This document shows, in pieces, positions 1 through 64,000 of a stretch of DNA of 64,000 nucleotides (position 1 is its first letter; the number at the start of each line of letters is the position of its first letter). This DNA comes from Phycisphaerales bacterium. GTDB lineage: Bacteria; Planctomycetota; Phycisphaerae; Phycisphaerales; UBA1924. The notes beneath the pieces are model-generated. The model was given only the letters and a program-made list of their open reading frames with translations. It was not told the origin of the DNA and did not search any database. The stretch lies in contig JAJDDK010000006.1 in NCBI GenBank assembly GCA_029260345.1, positions 186,001 to 250,000 on the forward strand, given 5' to 3'. Made by a program: the position numbers and the translations under genes.

Positions 1-705
1 CTGATTCTCGTCGGCATTCCCGTCTTCACCTATGTCGTGTATCCGGCGGTCGGTAAGATTGTCGAACCGAAGCCGCTTCGCAAGATAGGCTTTGGTTTGT
101 TCCTGACGGCGGTGGCATTCGGCACGAGCGCGTGGATCGAAACAGGCATCGAAGCGAAGAGCCAGCAAGCTGCCGCCGCGATTTGGGTGGAATCCGGCAA
201 CGACGGCGACGCGCCGAAACTCGCCGACACGATCAAACAAACAAGAAACATCTTGGAAGAGCGTGGCGCGACGCCGCAGGAAGCGGAAGCCGTCATTCAA
301 GGTCATCTCACGGAGATGCCCAACGTCGGCTGGCAGTTCCTTGCGTACATCATTCTGACGGCGGCCGAAATCCTCGTGTCCATCGTGTGTCTGGAGTTTG
401 CATATACGCAGGCGCCGCGGCGCATGAAATCGTTCATCATGGGGGTGTACTTCCTTGGTGTGTCGCTTGGCAATGTGTTCGTTTCACTGGTGAACATGGT
501 GCTCGAAGGATTGAAGGATGAGTCCGGCGCCACGCCGCTTGATGGCGCGACGTACTACTGGTTCTTCACCGCGCTGATGGCGGGCATTTCAGTGATCTTT
601 GTGATCTGGTCGCAGTTCTACAAGGGCCGCACCTACATCCAGGGTGATGTCGAGGAAGAGATCATCCACGCTGAGGCGACGGCTGAGGGCTCCGAGAAGT
701 CCTGA
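1..705 (+). CDS. POT/PTR-family proton-dependent peptide transporter, C-terminal part
   Basis: The gene enters the window already open; the reading frame runs from base 1, so about 235 residues of the C-terminal half are present. Visible are hydrophobic segments near the start, then a long polar loop of about 60 residues, then a helix with the pattern WQFLAYIILTAAE...EFAYTQAP, which matches the helix 10 region of POT transporters, followed by helices FIMGVYFLGVSLGNVFVSL and WFFTALMAGISVIFVIW. The tail is acidic and ends GSEKS. Family knowledge: POT proteins import di- and tripeptides with protons across the inner membrane. Substrate range cannot be read from this fragment. A strong hairpin terminator follows. 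Confidence 0.85.
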   Translation: MILVGIPVFTYVVYPAVGKIVEPKPLRKIGFGLFLTAVAFGTSAWIETGIEAKSQQAAAAIWVESGNDGDAPKLADTIKQTRNILEERGATPQEAEAVIQGHLTEMPNVGWQFLAYIILTAAEILVSIVCLEFAYTQAPRRMKSFIMGVYFLGVSLGNVFVSLVNMVLEGLKDESGATPLDGATYYWFFTALMAGISVIFVIWSQFYKGRTYIQGDVEEEIIHAEATAEGSEKS

Positions 706-755
706 TCGAGATCGGTGAGCGGCAGATCTTCGGCTCACATGGCAATGAACTCATC

Positions 756-789
756 GACCGCCGCGGGACGACCTGCGGCGGTCGTTTTT
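756..789 (+). terminator. Rho-independent terminator after the POT transporter
   Basis: The inverted repeat GACCGCCGC / GCGGCGGTC (756-764 and 775-783) forms a perfect 9-bp stem with a 10-base loop, followed directly by GTTTTT. It lies 50 bases after the transporter stop and before the S9 peptidase gene, so it separates the two transcripts. Confidence 0.85.
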
Positions 790-848
790 CATGGCTGACC
801 GAGAGCATCGCTGGACAAGTCAGCGCCTCGTCGAGGAAGATAGACCGC

Positions 849-3194
849 ATGAACACAACCATGCGTCTCGTCGGACTCGTGATCATCCTTGGCGTTCTTG
901 CCTCGACGCAAACCGGCTGCTCATCGCACAAGAGCGCGGCAGTGGTCGAATCGGCGCCGATCGCTGACCCCGGCTTTCTTGAGCAGTATGCCGCGACATA
1001 TCGATTCCGCGCCGGCGTGCCGACATCGATCACGCCGACGCCGCAGAATGATGCGGTGCTGTTCCTGCGATCGGGGCCGCGCAGTGTCGTGCGCGATTTG
1101 TATTCGTATGACGTCGAAACCGGCGAAGAGCGCGTGCTGTTGACGGCGGATCAGATTCTTCAGGGTGAGACCGAAGTGCTGACTGCCGAGGAGAAAGCTC
1201 GGCGCGAGCGCATGCGGCTCTCTGCGCGAGGCATTGCGACGTATTCCTTGTCTGAGGATGGCACTCAGATTCTCGTTCCGCTTTCCGGCGATCTGTATGT
1301 TGTGGATCGGATGACCGGTTCGGTGCGCACGCTCTCAAGCGATGCCGGTTATCCGATCGATCCGCAGTTCTCCCCAGACGCAAGCATGATCGGCGTGGTG
1401 CGCGACAACGACCTCTATGTCATGGAAGTGTCAACTGGCGCCGAAGCGCGGCTCACGCTGCGTGAGCACGACGCTATTAGTTATGGCGTTTCCGAGTTTG
1501 TTGCGCAAGAGGAGATGAGTCGTCACCACGGATTCTGGTGGTCGCCGGACGGCGAGCGCATCGCATTTCAGCGCACGGATGAAAGCGACGTCGAAGTGCT
1601 GCGCATCATGGACCCCACGAAACCGGAGAATCCGCCGCAGGAGTGGAGATATCCGCGACCGGGCAAGACAAACGCGACGGTTGAACTGGGAATTATGCGT
1701 GTGCCGGCGTTGAACACGACGGGCGAGACGCCTGTTCCACCGACCTCCGAAACGATTTGGGTGCAGTGGGATCGCGAACAGTACCCGTATCTCGCAACGG
1801 TGAAGTGGAGCAAGCACGGTCCGCTCACGATTCTTGTGCAAAATCGAAAGCAAACGGAAGCGGTGCTGCTCGCCGTTGATGAAGAGACGGGATACACGAC
1901 GCCGCTGCTGATTGAGTTTGACACCGCGTGGGTGAATCTCGATCAAGATATGCCCGTGTGGCTGCCAGATGACGCCGGCTTCCTATGGACGACGGAGCGC
2001 AACGGCGCCTGGCAGCTTGAACATCGCAATCCAGACGGCACATTGGCGCGCACGCTCACGCCGGTTGACTTTGGTTATCGAGGCTTCGTGCATTTTCAGG
2101 AAGAGACTGGTGATGTGATTGTGACCGCCGGTGGCGGAATCGGGCCGCAGTCCATCGGGCTCACGCCGGAATCCTCAATGACTTCGTTCGATGGGAAGGC
2201 GCCGGCGACGATGGTGGCGCACGGCTGGCGCGTGCCGCTTGACGCAACGCGCGGCGGGCCTTCGCAGCGCACGACGGCGCCGGGCATGCACTCCGCAAAG
2301 TTCGCGGACAAGGGCGCCCTGCATGTGCACAGCTATCAAACAATGAGCGGTGAGCGCGGCTGGGATGTGCTTGGCCAAGGCGGCGAGAAGCTCGGTGAAT
2401 TGACTTCGGTTGCGGAAGAGCCTTCATTTGATGTGAATATCGAGTTCACGACGGTTCGCAGCGGGCGTGTCTTTGATGCGTACATCATTCGGCCGCGCGA
2501 TTTTGTGGCTGGGCAGAAGTACCCGGTGATTGTGAGTGTGTACGGCGGGCCGCACTCCAAGACGGTGGTGGCGACGCCGGATCGATATGTGTTTCAGCAG
2601 TGGATCGCAGACCACGGATTCATCGTGGTGCAGACCGATGGTCGCGGCACACCGAACCGCGGGCGCGCGTGGGAGCGAGCCATCAAGAATGACTTGATCT
2701 CAACGGCGCTTCCCGATCAGGTTGCGGCGCTCACGGCGCTTTGTGAGCGATATCCCGAACTCGACAAAGATCGTGTGGGGATTTACGGATGGTCGTTCGG
2801 TGGGTATTTCGCGGCTCACGCCGTGATGCAGCGGCCGGACATTTTTCATGCCGGTGTCGCCGGTGCCCCCGTCGCGGACTGGGCGGACTATGACACGCAC
2901 TACACCGAGCGGTACATGGGCCTTCCGGAGGAAAACGCATCCGGATACGAACAGGCCAGTGTGTTGACGCATGCGCCAAAGCTGGAACGGCCACTGCTGA
3001 TCATCCACGGGACCGCGGATGACAATGTGTACTTCATGCACAGCCTGAAGATGACGGAAGCGTTGTTCCTCGCGGGCAAAGATTTCGATTTCATCCCGCT
3101 GGCGGGCTTTACGCACATGGTGCCGGATCCGCTGGTGACGAATCGGCTGTACACGGCGATCATTGAGTTTTTCAATGAGAACCTGAAGGACTGA
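849..3194 (+). CDS. S9 family (dipeptidyl-peptidase IV-like) serine peptidase lipoprotein
   Basis: A 781-residue secreted prolyl-oligopeptidase-family enzyme. The N-terminus is a lipoprotein signal with lipobox TQTGC (Cys 24), so the protein is probably membrane-anchored in the periplasm. Residues about 45-480 form the DPPIV-type beta-propeller (repeats such as PQFSPDASMIGVV and GFWWSPDGERIAFQRTDES). The C-terminal alpha/beta hydrolase carries the nucleophile elbow GWSFGGY (Ser 649), acid in HGTADDNVYF (Asp 724) and base in GFTHMV (His 756), a complete triad. Family knowledge: such enzymes release dipeptides after proline or alanine. This fits with the peptide transporter just upstream: peptides cut outside could be imported. 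That link is inference. Confidence 0.93.
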   Translation: MNTTMRLVGLVIILGVLASTQTGCSSHKSAAVVESAPIADPGFLEQYAATYRFRAGVPTSITPTPQNDAVLFLRSGPRSVVRDLYSYDVETGEERVLLTADQILQGETEVLTAEEKARRERMRLSARGIATYSLSEDGTQILVPLSGDLYVVDRMTGSVRTLSSDAGYPIDPQFSPDASMIGVVRDNDLYVMEVSTGAEARLTLREHDAISYGVSEFVAQEEMSRHHGFWWSPDGERIAFQRTDESDVEVLRIMDPTKPENPPQEWRYPRPGKTNATVELGIMRVPALNTTGETPVPPTSETIWVQWDREQYPYLATVKWSKHGPLTILVQNRKQTEAVLLAVDEETGYTTPLLIEFDTAWVNLDQDMPVWLPDDAGFLWTTERNGAWQLEHRNPDGTLARTLTPVDFGYRGFVHFQEETGDVIVTAGGGIGPQSIGLTPESSMTSFDGKAPATMVAHGWRVPLDATRGGPSQRTTAPGMHSAKFADKGALHVHSYQTMSGERGWDVLGQGGEKLGELTSVAEEPSFDVNIEFTTVRSGRVFDAYIIRPRDFVAGQKYPVIVSVYGGPHSKTVVATPDRYVFQQWIADHGFIVVQTDGRGTPNRGRAWERAIKNDLISTALPDQVAALTALCERYPELDKDRVGIYGWSFGGYFAAHAVMQRPDIFHAGVAGAPVADWADYDTHYTERYMGLPEENASGYEQASVLTHAPKLERPLLIIHGTADDNVYFMHSLKMTEALFLAGKDFDFIPLAGFTHMVPDPLVTNRLYTAIIEFFNENLKD

Positions 3195-3199
3195 CGTCG

Positions 3200-3583
3200 T
3201 TACGACGACGATTCGTCGGTGCGTGCGGCGGGCATATCACAAGCAATATCACGGCCACGATTGGCGGCGATGTGGTTGTAGACGCGCGCTCCGATGTGGC
3301 TGACGCCGGGGATGAAAAGCAGCGCGGCGGGAATTGCGCCGAGCGGCGTTTGCACAAGCGCGCGACGGACGGCGGGAAAGCCGATCATCGCTTTGCCGGT
3401 GCGCGAGCGCATGGGAATGCCCGTCAATGCGTCATCGCGCGGGACGGGGAGTTCGTCATCCGGCAACGAATTGGAATCAACAAAACGCAGGCGATTGAGC
3501 CAGTCCAGCGAACGGATGATGCGGATTGAGCGACGGCACAGGCCGCACTGACCGTCGAAATAGAGCGTGTCGCGTTCGGGCAT
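3200..3583 (-). CDS. DCC-family (DUF393) thiol-disulfide oxidoreductase-like protein
   Basis: A 127-residue protein starting MPERDTLYFDGQCGLC. The DGxCxxC signature (Cys 13 and Cys 16), close to the N-terminus after a short beta strand, is diagnostic of the DCC/DUF393 family, whose members are small thioredoxin-fold proteins of this length. An open frame continues upstream to 3784, but that stretch is built from an intergenic hairpin repeat (3611-3664), so the ATG at 3583 is preferred. Both cysteines are present, so redox activity is plausible; the substrate is unknown. The gene lies tail to tail with the S9 peptidase, 5 bases apart. Confidence 0.85.
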   Translation of the reverse strand: MPERDTLYFDGQCGLCRRSIRIIRSLDWLNRLRFVDSNSLPDDELPVPRDDALTGIPMRSRTGKAMIGFPAVRRALVQTPLGAIPAALLFIPGVSHIGARVYNHIAANRGRDIACDMPAARTDESSS

Positions 3584-3610
3584 GTGTGGAAGGATAGGGG
3601 GCTTTTCTGA

Positions 3611-3845
3611 ACCCTTCTCCCGCCGGGAGAAGGTGGTCCGCCGCAGGCGGATCGGATGAGGGGGAAACGGTGCTCGATAGTCAATTCCAACGGCACTGTG
3701 GTCTATTCCGTCGTTGGATAAATCCACAATTCTTGGTGTTCGCATAGTGAGCGCGTGGCCTTGACTGAGGACAGCCAAGACCACGGCACCGTTGAATTTT
3801 TCACTGTGCGCCCCTCATCCCGGCCCTCTCCCGGGGGAGAGGGAG
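3611..3845. repeat. Two copies of the CCCTCTCCC/GGGAGAGGG hairpin repeat between gyrB and the DCC gene
   Basis: Copy one (3611-3664) has CCTTCTCCCgccGGGAGAAGG followed by a second hairpin around TCCGCCgcaGGCGGA and the end ATGAGGGG. Copy two (3811-3845) is CCCCTCATCCCGG then CCCTCTCCCgggGGAGAGGG. The same two-part module (CCCTCAYCCG tag plus a C-rich/G-rich hairpin) occurs at 20849-21007, 42516-42734, 42888-43170 and 44928-44979. Such modules resemble REP or MITE-like elements in other high-GC bacteria. The rest of 3584-3851 shows no gene. Confidence 0.8.
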
Positions 3846-3851
3846 TGTTCG

Positions 3852-6554
<2,703 letters not shown>

Positions 6555-6660
6555 TCAACGTGGCCATCGGAGGCGCCAAGTGGGGCCTCTGTGGGAACAC
6601 ATATTCTAGGCGTTTCGCGGCGGTTTTGCCGGTTGAGGACACGTCTTTGCGAGATGCAAA

Positions 6661-7920
6661 TCAGGGCCTGATTTCAATGCGGCTGACGCCTTCCACCAAC
6701 GTTTCATACACGATCTCGACGCCCTCGGAATCCAGGCGAACGCATCCCATCGAGGCCTCTGTGCCGATGGAGCCGGGCTCGATTGTCCCGTGAATCCCGA
6801 TGCCCTGAATCTGGCGAGTGGTGTCGTCTGTGCCTTCGAGGCCGATCCACCGTTCGCCAATGGGATTCGCTGGGTTGTCAGCGCTGAATCGTTCGCCGGT
6901 GCGCGGGTTGACCCAATGCGGGTTGATCAGTTTGGAGTGCTGACGCACAACCCATTCACCGACGGGCGTGGCGCCGTGCTCACCGAGACCGACGTCAAAT
7001 GAGCGGATGTACACACGTGAATCGGCGGATTCATCACTGCCGACCACGGCATAGAGGTCGAGGCGAAAATCGCTCTTGTCGATGACGACGTCGAATGGCC
7101 CGCGTACGAGTTTGATGGTTTGGCCTTCGCGGATCCGTCGCGGATCGGAAATCCGATTGACCCGCTGAAGCAGGCGCCAGTCGATGGCGAGTTGTTGACT
7201 TGAAGCGATCTTGGAAAGTGAGTCGCCCGACTTGATCACATAGCGATCGACGAGCGGGTCACCTTCGAGGACGCGCGGCGAGAAGAGGAGCTCTTCGTTG
7301 ATGGTGGTGAGCCGCACGCGGCAGGCGCGGCGTTCAGCGTCGCTGGCTCGCGGATCGTGCAGCGCTCGATTGAGCAGGAGGCGTGCGACGAGCGGCTCGT
7401 TCGCAGTCAGTGCGTTGTCCGCATCAGTAATGAGCGATGAGACGGCGCCGGATGGGACAGTGCGAGAGGTTGTCGAGGCGCTTGGAGTTGTTGATTCGTC
7501 GATTGGCGGCGTCGTGACCGGTTCGTTGCGCTGTGGCCGCTCGCCCATCGTGATGCTTGAGAGCGGCGATGTATTGGCGGCGGATGACTGCGGTGGATTG
7601 GCGCTTGCGGTCTTGGATTGATTGCGATCCGGCGCATTGGAGATATTGAACGAGGCGCCATTGGTGGCCGCCGCGGCGGGGAGGACGGCGCCAGTGGGTT
7701 CGTTGTTTTGAGCGGTTTGCTCCGTCGCGGCGCCGGCTTGATCGGGTTCACCGGAGAACCACCACCAGCCAACAAAGACGATCAGCAGCACCAAGCCGGC
7801 GACACCGAAACGGCGGCGCATGCGGCTGTTGCGGCGGGAACGCCAGGAGCCTTTGCCGCGACGGGACGAGTACACGCGACCGCTGTGTGAGTGTCGGGCT
7901 GTTTGCGAGGCGAGCGCCAT
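6661..7920 (-). CDS. LysM domain L,D-transpeptidase (YkuD family), membrane-anchored
   Basis: A 419-residue cell-wall enzyme. A basic N-terminal tail (RRGKGSWRSRRNSRMRRR) precedes one membrane segment (GVAGLVLLIVFVGWWWF), then a Ser/Thr/Ala/Pro-rich linker, a LysM peptidoglycan-binding domain at about 227-272 (YVIKSGDSLSKIA ... REGQTIKLV), and a C-terminal YkuD domain. The catalytic motif is His 377 (GIHGT) and Cys 393 in SMGCVR, spaced 16 residues apart as in active enzymes. Family knowledge: these enzymes make 3-3 peptide crosslinks or attach proteins to peptidoglycan using a cysteine thioester. The ATG at 7920 has an AGGAAGGA ribosome site 8 bases upstream, which favours it over the GTG at 7941. 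Confidence 0.92.
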   Translation of the reverse strand: MALASQTARHSHSGRVYSSRRGKGSWRSRRNSRMRRRFGVAGLVLLIVFVGWWWFSGEPDQAGAATEQTAQNNEPTGAVLPAAAATNGASFNISNAPDRNQSKTASANPPQSSAANTSPLSSITMGERPQRNEPVTTPPIDESTTPSASTTSRTVPSGAVSSLITDADNALTANEPLVARLLLNRALHDPRASDAERRACRVRLTTINEELLFSPRVLEGDPLVDRYVIKSGDSLSKIASSQQLAIDWRLLQRVNRISDPRRIREGQTIKLVRGPFDVVIDKSDFRLDLYAVVGSDESADSRVYIRSFDVGLGEHGATPVGEWVVRQHSKLINPHWVNPRTGERFSADNPANPIGERWIGLEGTDDTTRQIQGIGIHGTIEPGSIGTEASMGCVRLDSEGVEIVYETLVEGVSRIEIRP

Positions 7921-7991
7921 GGATCGGATCCTTCCTTTCACTGCGCGTCAAACGGAATCTGCCAACGCCAATGCGGCGGGCAGCGGCCAGA

Positions 7992-8594
7992 CTAGCCGGT
8001 GAATCTGGCGGCGTCCGGGCCGAACCAGCCCGAGGGCGTCACGACCGTTTGAACGGGGACGTCATGCTCTTCCATCGGGATGCGGGGCACAATTTGTTCA
8101 TCAAATGCCACTCCGACCAGCGATGCGTCTGAGACACGTCGCAATTCGGCAAGAAAGCGGTCGTAAAAGCCGCCGCCGCGACCGAGCCGTCCACCCTCCG
8201 CGTCGAAGGCGAGGCCGGGGATGACCGCGAGGTCGATTTGTTCTGGATCAACAAGTTGGGCCCCGGATGGTTCGCGCGTTCCGTGGCGACCGCTAATCAA
8301 CCCAGTGGAGAGATTCGTGAGCCGCGCTGCCGTCATCGTCGCGCCCGACCAATCTACGCGAGGGGCGGCGACGACAACGCCGTTGACGAGCCAATTCTGA
8401 ATCAACGAGTCAATATTCACTTCGAACGGAAGCGCGAAGTAGACAAGAACGGTCGTTCCAGATTTGACGGCGCTGACATCACGCAGTCGGTCACAGACGG
8501 TGTCCGACTGTCGATGGCGCTCATCGGGCGACATTGCACGGAGCGATTCGCGCATCTTCGATCGGAGTTCGGATTTTGATGTTGATTGAGCCAC
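7992..8594 (-). CDS. 5-formyltetrahydrofolate cyclo-ligase
   Basis: A 200-residue cytosolic enzyme of one-carbon metabolism (MTHFS family) that uses ATP to convert 5-formyl-THF to 5,10-methenyl-THF. The diagnostic C-terminal motif GLAFDAEGGRLGRGGGFYDR is complete, including the glycine-rich ATP site and the conserved Tyr-Asp. The N-terminus (SKSELRSKMRESLRAM) fits the family helix with the phosphate-binding Lys/Arg. Length is normal. It lies 9 bases downstream of the bioD stop on the same strand, so the two are probably co-transcribed. In many bacteria a 6S RNA precedes this gene; none was recognised here. Confidence 0.93.
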   Translation of the reverse strand: MAQSTSKSELRSKMRESLRAMSPDERHRQSDTVCDRLRDVSAVKSGTTVLVYFALPFEVNIDSLIQNWLVNGVVVAAPRVDWSGATMTAARLTNLSTGLISGRHGTREPSGAQLVDPEQIDLAVIPGLAFDAEGGRLGRGGGFYDRFLAELRRVSDASLVGVAFDEQIVPRIPMEEHDVPVQTVVTPSGWFGPDAARFTG

Positions 8595-8603
8595 AGGAGC
8601 AAA

Positions 8604-9449
8604 TCAGTTTCGGGCGGGGCGACCGGGGCGCACAATGGAAGCGAAGTCGGTCGCATCAATCGCTTCTCGCAATTCATTGGGGATGCGCTGCGCATTCCAT
8701 TCCGGGCCACCGGGGCGCGGCACGACGCCGTCGATCGTGGCGCGGCCGGGAAGTGTGGCGAGGATGCGGGTCTGGTTCTGCCGCGCGAGCCATTCGCGAT
8801 TCGTCTGCTGTGACACATCCGGTGAATCAGGTTCGAAGCCGTTGACGACAAGGCCGGCGAGCGAAAGTCCGCTGCGGCGGATCAAATCACAGGTCATGGC
8901 GGTGTGACTCAACGTGCCGAGGCTGGAGCGGCACACCACGACAACGGGGTATCCGAGCACACGCGCGACATCGAGGATGGTGACGCACCGTGCGTTTCGG
9001 GCGAATTGTTCGAGCGGAACCAGCAGGCCTCCGATGCCTTCAACCAGCAGCACATCGCAGCGTTCATCAAGGCGGCGCAGGGAACGATCCAGCGCGGGCC
9101 AGTCGAGTTCGGTCGTTCGGCGATCACGTTCGAGAGCGACCGCCGGCGCGAGCGGTTCACGAAATCGAATGGGGGTGATCGTGTCGAGGTCGCCGATGTC
9201 GGGGTCAAAGTCCGCCGCATGGGCGAGCTGTTCTGCATCGTCGGAGACCAAGCCTTCGCGCTCTTTGCGGCACCCGGTCGCGAATGGTTTCAAGACGCCA
9301 ATTCGCGAGCGCGGCGATGCGTGAACCGTGCGGCGGCGGAATTGATCCGCGATCAGGCACGTGACCACCGTTTTGCCGACACCGGTGTCGGCGCCGGTGA
9401 TGAACAGTCCGGGAGTTTGCGGCTGGTGCAGGTCGGGCGGAAGCGGCAT
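8604..9449 (-). CDS. bioD: Dethiobiotin synthetase
   Basis: A 281-residue ATP-dependent carboxylase that closes the ureido ring of dethiobiotin, the penultimate step of biotin synthesis. The P-loop GADTGVGKTVV lies at the N-terminus, KPFATGCRKE provides the substrate lysine region, VEGIGGLLVPL is the conserved VEGAGG block, and CRSSLGTLSHT matches the nucleotide switch region. The protein is somewhat longer than typical BioD (about 225-240). An in-frame open stretch continues upstream to 9914 but overlaps the divergent trmL gene, so the ATG at 9449 is chosen; it leaves only 23 bases between the two start codons. No other bio genes are present. Confidence 0.92.
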   Translation of the reverse strand: MPLPPDLHQPQTPGLFITGADTGVGKTVVTCLIADQFRRRTVHASPRSRIGVLKPFATGCRKEREGLVSDDAEQLAHAADFDPDIGDLDTITPIRFREPLAPAVALERDRRTTELDWPALDRSLRRLDERCDVLLVEGIGGLLVPLEQFARNARCVTILDVARVLGYPVVVVCRSSLGTLSHTAMTCDLIRRSGLSLAGLVVNGFEPDSPDVSQQTNREWLARQNQTRILATLPGRATIDGVVPRPGGPEWNAQRIPNELREAIDATDFASIVRPGRPARN

Positions 9450-9472
9450 GGGAAAAGCGTATCCTCTTTGGC

Positions 9473-9997
9473 GTGCCGACGACGCTGTTTCATATTGTGC
9501 TGCACGAGCCGCAGATCCCGAACAACACGGGCAACATCGGCCGCACGTGCATTGCGACGGGCTGCGCGTTGCATCTGATCCATCCGCTTGGCTTCGATAC
9601 ATCGGAGAAAGCGTGCCGCCGCGCTGGGTTGGATTACTGGCCGCGTTTGAAGCCGCGCGAGCATGCTGATTGGTCGGAGTTCGAGCGGTGGATTCACCAT
9701 GGGGAAGCGGGAGAACTGCCGGGGAAACCTCGTGCAAATCCACCGACGAAGTGGATGTTTTCGACCAAAGGGGAACAAGCCCCGTGGGAGGCGTCGATTC
9801 GTCCGGGGGATTGCCTCGTCTTCGGAAAAGAGACAGCGGGGCTCCCAAATGAGATTTTGGCGGAATCGCCGGAATCCATGCTCCAACTGCCCATGGTGCC
9901 GGGCGAGCGTTCATTGAATGTCGCGACAGCGGTTTGTGCGGCGGTCTACGAGGGAATCCGGCAGTGTCGACAGCGTGGCGACGCCATCGGTTGGTGA
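9473..9997 (+). CDS. trmL: tRNA (cytidine/uridine-2'-O-)-methyltransferase, TrmL type
   Basis: A 174-residue SPOUT methyltransferase that methylates the wobble ribose of position 34 in leucine tRNAs using S-adenosylmethionine. The three SPOUT motifs are intact: IPNNTGNIGRTC at about 15-26, FGKETAGLP near 117 and RSLNVATAVCAAVYE near 146, which form the trefoil knot and SAM pocket. The start is GTG at 9473, immediately divergent from bioD; the short gap implies overlapping promoters. Length and motif spacing match E. coli TrmL. Confidence 0.93.
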   Translation: MPTTLFHIVLHEPQIPNNTGNIGRTCIATGCALHLIHPLGFDTSEKACRRAGLDYWPRLKPREHADWSEFERWIHHGEAGELPGKPRANPPTKWMFSTKGEQAPWEASIRPGDCLVFGKETAGLPNEILAESPESMLQLPMVPGERSLNVATAVCAAVYEGIRQCRQRGDAIGW

Positions 9998-10129
9998 GAT
10001 TCAGACGGCAAAAGATTGTGGTTTCCGGACTTCTGGCGCGAAATTGTTCGACCCGTTTGTGATCTGTTGCGAATACTCTGGTGGAGCGATGGATGTCATT
10101 GCGCCGTTGGGTTGGAGATGGAGAGCCTT

Positions 10130-12607
10130 ATGCCTCGAACAATCGCCTCGTGCCGCCGAGCAAATGCAAGCCTGAGTCTTGCCATCGTTGCGGCGGTTGG
10201 CGCGCCGGCGCTTGGATTTGTCGAGCCGTTTGTCTTTGGCGGATTGGTCACTCCAGCGACCGATCTGCCCGAGTCCGTTTCGTCGCAGGATCTAAACGAC
10301 GATGGGCATCTCGATCTTGTGGTTGTCGGCGCAGAGGAAGTTCTCGTCTTTTTCGGCGATGGGTGCGGCGCGTTCATGGAAGCGCAGCGACTTGCCGGTG
10401 GAAATGCAGGGCTCGTCGTGGCGGATGTCACCGGTGACGGCGTCGCTGACCTTGTCGTTGGTTCCACATCGGCATGTGAAATCCTGTTGTTCGTCGGTCA
10501 AGACGGCGGGACATTTACCGAAGGGTTGGGCATTCCGACATCGTGCGGACCGGCGACCGTTGTCGTTGCGGATTTCAATAATGATGAGATCAATGACATT
10601 GCGACGGCGAACGTGCAGAGTCAAAATCTGTCGGTGTTGATTGGCTTGGGCGGCGGCGCGTTTGATACGCCGCTAACGATCGCGACGCCGGTCAGCAGCG
10701 GTGTCGGTTCGCTGGCGGCGTTTGATATTGAAAACGATGGCGATGTGGATCTCATCAGCGCCGGAAGCAACGGCGTGACGATCCACCGCAATGCGCGCGG
10801 CGCCTTTCCGACACGCACGGTACTTTCCGCGGGATTGTCGCCACGGTCCGTGCAGGTAGGCGATGTGAACAACGATGGTCGTCCCGACATCGCGGTTGCG
10901 AATTCAGCGACGAATCGTGTGTCGATCCTGCGCCAGTTTGCGCCCGGGCAGTTCTTGCCGCCGCAAACTGTTTCGGTGGGCGCCTCGCCGGAGCGGATTC
11001 TGCTTGCACATCTCGATGACGACGGATCACTGGATATGGCCGTGTCACACCCATCAACGATCATCGAGATTTCGGATCCGAATGAGGATGCGCCCGAAGG
11101 CTCTGTCGGATTGTTTGGCGGTGAGGTGCGAACCTATCGAAACAACGGCTCCGGAAGTTTTCTGGAAGCGGATCGAATTTTTGCCGGCGCCTGGCCGCGC
11201 GCTTTTGCGGCTGGCGACTTCAATTCTGATGGCCTGACGGATTTGGCGTCGGTGTCCCGCGTGCTGCCCTCAGCGACAGCGCCGTTCATCATGTCCGGAG
11301 AGGTCACCGAAGGCGCTGGAGACAACGCCGTCGGTTTGGTTTCGCTCGCGCTGGGCACGGGCGACGTGAAGTTCGCCAGTGGCAAGCGCGTGCTTTCCGC
11401 AGGCGCTTCGCAGGTCAAACTCGCAGATTTGGACAACGATGGTGATTTGGATCTTTTCGAAGGGCGAAGTTTTGGAATCCTGTTGCGCCGCAACACGGGT
11501 GATGGTTTGTTCAAGGTGCTCGTGGGCGGCGTCAACACGACCGGGCTTCCACAGATGGACCCTTCGTTTGATCTCGGCAATATCGACGACGATTCTCGTC
11601 TCGACATCGTGATCGCGACGTTTGAAGGGATCAAGACCGCGTTTGGGAATGGCTCCGGCGCGTTTTCACCGTTTGTCACAGTGGATACGGCGCCGTTTCG
11701 ATCCATCGCGCTCGCGGACATCAACGGCGACCACGTGCTTGACATCATCGGCGGCGCCGTTCGGGAACAAACCACGGATCGCGCGGTTGTGCTGATCGGC
11801 AATGGGTTCGGTGGTTTTGATCGTGTCGCCGAAGCGATGATTCCGTCGGACCCGTTCATGGTCATCGCCGAAGATTTCAATGGCGACTCGATTCCGGATG
11901 CGGCGTTTGCGTGCCGCGATTCGATGCAGGTCGCCGTGGTGATTCTGGCGGCGGATGGCGGCGTGACGTCGGTGCAGCCGGTCAACGTGTTTGGGACTGC
12001 ACGTGGCCTGCGCGCCGTGGATTTTGATCGTGATGGCGATCAGGATCTCGTCGCGGCGTCGTTCAGCCTCAATGGTGGCGCCGCGATTTTGATCAACGAC
12101 GGGAATGGTCACTTCACCTATCAACAACAGGTCGGGTCATTCACTGATGTGCCCGATGTGGACGAGTACGACTTTGACTTCGACGGCTGGCCGGATGTCT
12201 TGATCCCCGATGCGGAACGCGATGTTGTGCAACTGTTCCGTAACGATCAGCTTGGGGGTTTTGTGCACATCGGCGCGATGGCCACCGGTGACTATCCACG
12301 CTCCATCGCCGTCGGTGATGTCAATGGCGATGACCGGCCGGATGTCGTCGTCGCGGCTCAGCAAACAGAGACCAGCACGCCCGGCCTGCTGACCTTCAGC
12401 GCCGTGATGTCCCATTTCAACGAACGAATCGGCCCTTCAATCATCGGCGACATCACCGGTGAGGGTGTCGTGGGCGCTGCAGACCTCGCGGCCTTGCTCG
12501 CTCAGTGGGGACCGTGCCCAGGAGGTGGGGCATGTTCGGCGGATCTGAACCAAGACGGGGTCGTCAATGGAGATGATCTGGCGACGGTGCTGGCGAACTG
12601 GAGCTAA
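10130..12607 (+). CDS. Secreted FG-GAP/VCBS repeat protein with C-terminal dockerin-like domain (copy 1)
   Basis: An 825-residue secreted protein. The signal peptide (PRTIASCRRANASLSLAIVAAVGAPALGF) follows an ATG at 10130 with GGAGAG 5 bases upstream. The mature part is made of repeated FG-GAP/VCBS units, each with an aspartate calcium loop such as DLNDDGHLDLVV, DVNNDGRPDIAV, DFNSDGLTDLAS and DINGDHVLDIIG, expected to fold into one or more seven-blade propellers. The last 60 residues are a dockerin-like pair (GDITGEGVVGAADLAALL..WG and ADLNQDGVVNGDDLATVL) ending in Trp-Ser. Function is unknown; binding to surface polymers or other proteins is possible. Paralogue of the next gene. Confidence 0.87.
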   Translation: MPRTIASCRRANASLSLAIVAAVGAPALGFVEPFVFGGLVTPATDLPESVSSQDLNDDGHLDLVVVGAEEVLVFFGDGCGAFMEAQRLAGGNAGLVVADVTGDGVADLVVGSTSACEILLFVGQDGGTFTEGLGIPTSCGPATVVVADFNNDEINDIATANVQSQNLSVLIGLGGGAFDTPLTIATPVSSGVGSLAAFDIENDGDVDLISAGSNGVTIHRNARGAFPTRTVLSAGLSPRSVQVGDVNNDGRPDIAVANSATNRVSILRQFAPGQFLPPQTVSVGASPERILLAHLDDDGSLDMAVSHPSTIIEISDPNEDAPEGSVGLFGGEVRTYRNNGSGSFLEADRIFAGAWPRAFAAGDFNSDGLTDLASVSRVLPSATAPFIMSGEVTEGAGDNAVGLVSLALGTGDVKFASGKRVLSAGASQVKLADLDNDGDLDLFEGRSFGILLRRNTGDGLFKVLVGGVNTTGLPQMDPSFDLGNIDDDSRLDIVIATFEGIKTAFGNGSGAFSPFVTVDTAPFRSIALADINGDHVLDIIGGAVREQTTDRAVVLIGNGFGGFDRVAEAMIPSDPFMVIAEDFNGDSIPDAAFACRDSMQVAVVILAADGGVTSVQPVNVFGTARGLRAVDFDRDGDQDLVAASFSLNGGAAILINDGNGHFTYQQQVGSFTDVPDVDEYDFDFDGWPDVLIPDAERDVVQLFRNDQLGGFVHIGAMATGDYPRSIAVGDVNGDDRPDVVVAAQQTETSTPGLLTFSAVMSHFNERIGPSIIGDITGEGVVGAADLAALLAQWGPCPGGGACSADLNQDGVVNGDDLATVLANWS

Positions 12608-12696
12608 TCGCCCGTATGCCCGGAACCCACGGGGCGATCCGGGCGAACTCCATGATGGAATCATTCATTCCATCATTCAGCGGGAAAGGGAACATC

Positions 12697-15225
12697 ATGG
12701 GTACGACGAACTGCGCGAACGCGCGAGGGGTCTTGCTGGCTTGCGCCGGCTTGGCGACGGCGGGGCTTTGGGGCGCCGCGGCTGAGGGTGAACCACTTTT
12801 TGGGATGAGCAGCCGGCATCTGGACGGCAGGCCGCAGATGGTCGCGGCGGGCGATTTCAATGGGGATGGGCATCAGGATGTCGTTGTTGTTGGAATTGCA
12901 GAGGCGAGCAAGGTCTACTTGGGTGACGGGACCGGTGAACTGACGGAGTCCGCATCGCTTGGGACGGGGCTCGGAAGCGTCGTCGTGACGGATATCTCCG
13001 GCGACGGGATTCTTGATCTCGTTGGAAACCTGACGGGCGGAATTGTCATTCTGGTCGGCGTCGGTGACGGCTCATTTGAAGCGCCGCAGGTGATCTATAC
13101 GGCGCCCAGCGTCACCGCGCCCACCGTTGTCGATTTGAATAACGATGGCGCCTCTGAGTTGGTGTTTGGTGTGGACGTCCTCAATGTGACACTGGATGAC
13201 CTGGTCGTGTTGACGCGCGATGACGGCGGCGCCTGGGTGACTTTGCAGACGTTTGTCGGTGCGAACGCTCATGCAGGAATCTCTGGCGATTTCAACGAAG
13301 ATGGATTTCAGGATGTCGTTGTTCTTGCTTCTGTGAATCGGGTGGATGTGCATCTGAATGATGGGAACGGGTTGTTGGGCGCCGCAACATCACTCACGTT
13401 TAACAATGGGAGAGGCATTGAATCCGGGGATGTCGACGGCGATGGCCATCTTGATGTTGTCATTGGAACGACGAATGGCATTTACGTCGGTGTTCTCTTT
13501 GGCGATGGCGCTGGAGGGTTTCCGACCCAGACCGTTAAACAGGTCGGCGCTGATAACATAATTGTCTCGGCTCCAACGACTCCGCCGTCCCCGTCGGACA
13601 CAGTCACACAGACCAACGGGCCCGACATTGCATTTGGAACGCTCGGCGGACATCCGCCTGCCATCAATCTCCTGGACAGGACAGGAAACGGTGTGGCAGA
13701 AATCTATTTGCTCACGGGGCCGCCTATTGATAATCCCAACGCGCTCGGCTCAAGTCTCTTGGGAATGACGGTCAACACCGAACGAGAATTGATTGAACAG
13801 GAAAGCGCGTACGTCGGAATAGACGCGAATAGTGCTGCGCTCGTGGATCTGAATAAAGATCAGCGCGTGGACGCGGTGGTGACGACCGTGTTCGTTTCAA
13901 ATCCTTTTGGCGCTCCCTCCGGCCCGCACGCGCTTTCGATTTATTTGCGCAGCGAGAAGGGATTGCAGACACCGCGCCGGCTCACACCGAAATCGAGGAT
14001 TCGCGCACTCGGTGTGGCGGACACGGATTCCGACGGCGATCTGGACATTCAATTTCTCTTGGGCGGCAGCGACGTTTTGCAAATTGAAAATCAGGACGAG
14101 GACTTTGGACCGACAAATCCATTCGACAATCCTGAGTCATTTCTCTTTGAGATCCCCAATACATTTTCACCATCCTCCGCGAACAACAGCCGCATTTACT
14201 TCCTCGACCGCACCGGCGATGGTGTAAAAGATCTTGTCGTGGGAGGCGACAGTATCTTCACGACTGATCGGGTGTATCTCGGTGAGGGCGATGGTGGAGG
14301 CGACTTTGCTTCGCCCGATTCACCGTTTGCCGGTGGTTGGTTCCAATTCGCGTTTGCCGATATGAATGGCGATGGGTCACTTGAGAATATCTTTGTGACG
14401 CTGTCGCCTGGGTTCCTGTTCGTCAGAACAACGGATTCTGAGACACTTGAATCTGTTGAATTGGCGCCTTCATCAATCACAAGAAGAGCGATCGACATCG
14501 GGGACTTGAATAGCGATGACATCCCGGATGTCGTGATCGTCGGCACGAGCACAGTGCAGGTTTACTTTGGTGTAGGGGACGGGACGCTGAGCGAGTCGCT
14601 CAACCTCGAGTTGTTCGCAGCAAATGAAGCAGTTGCCCTTGGTGACGTGACGCAGGACGGATTGCCGGACATCGTCGTCGGCCAGTTCAATGAGAACAGC
14701 TCAGGCGTGTGGGTGTTCGAGAATCTCGGAAACGGCGCCTTCGCGGCGGCGGTCGAGCTCGACGCCGAGAGCGAAACCGTGGCGGTTCGCATTGCCGATC
14801 TCAATGGTGACCTGATCAATGACATTGCCGCAATCAGTTTTCGCGGCATGGTCAGTTTGCTCCTTGCCGAGAGCGGCGGCGGATTTGCGCCCACTCAACG
14901 TCTCAAGGTAGGCGCCGGCGCCTACGGGCTTGAAGTGGCTGACGTCACCGGCGACGGATTGTCGGATCTCGTCACGATTGGAGGACGGCAACACCAGATC
15001 GGATTGGGGTCCACATTCGAATCAGTGGTTCTGATTGAGTCAACCGCTCAAACCTCCATTGTCGGCGACATCGACGGCGACGGCTTTGTGAATGGAGCGG
15101 ACCTTGCCGCACTGTTGATGGCGTGGGGGGCGTGCGGCGAGGGCGCTTCCTGCGCCGCAGATGTCAGTGGCGATGGCGTTGTCAATGGTGAGGACTTGGC
15201 GCAGTTGCTGGCGAACTGGAGTTGA
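12697..15225 (+). CDS. Secreted FG-GAP/VCBS repeat protein with C-terminal dockerin-like domain (copy 2)
   Basis: An 842-residue paralogue of the gene at 10130, same layout. The ATG at 12697 follows GGGAAAGGG and begins a signal peptide (ANARGVLLACAGLATAGLWGAAA). FG-GAP calcium loops recur through the protein (DFNGDGHQDVVV, DFNEDGFQDVVV, DVDGDGHLDVVI, DLNSDDIPDVVI). The C-terminus repeats the dockerin-like pair (GDIDGDGFVNGADLAALLMAWG, separated by CGEGASCAADVSGDG) and ends LLANWS, like copy 1 (VLANWS). The middle third is more diverged and contains Ser/Pro linkers. A terminator follows, so the pair ends a transcription unit. Confidence 0.87.
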   Translation: MGTTNCANARGVLLACAGLATAGLWGAAAEGEPLFGMSSRHLDGRPQMVAAGDFNGDGHQDVVVVGIAEASKVYLGDGTGELTESASLGTGLGSVVVTDISGDGILDLVGNLTGGIVILVGVGDGSFEAPQVIYTAPSVTAPTVVDLNNDGASELVFGVDVLNVTLDDLVVLTRDDGGAWVTLQTFVGANAHAGISGDFNEDGFQDVVVLASVNRVDVHLNDGNGLLGAATSLTFNNGRGIESGDVDGDGHLDVVIGTTNGIYVGVLFGDGAGGFPTQTVKQVGADNIIVSAPTTPPSPSDTVTQTNGPDIAFGTLGGHPPAINLLDRTGNGVAEIYLLTGPPIDNPNALGSSLLGMTVNTERELIEQESAYVGIDANSAALVDLNKDQRVDAVVTTVFVSNPFGAPSGPHALSIYLRSEKGLQTPRRLTPKSRIRALGVADTDSDGDLDIQFLLGGSDVLQIENQDEDFGPTNPFDNPESFLFEIPNTFSPSSANNSRIYFLDRTGDGVKDLVVGGDSIFTTDRVYLGEGDGGGDFASPDSPFAGGWFQFAFADMNGDGSLENIFVTLSPGFLFVRTTDSETLESVELAPSSITRRAIDIGDLNSDDIPDVVIVGTSTVQVYFGVGDGTLSESLNLELFAANEAVALGDVTQDGLPDIVVGQFNENSSGVWVFENLGNGAFAAAVELDAESETVAVRIADLNGDLINDIAAISFRGMVSLLLAESGGGFAPTQRLKVGAGAYGLEVADVTGDGLSDLVTIGGRQHQIGLGSTFESVVLIESTAQTSIVGDIDGDGFVNGADLAALLMAWGACGEGASCAADVSGDGVVNGEDLAQLLANWS

Positions 15226-15260
15226 TGGGCGCTAAGTGAATTGTGAAATGCAAGCGATTA

Positions 15261-15296
15261 GCGCCGGGCGAGGGTTCGTCCGGTGCTCTTCTTTTT
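15261..15296 (+). terminator. Rho-independent terminator after the FG-GAP pair
   Basis: The arms GCGCCGG (15261-15267) and CCGGTGC (15280-15286) form a stem with one wobble, followed by TCTTCTTTTT. It sits 36 bases after the second FG-GAP stop on the plus strand. Confidence 0.7.
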
Positions 15297-15310
15297 GCGA
15301 TTGAAATTGG

Positions 15311-15374
15311 AAACCGCTTCTTTACAGGCGCGGTTCGGAGTGGGGAAACCGCTTCCTGATGGGCGCGGTTCGGA
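15311..15374. repeat. Two adjacent copies of an AAACCGCTTCCT-GGGCGCGGTT repeat
   Basis: Copy 1 at 15311-15337 and copy 2 at 15346-15374 share the pattern AAACCGCTTCyTnAyrGGCGCGGTTCGG; AACCGC pairs with GCGGTT to give a hairpin. Further copies lie at 43037-43064 (inside the ThiF gene) and 45681-45708. The two copies lie between the terminator and the end of glyA. This is a repeat family distinct from the CCCTCTCCC module. Confidence 0.8.
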
Positions 15375-15388
15375 TTCGTGTACTTCGC

Positions 15389-16705
15389 CTAGCGCACGGC
15401 TTTGAGTGCAGCGGCGCCGGGGAGGGGGAGCGCTTCGCAGAGGTCGCTGACTTCTGCGCGCACGGTGCGCGTGGTGGATTCATCGCCGCTGCTGGAGAGG
15501 ACGCGGTCGATCATGTCGGCGATGCGGCTCATTTCGGCGGGGCCGAAGCCGCGCGTGGTGGTCGCGGGCGTGCCGAGGCGCAGCCCGCTGGTCACGCGCG
15601 GCGAGCGCGGGTCATTCGGGATGCCGTTCTTGTTCGTGATCAGGCCCGCCGCTTCGAGCCACTTCTCCGCGTCGGCGCCGGTGAGGTTGGCGTCCTTGGG
15701 TTGAAGATCGACGAGCATCAGATGGTTGTCCGTGCCGCCGCTGGTGATGCGGTAGCCGCGTTCGGTGAGGGCGCCGGCGAGGGCCTGTGCGTTCTTGACG
15801 ACGCGCTTGGCGTAATCGGTGAAGTCCGGCTTCAGCGCTTCGCCAAACGCGATGGCTTTGGCGCCGATGACATGCATGAGCGGCCCGCCCTGAATGCCGG
15901 GGAAGAGCGACTTGTCGATCTTCTTCGCGAGGTCCTCGTCGTTGGTCATGATGAGACCGCCGCGGGGTCCGCGGAGTGTTTTGTGCGTGGTGGTCGTGAC
16001 GACGTGCGCGTGCGGGAACGGGTTCGGGTGGACGTCGGTGGCGCACAAACCGGCGATGTGCGCGATGTCGGCCATCAGCAGGGCGCCGCACTCGTCGGCG
16101 ATTTCGCGGAAGCGGGCGAAGTCGATGATGCGCGGGTAGGCGGAGTAGCCGCAGAGTATGAGTTTGGGTTTGTGCTCGAGGCAGACATCACGGACGGCGT
16201 CGTAGTCGATGCGCTCGAAATCCGGGTGCTTGGCGTCGTAGTGGAGCGGGTAAAAGACTGGGTTGTAGAAGACACCTGAGAAGTTGATCTTCATCCCGTG
16301 CGAGAGATGGCCGCCGTCCTTGAGCAGGAGCGCGGCGAACGTGTCGCCGGGCTGAAGCAGCGCCATCATCGCGGCGGCGTTCGCCTGCGCGCCGGAGTGC
16401 GGCTGCACATTCGCGAACTTGCAGCCGAAGAGTTGCTTGGCGCGATCGCGCGCGAGGTCTTCAATCTGATCGTGAAACTCGCAGCCGCCGTAATAGCGGG
16501 CGCCGGGATAGCCCTCGGCGTATTTGTTCGTGAGGCACGAGCCCATCGCGTGCATAACGGCGGGGCTGACGTGGTTCTCACTGGCGATGAGCTCAATCGT
16601 AGAGGCTTGGCGCGTCTGCTCGCGGGCGATGATGTCCGCGGCGGCGGAGTCCTGCTGGCGAATGAGATCGAGGACGGATTCGGCGATGTGGTCGTCGTGA
16701 TGCAT
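15389..16705 (-). CDS. glyA: Serine hydroxymethyltransferase
   Basis: A 438-residue PLP enzyme that interconverts serine and glycine while passing a one-carbon unit to tetrahydrofolate, the main source of 5,10-methylene-THF. Diagnostic blocks: [34 protein letters not shown], the PLP-lysine segment [15 protein letters not shown] (Lys 242) and [15 protein letters not shown]. The start ATG at 16705 begins [18 protein letters not shown], as expected for the family; the open frame continues upstream to 17176 across the neighbouring gene, which is spurious. Both this gene and the formyl-THF ligase at 7992 serve folate one-carbon flow. Confidence 0.97.
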
Positions 16706-16758
16706 ATGGGGGATTGTAGGGGAGGGGGCCTGAGTCGTCAGGCGCGGCGGCGCGTGCT

Positions 16759-18066
16759 TCAGATGAAGAGATGAGTGAAATACGTGTCCATCGCATTCAG
16801 CACGATGACGTATCCGAGCAGGCCGCCGATGGTGACAAAAAGCCAGAGCATGAACGGGCGTTTGAGCTTCATGCCTCGTTTGAACGCGAACCACCAGAAT
16901 ATTGGTAGCCACGCCGCGAGAGTGACGGCGAGCAATGGGTGAGTTCGGGTTGTTGGGATTTGTGCGAGTGCGAGCGGCGGCACGAGCCAATTCGTGGGGC
17001 CTTGTGGAACCAAGGCTCCAAACGGAATTGGAAAAGTTTGACAATTCCAAATCACAGTTCCAATTTCCGCCCACGCCCATGTAGCCAGCTGAATCCCAAA
17101 CAGTATGAGCAAAGGCGATGTGCTTAGGCAGATGATGCGCAGCAGGTGCGCATTTCGAACGTGCGCTCGTTTCCATTCACTCGGCGCCGCGAGGACGACG
17201 CATGCCGCAAGAAAGATAAATGCAACAGAGGCATACCACGCGGGATTCAAAGAGATCATGGCCCGGTTTGTGTTTCTGAGAGCACTCATGCCAAGTCCCC
17301 ACGAGGCGGGACCGCTCAATAGCGCGGCTTTCCACACTGCCGGGAGTCGATCTGTCAAGGGCGACGACCACGGCAAATAGGGACGGCGCACGACAAGAAT
17401 ATACGATGGGAAATGGATACTCGGTTCATTCGACGAGGTCGTTCTTGCCAATCGGACGCCTTCAGTGTCGTCCACAGCGACATATACTCTTCCAAGTTCC
17501 GTTAAGTGAACTTCAGGCAGAAAGTAGGCGTGCGTCGGCAGTGGGATTGTAACTCGTTGATCTTGCAACTCAAAAATGGCTGTCTTCTTGTCCGAGCCGA
17601 CTGCAACGGTTGGAACGGGTGATCCGATGTCTGTGCTCGTCAGAGTGAGCATGGGCGCCGGGAGTTTCAGAATCTGTGACTCAGCGATGTAAGCAATGGC
17701 GACGGCCAAGGTGAGCACGAAATATGAGCAAAGCGCCAGGCCAATTACCCATATCAAGAGACGCGACGGCACAACTCGGTGATGCAGCTCGATTCGCCGC
17801 CAAAGTGACCATGGAAACAACGCTCGAAACGCCGTGTTTGTCGCTTTGCGGAAGTTCGACCAGTGGCTGGCGTGTTCGTACAGCCATGGCAAGTCGCGCT
17901 TATTCGGATTCAGCAGGTTTGCCCAACGGAGTGTGAGGCCGCATTCGCTGCATTGGCCGTGGAGTGGACATGTGTCATTCCATGCGGCGACGTGGCCGGA
18001 TAGGTCGTAGCCGCAACGCGGGCAATGTGCGGATGGCTCGAGATTGGAATTGGTGTGCTTGCTCAC
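16759..18066 (-). CDS. Zinc-ribbon multi-pass membrane protein, tandem copy 3
   Basis: About 435 residues. An N-terminal [11 protein letters not shown]...[12 protein letters not shown] segment gives a Cys-rich ribbon (CxxC...CxxxxxCxxC), followed by WLYEHA and a conserved [15 protein letters not shown] block, then a membrane segment, a beta-rich extracytoplasmic region, and further hydrophobic segments around [16 protein letters not shown]-type repeats and [19 protein letters not shown]. The start is uncertain: GTG at 18066 lies 16 bases after the stop of copy 2 and leads straight into the ribbon, whereas the longer TTG start would overlap copy 2. The most diverged of the three tandem paralogues. 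Function unknown; I do not recognise a named family. Confidence 0.75.
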
Positions 18067-18082
18067 TTCCTTCAACTCAAAG

Positions 18083-19414
18083 CTATCGCCAGTAGTAGTA
18101 CGGCGAAACGAGCAGAGCCAGCAGCGCTGCGCCTCCAAGGAGGCCGCCGAGCGTCACAAAGAACCACAATGCGATGGGGCGATTCAGTTGCATACCGCGC
18201 GTGAATGCGAACCACCAGTAGAGCGGCGTCCAGATGACAATGATCGCGATGAACCACAAGCTTGGGCGATCCGTCGCGAATGAAGCGAGCCAGCGTGGTG
18301 GCGTGTACCAGCCGAGGGGGACGGACCATGCGCTGAGGCCGGACGTCTGACCCGGGAGTTGTGAGAGCGCGGTTCCAATGTATGCCCATGCATGCGCAAA
18401 AAGTATCAAGGCGAAGACGGCGAACAATGGAGTAAGGCTATACACAGAAACACGAAGGAGATGAGCATGGCGTATGCGCGCGTGTCGCCATTCCGATGGC
18501 GCAGCGAGAATGATGGCGACCGCGACGATCATGAATCCGAAAATGAGGATCAGGGCCGGATTCACGGCCGGGTAGTCGTACAACGTGTTCATCAGCGCGC
18601 CGGAAGACTGTTGCGATCGTGCGCCGATCGGATCGAGTAGCACTGCTGTCAGCAGATCTTGTAAGGAGTCTGGAGTGCGGCTTCGATCGCGATAGATATA
18701 GGTTGCGATTAGAGCTTGCGGTTGAATGTCGCCATCCGGAGAAACCCACCGCCTCTGAGGCATGAATGAATCAGGATCGATCAATGGAATCTTCGGAATT
18801 TCAAATGAATCGATGCTCCATCCACCCATATTCGTCTCGTTGATAACAAGAACAGGTCCAAGCTTCGTTTCATGCAGGACTGGATCTGACAAGGGGGAGT
18901 GGGCATTTGGAATCGATACGGTCACTCCATCACGTGCGATGGAGACGGTTGAGCCTTGCAGTGTGGTCACCGTATTCGCGCGGTAATCAGTTGATGAAAA
19001 CGCGTAGATCAATGGCGCCGCAGTGGCGTTCGGAATCCAAACGAGCGCCATTGACACTGCGCCAAGGAGCACCGAAGCGGCGTACGTCAGCAGCAGCGGC
19101 AGGATCAGGTACAGCAATAGACGGCGCGGACGAATTCGGTGATGAAGTTTGACGTCGGCCCAGAACCGCCACGGAAAAAGAGCGCGCAGGGCTGTTCCTG
19201 CGAGTCGCCGCACGTTCGTGAAGTGAGGCGCGTGCTCATAGAGCCATGGGAGATCCTGAAGCTTTTGATTCAGCAAATTTGCCCAATTGAATGAAAGGCC
19301 GCACTCGCTGCACTGGCCATGCAAAGGGCAGGTGTCATTCCATGCGGCGACGTGGCCGGAGAGGTCGTAACCGCAGCGAGGACATGAACACGAGTTTGCC
19401 GCACTGTTGCGCAC
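18083..19414 (-). CDS. Zinc-ribbon multi-pass membrane protein, tandem copy 2
   Basis: About 443 residues, closely similar to the copies on either side: the ribbon [20 protein letters not shown]...CSECGLSFNWANLLN, WLYEHAPHF, an ALFPWRFW...LHHRIRPRRL block, a membrane helix, then a periplasmic domain with HETKLGPVLVINE, and C-terminal helices with APSEWRHARIRHAHLLR and PLYWWFAFTRGMQLNRP. The GTG at 19414 has TGGAGA 5 bases upstream and is preferred to the longer GTG starts inside copy 1. Sequence identity to copy 1 is high in the central region, so this looks like a recent duplication. Role unknown. Confidence 0.78.
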   Translation of the reverse strand: MRNSAANSCSCPRCGYDLSGHVAAWNDTCPLHGQCSECGLSFNWANLLNQKLQDLPWLYEHAPHFTNVRRLAGTALRALFPWRFWADVKLHHRIRPRRLLLYLILPLLLTYAASVLLGAVSMALVWIPNATAAPLIYAFSSTDYRANTVTTLQGSTVSIARDGVTVSIPNAHSPLSDPVLHETKLGPVLVINETNMGGWSIDSFEIPKIPLIDPDSFMPQRRWVSPDGDIQPQALIATYIYRDRSRTPDSLQDLLTAVLLDPIGARSQQSSGALMNTLYDYPAVNPALILIFGFMIVAVAIILAAPSEWRHARIRHAHLLRVSVYSLTPLFAVFALILFAHAWAYIGTALSQLPGQTSGLSAWSVPLGWYTPPRWLASFATDRPSLWFIAIIVIWTPLYWWFAFTRGMQLNRPIALWFFVTLGGLLGGAALLALLVSPYYYWR

Positions 19415-19440
19415 TGATTCTCCACAATCGACCACGATGT

Positions 19441-20754
19441 TCAATGCGTGAGCCAGTAAATCGGATACATGACGGCGATCGGCACCGCAGCGCTGCCGAG
19501 GAGTCCGCCGATCACGATAAAGAGCCAGAGCCAGAATGGTTTTTGAAGTTGCATGCCGCGTTTGAGGGCGAACCACCAGTAGAGCGGGGTCCAGATTGCG
19601 ACCATGCCGAGAAACCAAAGACTCGGTTCAGCCGTCGCAAATGTGGCGAGCCAAGGTGGTGGCACAAGCCAGCCATCAAATGAATACTGACTTGTGAGCA
19701 TGTAGACCGGGAATCCTGTGTAAGTCCATGCGTGAGCAATCAATGCCAGCGCGTATAGGAATATGACAGGCGTCAAGCTATATGTGGCGATGCGAACGAG
19801 ATGCGAATTACGGACGCGTGCATGCCTCCATTCCGATGGCGCCGAAATAATTATGGCGACCGCTACGATTAGAAATCCAAGCATGAGGATTGGAGTTGGA
19901 TCAATTGAGGGATAGTCATTTAGAGCACCAACCAACGCTCCAACCGATTGTGTCCTGCGTGCACCGATCGGATCAAAGATGGCGGCCAACACGAGGTCGG
20001 TCCACGGATCCGGGAGGTTTCGTGTATCTCGGAAAATATGTGCGGTGATGACTGTGTCCGGCTGTTCGACACCATCAGGTGAATACAACACGGCCGGCGT
20101 CCAATAGGATGCGATATTGAAAATCGAAATTCGACGGGTCCGCACATGCCATCCACCGGCGTTGAATTCATTGATTACAAGGATCGGTCCGATTTCAGTC
20201 TCGTGCAAGACTGGCCTCGCCGTTGGGTTCAATGCATTCTGAATGGTGACCGTGACATTGTCGCGTGTGATCGTGAGGTCTGATCCATCAAGTGTTGCCG
20301 CAGATGGCTGCACAATTGCAGACGACGCATAGGCGGTGAGTGGTGCGGTGGCGCCAATATTTGGAAGCCAGATGGCTGTTGCTGAAATGACTCCGAGTGA
20401 CACGGATGCGGCGTATAGCAGGATGAGCGGCAAGAGCAAATAAAGTGTCAGTCGTTTGAAGCTGATCCGATGGTGCAATTCAATGCGCGACCAAAACCGC
20501 CAGGGCGCCAACGTGCGGATGGCTGTTGTGATGATTCGATGCACACTCCACGAGCGGCGGGCGTGCTCATAGAGCCAAGGCAATTCAATTCGATCTGAAT
20601 TGAGCAGGTCAGCCCAGTTGAACTCAAGCCCGCATTCGCTGCACTGGCCGCGCATTGGGCATTCCTCCGTCCATGCGGCGACGTGGCCGGTGAGGTCGTA
20701 GGCGCAGCGCGGGCAGCGCACGGGGTGGTCGGCGCTAGTGCCGTTGGTTGGCAT
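19441..20754 (-). CDS. Zinc-ribbon multi-pass membrane protein, tandem copy 1
   Basis: A 437-residue protein, first of three tandem paralogues read on the minus strand. It starts MPTNGTSADHPVRCPRCAYD, with the ribbon cysteines CPRC ... CPMRGQCSEC, then WLYEHARRSW, APWRFWSRIELHHR, a helix (LYLLLPLILLYAASVSLGVI), an extracytoplasmic region with HETEIGPILVINEFNAGGW, and four or so further membrane helices ending in PLYWWFALKRGMQLQKPFWLWLF. The cytoplasmic ribbon plus membrane domain resembles a sensor or an assembly factor, but no function is known to me. Confidence 0.8.
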   Translation of the reverse strand: MPTNGTSADHPVRCPRCAYDLTGHVAAWTEECPMRGQCSECGLEFNWADLLNSDRIELPWLYEHARRSWSVHRIITTAIRTLAPWRFWSRIELHHRISFKRLTLYLLLPLILLYAASVSLGVISATAIWLPNIGATAPLTAYASSAIVQPSAATLDGSDLTITRDNVTVTIQNALNPTARPVLHETEIGPILVINEFNAGGWHVRTRRISIFNIASYWTPAVLYSPDGVEQPDTVITAHIFRDTRNLPDPWTDLVLAAIFDPIGARRTQSVGALVGALNDYPSIDPTPILMLGFLIVAVAIIISAPSEWRHARVRNSHLVRIATYSLTPVIFLYALALIAHAWTYTGFPVYMLTSQYSFDGWLVPPPWLATFATAEPSLWFLGMVAIWTPLYWWFALKRGMQLQKPFWLWLFIVIGGLLGSAAVPIAVMYPIYWLTH

Positions 20755-20848
20755 TGGTGGAAGATACGCGGGTTGGCGCGGGGTGTTCCATTGAATGAGG
20801 ATTCGATGGGATCATTGGAACGAGGCTTGTAGGAGTGGTCGATGGGGA

Positions 20849-21007
20849 GCCCTCACCCGTCATCACTTTGCGATGCCACCCTCTCCCAAGGGAGAGGGAT
20901 TTGGGAGCGCTCACATGTCATTGCATCGCAATTACATCCTCTCCCACAGGGGAGGAGATTCGGAACCTCCACCTCGGTCCTCCCCCGCGGGGCGGGGGAG
21001 GGTGGGG
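20849..21007. repeat. Cluster of three CCCTCTCCC-type hairpin repeats
   Basis: Three modules: CCCTCACCCGTCATC...CCCTCTCCCaaGGGAGAGGG (20849-20899), CCTCTCCCacaGGGGAGG (about 20937-20955), and CCTCCCCCGCgGGGCGGGGGAGG (about 20978-21004). They fill the interval between the zinc-ribbon membrane protein gene and the phosphatase end, and could terminate transcription of the kinase-phosphatase operon. No gene is seen in 20755-21008. Confidence 0.8.
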
Positions 21008-21008
21008 A

Positions 21009-21923
21009 TCAGCCCATCGCGAGTGGCTGCATGGTTCCGACGGCGTCCATGGGAGTAGGCGGTTTGGCGAGGTCGATTTGGATGGCGACGCCGCGGGCGT
21101 GATCGCTGTTGAGGATCACGGTGTTGGGCGGATGAATGGCCCATCCGGTGTCGGTGTGCTGGTGGCCGAGGACGAAGAGCGTCACGCCCCAGCGCTCAGC
21201 GAGTTGCTCGAGCTGCTCCGGTTTGTGCGCGCGGCCCCACACCATGAGATGCGCCGAGCCCTGTCGCGGCACGTAGTCCTCATCATCCAGCGCACGCTCA
21301 AGCACACTCGGATCAAACTTTGGCATGACACCCGGTGAGGGCAAGCTGTGCGCACACAGCACACCGCCGGAAACGGTGCGCGAGATGAGCGCCAGCGGCA
21401 TAGAGCGAATAAAGTCGCCGATGGCTTTGCTGACGCGATCGGCGTCGTCGCCGAAGACGTACGCGACGCCATCATCGAACGCTTCAACCACCTGCACACC
21501 GTCTTTGATGATGCCGGCGCCGATGATTTGTGAGAGTTCGTGGTTCGCGAGCAGTGTGTGGACGTAATTTGGAAACTCGCGCTTGACGGCGGCGATGCGC
21601 AACAGCGCACGGTGGCTGAAATCGACGCCCATTGCGGAAGCGCCGTGGATCACTTCGTGCAAAGTGACATGACGCGGCGCATCCGACGTCGCCGTCTCAA
21701 CTTTGGCGAGTTGCATGACGCGCGCAAAGTGCAATGGATTATCGTGGAGATCGCCGGTGGCGGTGAGGAGGCCGCGGGGTTCGACGAGGTCGATGGCGCC
21801 GCGCCGGCAGGCGGCGTCATAATTCGCTTGACGCGCTTCTTTCAGAAGTTTGACAACGGCGTCCGGATCCTGGGTGTCGATTCCGGCGAGGGGGTCGGTC
21901 CAGGCGTCGTGGTCGCTCGTCAT
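21009..21923 (-). CDS. PPP-like metallophosphoesterase paired with a protein kinase
   Basis: A 304-residue calcineurin-like phosphoesterase. GDLHDN (Asp 58, His 60) is the first metal motif, LANHELSQI corresponds to the GNHE motif, and FVLGHQHTDTG plus a late HPPNTVILNSDH supply the later histidines. The expected middle GDxVDRG motif is replaced by TLHEVIHGAS, so metal coordination differs from classical PPP phosphatases. It starts 8 bases after the stop of the kinase gene on the same strand, so the two are probably one operon and may act on the same targets, as reversible phosphorylation partners. No signal peptide, so cytoplasmic. Confidence 0.78.
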   Translation of the reverse strand: MTSDHDAWTDPLAGIDTQDPDAVVKLLKEARQANYDAACRRGAIDLVEPRGLLTATGDLHDNPLHFARVMQLAKVETATSDAPRHVTLHEVIHGASAMGVDFSHRALLRIAAVKREFPNYVHTLLANHELSQIIGAGIIKDGVQVVEAFDDGVAYVFGDDADRVSKAIGDFIRSMPLALISRTVSGGVLCAHSLPSPGVMPKFDPSVLERALDDEDYVPRQGSAHLMVWGRAHKPEQLEQLAERWGVTLFVLGHQHTDTGWAIHPPNTVILNSDHARGVAIQIDLAKPPTPMDAVGTMQPLAMG

Positions 21924-21931
21924 GCGAGCGC

Positions 21932-22843
21932 TCAGGCGGTGATGCGTTCGTCTTCGTCGTCGTCTTCAACGACGGACACGCCCTGCGCGCGATTCGCATC
22001 GGCCAGAAGCTGTGCGTGAATGAGGTCGAGTCGATCCGCGACGACGGCCATGTCCGCCGGCCGCTTGTCAGGGTCAACTTCAACGCACGCCATGATGAGT
22101 TCTTCAAGGCGCGGCGGAATGCCTTTGCGAAACTCGTGAATGGGCGTCGGCTTTTCGATGAACTGATCGTCGAGACTTCCAACCAGCGAATCGCCCTTGG
22201 GAAGCGCCGTTGGAATGTGCCGCCCGGTCAGCACCCAGTACATCGTGGCGCCGAGGTTGTAGATGTCCGTTTTGCCGGTGATGGGGCGGCGGTGGACTTG
22301 CTCGGGCGCGATGTAATCAGGCGTGCCCTGAATGCGTTCTTTTACAAAGCCAACGGTGCAGGACTGGCCGAGGTCGATGATCTTGATGCCGTCTTCGACA
22401 ACGATGATGTTGTTCGGCTTGATGTCCGCGTGCACGAAGCCTTTTTCATGCATGTGCGAAAGCGCTTGCGCCGAGAGCTTGAAGATATTGAGTGTCTCAA
22501 CCAGTGAGTCGGGCTGGTCCATTTCAAGACTGACGCCGTCGACGTATTCAAGGAGAAGGTAGACCTCTTTGAGCGTCATCAGCGAGCGGTTCTTGATGAA
22601 CCTGGACACGCCGCGAATGAGCGGATCATCGAATTTGGAGCCGACAAAGTGCTCCTGTTCGGTTTGATCAATGAAGCGCTGGTCTTTCTTGGTGGCGCGG
22701 ATGACGTGCTTGAGCGCCCAAATCTGTTTGGTCTTGGGATCCTGGACGAGGTAGATGACGGATGCGGCGCCGCGCCCGACCTCTGCGAGGACGGACATTC
22801 CGGCGATCTTGTCGCCCTTTTTGTAACTCTTCCTCCCAGACAC
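21932..22843 (-). CDS. Soluble Hanks-type serine/threonine protein kinase
   Basis: A 303-residue kinase that is almost only the catalytic domain. Glycine loop GRGAASVIYLV, ATP-anchoring Lys 45 in WALKHV, catalytic loop HADIKPNN with Asp 140, metal Asp 157 in a DLG (instead of DFG) motif, and activation segment ending GTPDYIAPEQ. HAD replaces HRD, so it is a non-RD kinase that may not need activation-loop phosphorylation. There is no membrane segment or PASTA/TPR domain; the tail is acidic (VVEDDDEDERITA). The next gene in the operon is a PPP-like phosphatase, a pairing often seen for bacterial kinase modules. Confidence 0.9.
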   Translation of the reverse strand: MSGRKSYKKGDKIAGMSVLAEVGRGAASVIYLVQDPKTKQIWALKHVIRATKKDQRFIDQTEQEHFVGSKFDDPLIRGVSRFIKNRSLMTLKEVYLLLEYVDGVSLEMDQPDSLVETLNIFKLSAQALSHMHEKGFVHADIKPNNIIVVEDGIKIIDLGQSCTVGFVKERIQGTPDYIAPEQVHRRPITGKTDIYNLGATMYWVLTGRHIPTALPKGDSLVGSLDDQFIEKPTPIHEFRKGIPPRLEELIMACVEVDPDKRPADMAVVADRLDLIHAQLLADANRAQGVSVVEDDDEDERITA

Positions 22844-23062
22844 CTTCTTGACGCTTCCTCATCTGTTCGGACGAACCCGGTTCGCCGAAGGATTCACCTT
22901 AGTTTGGCCACCCATCCCGCGACGTGCGACGCGGGCGGTCCCGAGCGCGATGACGGTGGATCGGCGCGACGGAAGCGGGCAGTATCGGCTGGCGCCGACA
23001 GGACTGCAATTCGAGAGCTTACGTCGGTTGATTGCGAATGGCGATTGATCGTCCGCGCGGGC

Positions 23063-23725
23063 TTACAGGCCGGCAAGGCTGCTGCGGATCGCAGTTTCCG
23101 GGAAGAACCGCCCGGGGCTGGTCGTGGTGGAGATGTCACGTCCGAGGAGGACGGCATGCTCAGGCAGATCAAGCTCCTGCTGGAGCGAGCGGACCAGTTC
23201 GACGAGCCGGCGCATCTGAGCGTCCGTGAATGGGCGGCGGTCGCCGTCACCCACGAGGCAGATTCCGATGTAGCTGTGGTTGTACAGGTCTTGGTCGGGG
23301 CCGGCGGCGTGGGCGCCGGGGGCCTGCATGAGCCAGCGGTATCCGACGTGCAGTTCGCCATCGCCCTGTCCGGAGCCATTGCCAATCACGAAATGATGGC
23401 CCAGGCCGTGCAAGTGACGGGCCTTGTGCTCGGCAGCCAGCGTCGCGGCGGAGCCCTGCATGGCACCGGAATCGTAGATGACAATTCCGTCCCAGCGGGC
23501 CGAGTCGAATGCTTCGCGCGTGTTGTAGATCGCTTCGATCGACGGGGCGTCCGGCGTCGAGGCCACCAAGGCGAGGCCATCAACGCTGGGGGAGGGCTCT
23601 CCATCAAGGACCAGCAAAAGACCGCCGACGGACGTCATCGCGGCGACCAGCGCAAGCCAGACGTTGCGAGTCCGGGCCGAAGGTCCGGATCGTTCAGTCG
23701 CAGAGATGTGGTCAGTGGTCGGCAT
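23063..23725 (-). CDS. N-acetylmuramoyl-L-alanine amidase / PGRP-fold protein, zinc ligands apparently lost
   Basis: A 220-residue protein with an N-terminal membrane anchor (NVWLALVAAMTSVGGLLLVL) and an Amidase_2/PGRP-like domain: WDGIVIYDSGAMQGSAATL, HHFVIGNGSGQGDG, VGYRW, YNHSYIGICLVGDGDRRPFTDAQM and LGRDISTTTSPG. In active amidases the first block reads IVIHHS or similar and the last contains a zinc His/Cys (HxD...TxCPG). Here these positions are IVIYDS and TTTSPG, so two zinc ligands seem to be missing. The protein more likely binds peptidoglycan without cutting it. It is convergent with nothing and followed by a 220-base gap with no clear gene. Confidence 0.75.
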   Translation of the reverse strand: MPTTDHISATERSGPSARTRNVWLALVAAMTSVGGLLLVLDGEPSPSVDGLALVASTPDAPSIEAIYNTREAFDSARWDGIVIYDSGAMQGSAATLAAEHKARHLHGLGHHFVIGNGSGQGDGELHVGYRWLMQAPGAHAAGPDQDLYNHSYIGICLVGDGDRRPFTDAQMRRLVELVRSLQQELDLPEHAVLLGRDISTTTSPGRFFPETAIRSSLAGL

Positions 23726-23851
23726 CAGCGCGTGGGGCCCTGGAAGGGAAGGTCCGACGGAAGTATCCGGTTCATCGGACGGAGCGCCAAGTCAACTTTG
23801 CAATTGGTGGAAAAGTCAGGGTCCGTTCGTGTTCTCGGGCACGCTCAGAAA

Positions 23852-24112
23852 TCAGTTCGGGTTGAGCCGCTCCCGGAGATTCGGCGTCTTTCGCCCATAT
23901 TCATCCTCGATATAGGGCGGAGCGAGATCGCTGCGGGCGCGACGATATCGGTCGTATTGGGTTCGGTCGTCTTTGGCGTCGTAGAGGGGTTGAGTGCAGC
24001 CCATCGAGGTTAGCCCAAGGGGCGTTCCCAAGACGATGAGGAGAGCGCCGACGCCGCCGAAGCGCCTTCTGCGCGACCCCTTGTTTCCACCACGTGTGGG
24101 CATGGCGGGCAT
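23852..24112 (-). CDS. Small lipoprotein of unknown function
   Basis: An 86-residue protein with a basic N-terminus (RGGNKGSRRRRFGG), a hydrophobic stretch (VGALLIVLGTPLGL) and lipobox TSMGC, followed by a short hydrophilic mature part rich in Asp, Arg and Tyr (DAKDDRTQYDRYRRARSDL) ending LRERLNPN. The signal layout is clear, so outer or inner membrane attachment is likely. An ATG at 24103 is an alternative start, and an in-frame extension to 24232 is not needed. No family recognised. Confidence 0.6.
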   Translation of the reverse strand: MPAMPTRGGNKGSRRRRFGGVGALLIVLGTPLGLTSMGCTQPLYDAKDDRTQYDRYRRARSDLAPPYIEDEYGRKTPNLRERLNPN

Positions 24113-24277
24113 TGTACCGCCCCGGGTATGGCAGCCCAAGGCGGCACACTGAGGAGGAGTGGACGAGGCCTGGTGACCCCGTCCGCGCAGGCATACGCAA
24201 GCTTCTCGGACGCGGTTCCTAAAAAAAACCAATCGTCTGAGACAGCGGGCGTTGGATTTTGGTTTCGGAAGCGCCGC

Positions 24278-24895
24278 TTACTTGGACTCGGGGCTCGAAT
24301 ACTTGGGCATGGCCGTGAGGACCTTGTCGATCAGGCCGTACTCAAGCATTTCCTTGTCGTCGAGCCACTTGTTGCGGTCGCAGTCGCGTTCGATGGTTTC
24401 GTAAGGCTGGCTCGTTGCGTTCGCGTAGATGGTGTAGAGGCGTTCGCGGAGTCGCAACATTTCGCGTGCTTCAATCTCGAGGTCCGTGGCCTGTCCTTCG
24501 AGGACGCCGCCGATGAGCGGCTGGTGCATCAGATTGCGCGCATTGGGAAGCGCGTAGCGCTTGCCCTTGGCGCCGCTGCACGCCAGGAGTGAGCCCATGC
24601 TGGCGGCCTGCCCAATGACGTACGTGCAAACATCGGCCTGCACGAAGTTCATGGTGTCGAGAATGCCGAGGCCGGCCGTGACGGATCCGCCCGGACTGTT
24701 GATATAGAAGTGGATGTCAGACTTGGGGTCTTCGTTCGCGAGGAAAAGCATCTGCGCGATCAGAAGATTCGCGGTGTCGTCGGTGACGGGGCCACCGAGG
24801 ATGATGATGCGATCCTTGAGGAGGCGCGAGAAGATGTCATAGGCGCGCTCGCCGCGACCGGTCTGCTCAATGACGATGGGAACCAAGGTTGACAT
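24278..24895 (-). CDS. clpP: ATP-dependent Clp protease proteolytic subunit, copy 1
   Basis: A 205-residue ClpP serine protease, the barrel subunit that degrades proteins fed by ClpX or ClpA. Catalytic Ser 99 lies in [10 protein letters not shown], His 124 in NARNLMHQP and the acid in the DRNKWLD region. The oligomer handle [16 protein letters not shown] is typical. This copy has the standard active-site motif. It lies 66 bases downstream of a second, more diverged clpP gene on the same strand. Planctomycetes commonly carry two adjacent clpP genes; the products may form a mixed barrel as in cyanobacteria or Listeria. Confidence 0.95.
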
Positions 24896-24961
24896 GGGCG
24901 TCTGTGCTCGCGGGCTGGTGGTCTGTTTGGTGATGGTTGGGTTCGCAGGAGGAATCGCGGG

Positions 24962-25546
24962 TCAGGACTTCTTGCTGTTCTTGCCTTCCGGCTCCTGGAT
25001 GACTTCATCCACGAGTCCGTATTCCTTGGCTTCCATGGCGTTGAAGAACTTGTCGCGTTCGGAATCTTCACGCACACGCTCTTCGGACTGGCCGGTGTGC
25101 TTCGCGATGATGCGTGTGAGTTCGCGCTTTTCTTTGATGATCTGCTCGGCCTGAATGCGGATGTCTTCGGTCTGGCCGTAGACGCCGCCGTAGGGCTGGT
25201 GGATCATGACCTTGGCGTGAGGCAGGATGAAACGCTTGCCTGCGACGCCGGCGGTCAGCAGCACGGCGCCGCCGCTGTAGGCGCGGCCCATGCAATACGT
25301 CGCGACGTCCGAGGACAGGAATCGCATCGTGTCGTAGATGGCGAGGGTGTCATCCACCGCGCCGCCGGGGCTGTTGATGTAAAAATTGATGTCCTGGCCC
25401 TTTTTCTGGTTTTCCAGATAGAGCATTTGCATCATCACCCGGGCGGCCGAAGAGGGGTTGATCTCGCCGATCAGGAAGACGACGCGGTTTTCGAGCAACA
25501 GCTCGTCGATCGTCATCTCGCGGGTGCGTTGGTACGTGATGGACAT
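24962..25546 (-). CDS. clpP: ATP-dependent Clp protease proteolytic subunit, copy 2
   Basis: A 194-residue ClpP paralogue. The catalytic serine is Ser 91 in GRAYSGGAVLL, where typical ClpP has GxASMxxxLL; His 116 is in HAKVMIHQP and the acid in ERDKFF. The triad is therefore present, but the substrate-pocket residue after the serine is glycine rather than methionine, which may alter specificity. The handle domain SPGGAVDDTLAIYDTM is normal. It is the promoter-proximal gene of the clpP pair. No clpX or tig is in the window. Confidence 0.92.
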   Translation of the reverse strand: MSITYQRTREMTIDELLLENRVVFLIGEINPSSAARVMMQMLYLENQKKGQDINFYINSPGGAVDDTLAIYDTMRFLSSDVATYCMGRAYSGGAVLLTAGVAGKRFILPHAKVMIHQPYGGVYGQTEDIRIQAEQIIKEKRELTRIIAKHTGQSEERVREDSERDKFFNAMEAKEYGLVDEVIQEPEGKNSKKS

Positions 25547-25783
25547 CGCTCAGCAGACTCCTTGGGACCAATCGGTGGGCGCGCCCGGAGTGGCGGCGCC
25601 GCCGGACATGTTTCCGTGCGAAGGCGGGTCACTGTATCGGCGCAGGACCGGGCAGGCTATCGGCTGTTGATCATGGCCTCTCAAGCTGAAATGGGCGGTT
25701 CACGGGTCCTTGGCTGCGTTGCTGATCGTGTCCCTCGCTCTTAGCATGGCTGGCTTCCCTCCCGAGGCCCCGGAGACCGCTTC

Positions 25784-26560
25784 GTGCCCACCGCGATCAT
25801 CAGCGACATTCATGGAAACGCGGAAGCCCTGCGCACCGTGCTTGCCGATATCGATGGCCGCGGCATTGAGCGGATTATCTGCCTCGGTGACATTGTGGGG
25901 TACGGCCCCCAGCCACTGGAATGCGTGGACCTCGTCGCCGAACGATGTGCATGGTCACTCATTGGAAACCATGACTTCGCCGTGCTGTACGAACCGACGA
26001 ATTTCAACCCCGGCGCCGAGCAGGCCGCTTTCTGGACGCGCGACCAGTTCGACGCCGAGCCGGACGAACAGCTCCGGGCCAAGCGGTACGACTTTCTGGG
26101 GCGGCTTCGCGTGCGTGTGGTCGAATCCACGCCAGAGAGCAACCTGCCGGTGCTAGCCGTGCATGGCTCGCCGCGCCGCCCGATCAACGAATACATCTTT
26201 CCCGATGACGTGATGACCGCCGTGGACAAGATGCGGCAGATCTTCGAACTCATCGAGCGATACGCGATCGTCGGGCACTCGCACGTGCCCGGCGTGTTCA
26301 CCGATGAACCGGATTTCTATCCGCCCGGTGAACTTGGCAGCCTGACCTACTCGTTCAGCGACGATGAGAAAGCAATCATCAATGTGGGGTCCGTCGGCCA
26401 GCCGCGCGATCACGATCCTCGCGCCAGCTACGCGATCCTTCATCCGGATCACGTGGAATTTGTGCGTCTGGAATACAACGTCCGCAAGACGGCGGAGATG
26501 ATTTACAAGATTGACTCTCTGAGCGATTGGCTTGGCGATCGTTTGCTGGAGGGTCGGTAG
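25784..26560 (+). CDS. Calcineurin-like metallophosphoesterase (YfcE/MJ0936-like)
   Basis: A 258-residue phosphoesterase. All metal motifs are present: SDIHGN at residue 7, GDIVGYGP near 35, GNHD near 61, AVHGSP near 125 and GHSHVPG near 161. Members of this family hydrolyse phosphodiesters or phosphomonoesters; some cleave cyclic nucleotides or diadenosine tetraphosphate. The start is GTG at 25784 leading straight into MPTAIISDIHGN, which is typical. It is divergent from the clpP operon, with 237 bases between them that must hold both promoters. Substrate unknown. Confidence 0.87.
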   Translation: MPTAIISDIHGNAEALRTVLADIDGRGIERIICLGDIVGYGPQPLECVDLVAERCAWSLIGNHDFAVLYEPTNFNPGAEQAAFWTRDQFDAEPDEQLRAKRYDFLGRLRVRVVESTPESNLPVLAVHGSPRRPINEYIFPDDVMTAVDKMRQIFELIERYAIVGHSHVPGVFTDEPDFYPPGELGSLTYSFSDDEKAIINVGSVGQPRDHDPRASYAILHPDHVEFVRLEYNVRKTAEMIYKIDSLSDWLGDRLLEGR

Positions 26561-26638
26561 TCGGCGCAGCGAGCGCCGTTTCACATTGACACGATCGCCG
26601 GCCGCACTTGACGGCGATTCCATACGCACGATTGACGC

Positions 26639-28831
26639 ATGCCCGGTGAAAAAAACAAACTGGCGCGGATTCTTGTTCCGCTGATCATGATCGCTGTCGC
26701 CGCTGTCGTTGTCATTGCGATGGGGGTCAACGCAGCGCGCCAGAACACAGCGCCCCCAACGCCGCCAAACGCGAGCACGCCCGCGGAGGCAAACGCCAAC
26801 GATTCAACACCGACCGACTTCGATGATGTCGCGCCGCCGGAATCAGACCCGACCATCGCCGCAACCAGCGAACCGGCTGAGCCGGTAGTCGTGGATGTCG
26901 ATGTTGAAGAGCTTGTCGAATACGACGTTTTGAGCGCGCGGGTTGTGGATCAGGCTGGGCCGCTTGATTCCATCGGCGGGCTCGATCCCGATGGTTCGGC
27001 GACGATGGAAATTGATTTTTCAACCGCCGGCGCCGGCATCTCTTCCATCACACTGGCGCGCTATTTCAAAGACATCGACCGGGTCGACCACTACGAGGTG
27101 CAGTCGGAACGCACGTATCAGACCGGCGCCGGGCCAAGTGTGAGCGTGGTCTCGCTGGCGTCGCGCGCCGTCATTATCAATGGCGTGCTCGTTGATTTGT
27201 ATTCCACGACGCGCGGACGCATCTGGCGGCAGGTGGCGCCGGGCGCCTTCGAAGCCATCATCGAAACGGAAGCCGGCGACGCGATCGCACGAATCACCAA
27301 GAGCTACGCGCTGGAGCCGAATTCGTATGACGTTCGCGTTGATCAGAATCTGGAAAATCTGACCGAAACGCCGCTGACGATTGAGTGGATCCAGTACGGC
27401 CCGGTGGATCTTCCCGCCGACGGCCTCGGTTACGGAGGCGATACGCGGCGCGTGCGGTTTGGTTACCTGCTCGACCCGAATCGTGATCCGTCGCAGCAAA
27501 TTGTCGCGACCGAGCGCAAGCTGCATCGTCGTTCCAATGTGATCACCAGTCCGGAGGACGAGTTCGGACGCATCTGGCCAACCGATTACGCGATGGACAA
27601 TGGTTTGTCGCTCGTCTGGGCGGCGATGACGAATCGTTACTTCACGTTTGTGGTTCATCCGACCATTGACGAAGCCGCGGCGAAGTCAGGACAGCCGATT
27701 GACAAGAGACTGATTTTGGCCGCGAGTCGTGTGGATCGTGTTGTGGTTGGCACGCCGGGACAGAGCGGTGCGGATGATCAGGCAGTGGTCATGCAGTTGC
27801 GCAGCGCCGTGATGACGGTGCCGCCGGGTGACGGGGTCGATCTTGGGATCTCCGCGTACACCGGTCCGAAGTGGCGCAAGACGCTCGGCGAAAACCCGGT
27901 GTACTTGACGCTGGGTATGAACAAACTCGTCGTTTTCAACTTCGGCGGGCCATGCGCCTTCTGCACGTTCCAGCCGTTGGCGCGAGGGCTGCTGTACTTC
28001 CTTGGTTTCTTCCACGATCACATTCTGTACGACTGGGCGCTGGCGATCATGCTGCTCGTCGTTTGTGTGCGCGGCATCTTGCATCCGGTCACGAAAAAGT
28101 CACAAATCAGCGTGCAGCGGTTCAGCAAGCAGATGCAGAGCTTGGCGCCGAAGCAGAAGAAGCTGCAGGAGAAGTACAAAGACGATCCGAAGAAGATGAA
28201 AGAAGAGATGGCGAAGCTGATGCGCGAAGAGGGCGTCAACTTCACCGGCGCTCTCGGCTGCCTGCCGATGTTCATGCAATCGCCGATCTGGATCGCGCTG
28301 TACGCGATGCTTTTCTTCGCGTTCGACCTGCGCCATCAGGCGGCGTTCTTCGGATTGTTCCAGAAGGCCACCGGCGGCGCATGGGGCTTCCTGGATGACT
28401 TGAGCGCTCCGGATGGTTTTATCCAGTTCGGGGCCGGGTTTGATGTGCCACTGATGGGGCATATTTCATCACTGAATGTGTTGCCGCTCATGCTGGGTTT
28501 CGTGTTCTATGCACATCAGAAGTACATGACGCCGCCGCCGAGCGCTTCGCTTTCGCCGGAACAGGAAACACAGCAAAAGATCATGCGCGTGATGATGGTC
28601 GTGATGTTCCCGCTGTTCATGTACAACGCGCCCAGCGGTCTGTCGCTGTATTTCATCACGAACTCGACGCTGGGCATCTTTGAGAGCCGCTACATCCGGG
28701 CCCACATCGACAAAATTGATCTGGAGCCGAAGAAGCCGTCCACGGGGCGCAAACGCGTGGACAATCTGCGCGACAAGGCAGCGAAGAATCGTGGCGCCAA
28801 GACGCCGTCTTACAAGCAACGGAAGAAGTGA
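26639..28831 (+). CDS. yidC: Membrane protein insertase YidC/Oxa1
   Basis: A 730-residue inner-membrane insertase that places and folds proteins with or without SecYEG. The N-terminal helix (ILVPLIMIAVAAVVVIAMGV) is followed by an Ala/Pro/Thr-rich linker and a long periplasmic beta-sandwich domain, and then the conserved five-helix core starting near LARGLLYFLGFFHD, with KSQISVQRFSKQMQSLAPK and the hydrophilic coiled hairpin YKDDPKKMKEEMAKLMREEG, GALGCLPMFMQSPIW, and MMVVMFPLFMYNAPSGLSLYF. The basic tail (PSTGRKRVDNLRDKAAKNRG) suits ribosome contact. It is followed 3 bases later by mnmE, the usual neighbour. Confidence 0.96.
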   Translation: MPGEKNKLARILVPLIMIAVAAVVVIAMGVNAARQNTAPPTPPNASTPAEANANDSTPTDFDDVAPPESDPTIAATSEPAEPVVVDVDVEELVEYDVLSARVVDQAGPLDSIGGLDPDGSATMEIDFSTAGAGISSITLARYFKDIDRVDHYEVQSERTYQTGAGPSVSVVSLASRAVIINGVLVDLYSTTRGRIWRQVAPGAFEAIIETEAGDAIARITKSYALEPNSYDVRVDQNLENLTETPLTIEWIQYGPVDLPADGLGYGGDTRRVRFGYLLDPNRDPSQQIVATERKLHRRSNVITSPEDEFGRIWPTDYAMDNGLSLVWAAMTNRYFTFVVHPTIDEAAAKSGQPIDKRLILAASRVDRVVVGTPGQSGADDQAVVMQLRSAVMTVPPGDGVDLGISAYTGPKWRKTLGENPVYLTLGMNKLVVFNFGGPCAFCTFQPLARGLLYFLGFFHDHILYDWALAIMLLVVCVRGILHPVTKKSQISVQRFSKQMQSLAPKQKKLQEKYKDDPKKMKEEMAKLMREEGVNFTGALGCLPMFMQSPIWIALYAMLFFAFDLRHQAAFFGLFQKATGGAWGFLDDLSAPDGFIQFGAGFDVPLMGHISSLNVLPLMLGFVFYAHQKYMTPPPSASLSPEQETQQKIMRVMMVVMFPLFMYNAPSGLSLYFITNSTLGIFESRYIRAHIDKIDLEPKKPSTGRKRVDNLRDKAAKNRGAKTPSYKQRKK

Positions 28832-28834
28832 CCG

Positions 28835-30166
28835 GTGCGCCTCGGCGATACGATCGCCGCGATTGCTTCGGCGCCGGGCCGGTCGGCGCGGGGAATCGTT
28901 CGCGCTTCTGGTCCGCACGTTCAGACGCTCCATCAAACTGAGTTGTCAGCAGATTGGCCCGGGCGCGGTGGCGCCATCAGGCGATTGCGATTGGGTGGCG
29001 GGATCGTGCCGTGCCTTGTGATGACGTACGCGGCGCCGCACTCCTACACGGGTGAAGACACGATTGAGTTTTTGTTGCCGGGGAATCCAGCGCTCCTGGA
29101 GCGCGTTCTGGCGCGATTGACGGAGTCGGAAGGCGTTCGTCGCGCGGGGCCCGGCGAATTCACCGCGCGTGCGTACTTGAACGGTCGCCTCTCGCTCGAT
29201 CAAGCGGAAGGCGTGGCGATGACAATCACGGCGCGCAATGAAGAGGAATTGAACGCAGCGCAGCGCGTTTTGCGCGGCGCCGCGGGCGCGCGGTACGACG
29301 CCATTGCGGAGTCCATTGCCCAGGCGCTGGCGCTTGTCGAGGCCGGCATCGACTTCACCGATCAGGAGGACGTCGTCGCGATCGCGCCGAATGAACTGTG
29401 TGATCGTCTCACCGTCATTGCGACGTCCTTGCAGGAGTGCCTCGGCGGAATCCCGCAGCGCGAACGTTCCGGTACTGCGCGTGTGGTGCTGGTGGGACGC
29501 CCAAACGCCGGCAAGAGCACGCTTTTCAATGCGCTGCTCGGGCGCGAACGGGCGGTTGTTTCGGATGTCGCGGGCACGACGCGAGACGCCGTTGTTGAGC
29601 GCGTCGATCTGTCAGATGCGGCGCCCGGCGCTGGCGAGATTGAACTTGTCGATCTTGCGGGTTTGGACGAATCGTTGACCCATGGCATTGATCACGCGTC
29701 GCAAGCCGCGGCGTTGCGGGCGATTGGTGAAGCGGACGCGATCATTCATTGCGATCCCGATGGTCGATTTGATGTGAAATTTGAATCGCCGCACGCGCCA
29801 ACGTTGCGCGTGCGCACAAAGGCGGATTTGCCGACTTCATCCCCAATGCGAGAGGAGCTCGCCGTCTGCGCCCTCGATGGGTGGAATCTCAGCGCGCTCA
29901 AGCGAGCAATTGCCGATGCCGCCGGTGGCTCCGCGAGCAGTGCCATGGCGGCGCGGCATAGCGAGGCTTTGCGAAATGCGAATCGAACCATTATCGATGC
30001 GCGAGATCGAGTCAGTGCGCAGCAGGACGTGCGGCATCTTGAAGATGTTGAGATTCTCGCGATGAATCTGAGGGAAGCGCTGGATCACGTCGGCTCAATC
30101 ACCGGGCGCGTGACGCCGGACGATGTGATCGGCCGCATTTTTGCGAGTTTCTGTATCGGAAAGTGA
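28835..30166 (+). CDS. mnmE: tRNA uridine-5-carboxymethylaminomethyl modification GTPase
   Basis: A 443-residue GTPase that works with MnmG to modify U34 of tRNAs using methylene-THF and glycine. The N-terminal domain has [19 protein letters not shown] and [10 protein letters not shown]; the helical domain contains [21 protein letters not shown]; the G domain has [17 protein letters not shown] and DLAGLDES (the usual DTAG-like G3 is changed to DLAG); and the C-terminus ends with FCIGK, the conserved catalytic Cys motif. The G4 motif reads RTKADL. It is slightly shorter than usual. GTG start at 28835 directly after yidC, so the two are translated from one message. Confidence 0.95.
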
Positions 30167-30173
30167 TCGCCGC

Positions 30174-30521
30174 TTAGCCGGTGCGCTCGATGCGCTGTGC
30201 CACTTCGGCGAGATAGCTCTCGAGATAACGGTCAATGAACGCGTCAATCGAGCGGGCCGTGGCTTCGTGGTTCATGCCCCAGCACACGGCGCGTAAATCG
30301 TGAAAATCAAGATCGACTTGCACGATCAAGTCATTCTCAATCACAAACGCTGAAGGCACCTGATCGCCAAGATTCGCCGAGAGGGCGTTCACGCCCGGGC
30401 CGCCCACGCTGACAACCGGCAGCGACTGAAGCTCTTCGTTGTTCAGATACCACACATCGGAGACGACCAGCACATCAAACGCCAGTTCATCGCCATCGTT
30501 GCGCTCGCACCAGTCGAGCAT
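30174..30521 (-). CDS. Uncharacterised protein downstream of NAD(P)HX dehydratase; true start unclear
   Basis: From the first ATG (30521) the product is 115 residues (MLDWCERNDGDELAFDVLVV ... IERTG), rich in strands and acidic residues. The coding frame clearly continues upstream without a stop to 30713, and the protein sequence there is also sensible (RYRFAIETHSEELASFP, DLDRLVLIVTGAHLRAE). No ATG, GTG or TTG exists in that stretch; the only overlapping candidate is an ATT at 30677 that overlaps the stop of the preceding gene. So translation may begin at a rare codon coupled to the upstream gene, giving about 167 residues, or the gene is truncated. No family recognised. Confidence 0.6.
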   Translation of the reverse strand: MLDWCERNDGDELAFDVLVVSDVWYLNNEELQSLPVVSVGGPGVNALSANLGDQVPSAFVIENDLIVQVDLDFHDLRAVCWGMNHEATARSIDAFIDRYLESYLAEVAQRIERTG

Positions 30522-30669
30522 GTTCTCGCGCAGCCGATACGCGAGCGGCCGATCGCCGCTTTCGGCGCGAAGGTGTGCACCAGTGACGATGAGGACGAGT
30601 CGGTCCAGATCAATGGGGAAGGACGCGAGTTCTTCAGAGTGCGTTTCGATAGCGAAACGGTACCGAGAA

Positions 30670-31602
30670 TTACGAATCGGCGCCGTTGCGCAGCGACTCC
30701 AGCGCGGCGGGAATCAGGTCCGCCAGTTCCATCGCCAGCAGACCGGCGGAAGCATCGTGCTCGCTTCGCCACTGAGCCGCGGCAGCCGCGTGCGCGACGA
30801 CGCCAATACGCGCAAGGTCGTAAAGCGAAAGCCGGGCGCCCGAACCAAATTGCGCCACCAGCCCCGCGATCACACCAGTGAGGACATCCCCGGTTCCAGC
30901 GGTGGCAAGCGCCGAGTCCGCCGCCGCACTCGCCCAGGATTGCACTCCGTCAGACACGATCGTGTGCGCGCCTTTCAGCACCACAATGCAGCCGAGGCGC
31001 TGCGCGAGCTGCTCCGCCGCGTCCTGTCGCCTATCTGGATCTGTCGGGCTTGCGGTCAGGCCGAGCGGTTTGGCGAGCCGCGCGTATTCACCGGGGTGGG
31101 GTGTGAGAATCGCCGCGGCGCGAAAATCGCGATGCAGATCCGTCACCGCTGCAAGATTGTTCAGTGCATCAGCATCCATCACGACCGGGCATTGCTGCTG
31201 ACCAACCGCGCGCAGGGTGAGCGCTTCCGCCGGTGCGCTCACGCCCAGGCCAGGTCCGATGGCAACGCAGTCACATGATTCGAGCGCGCGATCAAACACC
31301 TCCGCCGCCTGATGGGCGACGATGGCGCCGCACTCATCGACCGGCAGCGCCATGCCGGTGGCGGATGGCGCAATCACCAACCCCGCCGGCAGAATCGGCT
31401 CCGGCATGAGGAGTTTCGCAAGTCCTGCGCCGGTCCGCAGCGCCGCGACCGCGCACATCGCCGGTCCGCCAATCATCGTGGCGCGGCCGGGTTCATTGCT
31501 GACCTGTCCGCCAATGATCGCGACCGTCCCAAACGTCCCCTTATGCCCGGCCGAATCGCGCGAAGGAAGTTGCGGAACATCTGATGCGCCAAATGCGCTC
31601 AC
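30670..31602 (-). CDS. ADP-dependent NAD(P)H-hydrate dehydratase (YjeF C-terminal family)
   Basis: A 310-residue ribokinase-like enzyme that repairs NADHX and NADPHX back to NADH and NADPH. Evidence: HKGTFGTVAIIGGQVSNEPG at the start, GAGLAKLL, the conserved DADALNNLA, ILTPHPGEYARL, VVLKGAHTIVSDG and TAGTGDVLTGVIAGLVAQ with the catalytic GTGD segment. The N-terminal epimerase half of the fused YjeF protein is absent, so this is the single-domain form. Its GTG start overlaps the preceding stop as GTGA, which implies translational coupling to the transglutaminase-like gene. Confidence 0.92.
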   Translation of the reverse strand: MSAFGASDVPQLPSRDSAGHKGTFGTVAIIGGQVSNEPGRATMIGGPAMCAVAALRTGAGLAKLLMPEPILPAGLVIAPSATGMALPVDECGAIVAHQAAEVFDRALESCDCVAIGPGLGVSAPAEALTLRAVGQQQCPVVMDADALNNLAAVTDLHRDFRAAAILTPHPGEYARLAKPLGLTASPTDPDRRQDAAEQLAQRLGCIVVLKGAHTIVSDGVQSWASAAADSALATAGTGDVLTGVIAGLVAQFGSGARLSLYDLARIGVVAHAAAAAQWRSEHDASAGLLAMELADLIPAALESLRNGADS

Positions 31603-33110
31603 CGCGCGGCGCCCTTGGCGGCGTCATCGATTGATTCGACGTCAATCTCAAGCCGCCCGAGCAGAGGCGCCAGCGCCGCCATCGAATTGATCATCTCATC
31701 GTCGGCCATCGATGAGAGCGTCACCGCAATGTGCGTTGCATCGAACGCCGTGGCGCCGGGAAGCGTCGCGTCGTAGTCAACCCATCGCCATTCGCCTTTG
31801 TCGTCCTCAATCAGCGCCTGCGTCCACATGTGATAACCAAAGATGCGCGAACGCCCCGCGAATTCTTCCGCATAAATCAATCCGCCGACCACGCGGCTCG
31901 GGATGCCGACTGCGCGCATCATCGCCGCGAGCAGCGTCGCATGTTCCGTGCAGTCGCCTTCCGCCGTGCGCGCCGTTTCCGTGGCGGACGCGAACCCGAC
32001 CTGAAGGCCTTTCTCCGTGATGTACCCATGCACGAAACGGCGCATGCGCTCGGCCATTTCAGCGCGGGGCATCCGGTAGTTCTTGTTGATCGCGCGCTCC
32101 GCGAGAGACATCACCAGCTTGTTGCGCCAGTCCAGCATGGCCGGGCCATTGCGGTATCGCGGGTCCGTCAGCACCGAGCGGTCTTCGTATTCCTCGCCGG
32201 CCAGATCGACCGTCACCCGCGCTTGCTGCGGCGACAGGCGCTCCACACGCTGCGCCGACGTTTGCGGCAGATCAGGAAGCTCGCCATCCGGCACGCTCAA
32301 GACATACGTCGCGCTTCGCGTCTCACGCGGGTTCGCAATCGAACGATTGGGCTTGATCAGCGTGCTGACGAGAATCTCCGTCGGCTCGATCTTCGCGAGC
32401 GCGAGTTCGCGCTCTGAGAGTGAAACCGTCATGTCAATCGGTCCGATGCCAAACTCGGTGATCACCGCGAGCGCATCTTCCGTCAGATATTCAGTCGAGG
32501 AAATCCCTGGCGCTACGCTTTGCTCTGTGCGCACGGCGATGGCAGGCACGCGTTTTCCGACCGCTTCCACAATTTCCTCACCGATGACCGTCCCCGACAC
32601 GCGCATCGGGCTCGGCCCATTCGTCGCATCAATCGTGCGATATTCAAACGTCTTGGCGCCCTCTTTGAGCTTCTGCGCGACAAAGCGCCGAGCCGCGGCG
32701 GGCGTCAGCCACTCGCCCTTGATGTGATCAAGTGTTTCAATCGTGCTTCGTCCGCCCTGATTGATCGTCGCCTTGATGCCGTTTGGCTCCCAGCGATACG
32801 TCGAGGTGATGGGTTCGGCGCCGAGCTTCTGCATGTTTGTCAATTCATACGGCTGACCGTCGTACGTTTCGTAGAACTCGGTCTTCAGATCGACGGCGAT
32901 GGTGAGGTCGCCGCGCGCCACTTCGATGTGCACTTCGGAGATCGTGCGAAAGCCGATCGTCGTGTCGATTTCCTGAAAGTGCATCCAACCGGCGCGGTCC
33001 TCGCCGAAGCGAATCACGTACCAGCGGTCGATATCCGCAAACGCCGCGGCGGGCAGGGCGACAAGCAGGGCAAACATCGCAAGAGCGATACGGGAGGGCT
33101 TCAAACTCAT
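31599..33110 (-). CDS. Secreted transglutaminase-like protein
   Basis: About 503 residues. A signal peptide (PSRIALAMFALLVALPAAAFA) is followed by a long beta-rich region (DRWYVIRFGEDRAGWMHFQE ...) and then a C-terminal transglutaminase-like core: nucleophile in EGDCTEHATLLAAMMRAVGIPSR, His in FGYHMWTQAL and acid in WVDYDATLPG. The Cys-His-Asp triad is complete, so it may cut or crosslink peptides in the periplasm. The N-terminal region resembles domains often seen fused to such cores in planctomycetes. Start at 33110 (or ATG at 33134, 8 residues longer). It overlaps the NAD(P)HX dehydratase start by 4 bases. Confidence 0.85.
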   Translation of the reverse strand: MSLKPSRIALAMFALLVALPAAAFADIDRWYVIRFGEDRAGWMHFQEIDTTIGFRTISEVHIEVARGDLTIAVDLKTEFYETYDGQPYELTNMQKLGAEPITSTYRWEPNGIKATINQGGRSTIETLDHIKGEWLTPAAARRFVAQKLKEGAKTFEYRTIDATNGPSPMRVSGTVIGEEIVEAVGKRVPAIAVRTEQSVAPGISSTEYLTEDALAVITEFGIGPIDMTVSLSERELALAKIEPTEILVSTLIKPNRSIANPRETRSATYVLSVPDGELPDLPQTSAQRVERLSPQQARVTVDLAGEEYEDRSVLTDPRYRNGPAMLDWRNKLVMSLAERAINKNYRMPRAEMAERMRRFVHGYITEKGLQVGFASATETARTAEGDCTEHATLLAAMMRAVGIPSRVVGGLIYAEEFAGRSRIFGYHMWTQALIEDDKGEWRWVDYDATLPGATAFDATHIAVTLSSMADDEMINSMAALAPLLGRLEIDVESIDDAAKGAAR

Positions 33111-33197
33111 GGTGTCTCGAATCATGTCGTTCATTGTGTACCAATGGGGCTCATCCTGCGCGGCGCCATCCGTGACGGCTGCCTACGCTGCCTCACC

Positions 33198-34013
33198 ATG
33201 ATCGACACGCACTGCCATCTCACTTTCCCCCAGTACGAAGGCCGGCTGGATGAGGTTCTGGCCGACGCCGCGGCGGTCGGCGTGACCGGGGCAATCACGA
33301 TCTCCACCACCACGCAGGACTGCCTGGACGCGCTGGCCATCGCCGAGCGGTTCGACAACGTCTGGTGTTCGGCGGGGGTGCATCCGCTGTACGCCGACCG
33401 CGGGCCGCACGTGTGGGAGAACCTGCGCCGCGTCGCCAAGCACCCGAAGTGCGTCGCGTGGGGGGAGCTCGGGCTGGACAACCACTACGACAAACCCGCG
33501 GCGGAGGTGCAGCGCCGTGTGCTCACCGAAGAACTCGCGTTCATCGAAAAATGCATGAAGGAGGACGGGATTGATCTGCCCGTCGTGGTTCACTGCCGCG
33601 ACGCATTCGCGGATCTGATCCCGATTCTGAAGGACGGCCCCGTCGCGCCGGAGCGCCACGTCTTCCACTGCTTCACCGGCGGGCCGGAAGAAGCCCGCAT
33701 GGTGCTGGACTTCGGCGCCTGGATTTCATTCACCGGCGTCGTGACGTTTGCGAACGCCCCCGAAGTGCGCGAAGCCGCGAAGCTGGTCCCCGCGGACCGC
33801 ATCATGGTGGAGACGGATGCGCCGTTCCTGACGCCGGAGCCGCATCGGAAAGTGCGGCCGAACGAGCCGAAGTATGTGATGGATACGGCTCGGTTTTTGG
33901 CGGAGGTGAGGGGGGAGGAGTGGGGGGAGTTCGTAAATCAACTAGACGTGAGCGTGAACTCATTTTTCGAATTGCTTGGTGGTTCAATCAGTCTGAGTTC
34001 GCAGAAGCACTAA
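33198..34013 (+). CDS. tatD: TatD-family metal-dependent deoxyribonuclease
   Basis: A 271-residue TIM-barrel hydrolase. MIDTHCHL gives the first HxH metal site; WCSAGVHPLYA, WGELGLDNH (Glu), VVHCRDAF and HCFTGGPEEA supply the others, and VETDAPFL ends the site. TatD proteins are DNA exonucleases tied to repair and apoptosis-like DNA degradation. Upstream in-frame extensions overlap the opposite-strand gene and are not needed. The last 30 residues (QLDVSVNSFFELLGGSISLSSQKH) are less typical, and base composition drops from about 33,930 on, so the 3' end of this gene appears to be the left junction of a horizontally acquired island. Confidence 0.92.
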   Translation: MIDTHCHLTFPQYEGRLDEVLADAAAVGVTGAITISTTTQDCLDALAIAERFDNVWCSAGVHPLYADRGPHVWENLRRVAKHPKCVAWGELGLDNHYDKPAAEVQRRVLTEELAFIEKCMKEDGIDLPVVVHCRDAFADLIPILKDGPVAPERHVFHCFTGGPEEARMVLDFGAWISFTGVVTFANAPEVREAAKLVPADRIMVETDAPFLTPEPHRKVRPNEPKYVMDTARFLAEVRGEEWGEFVNQLDVSVNSFFELLGGSISLSSQKH

Positions 34014-34120
34014 TACCCTAGAATAATGAACGTATAGCTGTTGATCTCCGAGAATCCAAGCTATGTTGTTATGATGCTCGGTACGAAGCAACGTAGTATC
34101 CGTTTTACTAGGAGAGTCAA

Positions 34121-34879
34121 ATGCCTTTTTGGGGATCTGAAAAGCTGCGAAACAAGCTGGATGACTTGGTGACGCCCAGCAATCCTGCTTCCGTGACACA
34201 GGGCAGTATAGAACTCAGGATGGGACGTGAAGCTTTTGTAACAGGGCGCGGCGGCGAACGCATCGTCCTTGAAAATGACGGAGAAGACTTTGTTATACCA
34301 CCCGGTCAATTTGGCCAGCTTCTTACTCTCGAGCGCGTAAATGTGCCCTTGGAAGCCATAGCATTCATATCCATAAAATTCCGGCACAAACTTCGTGGGC
34401 TTGTAAACGTATCCGGTTTTCATGTAGATCCTGGATACAATGGTTGGCTTGTATTGTCAGTTTATAACGCAGGCGCAGAGAATATTCGATTGTCGAAAGG
34501 GCAGGCGACCTTTCTGATTTGGTACGCTGATTTAGATAGTCCAATGGCTGAAGGCGATAAGTACCTAGGAGGACGAGGTCAATCGGAACGAATTCCAGAC
34601 GAATATATAATGCAGATTGATGGAGACATTGCATCGCCAGGTTCGCTTCAAAAGCAGATGCAGGGTATTGAGGAAAAGGTGAGAAACAACCGATTCATTC
34701 TTGGCTTAATCGTTGTGATTGTCGTCGGCTCATTTTTGGTGCCGGCATTGCGAGCGTGGACTGATGGGATTTTCACTCGCACTAAACAAATCGAAGATCC
34801 GGAACGCCAAGCCACGCCGAATAATTCCGAACACACAGGCAATCAAGGCCCTGATGGTGTGAGTTCAAAAGATTCGTAA
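34121..34879 (+). CDS. Membrane-anchored dCTP deaminase/dUTPase-fold protein, catalytic Glu missing
   Basis: A 252-residue protein; ATG preceded by AGGAGA. Residues about 26-138 match the dCTP deaminase/dUTPase beta-fold: TQGSIELRMG, IPPGQFGQLLTLERVNVPLE, FISIKFRHKLRGL and FHVDPGYNGWLVLSVYN then RLSKGQATFLIWY. In dCTP deaminases the block reads IDPGWSGCIVLEFYN; the catalytic Glu is Ser 113 here and the SSxxR loop is changed to FRHK. Asp 103 and Tyr 105 (of the HVDPGY stretch) remain, as in dUTPase motif 3. A coiled stretch precedes one membrane helix (about 192-210), then a polar tail. It looks like a nucleotide-binding sensor or a changed enzyme. The 3' end overlaps the MazG-like gene by 37 bases, tail to tail. 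Confidence 0.75.
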   Translation: MPFWGSEKLRNKLDDLVTPSNPASVTQGSIELRMGREAFVTGRGGERIVLENDGEDFVIPPGQFGQLLTLERVNVPLEAIAFISIKFRHKLRGLVNVSGFHVDPGYNGWLVLSVYNAGAENIRLSKGQATFLIWYADLDSPMAEGDKYLGGRGQSERIPDEYIMQIDGDIASPGSLQKQMQGIEEKVRNNRFILGLIVVIVVGSFLVPALRAWTDGIFTRTKQIEDPERQATPNNSEHTGNQGPDGVSSKDS

Positions 34880-35769
34880 TTCACACATCGTTTCGTCGCA
34901 TCGCCAATGAAGATGCCACCTTTGTTCGCAACCATCTTTCGCCAAACTGAATAGCCTGCAAGGATCGCAGTTTCCCATTCTCGGTACGTGCGGTCGCGAA
35001 CTTCAAATGGACGCGTCATCGTCTTGATAGCTCGCAGAAGGTCGAAATCGACGGAATTGATCCCATCAAAGAATGAATAGTCCCGTGCAATTCCGAAGAC
35101 AAGCGCGGAAATCGCTTCCTCGGTGACGGCTGCACGAGCGCCGTCCTCCACTTCGTCAAGCCGCGGGTTGGATTTTCGCTTGCAACCCATGAGCTTTCTG
35201 CTGACTGGAGACCATCCAAGCATGATCGCGTTTGTCAAATGAAATACATCGTGGAACCGATACCCGTCATTTGCGTGAGCGTTGTCGGTCAATGGATCTC
35301 CGAGTGACTCTCCATTTGTCGTCATTTGTAGCTTGGCTTGGCCGGAGATTGCAATCTCTCTGAATTCGACTCGCAGTTCGCGCGGAAGTTGTTCCGAGGA
35401 CTCAAATCCCTCGTCGTAATGACGAGCAGGTATAAGCATTCCTTGGTGCTTCGATGGCGAATTCGATGGCCAGCGCTCATGCAGTTTGGCAAGATTTTCT
35501 TGTGCAATATCTTCAAGGTCGAGCCCCGCTTTTCTTGCAATCGTTGCGAGGTACCAAAGCACATCGCCAATCTCTTCCGCTACTTGGTCTTGAAACGGTC
35601 GGTATTTACGACCATCGCGAAGGTACTTTTTGTACTCCGAGAGAAGTGAGCCGACCTCGCCTGCTAATCCTAAAAGTGGAACCGTATTCGAGGTGAGGTC
35701 ATCCGAAGGAGATTGGTCGGTAGCTGCCGCCAGTTCTTGATACTCACGAAACCCTAATGACTCAGGCAT
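34843..35769 (-). CDS. Two-domain MazG-like nucleotide pyrophosphohydrolase
   Basis: A 308-residue protein. The ATG at 35769 has a perfect GGAGG 6 bases upstream and overlaps the preceding stop by 8 bases. Residues about 8-100 are an all-helical MazG-like domain: PLLGLAGEVGSLLSEYKKY (first metal Glu pair) and QVAEEIGDVLWYLATIARK (EExxD motif), so hydrolysis of a nucleoside triphosphate to the monophosphate is likely. Residues about 115-300 are a second domain with GYRFHDVFHLTNAIMLGWSP, KLMGCKRKSNPRLDEVEDG and ARAAVTEEAISALVFGIARDY, a pattern I associate with uncharacterised MazG-linked proteins. Last gene of the operon, facing the dCTP-deaminase-like gene. Confidence 0.8.
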   Translation of the reverse strand: MPESLGFREYQELAAATDQSPSDDLTSNTVPLLGLAGEVGSLLSEYKKYLRDGRKYRPFQDQVAEEIGDVLWYLATIARKAGLDLEDIAQENLAKLHERWPSNSPSKHQGMLIPARHYDEGFESSEQLPRELRVEFREIAISGQAKLQMTTNGESLGDPLTDNAHANDGYRFHDVFHLTNAIMLGWSPVSRKLMGCKRKSNPRLDEVEDGARAAVTEEAISALVFGIARDYSFFDGINSVDFDLLRAIKTMTRPFEVRDRTYREWETAILAGYSVWRKMVANKGGIFIGDATKRCVNYESFELTPSGP

Positions 35770-36571
35770 TGTTTTTCCTCCGGTTGTTCGAATCAAGCCT
35801 TCGCCGTGCCTTTGAAACAAGTGTCGCAATTTCGCCCTTTCCAGTTTTTCCGAGGCTGGGACTTCCGACATAGCAATTGAGCTGAATGAAGGGACGATTC
35901 GTTTCATGTTGTATAAAAAGGCCTAGATGTGTAAGTCCGATATAATTACCTAATCCACGATCTACAATGTACTGAGTTGGATAAAATGCATTGAGTGCAA
36001 ACCCATCGTCGAGGTATGAAACACCGACCTGTTGAAGGCATGGGAATCCGCGAACTGGTTGGCCCGTATGATCTATGGCTGGGTGTAGAATCGAGATTTG
36101 TAGCGCGGACTCGCGTATTTTCTTCGGCTGTTTCATCAATCCAATGACATGGGCAAGTTGATTGGTAGTCTTCGAACTTTTTCCGGCCTGATCTGGATAG
36201 GCCATCATTCGCTGAAAATACGTGCCATATTGATTTCGTCTGTTCAATTTCTTCATGCGCGGATAGAGTCGATGTATGCAAAGCTTGGAGAATTCCTCGA
36301 CTCCAGGGCGATTGCGGCGAAGCCATACGCGATATGGAAAAATCGTAAATGCTGACGCAGCAGAAATTGGCAGATTCTTTTTCGTCAAGAATGTGTCGAG
36401 GGCAAGCAAGATCGCATCAGAAGTAGAAGGCAAAGTGGATTCGCCACCGCGAATAGAGATCAATAGTGGCGGCGCGTCAGAATTGGTGGAATTATGCGCT
36501 ACCATTAGTGCGTTCGCCCATGCGTCAACAACGGCATCCTCAATGAATAGGCGTGGAGTCTGGCCAGTCAT
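35762..36571 (-). CDS. Divergent thymidylate-synthase-like protein
   Basis: A 269-residue protein with no signal. Its C-terminal two thirds align by eye with thymidylate synthase: NQYGTYFQRMMAYPDQ (like GPVYGKQWRAW), TTNQLAHVIGLMKQ (like DQITTVLNQLK), SALQISILHPAIDHTG, then GFPCLQQVGVSYLDDG with Cys 178 at the place of the catalytic Cys of the APCH motif, and ALNAFYPTQYIVDRGLGNYI in place of LYQRSCDVFLGLPFNI, and THLGLFIQHE. The phosphate-binding Arg-Ser of the QRS motif is not conserved and the His after the Cys is Leu. So the fold and nucleophile seem kept but dUMP methylation as such is doubtful. Start and stop overlap neighbours by 4 and 8 bases. Confidence 0.7.
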   Translation of the reverse strand: MTGQTPRLFIEDAVVDAWANALMVAHNSTNSDAPPLLISIRGGESTLPSTSDAILLALDTFLTKKNLPISAASAFTIFPYRVWLRRNRPGVEEFSKLCIHRLYPRMKKLNRRNQYGTYFQRMMAYPDQAGKSSKTTNQLAHVIGLMKQPKKIRESALQISILHPAIDHTGQPVRGFPCLQQVGVSYLDDGFALNAFYPTQYIVDRGLGNYIGLTHLGLFIQHETNRPFIQLNCYVGSPSLGKTGKGEIATLVSKARRRLDSNNRRKNNA

Positions 36572-37440
36572 TCTGCCTCCGGGTCTCGAAGGAATCTATT
36601 GCGATGAGGGCCGACATAGCCTTTTCTCGAGACTCGAATTTGAATTTGCTGCTTGTCGATTCGCACGTCGACGATACCTGGGCTGGAAGAGGTATACATG
36701 TCGTAATTACTCTCGATGGCTGGCTCTACTCGAACCTGAGCTTGGCCACTGTTCATAAATGTGATCACATTTGTCTCGGTCAAGAGCACTTCGCTGATCT
36801 CGACATCGATCGAAGGCCCGGCAAATGAATTGTCGATGATAACTAGTTGTTGCAATGAGGTCCCGATCAGGTCGTGGCGAATTGACTTGGGCGAATGGCG
36901 TAGCATTTGTTTACGCCATACATTGTTGCAAATGGATAGTCCGAGCGAAATTTGATTTATGAGTGCACTCAGTCCGACACCGAGCTCGCAAGAGATTGTG
37001 AATAGTTCTTTTGGAGTCGCTGAATCAATACGAATACGCCGTCGCTCGAATGCGGAAATAATTGTTGGACGTGGCATCAAAAGAGCGGCCGCAAAGACGT
37101 CGGCTGCATATTCTTCGGGGCTTCGCGAGGGTAGCGGACTGTCCACAAGTTTGTCGACTCGTTCGCCGTGGCCTAGAAGACAATGTCCGAGTTCGTGTGC
37201 ACAGGTATATGCGAGACGCCCCAGCGGTCGATGGGCCCGCGAAGGAAGAACGATTAAAGGGTGAGGCTCTCGGCTGAACATTCCTTCGAGCGACGGCGCA
37301 TCGACAAAACGCACTTCGACGCCAAGTGATTCTGCGACATCAAAGGCATTTACAGGCATGTCGCGAGGAATCGCGAGCGACCGACGCGCCTGAAACGCGG
37401 CTCGTGTTGCCGTTCGGGCAATAAGGGATCGGTCAATCAC
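36568..37440 (-). CDS. ImmA/IrrE-type zinc metallopeptidase with extra C-terminal domain
   Basis: A 290-residue protein. AHELGHCLLGH gives the HExxH zinc motif; the third ligand and downstream block are in SPEEYAADVFAAALLMP, the COG2856 signature. Family knowledge: ImmA and IrrE cleave the repressor encoded next to them when the cell is damaged. Here the gene overlaps the XRE repressor-like gene by 8 bases (GTG start inside AGTGATTGA). Residues about 175-290 form a further strand-rich domain (TSLQQLVIIDNSFAGPSID, FMNSGQAQVRVEPAIES) that could sense a ligand. Expected role: relief of repression of the operon. Confidence 0.83.
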   Translation of the reverse strand: MIDRSLIARTATRAAFQARRSLAIPRDMPVNAFDVAESLGVEVRFVDAPSLEGMFSREPHPLIVLPSRAHRPLGRLAYTCAHELGHCLLGHGERVDKLVDSPLPSRSPEEYAADVFAAALLMPRPTIISAFERRRIRIDSATPKELFTISCELGVGLSALINQISLGLSICNNVWRKQMLRHSPKSIRHDLIGTSLQQLVIIDNSFAGPSIDVEISEVLLTETNVITFMNSGQAQVRVEPAIESNYDMYTSSSPGIVDVRIDKQQIQIRVSRKGYVGPHRNRFLRDPEAE

Positions 37441-37789
37441 TATTGTCCTCAGTGTGAGATTGCAGAGAAGATAGAAGGCGCATTATAACTTGAAGGTCTT
37501 CGGGCCTTAGCTTTGCTAGTTCACGTGCTGCAATCTTAAATCGCGGATCGTGAATTGGATCAATTCCCGATGACCCGCTTATGATCCAATCTTCTCGAAT
37601 ATCGTAGAGACGTGCCAAGCTCACAATTTCATCGGTCCGTAGTCTTCGTTTACCGGCTTCAAGTTGCGAAACAGTCGGGCGGTGGACGCCAAGGTGATCG
37701 GCTACCTGGCCCTGAGATAGTCCTGCTTGTTCGCGAGCCCATCGGAGCCTTGAGCCAACAGCTTCTGCTGAGGTATTTGTAGAAGTCAT
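37433..37789 (-). CDS. XRE-family helix-turn-helix regulator
   Basis: A 118-residue DNA-binding protein. The HTH at about 12-65 reads LRWAREQAGLSQGQVADHLG then VHRPTVSQLEAGKRRLRTDE, a standard Cro/C1-type fold; a C-terminal helical part (DPRFKIAARELAKLRPEDLQ) may be for dimers or cleavage. It starts at an ATGA overlap with the carrier-protein gene and runs into the ImmA-like gene. The order regulator then metallopeptidase is that of ImmR-ImmA and DdrO-IrrE pairs, so it probably represses the promoter at 38106-38134, whose spacer has the palindrome ACCATGGT. Confidence 0.87.
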   Translation of the reverse strand: MTSTNTSAEAVGSRLRWAREQAGLSQGQVADHLGVHRPTVSQLEAGKRRLRTDEIVSLARLYDIREDWIISGSSGIDPIHDPRFKIAARELAKLRPEDLQVIMRLLSSLQSHTEDNSD

Positions 37790-38079
37790 GCTTCAACTCC
37801 TGCGGCAGCGAGGTATTTCTCGATGTCAGTAACAAGTTCACCGAAACTGTTGCCACGATTCCCAGTCCGATGAATGACTGGGTTGAAGTCATGTGGGAAC
37901 TCGAAGCTAAATTCCTCGCAGAGGTCAAGCAAAAAATCTAGGCCTTCGTCGCTGGAAAGACCCAAGCCGGCATGCAGATTCGTGCGATGCGTCAGGGGCT
38001 CAACAGGCTTTCCACTCGAGACGAGAAACCGCTCGAGGCAATCACTCACCTTGCGTTCGACGTTCTTGCTCTGAGTCAT
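37786..38079 (-). CDS. Acyl-carrier-like protein (DUF1493-like)
   Basis: A 97-residue protein, ATG at 38079 with AAGGA 8 bases upstream. Helix-rich with the pattern LHAGLGLSSDEGLDFLLDL and CEEFSFEFPHDFNPVI, which resembles the helix II region of acyl carrier proteins and of the DUF1493 family. The canonical DSL phosphopantetheine site is not exact: Ser residues are at GLSSDEG, so carrier activity is uncertain. It is the first gene of the tightly overlapping operon, preceded by a promoter. A carrier-like protein is not expected beside nucleotide enzymes, which makes the grouping unusual. Confidence 0.7.
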   Translation of the reverse strand: MTQSKNVERKVSDCLERFLVSSGKPVEPLTHRTNLHAGLGLSSDEGLDFLLDLCEEFSFEFPHDFNPVIHRTGNRGNSFGELVTDIEKYLAAAGVEA

Positions 38080-38105
38080 TGGTTTTCCTTTCAGGCGGTA
38101 AGAAA

Positions 38106-38134
38106 ATCGTACAGATCGAACCATGGTATGTCAA
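38106..38134 (-). promoter_or_regulatory. Sigma70-type promoter and possible operator of the island operon
   Basis: On the minus strand TTGACA (38134-38129) is separated by exactly 17 bases from TACGAT (38111-38106), about 26 bases before the carrier-protein ATG. The spacer contains a perfect 8-base palindrome ACCATGGT (38120-38127), and just upstream of the -35 lies an imperfect inverted pair CTCGAAATTGAG (38135-38146). Both are candidate binding sites for the XRE regulator encoded two genes on. Confidence 0.6.
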
Positions 38135-38153
38135 CTCGAAATTGAGACCTCCC

Positions 38154-38678
38154 TCAAATGCAGAATCGTCGTGGCTGAATATCGGATCGCAGGTAAAGCG
38201 GGTGCTTTGGGTGGCCACCCTTCGTGGTACCGAGGCAGTGCAAATCCTCAAGGCGCTTTGACACCTGTAGATCGCGCTCAAAAAGGTGACCTTTTGCGCC
38301 CCAAGCGGCAACTACAAGGTCAGACGTTGAATATGCGCGGTCGAGCCACATGTCATTGCAACGACCAATAGGGTCCTTGACATTGAGCAGGCCACGCGGA
38401 TCTGTGGAACGCAAACCGAAGAGGTTGGTCATTATGAGCGAGCCATAGCCCCAATTGATCGCGAACCCGATACAGCGTCGAATGGTTGGATCATCGACAG
38501 TCTCATCCGCCGTGGAAGGGTTAAGGCCAATAAACATCACCGTGGGCAATCCCTTGTCCCATCGTCGTTCGAGTGAATATCGATATCGACGACAGGAAGA
38601 AAACGTCGCGTCACCAACCAAAGACTTGTCGTCAAGGGTGGGTCGATGACGAGCGTTGGGGAGCCGGGTCATTGGCAT
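38154..38678 (-). CDS. DUF1643 domain protein
   Basis: About 174 residues. Characteristic blocks of DUF1643 are visible: YRYSLERRWD, PTVMFIGLNPSTADE, DDPTIRRCIGFA, GYGSLIMTNLFGLRSTDPRG, PIGRCND, VVAAWGAKGH and KGGHPKHPLYL near the end. The family is uncharacterised, cytoplasmic and frequent on plasmids, phages and genomic islands. Its stop lies 20 bases upstream of the -35 box of the operon promoter, on the same strand, so it is either the first gene of a longer unit or separately expressed. The ATG at 38672 is an alternative start. Confidence 0.85.
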   Translation of the reverse strand: MPMTRLPNARHRPTLDDKSLVGDATFSSCRRYRYSLERRWDKGLPTVMFIGLNPSTADETVDDPTIRRCIGFAINWGYGSLIMTNLFGLRSTDPRGLLNVKDPIGRCNDMWLDRAYSTSDLVVAAWGAKGHLFERDLQVSKRLEDLHCLGTTKGGHPKHPLYLRSDIQPRRFCI

Positions 38679-38832
38679 ATCTATTTGGTATCGACGAGAG
38701 AGTGAAGGGCGCGCCAGAATAGTGGATCGTGCCAAATGCTTCCATGGCCATATTGTGACAATCCTCGCATGAATCGGCAGCCAACTGGAATTGACTGGGT
38801 CAAAGGTATTGTCGCATGGAATGGGGGCCAAA

Positions 38833-39033
38833 TCAGCGCCCGCCATTCTCCCTCATGCTCGACGCATGCCCCCTCAAAAACCGCCACTGTGAATCTGTTC
38901 GTTTCAGTATCGCCGTGAAGACGCCGCTGAATTCGAAGGCTCCGTTGGGCATTTCGATGTGTGTTTCGAACGCCGCGCTGGCGGGCGGCGAGCGCAGGAG
39001 GTTGAGCGCACGCTCATCGTTGGAGATTGACAA
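38833..39033 (-). pseudogene. Remnant of an NTF2-like (SnoaL/DUF4440-type) gene, C-terminal part
   Basis: A 66-codon open stretch ends with GAFEFSGVFTAILKRTDS then QWRFLRGHASSM, the typical last strands of SnoaL/DUF4440 domains. It has no signal, no N-terminal half and its head overlaps the end of the beta-helix gene. A related fragment (FSG...RWRFLKGHTSSWRD) lies at 40849-40985 on the other side of that gene. The two look like broken copies of one gene. The rest of 38679-38832 shows nothing else. Confidence 0.5.
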
Positions 39034-40444
39034 GGCCGTTCGCCGCGCTGTTCATCGCGCCTTCCGTATTGACAATTGTCCCTGTCGTGTTGTCGACGTT
39101 CGGCAGGATCGTGTATTCCGGCGCGCTGTTGCGCACAATGTTGCGGATGATCGTGTTGCTGACGCCCAGTACTTCGAAGCCTCGATCGCAAGACGCAACG
39201 AAGTTGTCGCAGATCAGGTTGTACGCGCCCTCGGCTCGAATGCCGGTGGCGCCGGCGTGATCCAGAACCGAATTCCCGGAGATCGTCGATTCACTGTGCA
39301 CAAGAATTCCGTGCCCGCCGTTGCGGTTCACGCGGCATTGCGCGACGGTGACTCCATCGTTGTTGCCTGTGATGTCGAGCGGAACGGCATGGACGCCATG
39401 CCCGGCGTTCATACTGATCAGACAGTTCTGAACCAGCCCACCTTCCGAGATTCGGATGCCTGCCGCCCCATTCAGACTGATGGTTGAATCAACCACTGTG
39501 CCTTCGGAGAGGATGTAGATCCCTTCGGACCCATTGTCGGTCGAGAGGCAGCCCTGAATGAGTGCCCGCGCGCCCATCGAAAAGCCGCGCTGACCATTAT
39601 TGCGCGCCGTGCAATTCGTGAGCTTGTTGTCGTCCGTGCAGACGAAACCCTGGCTCGTGTTGTTCATGGACAGGCAGTTCGTCGCCGTGGCGCCGGCGCT
39701 GAGGGAAAACCCGGAAAATCCGTTGGTCGTCGCGGTGCAGTTCGTCGCCGCCGAGCCGAATGAAAGCGCAATGCCGTTGTCGCTGTTGAAGTTCGTCACG
39801 CAATCGACGGCATTCCCACCGACGCCGAACAGAAGGATGCCGTTGTCAGCGTTGTTGTTCGCGCGGCAGCCGATCACCAGCGCGTTGGCCCGAGCAAAGA
39901 TGCCGGTTCCCCCGTTGAACGAGACAACGCAGTCCTTGATCGTCGCGTTGGCGCCGACGTTGATTCCTTCGAATGCGTTGCTTTCCGCGCGGATGTCCTC
40001 AATGTGGCTGCTTGAAGCGGAGGTCAGGTCCATCCCGTACTCGCCCCAGTTGCGGATGGCGCCATTGCGCACCGCGACGCCGCGCGTGTTCGCGGACACG
40101 ACCCTGACGCCGCTGATCGATCCGGTCACGCCGACCAGTTCGAAACCCATCAGATCGAGCGTCACCGACGGCCCGTTCTGCACGAGATCGATCTTGATCC
40201 CGTGCTTGCCGACCTGACCGGCGACATTTCCCGTCAGGTAGTACGAACCGGGATTGACGATGCGGAACACACTGTCCGCATCGCCCGGAGTTGTCGAAGC
40301 GCTGATCGGGATGCGCGGCTCGGGACCCGGCGTGGAACTGACCGGACCGGTCGGGGGTGTCAATGGTCCCGCCAAGGCGAACGCCGCCACGGCAAACACC
40401 ATCGTCAACCCCGCCCAACGGAACACGATTGCCCTTGCGCCCAT
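39014..40444 (-). CDS. Secreted right-handed parallel beta-helix repeat protein
   Basis: A 476-residue protein. Start ATG at 40444 has GAGG 5 bases upstream. A signal peptide (WAGLTMVFAVAAFALAGP) leads to a short domain ISASTTPGDADSVFRIVNPG and GSYYLTGNV, then about fourteen turns of a beta-helix with Asn-rich stacking such as NAFEGINVGANATIKDCVV, NADNGILLFGVGGNAVDCV and NTSQGFVCTDDNKLTNCTA. Such folds are typical of polysaccharide lyases and hydrolases, but no catalytic site can be assigned. The last residues are INTEGAMNSAANGLVNLQR-like with no anchor. Function unknown. Confidence 0.85.
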   Translation of the reverse strand: MGARAIVFRWAGLTMVFAVAAFALAGPLTPPTGPVSSTPGPEPRIPISASTTPGDADSVFRIVNPGSYYLTGNVAGQVGKHGIKIDLVQNGPSVTLDLMGFELVGVTGSISGVRVVSANTRGVAVRNGAIRNWGEYGMDLTSASSSHIEDIRAESNAFEGINVGANATIKDCVVSFNGGTGIFARANALVIGCRANNNADNGILLFGVGGNAVDCVTNFNSDNGIALSFGSAATNCTATTNGFSGFSLSAGATATNCLSMNNTSQGFVCTDDNKLTNCTARNNGQRGFSMGARALIQGCLSTDNGSEGIYILSEGTVVDSTISLNGAAGIRISEGGLVQNCLISMNAGHGVHAVPLDITGNNDGVTVAQCRVNRNGGHGILVHSESTISGNSVLDHAGATGIRAEGAYNLICDNFVASCDRGFEVLGVSNTIIRNIVRNSAPEYTILPNVDNTTGTIVNTEGAMNSAANGLVNLQR

Positions 40445-40804
40445 GGCACCCTCGCTTGTCGTGAGACACTGGCCGCTCACTAGCCTTGGGACGATTTCAC
40501 TGAGAAACCCCGGAAGAAGGAGTTTCAGATCGATTGAGACAATGCGCCTGACGCCGCCCTTGCGCAGGCATCGCCACGATGCGCCATCTTCCAATTCACC
40601 CAGTGATCGCGCAGATTTGATTGTTTCGAGCGCGACGTCCCGAATAGGGGCATGCCACGAACATGCAACTTCCTATTTCAAGAGAATCTAGGGCTCACCA
40701 CCGATGCGTTCAATGAGATTCCACTTCCCGGCGATGTTTGTTTCAATTTTCTGAGCTGGCGCGATCGGTCTGCATGATTTGATTGAGGATGGGCTTTGGC
40801 GCAT

Positions 40805-40840
40805 CAGCATGGCCCCGCCTGTGGCGAGACCATGGCATGG
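40805..40840. repeat. CATGGCC-CGCC...GGCGAGACCATGGCA repeat, copy 1
   Basis: The sequence CATGGCCCCGCCtgtGGCGAGACCATGGCA forms a hairpin and recurs at 41893-41928 as CACGGCCTCGCCtttGGCGAGACCATGGCA. The two copies flank the broken sorting-signal gene and lie in a gene-poor stretch. The remaining part of 40445-41123 holds the NTF2-like fragment and no other gene I can support. Confidence 0.7.
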
Positions 40841-40848
40841 GGAGTTGA

Positions 40849-40985
40849 TCAGCGCCCGTCCACATCCCGCCAGCTCGACGTATGCCCCTTCAGGAACCGC
40901 CACCTCGAATTGGGAGTAAGGCTCGACCTTACTTCGCGTAAATCGCCAGAAAACCCACTTTTCAGGTGGACTTTTCTTTGCGATC
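40849..40985 (-). pseudogene. Second NTF2-like gene remnant
   Basis: Read on the minus strand, this stretch gives KVHLKSGFSGDLREVRSSL and RWRFLKGHTSSWRDVDGR followed by a stop. The end matches the fragment at 38833-39033 (QWRFLRGHASSMRENGGR), so the two are homologous C-termini of one NTF2-like gene. No start or N-terminal half is present. Confidence 0.5.
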
Positions 40986-41123
40986 ACCGGCTTCCCCGGT
41001 CGTCTGGAAACCGGAGGAAATACGCAAACAAGTAGATGACGAGATGTTTATCTACCTGAACGGCCTCAGGGGGTGTGGGCCGCTCGCAGGGAGCGGCGAT
41101 CAACCTTTTCCGGAGACGGCGTC

Positions 41124-41843
41124 ATGCTGTTACGCGTAATTCCTTCCATCCTCCTGGTCACGATCACCTCGATGAATGTGCGCGCGGGCGTCATGTCCGA
41201 GTTGCTCTATAGCCAGTCGCCCTCGGCTGGGCCGGCGCACATGGCCGCGGGCGAAGGCGATAACCTCTTGTTCGACCCCGTCCGGACTGCCGATTCGTTC
41301 GTCGTCACCGGCAATTGGTCGGTCCAGACCGTGGCCTAGTGGGGAGGCAATGAGACCAATATCCCCTCGACTCCGCTCGGGAACATTGAGTCGTTCACGA
41401 TCAGCTTCTTCTCTCCGGCTCCTGGGGAGGCGCCGAGCGCGGTAAGCATGGTCTACACCGAGACCGTTTTGATCGGTGACACCAACGCGACCTTGACCGG
41501 GAACACCGTTGGCGAGGAAGGGGCGCCCGAATTCCGATTCGAGCACACACTCGCCGCGCCGGTGAACTTCAGCCCCACAGTACACCCGAAATATTGGATC
41601 ATCTTCGCCAACTTTCAGAACGGCAACCTCATCCCGCCCGAGCTCAATGAGTCGTTCCTCTGGTCCGCATCGTCGGAAGGCGACGATTTACTCGCGCAAG
41701 ACAATTACGACGGCGCCGGCTTCACCTTCGTGGACGGCCCGCCCACTAATGCGGCGTTCGAGTTCTATGGTCAGGTTCCCGCGCCCGGTCCAATCGCTCT
41801 GCTCGGACTCGCGAGTTTCAGCATGTTGCGCCGGAGACGGTGA
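41124..41843 (+). pseudogene. Secreted protein with VPAPG-type C-terminal sorting signal, interrupted by an in-frame TAG
   Basis: The ATG at 41124 (GGAGA 8 bases upstream) opens a signal peptide (MLLRVIPSILLVTITSMNVRA). The frame is stopped by TAG at 41337-41339 after GNWSVQTVA, but the same frame continues without any further stop to 41843: WGGNETNIPSTPLGNI, SFFSPAPGE, NFSPTVHPKYWI and the tail VPAPGPIALLGLASFSMLRRRR, the layout of a PEP-CTERM-like anchor (motif, hydrophobic helix, Arg cluster). The stop follows Ala and precedes Trp, and TGG to TAG is a one-base change, so a nonsense mutation of a Trp codon is likely. Family of unknown role; surface display. Confidence 0.7.
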
Positions 41844-41892
41844 ACGGACGAACAACGAGGCGAATCCAGGCCATGTGTTCAATTGGTGCGCG

Positions 41893-41928
41893 CAAGCACG
41901 GCCTCGCCTTTGGCGAGACCATGGCACG
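41893..41928. repeat. CATGGCC-type hairpin repeat, copy 2
   Basis: CACGGCCTCGCCtttGGCGAGACCATGGCACGGG, matching the copy at 40805-40840 with few differences. It sits just after the interrupted sorting-signal gene and before the end of the ThiF-family gene. Confidence 0.7.
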
Positions 41929-41945
41929 GGTTGCCTTCCAAATAA

Positions 41946-43508
41946 TCACGCCCCAACAAATCGCGCGTAAATCGCCCGCGCTTTTCCTGCGTCCTCTACT
42001 CCCTTGATGATCGCGCGGCCCGTCGGGAAGACGGTGAGTTCGATGGGTTCGGTGTGGAGGACGCCGCGGAGGAGGTGGTCGGTGGTGTGGAAGTCGCCGT
42101 GGGGGGCGAGGCGGGCGGCGAGCGCGGGGAGGTTGATCGCGGCGCGGGCGCCGGGGGTAATTTGCACGGCGTTGCGGCCGCAGAGGGAGACGGCGCTCGA
42201 AGCGCTGATGTTGTCGAGGTAGTCGAAGTGGTGATGCGCGCAGCAGGGGCAGTCGGGGTTGCGCGCGTGTGTGGTGTCGATGCGGCGGGTTGTTGATCGC
42301 CATGCGTCGATCTCGAGGAGAGCGCGCGTGACGGAGGCGAAATCGCCAGAGAGGATTTTGAGCGCTTCGGTCGCCTGGAACCCGGCGATGATTGAAACGG
42401 CGGGGCCGAGGACGCCGGCGGTGTCGCAGGTTGGCGCGCTGCCGGGCGGCGGGGCGTCGTCGAACAGGCAGCGGAGGCAGGGGGTTGGGGGGGAAGGAAG
42501 TGGGATTGAATTGGAGCCCTCATCCGTCATCCCGACGTTGTCGGGCTGACACCTTCTCCCAGGGGGAGAAGGATCTTGCCTCCTCCCCCGCCTTGCGGGG
42601 GAGGACTGAGGAGGGGGCTCGGTATATACACGCTTCTTCTCGTCTCGACCGTCGACAGCGCGAGGAGGCATGGAGGAGTGAGTAGGCGAAGTAGCCCTCC
42701 CCTTATCCCCTCCCGCGGGGCGGGAGGGGGAGGTCGGAAGCACCGTCGTCATCAAACCTGTTGTTCCGATGACGCCGGCGTAGACGAGTGGGATGTGGCG
42801 CGCGATGGCGAGGTCGTTGAGAAGAAAGCGCGTTTCGAAGTTGTCGGTTCCGTCGAGGAGGAGGGTGATGGGAGGGAAGGTGACTCGGCCCTCATCCGTC
42901 ATCTCTTCGAGATGACACCTTCTCCCAAGGGGAGAAGGGTTTGTGGTGGCACAGCTCTTTGAGCTGTGCGTTGCCTGTTGAATCCCCTCACCGGGAGATT
43001 GTGTGCCACTGCTCTGTGAGCAGTGCGTTCGGTGTGAAACCGCTTCCTCACGGGCGCGGTTCGGATCTATCCGGCCCTCACCCGGCTGCGCTTCGCTGCG
43101 CCGACCTCTCCCAGTGGGAGAGGTGGGGAGCCCCTCACCCAGGCCCTCTCCCGTTGGGAGAGGGAGAAGGTCGTCGATGTTGTTTGCGCTTAAGTCATCA
43201 ATGATCGCGCGCACGTTGCAATTGGGGTCGATTGCGTACAGCGCTTCTTTCGCGGCTTCCGCCTTTGGCACGCCTCGATTCGCATGATCGTCAGTGAAAA
43301 GAATCTGCCGCTGGAGGTTGGTGTGTTCGACGATGTCGCGGTCGATAATCGTCAGCCAGCCGACACCGGCGCGGCAGAGGGTGTCGGCGAGATGCGTGCC
43401 GAGGGCGCCGCACCCGATGATCGCGGCGTGCGCGTGACGCAACGATTCCTGCCCGGCGTCGCCGATCTCGGGGAGGATGCGCTGGCGGTGGTGGCGGTCA
43501 AGCGTCAT
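41946..43508 (-). CDS. ThiF/MoeB-family adenylyltransferase with two repeat-derived insertions
   Basis: A 520-residue E1-like enzyme that would adenylate the C-terminus of a ubiquitin-like sulfur carrier (ThiS or MoaD type). The adenylation core is intact: AAIIGCGALGTHLADTLCRAG, TIIDRDIVEHTNLQRQ, LLLDGTDNFETRFLLND, GVIGTTGLMTT, PCLRCLF and CDTAGVLGPAVSIIAGFQATEALK; the zinc Cys pair NPDCPCC follows. Two low-complexity blocks (residues about 114-209 and 256-334, rich in Pro, Gly, Arg and Ser) are exactly where the DNA carries intergenic hairpin repeats in frame. Without them the protein would be near the usual 340 or so residues. Whether it is active is not known. Overlaps the upstream gene by 11 bases. 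Confidence 0.82.
   Translation of the reverse strand: MTLDRHHRQRILPEIGDAGQESLRHAHAAIIGCGALGTHLADTLCRAGVGWLTIIDRDIVEHTNLQRQILFTDDHANRGVPKAEAAKEALYAIDPNCNVRAIIDDLSANNIDDLLPLPTGEGLGEGLPTSPTGRGRRSEAQPGEGRIDPNRAREEAVSHRTHCSQSSGTQSPGEGIQQATHSSKSCATTNPSPLGRRCHLEEMTDEGRVTFPPITLLLDGTDNFETRFLLNDLAIARHIPLVYAGVIGTTGLMTTVLPTSPSRPAGGDKGRATSPTHSSMPPRAVDGRDEKKRVYTEPPPQSSPARRGRRQDPSPPGRRCQPDNVGMTDEGSNSIPLPSPPTPCLRCLFDDAPPPGSAPTCDTAGVLGPAVSIIAGFQATEALKILSGDFASVTRALLEIDAWRSTTRRIDTTHARNPDCPCCAHHHFDYLDNISASSAVSLCGRNAVQITPGARAAINLPALAARLAPHGDFHTTDHLLRGVLHTEPIELTVFPTGRAIIKGVEDAGKARAIYARFVGA
42516..42734. repeat. Hairpin repeat block inside the ThiF gene, second insertion
   Basis: Three CCCTCTCCC-type modules in frame in the coding sequence: CCCTCATCCGTCAT...CACCTTCTCCCagGGGGAGAAGG (42516-42573), CCTCCCCCGCcttGCGGGGGAGG (42580-42622) and CCCCTCCCGCggGGCGGGAGG (42694-42734). 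They encode Ser/Pro/Gly/Arg-rich peptide in place of nothing in the family. Confidence 0.85.
42888..43170. repeat. Hairpin repeat block inside the ThiF gene, first insertion, three repeat families stacked
   Basis: In one in-frame block: CCCTCATCCGTCAT...CCTTCTCCCaaGGGGAGAAGG (42888-42940); GGCACAGCTCtttGAGCTGTGC (42947-42970) and GTGCCACTGCTCtgtGAGCAGTGC (about 43002-43026), a third hairpin family also at 47034-47058; AAACCGCTTCCTCACGGGCGCGGTTCGG (43037-43064); CCCTCACCCGGCTGCG...CCTCTCCCagtGGGAGAGG (43073-43128); and CCCTCACCC...CCCTCTCCCgttGGGAGAGGG (43131-43170). Confidence 0.85.
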
Positions 43509-44382
43509 ATCGATCTCGGTCGCGCGGTCCGTGAATGCGGTAGTGAACGTGAAAAACGCGTCGGCCCCAATAGTAGGAGTCGTGATTCGTGCGCATGACG
43601 CCATCATTGTCCACGTAGTTTGAGAGCGTCTCGTGAAGCCGCGAAACGTATTGAGACCAAATGCGTCCTTTTCGATCGGTCAATAGGAAGTACAGGCCGC
43701 CGTCACCGAAACGCTTCCCATCCGCAATTAGGTCAAATGATCCATCCGGTCCAATCTCGTGACGAAGAAATACAGTTGCATTGCCCCGCGGCAGGGGGAA
43801 CACAGCTTTCAGACATTGGGCGCCATTCGGAAGTGATCCGGCTCCGTAGATGCCGGAAAACACAATGTCGCCAGTCGACTTCAATTGTCGATGCCAGACC
43901 GTGTACCGAACGGCTCCACTTTCTTTCTCCCGCAGTTGGATGATGCGACTCTGCAATCCTGCCGCAGTGTCAAGCGGGCGAGTTGGAATGTTCAACTGCT
44001 GCATCCGACGGCCGTAGAGACTCCCCATCATGAAGCCGGCTGGTCGAAACAGGCGGCTCCATTCGCACCATGCATCAAGTTCATATCTTGCAGTATGAAG
44101 ATAGAAATCACGGATCGTCGGATGAATGCGGTTGGTATGATCGCTCGAAAGCCCAAGGGCTTCGAGATTTTCAAACAAGCCTGCGTTCGGCTCACTTGGA
44201 TCGATTCGAAGATCTTCGTCCTCGGCAAGGCGTTGTACGTAGTTGTCAGCAACGACATCAACATTCCCGAACGGTCCCATCAACCACTCATTCTCTGCAG
44301 GATCAATGCGACGGCCGCGCGCCATGACCCAGCGCTGACAGAGCCAGTCCTGAAAGCGCTGCGATGGATAGTCAAACATCAT
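43498..44382 (-). CDS. Uncharacterised protein between glycosylasparaginase and ThiF genes
   Basis: A 294-residue protein without signal peptide or clear membrane segment. It begins MFDYPSQRFQDWLCQRWV and has a late strand-rich region (CLKAVFPLPRGNATVFLRHE, GSFDLIADGKRFGDGGLYF, RKGRIWSQYVSRLHETL). The end reads FHVHYRIHGPRDRDRYDA. I do not recognise a family. It follows the asparaginase stop by 18 bases and overlaps the ThiF gene start by 11 bases, so three genes form one operon on the minus strand. Confidence 0.72.
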   Translation of the reverse strand: MMFDYPSQRFQDWLCQRWVMARGRRIDPAENEWLMGPFGNVDVVADNYVQRLAEDEDLRIDPSEPNAGLFENLEALGLSSDHTNRIHPTIRDFYLHTARYELDAWCEWSRLFRPAGFMMGSLYGRRMQQLNIPTRPLDTAAGLQSRIIQLREKESGAVRYTVWHRQLKSTGDIVFSGIYGAGSLPNGAQCLKAVFPLPRGNATVFLRHEIGPDGSFDLIADGKRFGDGGLYFLLTDRKGRIWSQYVSRLHETLSNYVDNDGVMRTNHDSYYWGRRVFHVHYRIHGPRDRDRYDA

Positions 44383-44400
44383 GACGGAATGCGCTACGAA

Positions 44401-45603
44401 TCAATCATCGAACAGTGTCGCGCACTTTTCAAGCCGTACACCGGTTGAATCTGCAATCGCGAATTCGCGCACGCCGCGCATGCAGGCGGAGCCGAACTGT
44501 CCGTCTTTGCGCACGGCGTAGAAGACGACGTTGAAATTGGGGCGGCCGCGCTCGTCGAGGAGGCGCTGCACTTTGGTGCAGTCCGCGATTTTTTGCAGTG
44601 CGTAGAGGCATGCGTCTTGCGGGTGATCGCCGGCGTCCATGCGCATGACGATGGTGTGGGCGCCGCAGATTTGGATGACGGCTTCGCCGCGACCGGTCGC
44701 GCCGGCGGAGCCGACTTCGTTGTCGGTGTAGAGGCCGGCGCCGATGATGGGCGAATCGCCGACGCGCCCGGGGAGTTTCCAGGAGAGGCCGCTGGTGGTG
44801 GTGCATCCTGCGAGGTCCGCGCCGGGGGCGGTGAGCGCGGAGCAGTGGATGGTGCCGGTGGTGTAGGGGACGCCGTTGATGGTTTCGTCGACGCCGGGGT
44901 ATTGAGAGGAAGCGAGACTGCTTTGGCCCTCACCCGACCTCGCTTTGCTCGGCCACCCTCTCCCAGAGGGAGAGGGGAGTTGTGCGCCTTTGTTGTCTTT
45001 CACCGGAAGATCGAGTTCATCGTCCTGCAGCCAATCGTCGTCGCGGTTGAGTGTGCTGCGCCATTTGAGCCAGGCCTGGCGGGCTTGTTCGGTGAGGAGA
45101 TTCTCTTCTTTGAAGCCCATACGCAACGCAAACTTGAGCGCGCCTTCACCAACGATCATGCAGTGATCCGTGCGGCGGGCGACTTCACGCGCCACCGCGG
45201 CGGGATTCTTGATGTTGCGCAAAGCCGCGACCGCGCCGCTGCGATGCATTGGCCCATGCATGACGGAAGAATCGAGTTCGACGACGCCCTCTTCGTTGGG
45301 CAGGCCGCCGTAGCCGACGCTCATATCGTTGGGGTCGTCTTCGACGATTTTCACGCCGGCGACGATGGCGTCGAGCGGGTCGCCGCCTTGCGCGATGAGT
45401 TGTTGCGCGAGCCGCACGGTTTCGAGGCCGTTGCCGGAAGCAATGACGACGGGGCCGTCGCCGGCAATGTTGTTGTTGCGCTGCTGGGCTTGTTCGAAAC
45501 GGCGGCGTGTTTCGTTTGGTTGCGCGCCGGCGAGGAAGGGGAGGCCGAAGGCGGCGGCGCCGGCGGCGGCGAGGAAGGCGCGGCGGTCGTTTTGCGTTGG
45601 CAT
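44401..45603 (-). CDS. N4-(beta-N-acetylglucosaminyl)-L-asparaginase family protein with repeat-derived insertion
   Basis: A 400-residue Ntn-hydrolase. The N-terminus has a twin-arginine-like signal (NDRRAFLAAAGAAAFGLPFLAGA), so export in folded form is likely. Family blocks: GGDPLDAIVAGVKIVEDDPNDMSVGYGG, ALRNIKNPAAVAREVAR, the cleavage-site region GTIHCSALTAPGADLAGCTTTSGL with the autocatalytic Thr, and KLPGRVGDSPIIGAG. Such enzymes cut the Asn-GlcNAc bond of glycopeptides after self-cleavage. Just before the Thr block there is an insertion (KGAQLPSPSGRGWPSKARSG) coded by a hairpin repeat at 44928-44979; it sits at the linker between subunits, where it may be tolerated. ATG at 45603 with GAAGGA upstream. 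Confidence 0.85.
   Translation of the reverse strand: MPTQNDRRAFLAAAGAAAFGLPFLAGAQPNETRRRFEQAQQRNNNIAGDGPVVIASGNGLETVRLAQQLIAQGGDPLDAIVAGVKIVEDDPNDMSVGYGGLPNEEGVVELDSSVMHGPMHRSGAVAALRNIKNPAAVAREVARRTDHCMIVGEGALKFALRMGFKEENLLTEQARQAWLKWRSTLNRDDDWLQDDELDLPVKDNKGAQLPSPSGRGWPSKARSGEGQSSLASSQYPGVDETINGVPYTTGTIHCSALTAPGADLAGCTTTSGLSWKLPGRVGDSPIIGAGLYTDNEVGSAGATGRGEAVIQICGAHTIVMRMDAGDHPQDACLYALQKIADCTKVQRLLDERGRPNFNVVFYAVRKDGQFGSACMRGVREFAIADSTGVRLEKCATLFDD
44928..44979. repeat. CCCTCTCCC-type hairpin repeat inside the asparaginase gene
   Basis: CCCTCACCCGACCTCGCTTTGCTCGGCCACCCTCTCCC then agaGGGAGAGGGG, the same module found between genes elsewhere, here in frame within the coding sequence at the linker before the catalytic Thr. 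Confidence 0.85.
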
Positions 45604-45680
45604 GGCTGAGGTTCCTTCAGCTGTTTATTCTCGCATGGGTGATCAGGAATAAATCGGAGTCTATTAGGCGCTGTTCTTGA

Positions 45681-45708
45681 AAACCGCTTCCTGACGGGCG
45701 CGGTTCGG
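45681..45708. repeat. AAACCGCTTCCT...GGGCGCGGTT repeat
   Basis: AAACCGCTTCCTGACGGGCGCGGTTCGG lies in the 132-base gap between the phosphofructokinase and asparaginase genes; matches copies at 15311, 15346 and 43037. Confidence 0.8.
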
Positions 45709-45735
45709 ATTCGGAGCGATCACTCGCCGCGAACT

Positions 45736-46941
45736 TCACAACCGCTCAATCACCGGCAACTCGCCGACGAGGGGGCGGAGGTAGTCGAAGAAGGCAGGCG
45801 TCACGTCGTGGTCGCCTTTGATGAATTCGTCGGGCATGACGCGCGTCTTTGCGGCGACGGCCTCGAGTTTCACGAGTTCGAAGCGGCTTTCGTAAGGCTC
45901 GTTGCTCATGCGTTTGATCGCGACAGAGCCGTCGAGATCGCCGAGCAGCGCCACTTCGGCGGCTTTTTGTCCGGCGGCGCGCGCTTCGTGTTGGTCAATC
46001 GGGCTGGCGTCGGGGTAGCAGCGCTGCAAGTATCCGAATGTGTCGGCGCGCACGCGGGGCGGTTTGCCACCCTCGGGCGTGAGTTTGAGACGAATGAGAT
46101 TCGCAAGCCAGTCGCCGAGGGCGCCGGTGCCGGAGAGCTGCACGTTGCCGTGCGCATCTTTTTCTTCGAGTCCGGACATCAGCGCGCTGATTGATTCGCC
46201 TTGCGCGTTGTGAATGCCTTCGCTGACAGCGATCACGCAGCGTCCGAGTCTGGAATAAACGCGATCGACATCGGCGACGAAACGATCAGTATCGAAATTT
46301 CGTTCAGGGAGATAAATCAGATGAGGGCCGTCGTCCTCGCGGTGTCGCGCCAGCGCACTCGCGGCGGCGAGGAAACCGGCGTGCCGTCCCATGACGATGT
46401 TGACTTTGATGCCTTTCAGCGACGCGTTGTCAAGGTTGTCGCCGGTAAACGCTTTGCCGACAAAGCGCGCCGCGGATGGGAACCCCGGCGTGTGGTCGTT
46501 CTCCATCAGATCGTTGTCGATCGTCTTGGGGACGTGAAAGCAGCGCAGCTCATATCCGGCTTCGTTCGAGAGCTGGTTTACGATGCGGCAAGTGTCGGAC
46601 GAGTCATTCCCACCGACGTAGAAGAAATATCGCACATCGCGGGCGCGCAGCTTTTCAAAGATTCGTTCGCAATATTCCTCGTTCGGCTTGTCACGCGTGG
46701 AGCCAAGCGCTGCCGATGGCGTGACCGCAACCCGCGAGAGTTTCTCTTCGGAGAGATCGGTGAGGTCGATGAAGTCGTCATTGACCATGCCTCGCACGCC
46801 ATGGCGGGCGCCGAGGATGCGTCCGACGGCGCCGCCGGAGTGCAGGCCTTCGACGATGCCGACGAGTGACTGGTTGATGACGGCGGTGGGGCCGCCGGCC
46901 TGGCCGATGACGGCGTTGCCACGGGGCGGGTCTGCGGGCAT
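45736..46941 (-). CDS. Pyrophosphate-dependent 6-phosphofructokinase
   Basis: A 401-residue glycolytic enzyme that phosphorylates fructose-6-phosphate, probably with PPi. GQAGGPTAVINQSL is the phosphate loop; the GGNDSSD (Asp in place of the ATP-type Gly) and PKTIDND motifs point to PPi rather than ATP as donor. GRHAGFLAAASALA and the LYLPERNF stretch and GYLQRCYPDASPIDQHEA follow. The ATG at 46941 has GGAGGATCC 3-10 bases upstream; an earlier ATG at 46977 has none. Length is normal for the group. Reversible, so it can also serve gluconeogenesis. Confidence 0.9.
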   Translation of the reverse strand: MPADPPRGNAVIGQAGGPTAVINQSLVGIVEGLHSGGAVGRILGARHGVRGMVNDDFIDLTDLSEEKLSRVAVTPSAALGSTRDKPNEEYCERIFEKLRARDVRYFFYVGGNDSSDTCRIVNQLSNEAGYELRCFHVPKTIDNDLMENDHTPGFPSAARFVGKAFTGDNLDNASLKGIKVNIVMGRHAGFLAAASALARHREDDGPHLIYLPERNFDTDRFVADVDRVYSRLGRCVIAVSEGIHNAQGESISALMSGLEEKDAHGNVQLSGTGALGDWLANLIRLKLTPEGGKPPRVRADTFGYLQRCYPDASPIDQHEARAAGQKAAEVALLGDLDGSVAIKRMSNEPYESRFELVKLEAVAAKTRVMPDEFIKGDHDVTPAFFDYLRPLVGELPVIERL

Positions 46942-47033
46942 TGGATCCTCCGAAGTGAACGGAAATGAGATCGGCATGGTAGAGGATCGGGGGCGGCCTT
47001 CCGCTTCCGGGCGTCTTTCCAGTCGGCGCGGAA

Positions 47034-47058
47034 CGCACAGCTCAGAGAGCTATGCCAC
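47034..47058. repeat. GCACAGCTC-type hairpin repeat, upstream of the lipoprotein gene
   Basis: GCACAGCTCagaGAGCTATGCCACCGCAGA resembles the element inside the ThiF gene (GCACAGCTCtttGAGCTGTGC at 42949). Both form short hairpins with GAGCT/AGCTC arms. It sits in the gap between the phosphofructokinase and lipoprotein genes, which run apart. Confidence 0.6.
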
Positions 47059-47082
47059 CGCAGAACGGGTTAGACTGCAGGC

Positions 47083-47667
47083 ATGAAGGGATTCATCATC
47101 GCGCTGGCAGGGCTGCTGACGCTGGGCGGGTGCGCGGCGAAAGGACCAACGTCGTTTCGCGTCCCCGAGGGGCGCTACGCCGAAGTGTTCGATATCGCCA
47201 AGGACGAGGTGCAAAAGCTCGGGTTCGAGCTGGTGCGCATTGATGCGCGCGGCGGAGTGATCACCTCTGGCGCCGTGGTGACGGCCGGACTGGCGACACC
47301 GTGGACAAGGACGGAAGCGTCGTTCGGCGAGGAATTCGGTTCATTCCTGCATCGCGATCAGCGCCGCGTGTCGGTGCATTTCACGCCCGAAGTCGTTGAG
47401 GAAGAGGCGCCGGTGGGCAACGTCGATATCCGCGCCTTTTCCGGCGTGCTTGATTGCAACGTCGTCGCGATTCGGGAGATTTTGCATCGTCCGGGTTTGC
47501 GGCTCTCGCCCGTTGCCGTGCGGCTCTCCAGTGTGTCGCCAACTGGTCTGACGGATGATCCAGATACAGATCCGATTGTGCGCACGGTCGGTGAGGACAA
47601 GGCGCTGTCGCAGAAACTGGCGCGGCGGATCGAAAAACGTCTTGCGGAAGGTGAATCCGGTGAATGA
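47083..47667 (+). CDS. Lipoprotein of unknown function
   Basis: A 194-residue protein with a lipobox signal (MKGFIIALAGLLTLGGCAAKG, Cys 17). The mature part is compact with alternating strands and helices (FRVPEGRYAEVFDIAKDEVQ, FELVRIDARGGVITSGAVV, RRVSVHFTPEVVEEEAPVG) and a basic helical end. The start of a uracil-DNA glycosylase overlaps its stop by 8 bases, so the two are probably co-transcribed. No family recognised. Confidence 0.75.
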   Translation: MKGFIIALAGLLTLGGCAAKGPTSFRVPEGRYAEVFDIAKDEVQKLGFELVRIDARGGVITSGAVVTAGLATPWTRTEASFGEEFGSFLHRDQRRVSVHFTPEVVEEEAPVGNVDIRAFSGVLDCNVVAIREILHRPGLRLSPVAVRLSSVSPTGLTDDPDTDPIVRTVGEDKALSQKLARRIEKRLAEGESGE

Positions 47668-48382
47668 ACGCCGCGCTGCACAGCAATTCATTGAGACGTC
47701 AAAGCTGCTTGGCGTGGATTTCGTTCCTGTGGCAGTGAAAGCGGTCGAAAAAGCAGAGACGCCGAAAGCGGTCACCAAGTCTGCGAGCGGAAAGTCGGCT
47801 GGAGAAAAGCAGGCACTCCTTGATGCGTTGCACAAGCGCCATGATCAGGAGTGTCCGCACTGCACGGCGGCGTCATCGCACACGCAAACTGTGTTCGGCG
47901 AGGGCAATCCAGATGCGCGGCTGATGTTTGTCGGCGAAGCGCCGGGCGCCGAAGAGGACAAAGTCGGCCGCCCATTTGTGGGCCGGTCGGGTCAACTTCT
48001 TGAGAAGATCATCGTGGCGATGGGGTTGTCGCGCGAGGAAGTCTTCATCGCCAATGTGCTGAAGAGTCGCCCGCCCAACAACGCGACGCCAACATCTGAT
48101 GAGGCGTCCAAGTGCGGCCCCTATTTGCTTGAGCAGATCAAAATCATTGAGCCTGAGGTGATTGTCACACTGGGCAAACCCGCAGCGCAGCTCGTGCTGG
48201 AGTCCAAGGAAGCGATGGGACGCATGCGGGGCCATTGGTACGAATATGGCGGCGTGCCGGTGATGCCGACATTTCACCCGGCGTACCTCCTTCGGGCCTA
48301 TACGCCGGAGAATCGGGCCATGGTCTGGTCGGACATGCAGCTCGTGATGGAGCGACTGGGCATGGGCTCGTCCAGCGGGTAA
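47660..48382 (+). CDS. Family 4 uracil-DNA glycosylase, one iron-sulfur cysteine changed
   Basis: A 240-residue UDG. Catalytic and binding motifs: [33 protein letters not shown] and [14 protein letters not shown]. Start GTG at 47660 has GGAAGG 7 bases upstream. Family 4 enzymes use four Cys for a 4Fe-4S cluster, two in a CxxC near the N-terminus and two in the KCRPPxNRxP...C region. Here Cys 65 and Cys 68 (CPHC) and Cys 152 (SKCGPYLL) are present, but the third is Ser 136 (LKSRPPNN). The cluster is thus incomplete or uses another ligand. Role: removes uracil from DNA. Confidence 0.87.
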
Positions 48383-48418
48383 GAATTTATTCCTATTTTT
48401 CCGGAGATGCGGAATAGT

Positions 48419-48620
48419 CAGGCTTTGGACAGGGTTTGGGGTGGTGAGAGCCCTCTCTCTCCATTTCCATTGCCCCACAAAGCCTGGCGTTCGACTCACT
48501 CGTCGAGCGTCAGGCTGTTCCCGTTTTGGAATTGCCAAAATCGGCCCTGGTTGTCCCTTATGGCTGTTCTTGAGTAAATTTTTACGTTTGGTGAATAAGC
48601 CTTGACTCGTTATGGTTCGC
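48419..48620 (+). ncRNA. Candidate structured RNA with mutually exclusive helices
   Basis: CAGGCTTT (48419-48426) pairs perfectly with AAAGCCTG (48479-48486), and the AGCCTG part of that arm also begins a 15-bp hairpin with a later arm (48481-48495 against 48502-48516, loop TCACTC, two wobbles). A further hairpin GTTTTGG/CCAAAAT lies at about 48523-48541. The two pairings exclude each other, as in attenuators. No open frame of note covers the stretch. It lies downstream of the UDG gene and before a terminator at 48678. Boundaries are guesses. Confidence 0.35.
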
Positions 48621-48677
48621 TTTGAGCCGCGGCTTACTCCTCCGGCGCGGCATCCACGGCGTTTGTTCAAGCCCCTC

Positions 48678-48727
48678 GAAGCCCGGCGCTCGGCCCTCCC
48701 CTCGTAGCGCTGGGCTTCTTTTATTTT
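48678..48727 (+). terminator. Strong Rho-independent terminator
   Basis: GAAGCCCGGCGCT (48678-48690) pairs with AGCGCTGGGCTTC (48706-48718) over 13 bp with one wobble, followed by TTTTATTTT. It ends transcription on the plus strand before the convergent lipoprotein gene. Confidence 0.88.
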
Positions 48728-48747
48728 GAATGAGTGGGCGGCCTCAA

Positions 48748-49206
48748 TCAGGGGCCGGACGCCGGCGCCGCGCCATCAGTTTCAAAGACAAGGATCGTTT
48801 CCGCGGGGAGCGGTTCGAGTCGCGACGCCTGCACCATGATTGGGATTTGAGTCTCAGGGTCGTAGCGCACCTCAAACGTCAGCGTCACCGCCTGTCCAAT
48901 TTCGTACTCATCAAGCGTGAGCCCTTCTTTCAAGGGAAAGGGCATCTGCATTTCACCCATGCCGACGACTTCGCCGCCGGACATATACGACGGCAGCGGT
49001 TCGTGGTGAACGATGAGTTGTGATGCGGGTCGGTCCGGCGCCGGCAACTGCACAATGCGGCCGCGCACCGTGTATTCGACCAGATGCTTGTCGGGTGGAC
49101 TGGGATCTGAAGCGCCGGAGCCACAGCCCGCCAGCAGAAATGCGGCCGCGCCAAGAATCACTGCAATACAAGGGAAAAGGCGAGTTGGTCGCCACGCCGC
49201 GATCAC
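48748..49206 (-). CDS. CusF/copper-binding-like lipoprotein
   Basis: A 152-residue lipoprotein (signal FPCIAVILGAAAFLLAGC, Cys 28). The mature part resembles the CusF-type OB fold: YTVRGRIVQLPAPDRPASQ, LIVHHEPLPSYMSGGEVVG, MGEMQMPFPLKEGL and VTLTFEVRYDPET. Met and His at the GMGEMQMPF loop and HHEPL could bind copper; I see similarity to planctomycete copper-binding/Sco-linked proteins, not a firm match. GTG start at 49206 overlaps the preceding stop as GTGA, so it is coupled to the small basic protein upstream. Confidence 0.65.
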   Translation of the reverse strand: MIAAWRPTRLFPCIAVILGAAAFLLAGCGSGASDPSPPDKHLVEYTVRGRIVQLPAPDRPASQLIVHHEPLPSYMSGGEVVGMGEMQMPFPLKEGLTLDEYEIGQAVTLTFEVRYDPETQIPIMVQASRLEPLPAETILVFETDGAAPASGP

Positions 49207-49520
49207 TTCGACTTGATCTCGAGGAACTCACTAACGCTGGCGAGATCATTCTGGACCTGCGGGAAGAAAGGCATGCTCCAGGTGGCGCCTTCTTCGACAC
49301 GCGCGACGAGTGTGCGCTTCATGCGAACGGGCCATGGGCGCTTGCCGCGCGAACGAACGACCGTCTCGCGACGGCGGTGCTCCTGCGTGCGCTTAAGGCC
49401 CGACTTCACATCGGGGTCGAGGCGCATGAGTCGGGCGATGGTCTGCCGGGCGTCCTCACGTCGGGGGACGCTCTTGACGGTCACCGTGATGGGCTGGGCC
49501 GGCTTGAGGTTGTCAAACAT
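49203..49520 (-). CDS. Small basic protein of unknown function
   Basis: A 105-residue protein, start ATG at 49520 (in-frame GTG start at 49550 is an alternative). The first part (MFDNLKPAQPITVTVKSV) is strand-rich, then a very basic stretch (RTQEHRRRETVVRSRGKRP) and a C-terminal VEEGATWSMPFFPQVQND. Positive charge in the centre suggests nucleic acid or ribosome contact. No family recognised. Translationally coupled to the CusF-like lipoprotein. Confidence 0.6.
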   Translation of the reverse strand: MFDNLKPAQPITVTVKSVPRREDARQTIARLMRLDPDVKSGLKRTQEHRRRETVVRSRGKRPWPVRMKRTLVARVEEGATWSMPFFPQVQNDLASVSEFLEIKSK

Positions 49521-49672
49521 CGCGATCGAGCTCCGCGCGAAAGGGGTCACATGAAAATGGGTCGAGCCGAGGAGAATAGCAGGATCGGGGTGGTTTCGTC
49601 CACCGGGGGCGCCGCTGGACGAACTTCAATTCTGCGAGGCCGAGGCGGGCGGCAAACCGATAGACTTGGCCC

Positions 49673-51043
49673 ATGAGCACGCCTGAGACGAACCCCGGCC
49701 AGGGTGGCGAACGCCGCCCATTCGACCCTGACGCCCCTCACCAGCAGAAGCCAAAGCTGCGCCCAGTGCGCGGTTTCCCGCATAAGCACGAGGAACAGCA
49801 GTTCCTCGCCATCGCAGACGCCCAGCAGATCTCCGATCGCGTGGTCTTCACGGCGCCGGCGGCCCAGGTCGTGCTGCCGCACCTCACGGGCGACAATGAC
49901 CTTGATTCAATCGTCGAAAAGATTGGTCGCGGGCTGACTCGTCCGTGGCTTGAAGATTTCGTCGCGCAGCTCGACGGTGCAGGTCTCATCGAAGGCCCAA
50001 TCTTCGAAGGCATGCTTCAGAACATGCGCGAGCAGTTTGACTCCCGCGCAACGCTGCCGCCGGCTTCGACCGCGGCGTTGGCCGACTTTCTCGTCATGCA
50101 GGAGCACGGCGGCGAGGCCACCGACGAACAGAAGGCTGAAGAGTCTGGCGCGGCGCTGGCGAAACAACTGGAGAAGTGGATCAGCGAAGCGCTGAAGGAC
50201 GCTGAGGACCCCAGCTTCGACGCGCTGCCGAAGGCGATCGTGGCGCCACACTTGGATTACCCGCGCGGCTGGCTGAACTATGCGCACGTGTATGGACGCA
50301 TGCGCGTCGTCGATCGCCCGGATCGCGTCATCATCCTCGGGACGAATCACTTTGGGTTTTCCTCCGGTGTCGCCGCGTGCGACAAGGGATTTGAATCGCC
50401 AATCGGTTCGTGCGAACTGGATTCGGATTTCAAGGAGTCTTTGTGCGCGGCGCTTGGCGAAGCAGACAGCGCCAAACTCTTTGAGCATCGTTTCGATCAC
50501 GAACGCGAGCATTCGATCGAACTGCACATCCCCTGGATTCAGCACGTGTTCGGCGACAAAGACGGCGCTTCGTTCCCGAAGGTGTTCGCGGCGCTCGTGC
50601 ATGATCCGACGCGCAACAACGGCGAAAGCTATGACGGCGAGGGCGTTGGCATTCTGCCCTTCATCGAAGCGATGAAGAAAGCCATTGCCGAAGCGCCGGG
50701 CACGACATTGATCGTGAGTTCAGCAGATCTCAGCCACGTCGGTCCGCAATTCGGTGATCAAGTCGCAATCGCCAACATGGATGATGAAGAGGCCAAGGCG
50801 TTCCGCGAGAAGGTTGTCCAGACCGATCGCGAAATGCTGCAGCTTGTGCTCGATCGCAAGCCGGAAGAGCTCGTCGCCAGCATGGCGTGGATGCAGAACC
50901 CGACGCGCTGGTGCAGCATTGGGACGCTCGTGGCGACGGTGAAATCAGCGGAGCCGGAGTCGGTCCGAATGCTGAACTACGCGGCGGCGATCGATCAGCA
51001 TGGCCAGGCAATGGTCAGCTCGTCGGCGCTGGCGATGTTCTAA
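49673..51043 (+). CDS. MEMO1-family protein (AmmeMemoRadiSam system protein B-like)
   Basis: A 456-residue protein. Residues about 190-456 are the MEMO domain: KAIVAPHLDYPRGWLNYAHV, VIILGTNHFGFSSG, EREHSIELHIPWIQHVFG, TLIVSSADLSHVGP and MQNPTRWCSIGT, with His residues that form a metal site like that of extradiol dioxygenases. The first 130 residues are an added segment, perhaps a PqqD-like or winged-helix fold (QQFLAIADAQQISDRVV, DLDSIVEKIGRGLTRPW). MEMO1 is usually encoded with AMMECR1 and a radical SAM enzyme; neither is in the window. Function in bacteria is unknown. Confidence 0.85.
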   Translation: MSTPETNPGQGGERRPFDPDAPHQQKPKLRPVRGFPHKHEEQQFLAIADAQQISDRVVFTAPAAQVVLPHLTGDNDLDSIVEKIGRGLTRPWLEDFVAQLDGAGLIEGPIFEGMLQNMREQFDSRATLPPASTAALADFLVMQEHGGEATDEQKAEESGAALAKQLEKWISEALKDAEDPSFDALPKAIVAPHLDYPRGWLNYAHVYGRMRVVDRPDRVIILGTNHFGFSSGVAACDKGFESPIGSCELDSDFKESLCAALGEADSAKLFEHRFDHEREHSIELHIPWIQHVFGDKDGASFPKVFAALVHDPTRNNGESYDGEGVGILPFIEAMKKAIAEAPGTTLIVSSADLSHVGPQFGDQVAIANMDDEEAKAFREKVVQTDREMLQLVLDRKPEELVASMAWMQNPTRWCSIGTLVATVKSAEPESVRMLNYAAAIDQHGQAMVSSSALAMF

Positions 51044-51050
51044 TCCTCCT

Positions 51051-51386
51051 GTGCCCGGCGGCTATTCAATCATTGACACACTGCTTCTGATCGGCGCGGG
51101 CTTTATCGCTGTCGGGGGCGTCATGGCGCTGCTGCTGGCGCGACCGCGAACGGCGCGGCTGTTGCCGGTCCCTCATGCTGAGAAACTGAGCGAGCCGACG
51201 CGCGCCGTGATCGGCGTCGCATGTGTGGTCGCGGCGTATCACTTCGCGGCGCCCGTATTTGGCTGGAGCGGACTGCGCGGACCGATGGGGGCGATCGCCG
51301 CGCTGGCGGTCGTTGCGGTGATCGGATCAATCTGGATGGACGTGTTGCATCACCGCGCCGAACCCCACGAAGGGGACGAATCGTGA
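51051..51386 (+). CDS. Small membrane protein upstream of dtd
   Basis: A 111-residue protein with a GTG start at 51051. Three likely membrane segments: TLLLIGAGFIAVGGVMALLLA, AVIGVACVVAAYHFAAPVF and AIAALAVVAVIGSIWMDVL, with a short polar end EPHEGDES. Its stop TGA overlaps the dtd GTG start (GTGA), which implies translational coupling. I do not recognise a family. Confidence 0.6.
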   Translation: MPGGYSIIDTLLLIGAGFIAVGGVMALLLARPRTARLLPVPHAEKLSEPTRAVIGVACVVAAYHFAAPVFGWSGLRGPMGAIAALAVVAVIGSIWMDVLHHRAEPHEGDES

Positions 51387-51853
51387 TCGCGGTCGTCCAG
51401 CGTGTGTCGCAGGCGCGCGTCAAAGCAGAGTGTTCAGATGGTCGTACGCATGAGGCGGCGATTGGGACGGGGCTGGTCGCGCTAGTGTGCGCCGTGCAGG
51501 GTGACACCGACGCCGAAGCACGATGGGTGGCGGACAAGATCGCTTCGCTGCGCATTTTTCAGGACGACGATGGAAAAATGAATCGGTCCGTGAAAGACAT
51601 TGGCGGCGGCGTGCTCGTCGTCAGTCAGTTCACGCTTGCGGGCGACGTGCGCAAGGGAACGCGACCGAGTTTTGTGAACGCCGCAGCGCCGGGAATCGCG
51701 GCGCCGCTCGTCGATCTTGTCGCCGCTCGAGTGCGCGATGAACATGGTTTGACTGTGGGTACGGGTGTGTTCGGCGCTTCGATGTCGGTGGAGCTGGTCA
51801 ACGACGGACCGGTGACGATCATCATTGAGCGAGAGCCCAGTGGCGCCGAATAG
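51383..51853 (+). CDS. dtd: D-aminoacyl-tRNA deacylase
   Basis: A 156-residue cytosolic proofreading enzyme that hydrolyses D-amino acids from mischarged tRNA. GTG start at 51383, with AAGGGG 8 bases upstream, leads into IAVVQRVSQARV, as in the family. Catalytic-site motifs are SQFTLAGDVRKGTRPSF and the C-terminal GVFGASMSVELVNDGPVT (the GP of the NxGP motif that reads chirality). Length is normal. It ends 7 bases before the convergent NAD synthetase gene. Confidence 0.93.
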   Translation: MIAVVQRVSQARVKAECSDGRTHEAAIGTGLVALVCAVQGDTDAEARWVADKIASLRIFQDDDGKMNRSVKDIGGGVLVVSQFTLAGDVRKGTRPSFVNAAAPGIAAPLVDLVAARVRDEHGLTVGTGVFGASMSVELVNDGPVTIIIEREPSGAE

Positions 51854-51860
51854 ACGTTGG

Positions 51861-53579
51861 TTATTCGAGTAAGGACCGTTCCGGCCGCCAATGTTGCGCA
51901 ATCGGGTAACGCCGTCCTGAACCAAACGCAACACCGGTCACTTTGATTCCAACGGCCGTCTGCTTGCGCTTGTATTCATTGACATCGATGAGGCGAATCA
52001 CCTTGGCGACGACTTCGGGAGCGACGTGTGTTTCGGCGACGATGCGATCGGGGCTTTGTCGACGCTCGATGTAGCGCTCGATGATTTCATCAAGCTCGTC
52101 GTATGGCGGGAGTGAATCCTGATCAGTTTGGTCGGGCTTGAGTTCGGCGCTGGGCGGCTTTTCGATCGTCGACTCGGGTATAGGCGGCGATTTGAAGCCG
52201 CATTCCCTGTGATGCGCGTTGATCCATCGTGCGAGCGCGAACACTTGGGTCTTGGAAACGTCAGAAAGCACGGCCAGCCCGCCGTTCATATCGCCGTAGA
52301 GCGTGCAATAGCCGACCGCGAGTTCGCTCTTGTTGCCGGTGGTGAGGAGCAACGCGCCGGTTTTGTTCGACAACGCCATGAGCATGAGGCCACGCAGACG
52401 CGACTGGATGTTTTCTTCGGTGACGCCGGGCCGCGGATCGAGACCGAGCGTCTTGAAGTGGGGGAGAATTTCCTGTTCGGCGACGTCATGCAGGCGTTCA
52501 ATCGGCGCCAGAAGAAACTTCGTTCCTGCACTCCGTGCCAGTACTTCCGCGTCAGTGACTGAGCCTTCGGAGGAATAGCGACTCGGCATGCCAACGGTGA
52601 GAACATGCGCTGCCCCGAGCGCGCCAATCGCAATGCACGCCGTGACCGCCGAGTCAATTCCGCCCGACAATCCGAGGACCACATCGCTGAATCCGGTTTT
52701 GTGGACATAATCGCGCACGCCGAGGGTGAGCGATTTCCAGAGCAGCGCTTCGCCGGAGGCGGCCAGGAGCGGGTCGATCGGCGCGCGACTAGGAACGGGC
52801 TTGTCCGCGCAATCGTGGATCAGGATTTCGGATTGAAACGGGGCGCCGGCCGCAATCGTGACCGGATCGCCGGCGCTATTCATGCCGACAATTGCCGTTT
52901 GTCCGTCAAACACCAGATCGTCATTGCCGCCAAGTTGATTGACGGATGCGAGCGTCACGCCATGGCGCGCGGCGTGTCGCTTGAGAATATCGCGCTGCGC
53001 CATGGACTTGCCGAGCACAAATGGGCTGGCGGACGGGCTGACGATGAAATCAGCCCCGGCGCTGACAAGTTCTGTAACGGGGTCCGGCTTGCCGTGGTAG
53101 CGGGCCGCAAACCCGGCGTCGTCGCCGCGCCACAGGTCTTCGCAAATGGCGAGTCCGACGCGGCGACCGGCGACCTCAATGACGACGGCGCGATGGCCGG
53201 CGGTGAAATAGCGGTCTTCATCGAACACGTCATAAGTCGGAAGGAGGCGCTTGTTGTATCGATCCTGAATGCGCCCGTCTCGCATGACGAGCAGGCAATT
53301 TCGGAGGACGCCGGATTCGGCTTCGCGCCAAGGGAGACCGACCACGGCGACGATGTCGCGCGCTGCCACGGCGACACGTTCGGCTTCGCGCATGGCCGCT
53401 TCGACGAAACCCTGCTGCCACAACAGGTCTTTGGGCGGATATCCGCTCAGGACGAGTTCAGGCAGCACGACGAGGTCGGCGCCGGCGTCTTGCGCGGCCA
53501 CAATTGCATTGATCGCCAGGTCCGCGTTTGCGGTGAGATCGCCGACCGTCGGATTGAGTGGAGCGAGCGCGAGACGCAT
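51861..53579 (-). CDS. nadE: Glutamine-dependent NAD(+) synthetase
   Basis: A 572-residue two-domain enzyme: an N-terminal nitrilase-type glutaminase with the Glu-Lys-Cys triad (VVLPELVLSGYPP, NKRLLPTYDVF, GLAICEDLWRG) and a C-terminal NadE synthetase with the PP-loop DVVLGLSGGIDSAVT and GNKSELAVGYCTLYGDMNGG. It makes NAD from deamido-NAD, ATP and glutamine, with ammonia passed between the domains. The last residues carry IDVNEYKRKQTAVGIKV. Monocistronic, convergent with dtd; the divergent secreted protein gene starts 57 bases upstream. Confidence 0.96.
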   Translation of the reverse strand: MRLALAPLNPTVGDLTANADLAINAIVAAQDAGADLVVLPELVLSGYPPKDLLWQQGFVEAAMREAERVAVAARDIVAVVGLPWREAESGVLRNCLLVMRDGRIQDRYNKRLLPTYDVFDEDRYFTAGHRAVVIEVAGRRVGLAICEDLWRGDDAGFAARYHGKPDPVTELVSAGADFIVSPSASPFVLGKSMAQRDILKRHAARHGVTLASVNQLGGNDDLVFDGQTAIVGMNSAGDPVTIAAGAPFQSEILIHDCADKPVPSRAPIDPLLAASGEALLWKSLTLGVRDYVHKTGFSDVVLGLSGGIDSAVTACIAIGALGAAHVLTVGMPSRYSSEGSVTDAEVLARSAGTKFLLAPIERLHDVAEQEILPHFKTLGLDPRPGVTEENIQSRLRGLMLMALSNKTGALLLTTGNKSELAVGYCTLYGDMNGGLAVLSDVSKTQVFALARWINAHHRECGFKSPPIPESTIEKPPSAELKPDQTDQDSLPPYDELDEIIERYIERRQSPDRIVAETHVAPEVVAKVIRLIDVNEYKRKQTAVGIKVTGVAFGSGRRYPIAQHWRPERSLLE

Positions 53580-53636
53580 TCACCGATGATACGGGGGAGG
53601 CGCCGGCGCGGCGTTGGCCGGCGGGTACACTTTGGT

Positions 53637-54647
53637 ATGAACATGATTTCTGGTGAGTCGAATCTGAGCACGTTCGTCGCCGCCGCGTTGTCGAAGATTG
53701 AGCGTTTCGGCCAGTGCGCGGCGATCGTTCTTGCCGGCCTGTGGATGAGTGATGGCGCCATTGCGCAAGCCATTGACGTCAGTCCGAGGCTCGGCGTCGG
53801 TGATCAATGGCGATACAGCGTTTCACTGGATGTGCTGGTGAACGAAGAGAATGAGGGCGTGACCGAAGCCGGAAGAATTGTGCAGTCTGCACACATGACG
53901 CTCGAGGGTGTGCGACTGGAGAGTGATGGATCACTCGTGGTCAGTGGTTCGTTTGATCGCATCACCAGCGTGTGGCGGCGCGGAAAGTTGCAGCATGAAT
54001 TCACGTGGACACGACCGAAGGATGAAGCGGTGGCGCCCGCCGAATACACAGGTGAGCAGATTGAAGCGATGACGGAGCCGCAGATTTTCAATGCGATTTA
54101 CGAGTCGCTTGCGACGCGGCCTTTTGAATTGCGAGTTTCGAGCGATGGCGTGATTGAAGCCGTGGCAGGGTTCACCGGCGCTATTCGGCTCCTGGCGCTC
54201 GCTGAGGGGCTCGACAACACCAGCATGGGCATGTTTCTTCCGCCACGCTTCGGGGAATCGCTGGCGCCGTTGTGGACGGCCGACGGGGCTCGTGCGATCG
54301 GCGCCGTTGGCGAGGAATGGACGGAGCAACGGGGAATCGGCCTTGGCGGCGCCGGGGCACTGGAAATCACGACAAACTGGAAAGCGGACCGGGTTCGAAA
54401 GGACGAACGGCTGGAATGTTCAGGGACCGTGAGCGCGGAGGCCATCGCGCTGGAGCTGACCGCCGAAACGCAGCCGACCGTTGAAGTGCGGCGCGGAACC
54501 GGTGACGCAAGCCTCGTCTGGTCGCTGGCGGATGGGCAACTGCTGGAACGCGAAGAAACGCTGGATCTGGTGAGCCACTGGACGCTGGCGGACCTCGAAA
54601 TGACGATCACCCAGCTCTCGACGCGCCGCCTCATGCGGCTCGACTGA
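53637..54647 (+). CDS. Secreted protein of unknown function
   Basis: A 336-residue protein. After ATG 53637 comes MISGESNLSTFVAAALSKI and a hydrophobic stretch (FGQCAAIVLAGLWMSDGAIA) consistent with a signal peptide cleaved after AIAQA. The mature protein is strand-rich with alternating pattern (DQWRYSVSLDVLVNEEN, AHMTLEGVRLESDGSLVVSG, ALEITTNWKADRVR), suggestive of a beta-barrel or lipocalin-like sandwich. Long open extension upstream is antisense to nadE and is discounted. No family recognised with confidence. Confidence 0.75.
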   Translation: MNMISGESNLSTFVAAALSKIERFGQCAAIVLAGLWMSDGAIAQAIDVSPRLGVGDQWRYSVSLDVLVNEENEGVTEAGRIVQSAHMTLEGVRLESDGSLVVSGSFDRITSVWRRGKLQHEFTWTRPKDEAVAPAEYTGEQIEAMTEPQIFNAIYESLATRPFELRVSSDGVIEAVAGFTGAIRLLALAEGLDNTSMGMFLPPRFGESLAPLWTADGARAIGAVGEEWTEQRGIGLGGAGALEITTNWKADRVRKDERLECSGTVSAEAIALELTAETQPTVEVRRGTGDASLVWSLADGQLLEREETLDLVSHWTLADLEMTITQLSTRRLMRLD

Positions 54648-54669
54648 AGACAGCCCGTATGGTCCGAAT

Positions 54670-55344
54670 ATGACGGGCCAATCCTCGTCTGATGGTCCGA
54701 AATCATTTGCCTCGGCTTCGCGGGATGCCGATAGTCAAGGCATGAAGGTATTCCTCGACGATGCGGAACTGACGGTGAAGGATCCGACGCTGGCGTCCGC
54801 GCTGGCGGCGGGGACGACGGCATGCACGGAACGAGGCCGGATCATCATCGAGGTGTGGGCCGACGGCGCTCCGGCGCCCGACGAGCATCTGACCTCGCCG
54901 CCAGCGACGAAGCCGTACGCGGACGAGGTTCGATTTATTTCAGCCGAGCCGAAATCGTTGGTGCGCACGGTCCTGCTTGATGTGTCCGACGCGTTGACAT
55001 CGACGCGCGACACGCAGCGCAAAGCGGCGGACCTTTTGCAAACCGGCGAGACTGGTCCGGCGCTGCAAAACCTCGGCGAATCATTGCAAACGTGGGAGAC
55101 GGTGCGCCGTGCGGTGGATGAAGGTTGCGCGCTCCTCGACATTCCGACCGATGGGGACGCCGCGACAGGCCTGGACGGCGCGCTCGTGAATGATCTTGCG
55201 GACAAGCTTTCAGCGATCCGAGATGCGCTTGGTCGCGAGGACTGGTCGCTGCTCGGCGATCTCCTCGCGTATGACCTTGATGAGCACGTGGATCGCTGGC
55301 AGACGGAATTGCGCCGGTTGGCGGATGGCATCGCGTCCACATGA
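54670..55344 (+). CDS. Uncharacterised protein, small operon
   Basis: A 224-residue protein without signal. The first 25 residues (MTGQSSSDGPKSFASASRDA) look disordered and an internal ATG at 54742 (MKVFLDDAELTVKDPTLASA) would be a shorter start. The body is strand-helix mixed: GRIIIEVWADGAPAPDE, LVRTVLLDVSDALTS, then helices (QKAADLLQTGETGPALQNLG, DLADKLSAIRDALG, DRWQTELRRLAD). No family recognised. It lies 28 bases before another uncharacterised gene on the same strand, so they are probably co-transcribed. Confidence 0.7.
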   Translation: MTGQSSSDGPKSFASASRDADSQGMKVFLDDAELTVKDPTLASALAAGTTACTERGRIIIEVWADGAPAPDEHLTSPPATKPYADEVRFISAEPKSLVRTVLLDVSDALTSTRDTQRKAADLLQTGETGPALQNLGESLQTWETVRRAVDEGCALLDIPTDGDAATGLDGALVNDLADKLSAIRDALGREDWSLLGDLLAYDLDEHVDRWQTELRRLADGIAST

Positions 55345-55372
55345 ATGATGCGGGACACAGGGGAGATGGAAG

Positions 55373-56044
55373 ATGAGCAGTCAGGTTCGATCGAAAGCGG
55401 CGGAGCGCATTGACGAATTGATGGAGCGCGCCGGAATGGCGCTGAGCGCCACGCGCTATTTCGAATGCGAAGCGCTTGGCCAGGAAGCGCTGGAACTCGC
55501 GTTTCGCGTCGGTGATTACGAACGCATGTCACGTTTGCTGATGCCCCTCGAAGAAGCGCGGCGACAGATTCGCATGCTGGCCGCAGACGCGGGCGTGGTC
55601 GGGCGGCTCGAAGAGATGTCCGAAGAATCATTTGAATTGAAATCAGGCTGCTGGCTCATCGAGCCGCTGCTCGTCGGCGCCGACGGCCGTGAACTGCGCC
55701 GTCAGGCGGCGGAGCAGGAGATCCCGGTCATCGTGATCATTCGCGAGCCGAAGACGCAACTGGGACTTTGGCCGATCGTCGCGGTCGGGCCTTCGACCAC
55801 GCGGGCGTATGTGAAGCCCCCGAAAGGCGATCCCGATGTCGAATGGTTCCTCGACGCCGGCGAGGCGCTCGGCGACGCGGCTCTCGAAGGGGTCGATCCG
55901 ATGGCGCCGATCACGAATCAAGTCAATGCGCTTTTTGATGCGCTCTGCACGTTGCGCGATCACGACCGGCTGCATCAGGCGCTGGCGGCGGTCAGTGTGC
56001 AGGCATTGAAGGACGATGCGCCCCCGAGCCGCAAAGCGGGCTGA
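55373..56044 (+). CDS. Uncharacterised protein, partner of the preceding gene
   Basis: A 223-residue protein, ATG at 55373 with GGGGAGATGGAAG upstream. The first 60 residues are helical, with a TPR-like feel (ERIDELMERAGMALSATRYFE, EALGQEALELAFRVGDYERM). The second part is strand-rich (CWLIEPLLVGADGRELR, IPVIVIIREPKTQLGLWPI, VGPSTTRAYVKPP). The end DDAPPSRKAG is polar. No family recognised; context suggests a two-gene unit of unknown job. Confidence 0.7.
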   Translation: MSSQVRSKAAERIDELMERAGMALSATRYFECEALGQEALELAFRVGDYERMSRLLMPLEEARRQIRMLAADAGVVGRLEEMSEESFELKSGCWLIEPLLVGADGRELRRQAAEQEIPVIVIIREPKTQLGLWPIVAVGPSTTRAYVKPPKGDPDVEWFLDAGEALGDAALEGVDPMAPITNQVNALFDALCTLRDHDRLHQALAAVSVQALKDDAPPSRKAG

Positions 56045-56089
56045 CCGGCGACAGCAAAGCGTCACCCCGGCGCATGTTTGCGTAATCTA

Positions 56090-56698
56090 ATGCGCAGCAT
56101 GGGGCGGAAGTCACGATCAACACGAAGCAGAGAGAAGCATGCGCGATCATCGCGCCCGGATGAGGTCGCCATTTTTCGAAAGCGACTGACGTTCGTCGCG
56201 GTGCTCGCCACTTTGGTGGTGCTCGTTGTGCTGGATCGCGCCGGCATGCTTGTGGCGCCGACAAGCGACGGCGAACGTTACGACGGCGCGACGGTCTCAG
56301 TGGTGCGCGTGATTGACGGCGACACGATCGTCATTGACCTTGCAGACCCGAAGAATGACTACAAGCCGACGCGCATCCGTGTGTGGGGCATTGATACCCC
56401 GGAACTGGCGCTCATGGGGAAACCCGCCGAGGCGTGGGCCACGGAATCAAAGGAATTTGCGGCAGGTTTTCTCGGCGCTGGTCCGGTGATCCTGCGTTTG
56501 GAAGTGAGCCGGGAACGCGATCGGTGGGGGCGTGTGCTCGCGCACGTGGAACTTGAAAATGGTGATTTGCTCGCAGCCGCGCTGTTGGAGGCTGGGCTTG
56601 CGCGCGCCGAAGACCGCTGGCCTCACCGGTGGGACGATTGGTACAGCCGCATCGAGCGGGATGCGAAACGCGATGGCGCTGGGATGTGGGCAAATTGA
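56090..56698 (+). CDS. Membrane-anchored staphylococcal-nuclease-like (SNc) protein
   Basis: About 202 residues. A basic N-terminus (SMGRKSRSTRSREKHARSS) and a membrane segment (LTFVAVLATLVVLVVLDRAG) precede an SNase domain from about residue 65: VSVVRVIDGDTIVIDLAD, TRIRVWGIDTPELALMGKP, EAWATESKEFAAGFL, RWGRVLAHVELENGDLL and GLARAEDRWP. The IDTPE and DRWGR motifs are the active-site Asp/Glu and Arg. Extracytoplasmic DNA/RNA hydrolysis is likely. The start is uncertain among ATG 56090, ATG 56099 and TTG 56078. Confidence 0.85.
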   Translation: MRSMGRKSRSTRSREKHARSSRPDEVAIFRKRLTFVAVLATLVVLVVLDRAGMLVAPTSDGERYDGATVSVVRVIDGDTIVIDLADPKNDYKPTRIRVWGIDTPELALMGKPAEAWATESKEFAAGFLGAGPVILRLEVSRERDRWGRVLAHVELENGDLLAAALLEAGLARAEDRWPHRWDDWYSRIERDAKRDGAGMWAN

Positions 56699-56708
56699 TG
56701 CGACGATG

Positions 56709-57080
56709 TCAGCCGCCGTTGCGGCGCAAGTACTCATCCCGATTGCGATACGGGCGTCCGCCGCGCTCTTCAATCACCGCATAGCCGTACTGTTCAATGA
56801 CGACGGGACGTGACAGAATCGCTTCGCGCTCGCGGCGTTGATTCTGGTCGCCGATGACGCCTCCGGTGACGGCGCCAGTGACAGCCCCGATTGCGGCGCC
56901 GGCGCCTGCCTCACCAAAAATTGATCCAATGATGGCGCCGCCCGCCGCGCCGATGCCCGCGCCGGAGAAGGCGCCCTGCCCAGCGTTCGCGCAGCCGATC
57001 AGCCCCGCGGCGGTGAGAACGATCGCTATCGGCGCCGCGCAGCGACGACTCGTTTGATCGAATTTTGTTGATGTGCACAT
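56709..57080 (-). CDS. Glycine-zipper lipoprotein
   Basis: A 123-residue protein; a hydrophobic leader (CAAPIAIVLTAAGLIGC) ends with lipobox LIGC. It is followed by a glycine-zipper region (FSGAGIGAAGGAIIGSIFG, EAGAGAAIGAVTGAVTGGVI) typical of small envelope proteins that pack helices in membranes, then a polar tail (GRPYRNRDEYLRRNGG). Start ATG 57080 or GTG 57089. Function unknown; probably envelope stress or integrity. Confidence 0.78.
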   Translation of the reverse strand: MCTSTKFDQTSRRCAAPIAIVLTAAGLIGCANAGQGAFSGAGIGAAGGAIIGSIFGEAGAGAAIGAVTGAVTGGVIGDQNQRREREAILSRPVVIEQYGYAVIEERGGRPYRNRDEYLRRNGG

Positions 57081-57158
57081 GGCCTTCACCCTCTCTCAGG
57101 CCCGGCAATCCGGGCGGGAAGCCCGCTGGAGTCACAGGGCTATACTGGCCGACCACCC

Positions 57159-57407
57159 ATGCGGTTGCGAAGACTGAATTTCGACGATTCCTGGCCAGAA
57201 AGCGCTGCCGAGGCGATGAAGCAAGGGCATGCGCGCTGGTTGTCGCGGGCGCTGCGATCGCCCCGTTCACAGCGATTTCGCATTCCGACGCGCCGTGTGG
57301 ACGCCGGCGGATTCCGCGAACTTGTGCGAACGGAGTCCGGGCGTGCATGGGCGGAACAGTGGTGGTCCGAAGCGATGCACGTCGCCGATGAAATGGTTCG
57401 TTCGTAA
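57159..57407 (+). CDS. Small uncharacterised protein
   Basis: An 82-residue protein starting MRLRRLNFDDSWPESAAEAM, with helical stretches (HARWLSRALRSPRSQRF, GRAWAEQWWSEAMHVADEMV). Tryptophan-rich end and even codon use suggest a real gene, but no ribosome site stands out. Divergent from the glycine-zipper gene. No family recognised. Confidence 0.5.
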   Translation: MRLRRLNFDDSWPESAAEAMKQGHARWLSRALRSPRSQRFRIPTRRVDAGGFRELVRTESGRAWAEQWWSEAMHVADEMVRS

Positions 57408-57451
57408 CGCGGCGCCGGGCGCTGATTCAACAGGGTGACGCAGGGAATCCC

Positions 57452-58297
57452 ATGCAGGAAACACGAATCAACAACAAGTGGTCGGTCAAGATCATCATCT
57501 TCTTCGTGGCGCTGGCCGGGCTCGGGTTGTGGGGTCTGTACGACGCATTGTTGAAATACCCGGCGATGGGGCAAGCGGCCGCCGAATGGGCCGAGCGCGA
57601 ATACCTGGACGCCGCGCAGGATTCCGGCGAACTCATGCTCGCCAGCGTTGATGATCCAAAGGCGGAGTTGAGCGAACTGCGAGCGCAGTCAGACGCCATT
57701 CGAATGGCCGCCTCCGGAGCGACGTCCGGTCGCGAAGGGCGCGAGGCCATCACGCGATTGAAGCGACTGGAATGGCTCGAACAGCTCGCCATCATCAATA
57801 GTCTCCAAGCCGAGCAGACGACGTTTGACGATCCGCACGATCGGCTCGATGAGCTGACGACGCTGCACGCGAACATGAATCAGCCCAAGCCGCTGGCTGC
57901 GTATGACATCCCGATGCAGTGGGTGTTTGTCGTGGTCGGTTTCGGCGGCGCGCTCTATCTGGCGTACCTGTTCATTTCCGTGAAGAGCCGCAAGTTCAAG
58001 TATGAACCGGAGACGCTGACACTGACACTTCCCGACGGCACGAAGATCACCCCGGCACAGATCGAAGAAGTGGACAAGCGCAAGTGGGACAAGTTCATCG
58101 TCACGCTTCGACTGAAGGATGGTTCGGCGCATCGGCTTGACCTGCTGCGGTACACCCCGCTGGAAGAGTGGGTTCTTGAAATGGAAAAGCAGACGGACGG
58201 TTATGAGCCGCCGGCCGAGACCGAGTCCGAGTCCGCGTCCGCCAAGGAAGCTGTTCCTGTCGAGTCGCCGACGGATAAACCTGCTGAACGCGTGTGA
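57452..58297 (+). CDS. Two-helix membrane protein of unknown function
   Basis: A 281-residue protein. An N-terminal membrane segment (VKIIIFFVALAGLGLWGLYDA), a helical region predicted coiled (DAAQDSGELMLASVDDPKAE, REAITRLKRLEWLEQLAI), a second membrane segment (MQWVFVVVGFGGALYLAYLFI), then a soluble cytoplasmic domain (FKYEPETLTLTLPDGTKITPA, KFIVTLRLKDGSAHRLDLL) with an acidic Glu/Ser tail. The strand pair resembles a PH-like fold. No family recognised. Followed by a DUF456 gene 33 bases later. Confidence 0.72.
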   Translation: MQETRINNKWSVKIIIFFVALAGLGLWGLYDALLKYPAMGQAAAEWAEREYLDAAQDSGELMLASVDDPKAELSELRAQSDAIRMAASGATSGREGREAITRLKRLEWLEQLAIINSLQAEQTTFDDPHDRLDELTTLHANMNQPKPLAAYDIPMQWVFVVVGFGGALYLAYLFISVKSRKFKYEPETLTLTLPDGTKITPAQIEEVDKRKWDKFIVTLRLKDGSAHRLDLLRYTPLEEWVLEMEKQTDGYEPPAETESESASAKEAVPVESPTDKPAERV

Positions 58298-58330
58298 CAT
58301 CGTCGTTCGCGTTTTCCAAAACAGAGTGAC

Positions 58331-58834
58331 ATGACCGCACTTCTTGCGATCATCATGGCCGTGGTCGGTGTGGCGGGTGTGGTGGCGACGTTGTTCGCGC
58401 TTCCCGGCATATGGATCATCGTTGGTTCGGCGGCGCTGATTGACTTGTGGCAGCCGCACGTGTTTTCATTGCGCACGCTGATCATCGCGGCGGGATTGGC
58501 GATGATGGCGGAAATCGTTGAATTAATTGCTTCCGGCGCCGGCGCCAAACGCGCCGGTGGCGCGAAGCGGTCGGCGTTCGCGGCGATCATCGGCGCCATC
58601 ATCGGGGCGATTGTGGGCACGCCGTTCATGCCGATTGTCGGGACGATTCTCGGCGGCGCTATTGGCGCCGGCATCGGCGCGGCGATCGCAGAGCGAACCG
58701 TCGAAGAGCGCACGTGGGGCGACATCTGGCGCGTCGGTCAAGGCGCGGCGATCGGGCGCGTGCTTGCAACTGGGATCAAGGCGCTGTTTGCAGTGTCGAT
58801 CGGGATCTTTCTGTTTATCGCGGTCCTGCTTTGA
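58331..58834 (+). CDS. DUF456 family membrane protein
   Basis: A 167-residue membrane protein: segments LLAIIMAVVGVAGVVATLFA, GIWIIVGSAALIDLW, TLIIAAGLAMMAEIVELIA, then a glycine-rich double unit (FAAIIGAIIGAIVGTPFMPIV, ILGGAIGAGIGAAIAER) of the glycine-zipper type characteristic of DUF456, and a last helix (GIKALFAVSIGIFLFIAVLL). Role unknown in all bacteria. Ends 9 bases from the convergent phosphorylase gene. Confidence 0.87.
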   Translation: MTALLAIIMAVVGVAGVVATLFALPGIWIIVGSAALIDLWQPHVFSLRTLIIAAGLAMMAEIVELIASGAGAKRAGGAKRSAFAAIIGAIIGAIVGTPFMPIVGTILGGAIGAGIGAAIAERTVEERTWGDIWRVGQGAAIGRVLATGIKALFAVSIGIFLFIAVLL

Positions 58835-58843
58835 TCGCGCCGT

Positions 58844-61489
58844 TCACCCTTGGGCGCCCACGAGCTTTTTGGACTTCTTAGCTTGCTTGGGCGCGTGTCC
58901 TCCAAACCATGTGATGAGGCCGGGGACGAGCGGTTGATCAAGCATGTTGTGCTTCGGCAGCACTCGGACGGAGAAGCCGAAGCGCCCGGATTTGCTGGCT
59001 GTGACGCGACCCGTGAACTCATGGCGACCTTCACCGAGTGAAGCGCCATGCTGAAGCTCAAGCGGCGTCACATCAACAAGCTCGCCCAAACTCGTGACCG
59101 AGCCCGCGTAGAGCTGAACCGCGACTTCCTCGGGAGAGAGCGCGCCGAGCTGAACAACGCACTTCACCGGTGCGCTGTCGCCGAGCTTCATGGTGGAGCC
59201 GATCGGGCTGTCCACGGATTCGATGCCAACGGCGCGCCAATGCTCGCGGTACCGATGGAGTTGACCGTTGAGTGAACGGGCGCCGGCAAGGTTGTCCGCC
59301 GCGAGCGACACGCATGACTGAGCGGCGGGGAGGTAATACTTCTCGGTGTAATCCGCGACCATGCGATTGGTGCTGAACTGCGGCGCCACATGCATGATGC
59401 ACTGCTTCATGCGCGCAATCCACTGACGGGGCAGGCCCGATACATCGCGGTGATAGAACTCCGGAATGATCTGGCGCTCGAGCAAGTCGTACAGCGCGCG
59501 GCCTTCGACTTTGTCCTGCAAATCAGAATCGTCGTAGGTCTCGCCGCGACCGATGGCGAAACCGATCTCGGTTTCAAATCCTTCGTCCCACCAGCCGTCG
59601 AGCACGGACACATTGACGACGCCGTTCATCGCGGCCTTCATGCCGGAGGTGCCGGACGCTTCCATGCCGCGACGAGGTGTGTTGAGCCAGATGTCGCACC
59701 CGGCGACGAGGCGACGGGCGACGTCAATGTCGTAGTCCTCGAGAAAGACGATGCGATTGGACTTGCCATTGGACTCGGCGAATTTGACGAGTTCGCGAAT
59801 CATTTCCTTGCCGGGACCGTCGGCGGGGTGCGCTTTACCGGCGATGAGAATCTGCATCGGCCGCTTGGCGTCGTTGAGCATCGCGCGCAGACGATCGGGG
59901 TCTTGGAGGAGCAGCGTCGCACGCTTGTACGTGGCGAAGCGCCGCGCGAAACCAATGGTGAGGATCTCAGGATCAAGCGCGCTGGCGGCGACTTCAATGT
60001 CGGCGCGACCAAGCCCGCGGCGGGAGAGCTGTTCGCGGATGCGCTTGCGGGACCATGTCACCAGACGTTCGCGTTCGATCTCGTGCGTGCGCCAGAGCTC
60101 TTCATCGGGGATGGTTTCGACATCGTTCCAGACGGTGTGGTCCGCGGGATTGCGCTGCCACGACCAGCCGAGGTAGCGGTCGAAGAGCGCCATGACGCTC
60201 GGCGCGACCCAGCTTCGCGTGTGGACGCCGTTCGTGACGTGCCCGATCGGAGCTTCGTTCTCGGGCACGCCGGGCCACAGCGAAGACCACATCGTGCGGC
60301 TGACTTCACCGTGAAGGCGGCTGACGCCGTTGCAGCGGTTCGACGTCTTAAGCGCGAGCACCGCCATCGAGAAGAATTCGCCGTTGTCATCGGGGCGCTC
60401 GCGCCCGAGGGACAGAAGGCGATTCAGGTCAATGCCCAATTCGGGCAGGAGCGGCGACAGATAGTTCTGAATGAGTTCCGGTGAGAATCGATCGATTCCC
60501 GCAGGAACCGGCGTGTGCGTGGTGAAGAGATGTGAAGCAGACGTCGCGGCGAGCGCATCGTCGAACGTCGCATCGGTCTCGCGGCGGAGCTGGCGGATGT
60601 GCTCAAGAGCGAGAAACGCGGAGTGCCCCTCGTTCATGTGATAGACGGTCGGCTGAATGCCGAGCGCTTCGAGGGCGCGAACGCCGCCCACGCCGAGCAC
60701 AAGTTCCTGCTGAATGCGCCGTTCGACATCGCCGCCGTAGAGGTTGCGCGTGATGTCACGATCTTCGCGGCTGTTCTCTTCGAGGTTGGTGTCGAGGAGG
60801 TAAAGCGTGACGCGGCCGACATTGCATTGCCACAGCCCAACGGCGACGCGTCGACCGGGCAAGTCGATCCAGATAAGGCGCTGGCGATCGGTTTCAGGAT
60901 CGATGATGCGATGAATCGGCTGGTTGGAGAAATCGAGATCGGGATACGTTTCCTGCTGCCAGCCGTCGGCGTTGAGGTACTGATGGAAGTACCCATTTCG
61001 ATACAGCAGACCGACGGCGATGAGCGGAACACCGAGTTCGCTGGCAGATTTGAGGTGGTCGCCGGCGAGACATCCGAGGCCGCCGGAATAGATCTGGAAA
61101 CATTCGGTGAGGCCGAATTCGGCGGAGAAGTAGGCAATGAGCGGCGACCGCCCGGCAGGTGCGGGCAAGTCACCGTGGACATTCTGAAACCACGAAGGGC
61201 GGGATTCGTGAGCATGGAGCTGTTCGATGGCCTGACCCACCGCATGGATGAATGCGGGGTCATCGGCGGCTCGGTCGAGACGCGACTGGTCGATCGCCCC
61301 GAGCAATTTCACCGGGTTGTGGTGGGTTTCTTCCCAGAGGTCGGGATCGAGTTGCTCGAAAAGTGCAGCGGCTCGGGGTTGCCACGTCCACCACAGGTTA
61401 TGGGCGATCTCCTGGAGCGGGGCCAGGGCCTCCGGGAGGGCCGGCAGCACACGAAATGAGTGGATGCGGGCAGTCGAAGGATCGAGCAT
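58844..61489 (-). CDS. glgP: Alpha-glucan phosphorylase
   Basis: An 881-residue glycogen/starch phosphorylase of the bacterial alpha-glucan group. Residues 1-110 have the DUF3417-like N-terminus (LPEALAPLQEIAHNLWWTW); LIAYFSAEFGLTECFQIYSG and GLGCLAGDHLKSASELGVPL follow; FTTHTPVPAGIDRF and CNGVSRLHGEVSRTMW and GHVTNGVHTRSWVAP are also typical. The PLP-lysine region is EASGTSGMKAAMNGVVNVSV. It releases glucose-1-phosphate from alpha-1,4-glucans. Start ATG 61489 with GGAG 6-7 bases upstream. Upstream 61490-61766 (277 bases) shows no gene. Confidence 0.95.
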   Translation of the reverse strand: MLDPSTARIHSFRVLPALPEALAPLQEIAHNLWWTWQPRAAALFEQLDPDLWEETHHNPVKLLGAIDQSRLDRAADDPAFIHAVGQAIEQLHAHESRPSWFQNVHGDLPAPAGRSPLIAYFSAEFGLTECFQIYSGGLGCLAGDHLKSASELGVPLIAVGLLYRNGYFHQYLNADGWQQETYPDLDFSNQPIHRIIDPETDRQRLIWIDLPGRRVAVGLWQCNVGRVTLYLLDTNLEENSREDRDITRNLYGGDVERRIQQELVLGVGGVRALEALGIQPTVYHMNEGHSAFLALEHIRQLRRETDATFDDALAATSASHLFTTHTPVPAGIDRFSPELIQNYLSPLLPELGIDLNRLLSLGRERPDDNGEFFSMAVLALKTSNRCNGVSRLHGEVSRTMWSSLWPGVPENEAPIGHVTNGVHTRSWVAPSVMALFDRYLGWSWQRNPADHTVWNDVETIPDEELWRTHEIERERLVTWSRKRIREQLSRRGLGRADIEVAASALDPEILTIGFARRFATYKRATLLLQDPDRLRAMLNDAKRPMQILIAGKAHPADGPGKEMIRELVKFAESNGKSNRIVFLEDYDIDVARRLVAGCDIWLNTPRRGMEASGTSGMKAAMNGVVNVSVLDGWWDEGFETEIGFAIGRGETYDDSDLQDKVEGRALYDLLERQIIPEFYHRDVSGLPRQWIARMKQCIMHVAPQFSTNRMVADYTEKYYLPAAQSCVSLAADNLAGARSLNGQLHRYREHWRAVGIESVDSPIGSTMKLGDSAPVKCVVQLGALSPEEVAVQLYAGSVTSLGELVDVTPLELQHGASLGEGRHEFTGRVTASKSGRFGFSVRVLPKHNMLDQPLVPGLITWFGGHAPKQAKKSKKLVGAQG

Positions 61490-61766
61490 AGGACAACTCC
61501 AGAGCGGCTTTGGGCCGAATCACAGGGAACCGCGGCGTCCGTCGCCACGAATTGCATGGGGACTATCGGACGAACCGCGCAAAGAGTTTACGGGCGGTAA
61601 GGCCGGTCGAGCGTGATGGATCAAAGGTTGGTGATTCCCATCGAATCAGACGGGTTTTCGTTGACTGGGTGGGTGTTGCGGCTCACAATTATCTGGAGTC
61701 ATTCTAGAAACAGCGATGTCCTTACCGGTCCTCCTCGGACCTGAAGGGGCAAGACAGGAGCAAGAG

Positions 61767-63236
61767 ATGGGGATGAAGAGATTGTGCGCGCCCGTCAGGG
61801 GTGGCGCCTATTCACTCGCAGCAATGATGGTTGTCTGCGGGCTCGCGGCTCCGGCGACCCAGGTGTCTGCTCAAGTCAGCAAAGATTCCGTCGGCGTGCT
61901 TCAGAAGCCGCTCGACCAGATTCCGATTCTTGTGGATGTGGATTCGGGCGATGTTGTCGCCGCAAGCGGCGCCAGCGATGGCCCGCAATTGGTGTACGCG
62001 ACGGAGGTCGGATTGCAGGATGCGCCGTGGCTGCGGCTGACGTTTGACGAGGTGATCCTGTCCGGCGATCAGAAACTCGGCGACGACGCGTTCCTGTGGA
62101 TCACGTCGCTCGCAGATGGCGCTGTGCAGATCCTGACGCAGCGCGATCTTGAGCGATGGCAATACACGACGGCCTATTTCAACGGCGACCGCGTGCGCGT
62201 TGAATTGTTCGCATATCCCGGCGCTGGGAAGAATCGTTTGAAAATGGACACCATGATGGCGGGTCCGCCGTCGGACGTGACGCCATTCTCATTGTGTGGA
62301 CCGGATGATCGCGCGTTGTCCACTGACGGCCGAAGCGCTCGCGTGCTGCCGGCGCAGTGCACCGTTTTCATGATCAATGATCCATTGAAGAACTTCCTCA
62401 CCGCTGGTCATTGCGCCACGGCGCTGCAAGTGGTGCAGTTCAATGTGCCGATGTCGACCGAAGGGGGCGGTTTGCAGAATCCGCCGCCGGAAGATCAATA
62501 CCCGGTGGACCCCGCGTCCGTTCAGTTTCGGTTCCAGGGCATTGGCGACGATTGGGCGCACTTTGGCGTGTTCCCGAACTCGAATACGGGCTTGATGCCG
62601 TATCAGGTCTCAGGCGCAGCATTCCCAATGGCGAACACGGCGCCACCGGTCCTGAATCAGACGATCCGCATCACCGGCTATGGCACAGATACGACGCCCG
62701 CCACTTACAACTCCGTCCAGCAAACCAGCAGCGGTCCGTACGTTGATCGTTTTGGGACAGTCATTCGTTACGCCGTTGACACCACCGGTGGAAATTCAGG
62801 CTCCGCGGTCATCGATACAACCACTCTTCTTTGCATCGGCATTCACACCAATGCCGGCTGCACGACCTCCGGTTCGGGATCTAATCAAGGAACGGCGATT
62901 CAGAATCCGAATCTGAAGAACGCCATCAACAATCCGCAAGGCATCGCCGCTTCCGCTGATTGCAACAACAACAGCGTTCCTGACTTTGTCGATATCGAGC
63001 AAGGCGCTGATGACTGCAACAACAACGGCATTCTTGATTCGTGCGAATCGCTGAATATTCCCGGTGACCTGAACAACAACAACTTGGTGGATGGCGCCGA
63101 TCTTGGCATCATGCTCGCTTCGTGGGGCCAGTCCGGCGTGGCGGCGGACATCAATGGCGACAACATCGTTGATGGCGCTGATCTTGCGAAGCTGCTGTCC
63201 AACTGGGGCACGTACTGCGACATCTTCGGCAACTGA
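61767..63236 (+). CDS. Secreted trypsin-like serine protease with dockerin-like C-terminus
   Basis: A 489-residue exported protein. ATG at 61767 with AGGAG 8 bases upstream; signal peptide GGAYSLAAMMVVCGLAAPATQVSA. The chymotrypsin-type domain has TAGHC (His), an Asp in GDDWAHFGV and Ser in TTGGNSGSAVID, with GIHTNAGCTT after. A Cys-Asn calcium-like repeat (DCNNNSVPDFVDIEQG and DCNNNGILDSCE) is followed by a dockerin pair (GDLNNNNLVDGADLGIML..WG and ADINGDNIVDGADLAKLL). The dockerin is the same type as at 12607 and 15225. Extracellular or surface proteolysis is likely; the partner for the dockerin is unknown. Confidence 0.9.
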   Translation: MGMKRLCAPVRGGAYSLAAMMVVCGLAAPATQVSAQVSKDSVGVLQKPLDQIPILVDVDSGDVVAASGASDGPQLVYATEVGLQDAPWLRLTFDEVILSGDQKLGDDAFLWITSLADGAVQILTQRDLERWQYTTAYFNGDRVRVELFAYPGAGKNRLKMDTMMAGPPSDVTPFSLCGPDDRALSTDGRSARVLPAQCTVFMINDPLKNFLTAGHCATALQVVQFNVPMSTEGGGLQNPPPEDQYPVDPASVQFRFQGIGDDWAHFGVFPNSNTGLMPYQVSGAAFPMANTAPPVLNQTIRITGYGTDTTPATYNSVQQTSSGPYVDRFGTVIRYAVDTTGGNSGSAVIDTTTLLCIGIHTNAGCTTSGSGSNQGTAIQNPNLKNAINNPQGIAASADCNNNSVPDFVDIEQGADDCNNNGILDSCESLNIPGDLNNNNLVDGADLGIMLASWGQSGVAADINGDNIVDGADLAKLLSNWGTYCDIFGN

Positions 63237-63262
63237 ATAGTCGCGAGCAAAACACGTTGAAT

Positions 63263-64000
63263 TTATGCAGGCCCGGCGTTCGCGTCGGGCCTGTTTCGTT
63301 CCAGCAGCCAGCCGATCTCCGGGGCGCGAGTCGCAATGGCCACGATGACAAACGCGGCGCCTCCGGCGCTGACGCAGACGCTGAGCCGCAGGAACTGAAT
63401 CCACCAGTCACCATCCGCCGGCAGCGCCCAGCCGGCGGCAAGAACGGCGATCGCCATCGCTCCCGTTGCGACCAAGGTGCGACCAACTGGAGTGACGAGC
63501 GCCGCCGTGCGAGATCCATCACCGAATCGTCGTCGGCAGATTACGGCCAGCACGGCACACTGGCCGATGGCGCACGCCGTGGTGGACCACGCCAGTGCGG
63601 CTTCACGCAACACCCAAATCAGTGAAACATTGAGGATGAAATTGACGCCAATCGTGACGAGGGACACGCGCACCGGCGTGCGGGTGTCTCCGTGCGCGTA
63701 CATCGCGCGCGTGAAGACATGAATCAGCGCAAACGCCCAGATTCCCGGCGAATACCCGAGGAGCACGCTGGCCGTTCGAAGCATGGCCTCATCGGAGAAT
63801 TCGCCACCGCGATAGATCACAGCGATCAGCGGCTCGCGAATCAACGCAAGGCCGACGGAAGCGGGCACACCGATGAACAGGCTCAGCCGCAGACCGCGCA
63901 GGAGCGTGTCGCGAAACGCCTTCGGCTCGTTGATGGAGCGCGACAGCATCGGAAAAACAGCGGTGGCGAGCGCGATGCCAAATACACCAAGTGGGAAGTG
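63263..64000 (-). CDS. murJ: Lipid II flippase MurJ (MviN), C-terminal part
   Basis: 246 codons to the end of the window; the gene starts beyond it. Membrane protein with HFPLGVFGIALATAVFPMLSR, FIGVPASVGLALIREPLIAV, YRGGEF, ALIHVFTRAMYAHGDTRTPV, VNFILNVSLIWVLRE and several more helices, the layout of TM 8-14 in MurJ. It flips the peptidoglycan precursor lipid II across the inner membrane. The tail WLLERNRPDANAGPA is short. Its stop lies at the base of a terminator hairpin. Confidence 0.9.
   Translation of the reverse strand, partial: HFPLGVFGIALATAVFPMLSRSINEPKAFRDTLLRGLRLSLFIGVPASVGLALIREPLIAVIYRGGEFSDEAMLRTASVLLGYSPGIWAFALIHVFTRAMYAHGDTRTPVRVSLVTIGVNFILNVSLIWVLREAALAWSTTACAIGQCAVLAVICRRRFGDGSRTAALVTPVGRTLVATGAMAIAVLAAGWALPADGDWWIQFLRLSVCVSAGGAAFVIVAIATRAPEIGWLLERNRPDANAGPA
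63268..63297. terminator. Hairpin between the protease and murJ, probably bidirectional
   Basis: CAGGCCCG (63268-63275) pairs with CGGGCCTG (63285-63292) over a perfect 8-bp stem, followed by TTTCGTT on the plus strand. It lies 32 bases after the protease stop and overlaps the last codons of murJ. The lack of a long T-run makes it moderate. Confidence 0.65.

Follow-up and report, generated by a model that had tools for sequence, protein, structure and literature searches.

Palindromic repeats in frame within two loops of a ThiF/MoeB-type gene of a Phycisphaerales bacterium

How several kinds of short hairpin repeat can come to lie inside a conserved gene without breaking it is the question raised by a ThiF-family gene in a 64,000-nucleotide stretch of the Phycisphaerales bacterium assembly GCA_029260345.1 (contig JAJDDK010000006.1, positions 186,001 to 250,000 of the forward strand). 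This whole stretch is referred to as the window, and positions are window positions unless a contig (C) or an extracted stretch (L) is named.

A ThiF/MoeB-type gene with intact core motifs

The gene lies on the minus strand, runs from 43,508 down to its stop at 41,946 and encodes a product of 520 aa. The family proposed in a sequence-only reading of this DNA was borne out by the PF00899 domain, which matched a 525-aa reading of the gene with an E-value of 6e-63 (212.5 bits, cut-off 28.1). The NCBIfam ThiF/MoeB models align in up to three matching stretches, none of them at its cut-off, with scores for the insert-containing protein of 182.5 against a cut-off of 275.25 for thiF and of 115.6 against 376.55 for moeB. 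Judged by homology, with both equivalog scores below cut-off, the protein is a ThiF-type adenylyltransferase, either ThiF or MoeB. Matches to the gene were obtained in 60 of the 61 genomes searched, its own included. In an alignment of the window gene with 49 homologs, 44 columns are invariant over all 50 sequences, including G32, G34, D56, R57, D58, K82, D219, D222, C344, C347, C420 and C423. To the glycine-rich ATP site, DRD, the lysine, DGTDNF and the two CxxC zinc pairs we assign the roles presumed for these motifs in ThiF; the ATP-site and zinc-site motif residues are among the invariant columns. The frame and the adenylation motifs are thus intact, as had been claimed. A small ORF beside the gene (41448-41843) encodes a C-terminal tail that looks PEP-CTERM-like.

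The extreme repeat load of the gene might indicate that it is decaying or inactive and open by luck, a reading that we regard as improbable. The invariant columns speak against it, as does the sole other PF00899 gene of the genome (on C8), which is far more distant, with 42 bits against the thiF model compared with 182 for the window gene. This second gene appears by sequence to be a distant paralog, neither of the two reaching the thiF cut-off of 275, and it was rejected as a backup ThiF; therefore, no close backup is seen among the PF00899 genes of this genome. Furthermore, the same pattern occurs in genes for MutS, PcrA, IscS and NadA, and the rough chance of both ThiF blocks being open and in frame is about 0.003, calculated by taking the fraction of frames that are open in non-genic blocks of 200-299 nt (0.152, 11 blocks), multiplying it by 1/3 for length and squaring the result.

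Table 1. Positions of the ThiF/MoeB-type gene, its inserts and the associated repeats and genes (window positions unless stated)
Feature	Position	Strand	Basis or number of places
ThiF/MoeB-type adenylyltransferase gene with two repeat-encoded inserts	41946..43508	-	PF00899, NCBIfam, homologs
Insert 1, residues 116-213 (98 aa)	42870..43163	-	loop alignments; pLDDT <50 at 123-204
Insert 2, residues 259-341 (83 aa)	42486..42734	-	loop alignments; pLDDT <50 at 270-329
A57 copy 1, two small hairpins	42516..42574	+	70 places in stretches examined
B150, ~150 bp, GC-rich hairpin near each end, REPIN/MITE-like	42578..42735	+	28 places
A57 copy 2	42886..42942	+	same type as copy 1
E30, REP-like hairpin	42943..42975	+	7 places
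E30b, REP-like hairpin, type flanking RAYT gene elsewhere	43002..43032	+	16 places
F36	43030..43071	+	13 places
C52, two hairpins, related to A57	43072..43126	+	51 places
D40, hairpin common with C52	43127..43170	+	29 places
Asparaginase-family gene, ThiF neighbour	44401..45603	-	PF01112, E 2e-58
C52 copy in asparaginase gene, in frame	44925..44977 (stretch 44923-44982)	+	repeat alignment
RAYT gene (stretch L113)	1219-1797		E30b copies at 1179-1201 (+) and 1815-1837 (-), inverted

Two long inserts in loops that are short in homologs

Insert 1, the first in protein order, comes after NNIDDLL and ahead of the strand that runs into DGTDNF, and insert 2 directly precedes the CLRC motif; together they amount to about 181 residues or 35% of the protein (Table 1). 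The loop from DDLL to DGTDNF (site 1) measures 103 aa in the window protein compared with 7-27 aa in 28 relatives, and the loop before CLRCLF (site 2) measures 92 aa compared with 10-32 aa and, in one relative, 52 aa. These 28 are the relatives with both loops among 29 aligned, one being cut by a contig end. In 60 further homologs, retained from 80 because they had the required motifs in one frame (20 were dropped, and a few of the genomes are probably also among the 29 relatives), site 1 spans 7-21 aa and site 2 spans 11-32 aa. Matches of the relatives to the 525-aa query typically jump over residues ~121-218 and ~265-345. By these alignments, complete homologs carry short loops at both sites, one parallel case (see below) excepted, and not unrelated sequence of the same length. 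The alignments also set the insert edges, and the added lengths, first estimated at about 95 and 79 residues, become 98 and 83 by homology, the larger belonging to the 42,880-43,170 block.

An AlphaFold model of the protein (mean pLDDT 76.7) has ten-residue blocks mostly above 90 in the core and falls below 50 within each insert; the prediction is accordingly one of a confident ThiF core that bears two disordered inserts. Among solved structures, the model is closest to those of E. coli ThiF and MoeB, which tie (Z 31.6-32.1 over 234-241 residues), and the protein is predicted to share the core fold and has the conserved motifs of E. coli ThiF (1zud/1zfn) and MoeB (1jw9). Placed on 1zud, insert 1 falls into the gap from residue 114 to 121 and insert 2 into that from 163 to 166; E. 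coli ThiF has few residues at these places, and the window protein has ~98 and 83 extra. At the RNA level, the two blocks fold more strongly than shuffled sequences (z -8.06 and -3.80), compared with a z of 0.05 for 288 nt of the gene that contain no insert.

Seven repeat types within the inserts

The claim that several repeat families lie in frame in this gene was supported, as the inserts consist of seven types (A57, which occurs twice, B150, C52, D40, E30, E30b and F36), all of which have copies elsewhere in the genome. In plus-strand order, insert 1 reads A57, E30, a short spacer, E30b, F36, C52 and D40, and insert 2 reads A57 and B150. Because A57, C52 and D40 share sequence with one another, as do E30 and E30b, and B150 and F36 stand apart, the seven types fall into four groups, where at least three distinct stacked families had been proposed. 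Copy numbers (Table 1) were obtained by assigning each place to its best type, which gave 214 places in total, 12 of them in the window. Genome-wide, the insert DNA yields 112 and 100 matches, counts that contain the self-match and double hits on palindromes. For the hairpin core TCTCCC-N(1-5)-GGGAGA, 162 sites were counted in the genome compared with 0 for the pattern read backwards; 40 further genomes from this family have 0 to 43 such sites each. An unpaired GTAG or CGTC end tag is absent, by eye, from the consensus of all seven types; B150 has an internal GTAG.

Selection of the elements themselves for openness was rejected, since the share of open frames is near that of shuffled sequences for A57 (0.68 compared with 0.74), C52 (0.75/0.80), D40 (0.76/0.85), E30 (0.81/0.78), E30b (0.78/0.77) and F36 (0.73/0.82), and B150 alone stands out (0.28/0.18).

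A second genome (G048), which belongs to a different family of the order, has the 52-aa loop at site 2 of its ThiF gene (L008:2062-2187). The DNA of this insert contains two inverted hairpins and has 61 matches in its own genome, self and palindrome double hits included, and its repeats resemble those of the window in style. Repeats likely landed independently in the same ThiF loop in G048.

The position of the inserts between structural elements, the mRNA hairpins and the fact that a second lineage has repeats inserted at one of the two sites could all be read as signs that the inserts were co-opted for a function, either enzyme regulation or slower translation between folding units. We give this reading little credence, as homologs mostly have 7-32 aa at these sites, the same repeats occur in many other genes, and, B150 apart, the repeat types show no clear excess of open frames over shuffled sequences.

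A RAYT gene flanked by one repeat type

Three Y1-transposase matches were found in the genome. One of them is a REP-associated tyrosine transposase (RAYT) gene encoding 193 aa at ~C6:148,490-149,068 (NF047646, 99.8 bits, cut-off 80), which is flanked by inverted E30b copies (Table 1); next to the two remaining matches, none of the tested repeat types was found. The link between the repeats and a RAYT gene holds, by neighbourhood, for E30b only, and the repeats would have spread by transposition. The arrangement is that of RAYT-REP systems and REPINs, with inverted E30b copies on both sides of the RAYT gene and, in B150, a hairpin close to either end. Most REPs are described as lying between genes, whereas the repeats here also lie in genes, and the RAYT link is limited to E30b.

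Twelve other genes carry the same repeats in frame

Repeats that invade genes without breaking them had been considered rare. For this genome, that was not supported: 12 other genes in the stretches examined carry the same repeats in frame, a repeat insert is present in the same ThiF loop of G048, and in-frame intragenic repeats have been described for Rickettsia, Opitutus and others. The sample comprised 66 stretches (307,650 bases, ~9% of the genome), namely the window, the surroundings of repeat matches and one stretch around the ThiF paralog, and contained 129 repeat blocks. It is biased towards repeats like those of ThiF, the stretches having been picked for insert similarity or the hairpin core, and an open frame was what first marked a block as genic. 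Within it, 14 of the 129 blocks (11 of 119 outside the window) lie in frame within 13 genes: ThiF (two blocks), asparaginase, MqnC, PcrA, MutS, RlmN, IscS, NadA, ThiD2-ThiE, an RF-1/PrfH-like gene, a methyltransferase, Ada and an aldehyde dehydrogenase.

For ten of these 13 genes (ThiF, MqnC, PcrA, MutS, RlmN, IscS, NadA, ThiD2-ThiE, aldehyde dehydrogenase and Ada), a single family model matches in at least two stretches, the best of which ends or starts near the insert. In MutS the insert splits domain V, in ThiD2-ThiE it is placed towards the linker that joins the protein's two domains, and in the methyltransferase and RF-1/PrfH-like genes the family model covers one side of the insert only. 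NCBIfam scores are below the curated cut-off for ThiF, MqnC, PcrA, IscS, Ada, aldehyde dehydrogenase and the PrfH-like gene; those of them that were searched in Pfam, a set that does not include Ada, have their domains above cut-off. In the asparaginase-family neighbour of ThiF, split matches of relatives stop near residue 196-216 and resume near 237-247, other relatives matching unbroken, and the C52 copy lies in a stretch that varies, presumably ahead of the threonine at which proteins of this family are likely to cleave themselves. Three of the 13 genes are DNA-repair genes, namely MutS (L050), PcrA (L084) and Ada (L099), which fits a remark in PMC3733652.

An assembly artefact in which repeats were misjoined has to be considered, since repeats are where assemblies fail, and is the least probable of the alternatives. 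The genome consists of 8 contigs, and in most of the 13 genes (in two the model covers one side only) the sequences flanking the insert are parts of a single gene, correctly ordered and in frame; misjoins would not be expected to spare the frame.

The inserts could also be removed or skipped after transcription, by RNA splicing, ribosome bypassing (mobile bypass elements occur in yeast mitochondria) or protein splicing, and the enzyme would then be of normal length. The strong mRNA hairpins in both inserts fit this reading, and a disordered load of 35% on an enzyme is surprising; nevertheless, we judge it very improbable. Elements that are skipped need not hold the frame, yet all 14 genic blocks are in frame and stop-free (a property by which they were mainly found), and the preserved frame argues against an insert bypassed by the ribosome. 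Non-genic blocks of at least 200 nt are, in comparison, closed in most frames (22 blocks). A scan for coding signal on both sides of a block, whatever the frame, revealed no frame-breaking genic block, although it recovered only 8 of the 14 that were already known and may have overlooked a broken one. Six blocks with same-strand signal on both sides but no common open frame were inspected and rejected as frame-broken candidates, as all look like gene boundaries, five according to ORFs named by eye and the sixth (C5:725,711) by domain position only. Splicing of the DNA or cleavage of the protein, which had been proposed as a check, likewise found no backing: Pfam at E 0.001 revealed ThiF alone in the protein and no intein or Hint domain, and Rfam on 41,800-43,700 gave two matches at E up to 1, far below cut-off, neither of them a group I or II intron.

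Proposed mechanism and relation to known intragenic repeats

We consider it very probable that REP/REPIN-type elements survive in genes only where they lie in frame in tolerant loops, and that they are translated there and stack. In the ThiF-type gene, two clusters of dispersed REP/REPIN-type palindromic elements would have entered two loops that were already length-variable among homologs. Purifying selection would have acted as the filter, such that the surviving copies are those that kept the frame and were free of stops, because with these the enzyme core still folds. Later elements would then have stacked on earlier ones, as another in-frame addition costs little at such a place, and translation would turn the repeats into two long loops, disordered and rich in Pro, Ser, Gly and Arg, on an enzyme that presumably retains its activity.

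The phenomenon itself is already known from Rickettsia palindromic elements (RPE) and intragenic REPs, and the case described here is unusually extensive, with seven types, two sites and ~181 residues. In Di Nocera et al. (2013; PMC3733652), REPs are described in conserved ORFs of several bacteria, often as dimers or clusters and sometimes at two sites per gene; many of the decorated ORFs are DNA-repair genes, including UvrD-type helicases, and some REPs are associated with transposase genes. The genome studied here shares with these REP-decorated ORFs the short palindromic repeats in conserved ORFs, the clusters, the two sites, the repair genes and the association of some repeats with a transposase gene. 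In contrast, the window types are without the GTAG/CGTC end tag given there for the super-families, and the encoded segments described there (20-30 aa for dimers and groups, 43-82 aa for clusters) compare with 98 and 83 aa in one protein here, built from four repeat groups. RPE, which are ~100-150 bp long and palindromic, are described in PMC3767692 and PMC10969869 as inserted into pre-existing ORFs without loss of frame and at solvent-exposed places. The likeness to RPE (palindromic, within an ORF, frame kept) is one of behaviour, and the window case differs in belonging to another phylum and in having several unrelated short types stacked, one of which lies beside a RAYT gene. By sequence, the RPE-like in-frame intragenic behaviour is found in 14 blocks in 13 genes, and by analogy the ThiF case presumably works like the known intragenic elements. 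A literature search at the level of titles and abstract openings revealed no report of such inserts in Phycisphaerae or in ThiF.

The ThiF-type gene shows that a mobile-repeat load of about a third of the protein is tolerable by a housekeeping-type gene with its core motifs and frame intact. Since 13 genes are affected in the sampled 9%, with hits in the ATPase domain of MutS and in the helicase core of PcrA, the genome offers a natural map of insertion-tolerant sites, and the parallel in G048 makes repeated hitting of the same loops testable. A wider reading is possible and more doubtful, namely that several REP/REPIN families repeatedly invade core-enzyme coding sequence lineage-wide, that different families of the order have independently received insertions in the same loops and that the stacked disordered segments may become new protein material.

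Implications for annotation

Most of the repeat types are open in several frames and can yield spurious ORFs, which is a warning for annotators. Four ORFs spanning repeats (C6:34228-35529, C5:235164-236009, C6:291713-292558 and C2:108895-109764) looked spurious by codon score and were not counted, nor was ORF C4:290218-291858, for which no Pfam or NCBIfam match was obtained. Also left uncounted were the NuoF, RadA-like, Ham1 and DciA ORFs, in which repeats lie only ahead of the domain, and LepA and GroEL (named by eye), in which they lie ahead of the likely start. Seven more repeat blocks are present in the window, at 3610-3845, 15310-15375, 20849-21001, 45681-45710 and 47032-47059, none of which was counted as genic. 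In stretch L071 (C5:536-2460), a repeat block lies between two genes that are phage-like by eye, one of them capsid-like.
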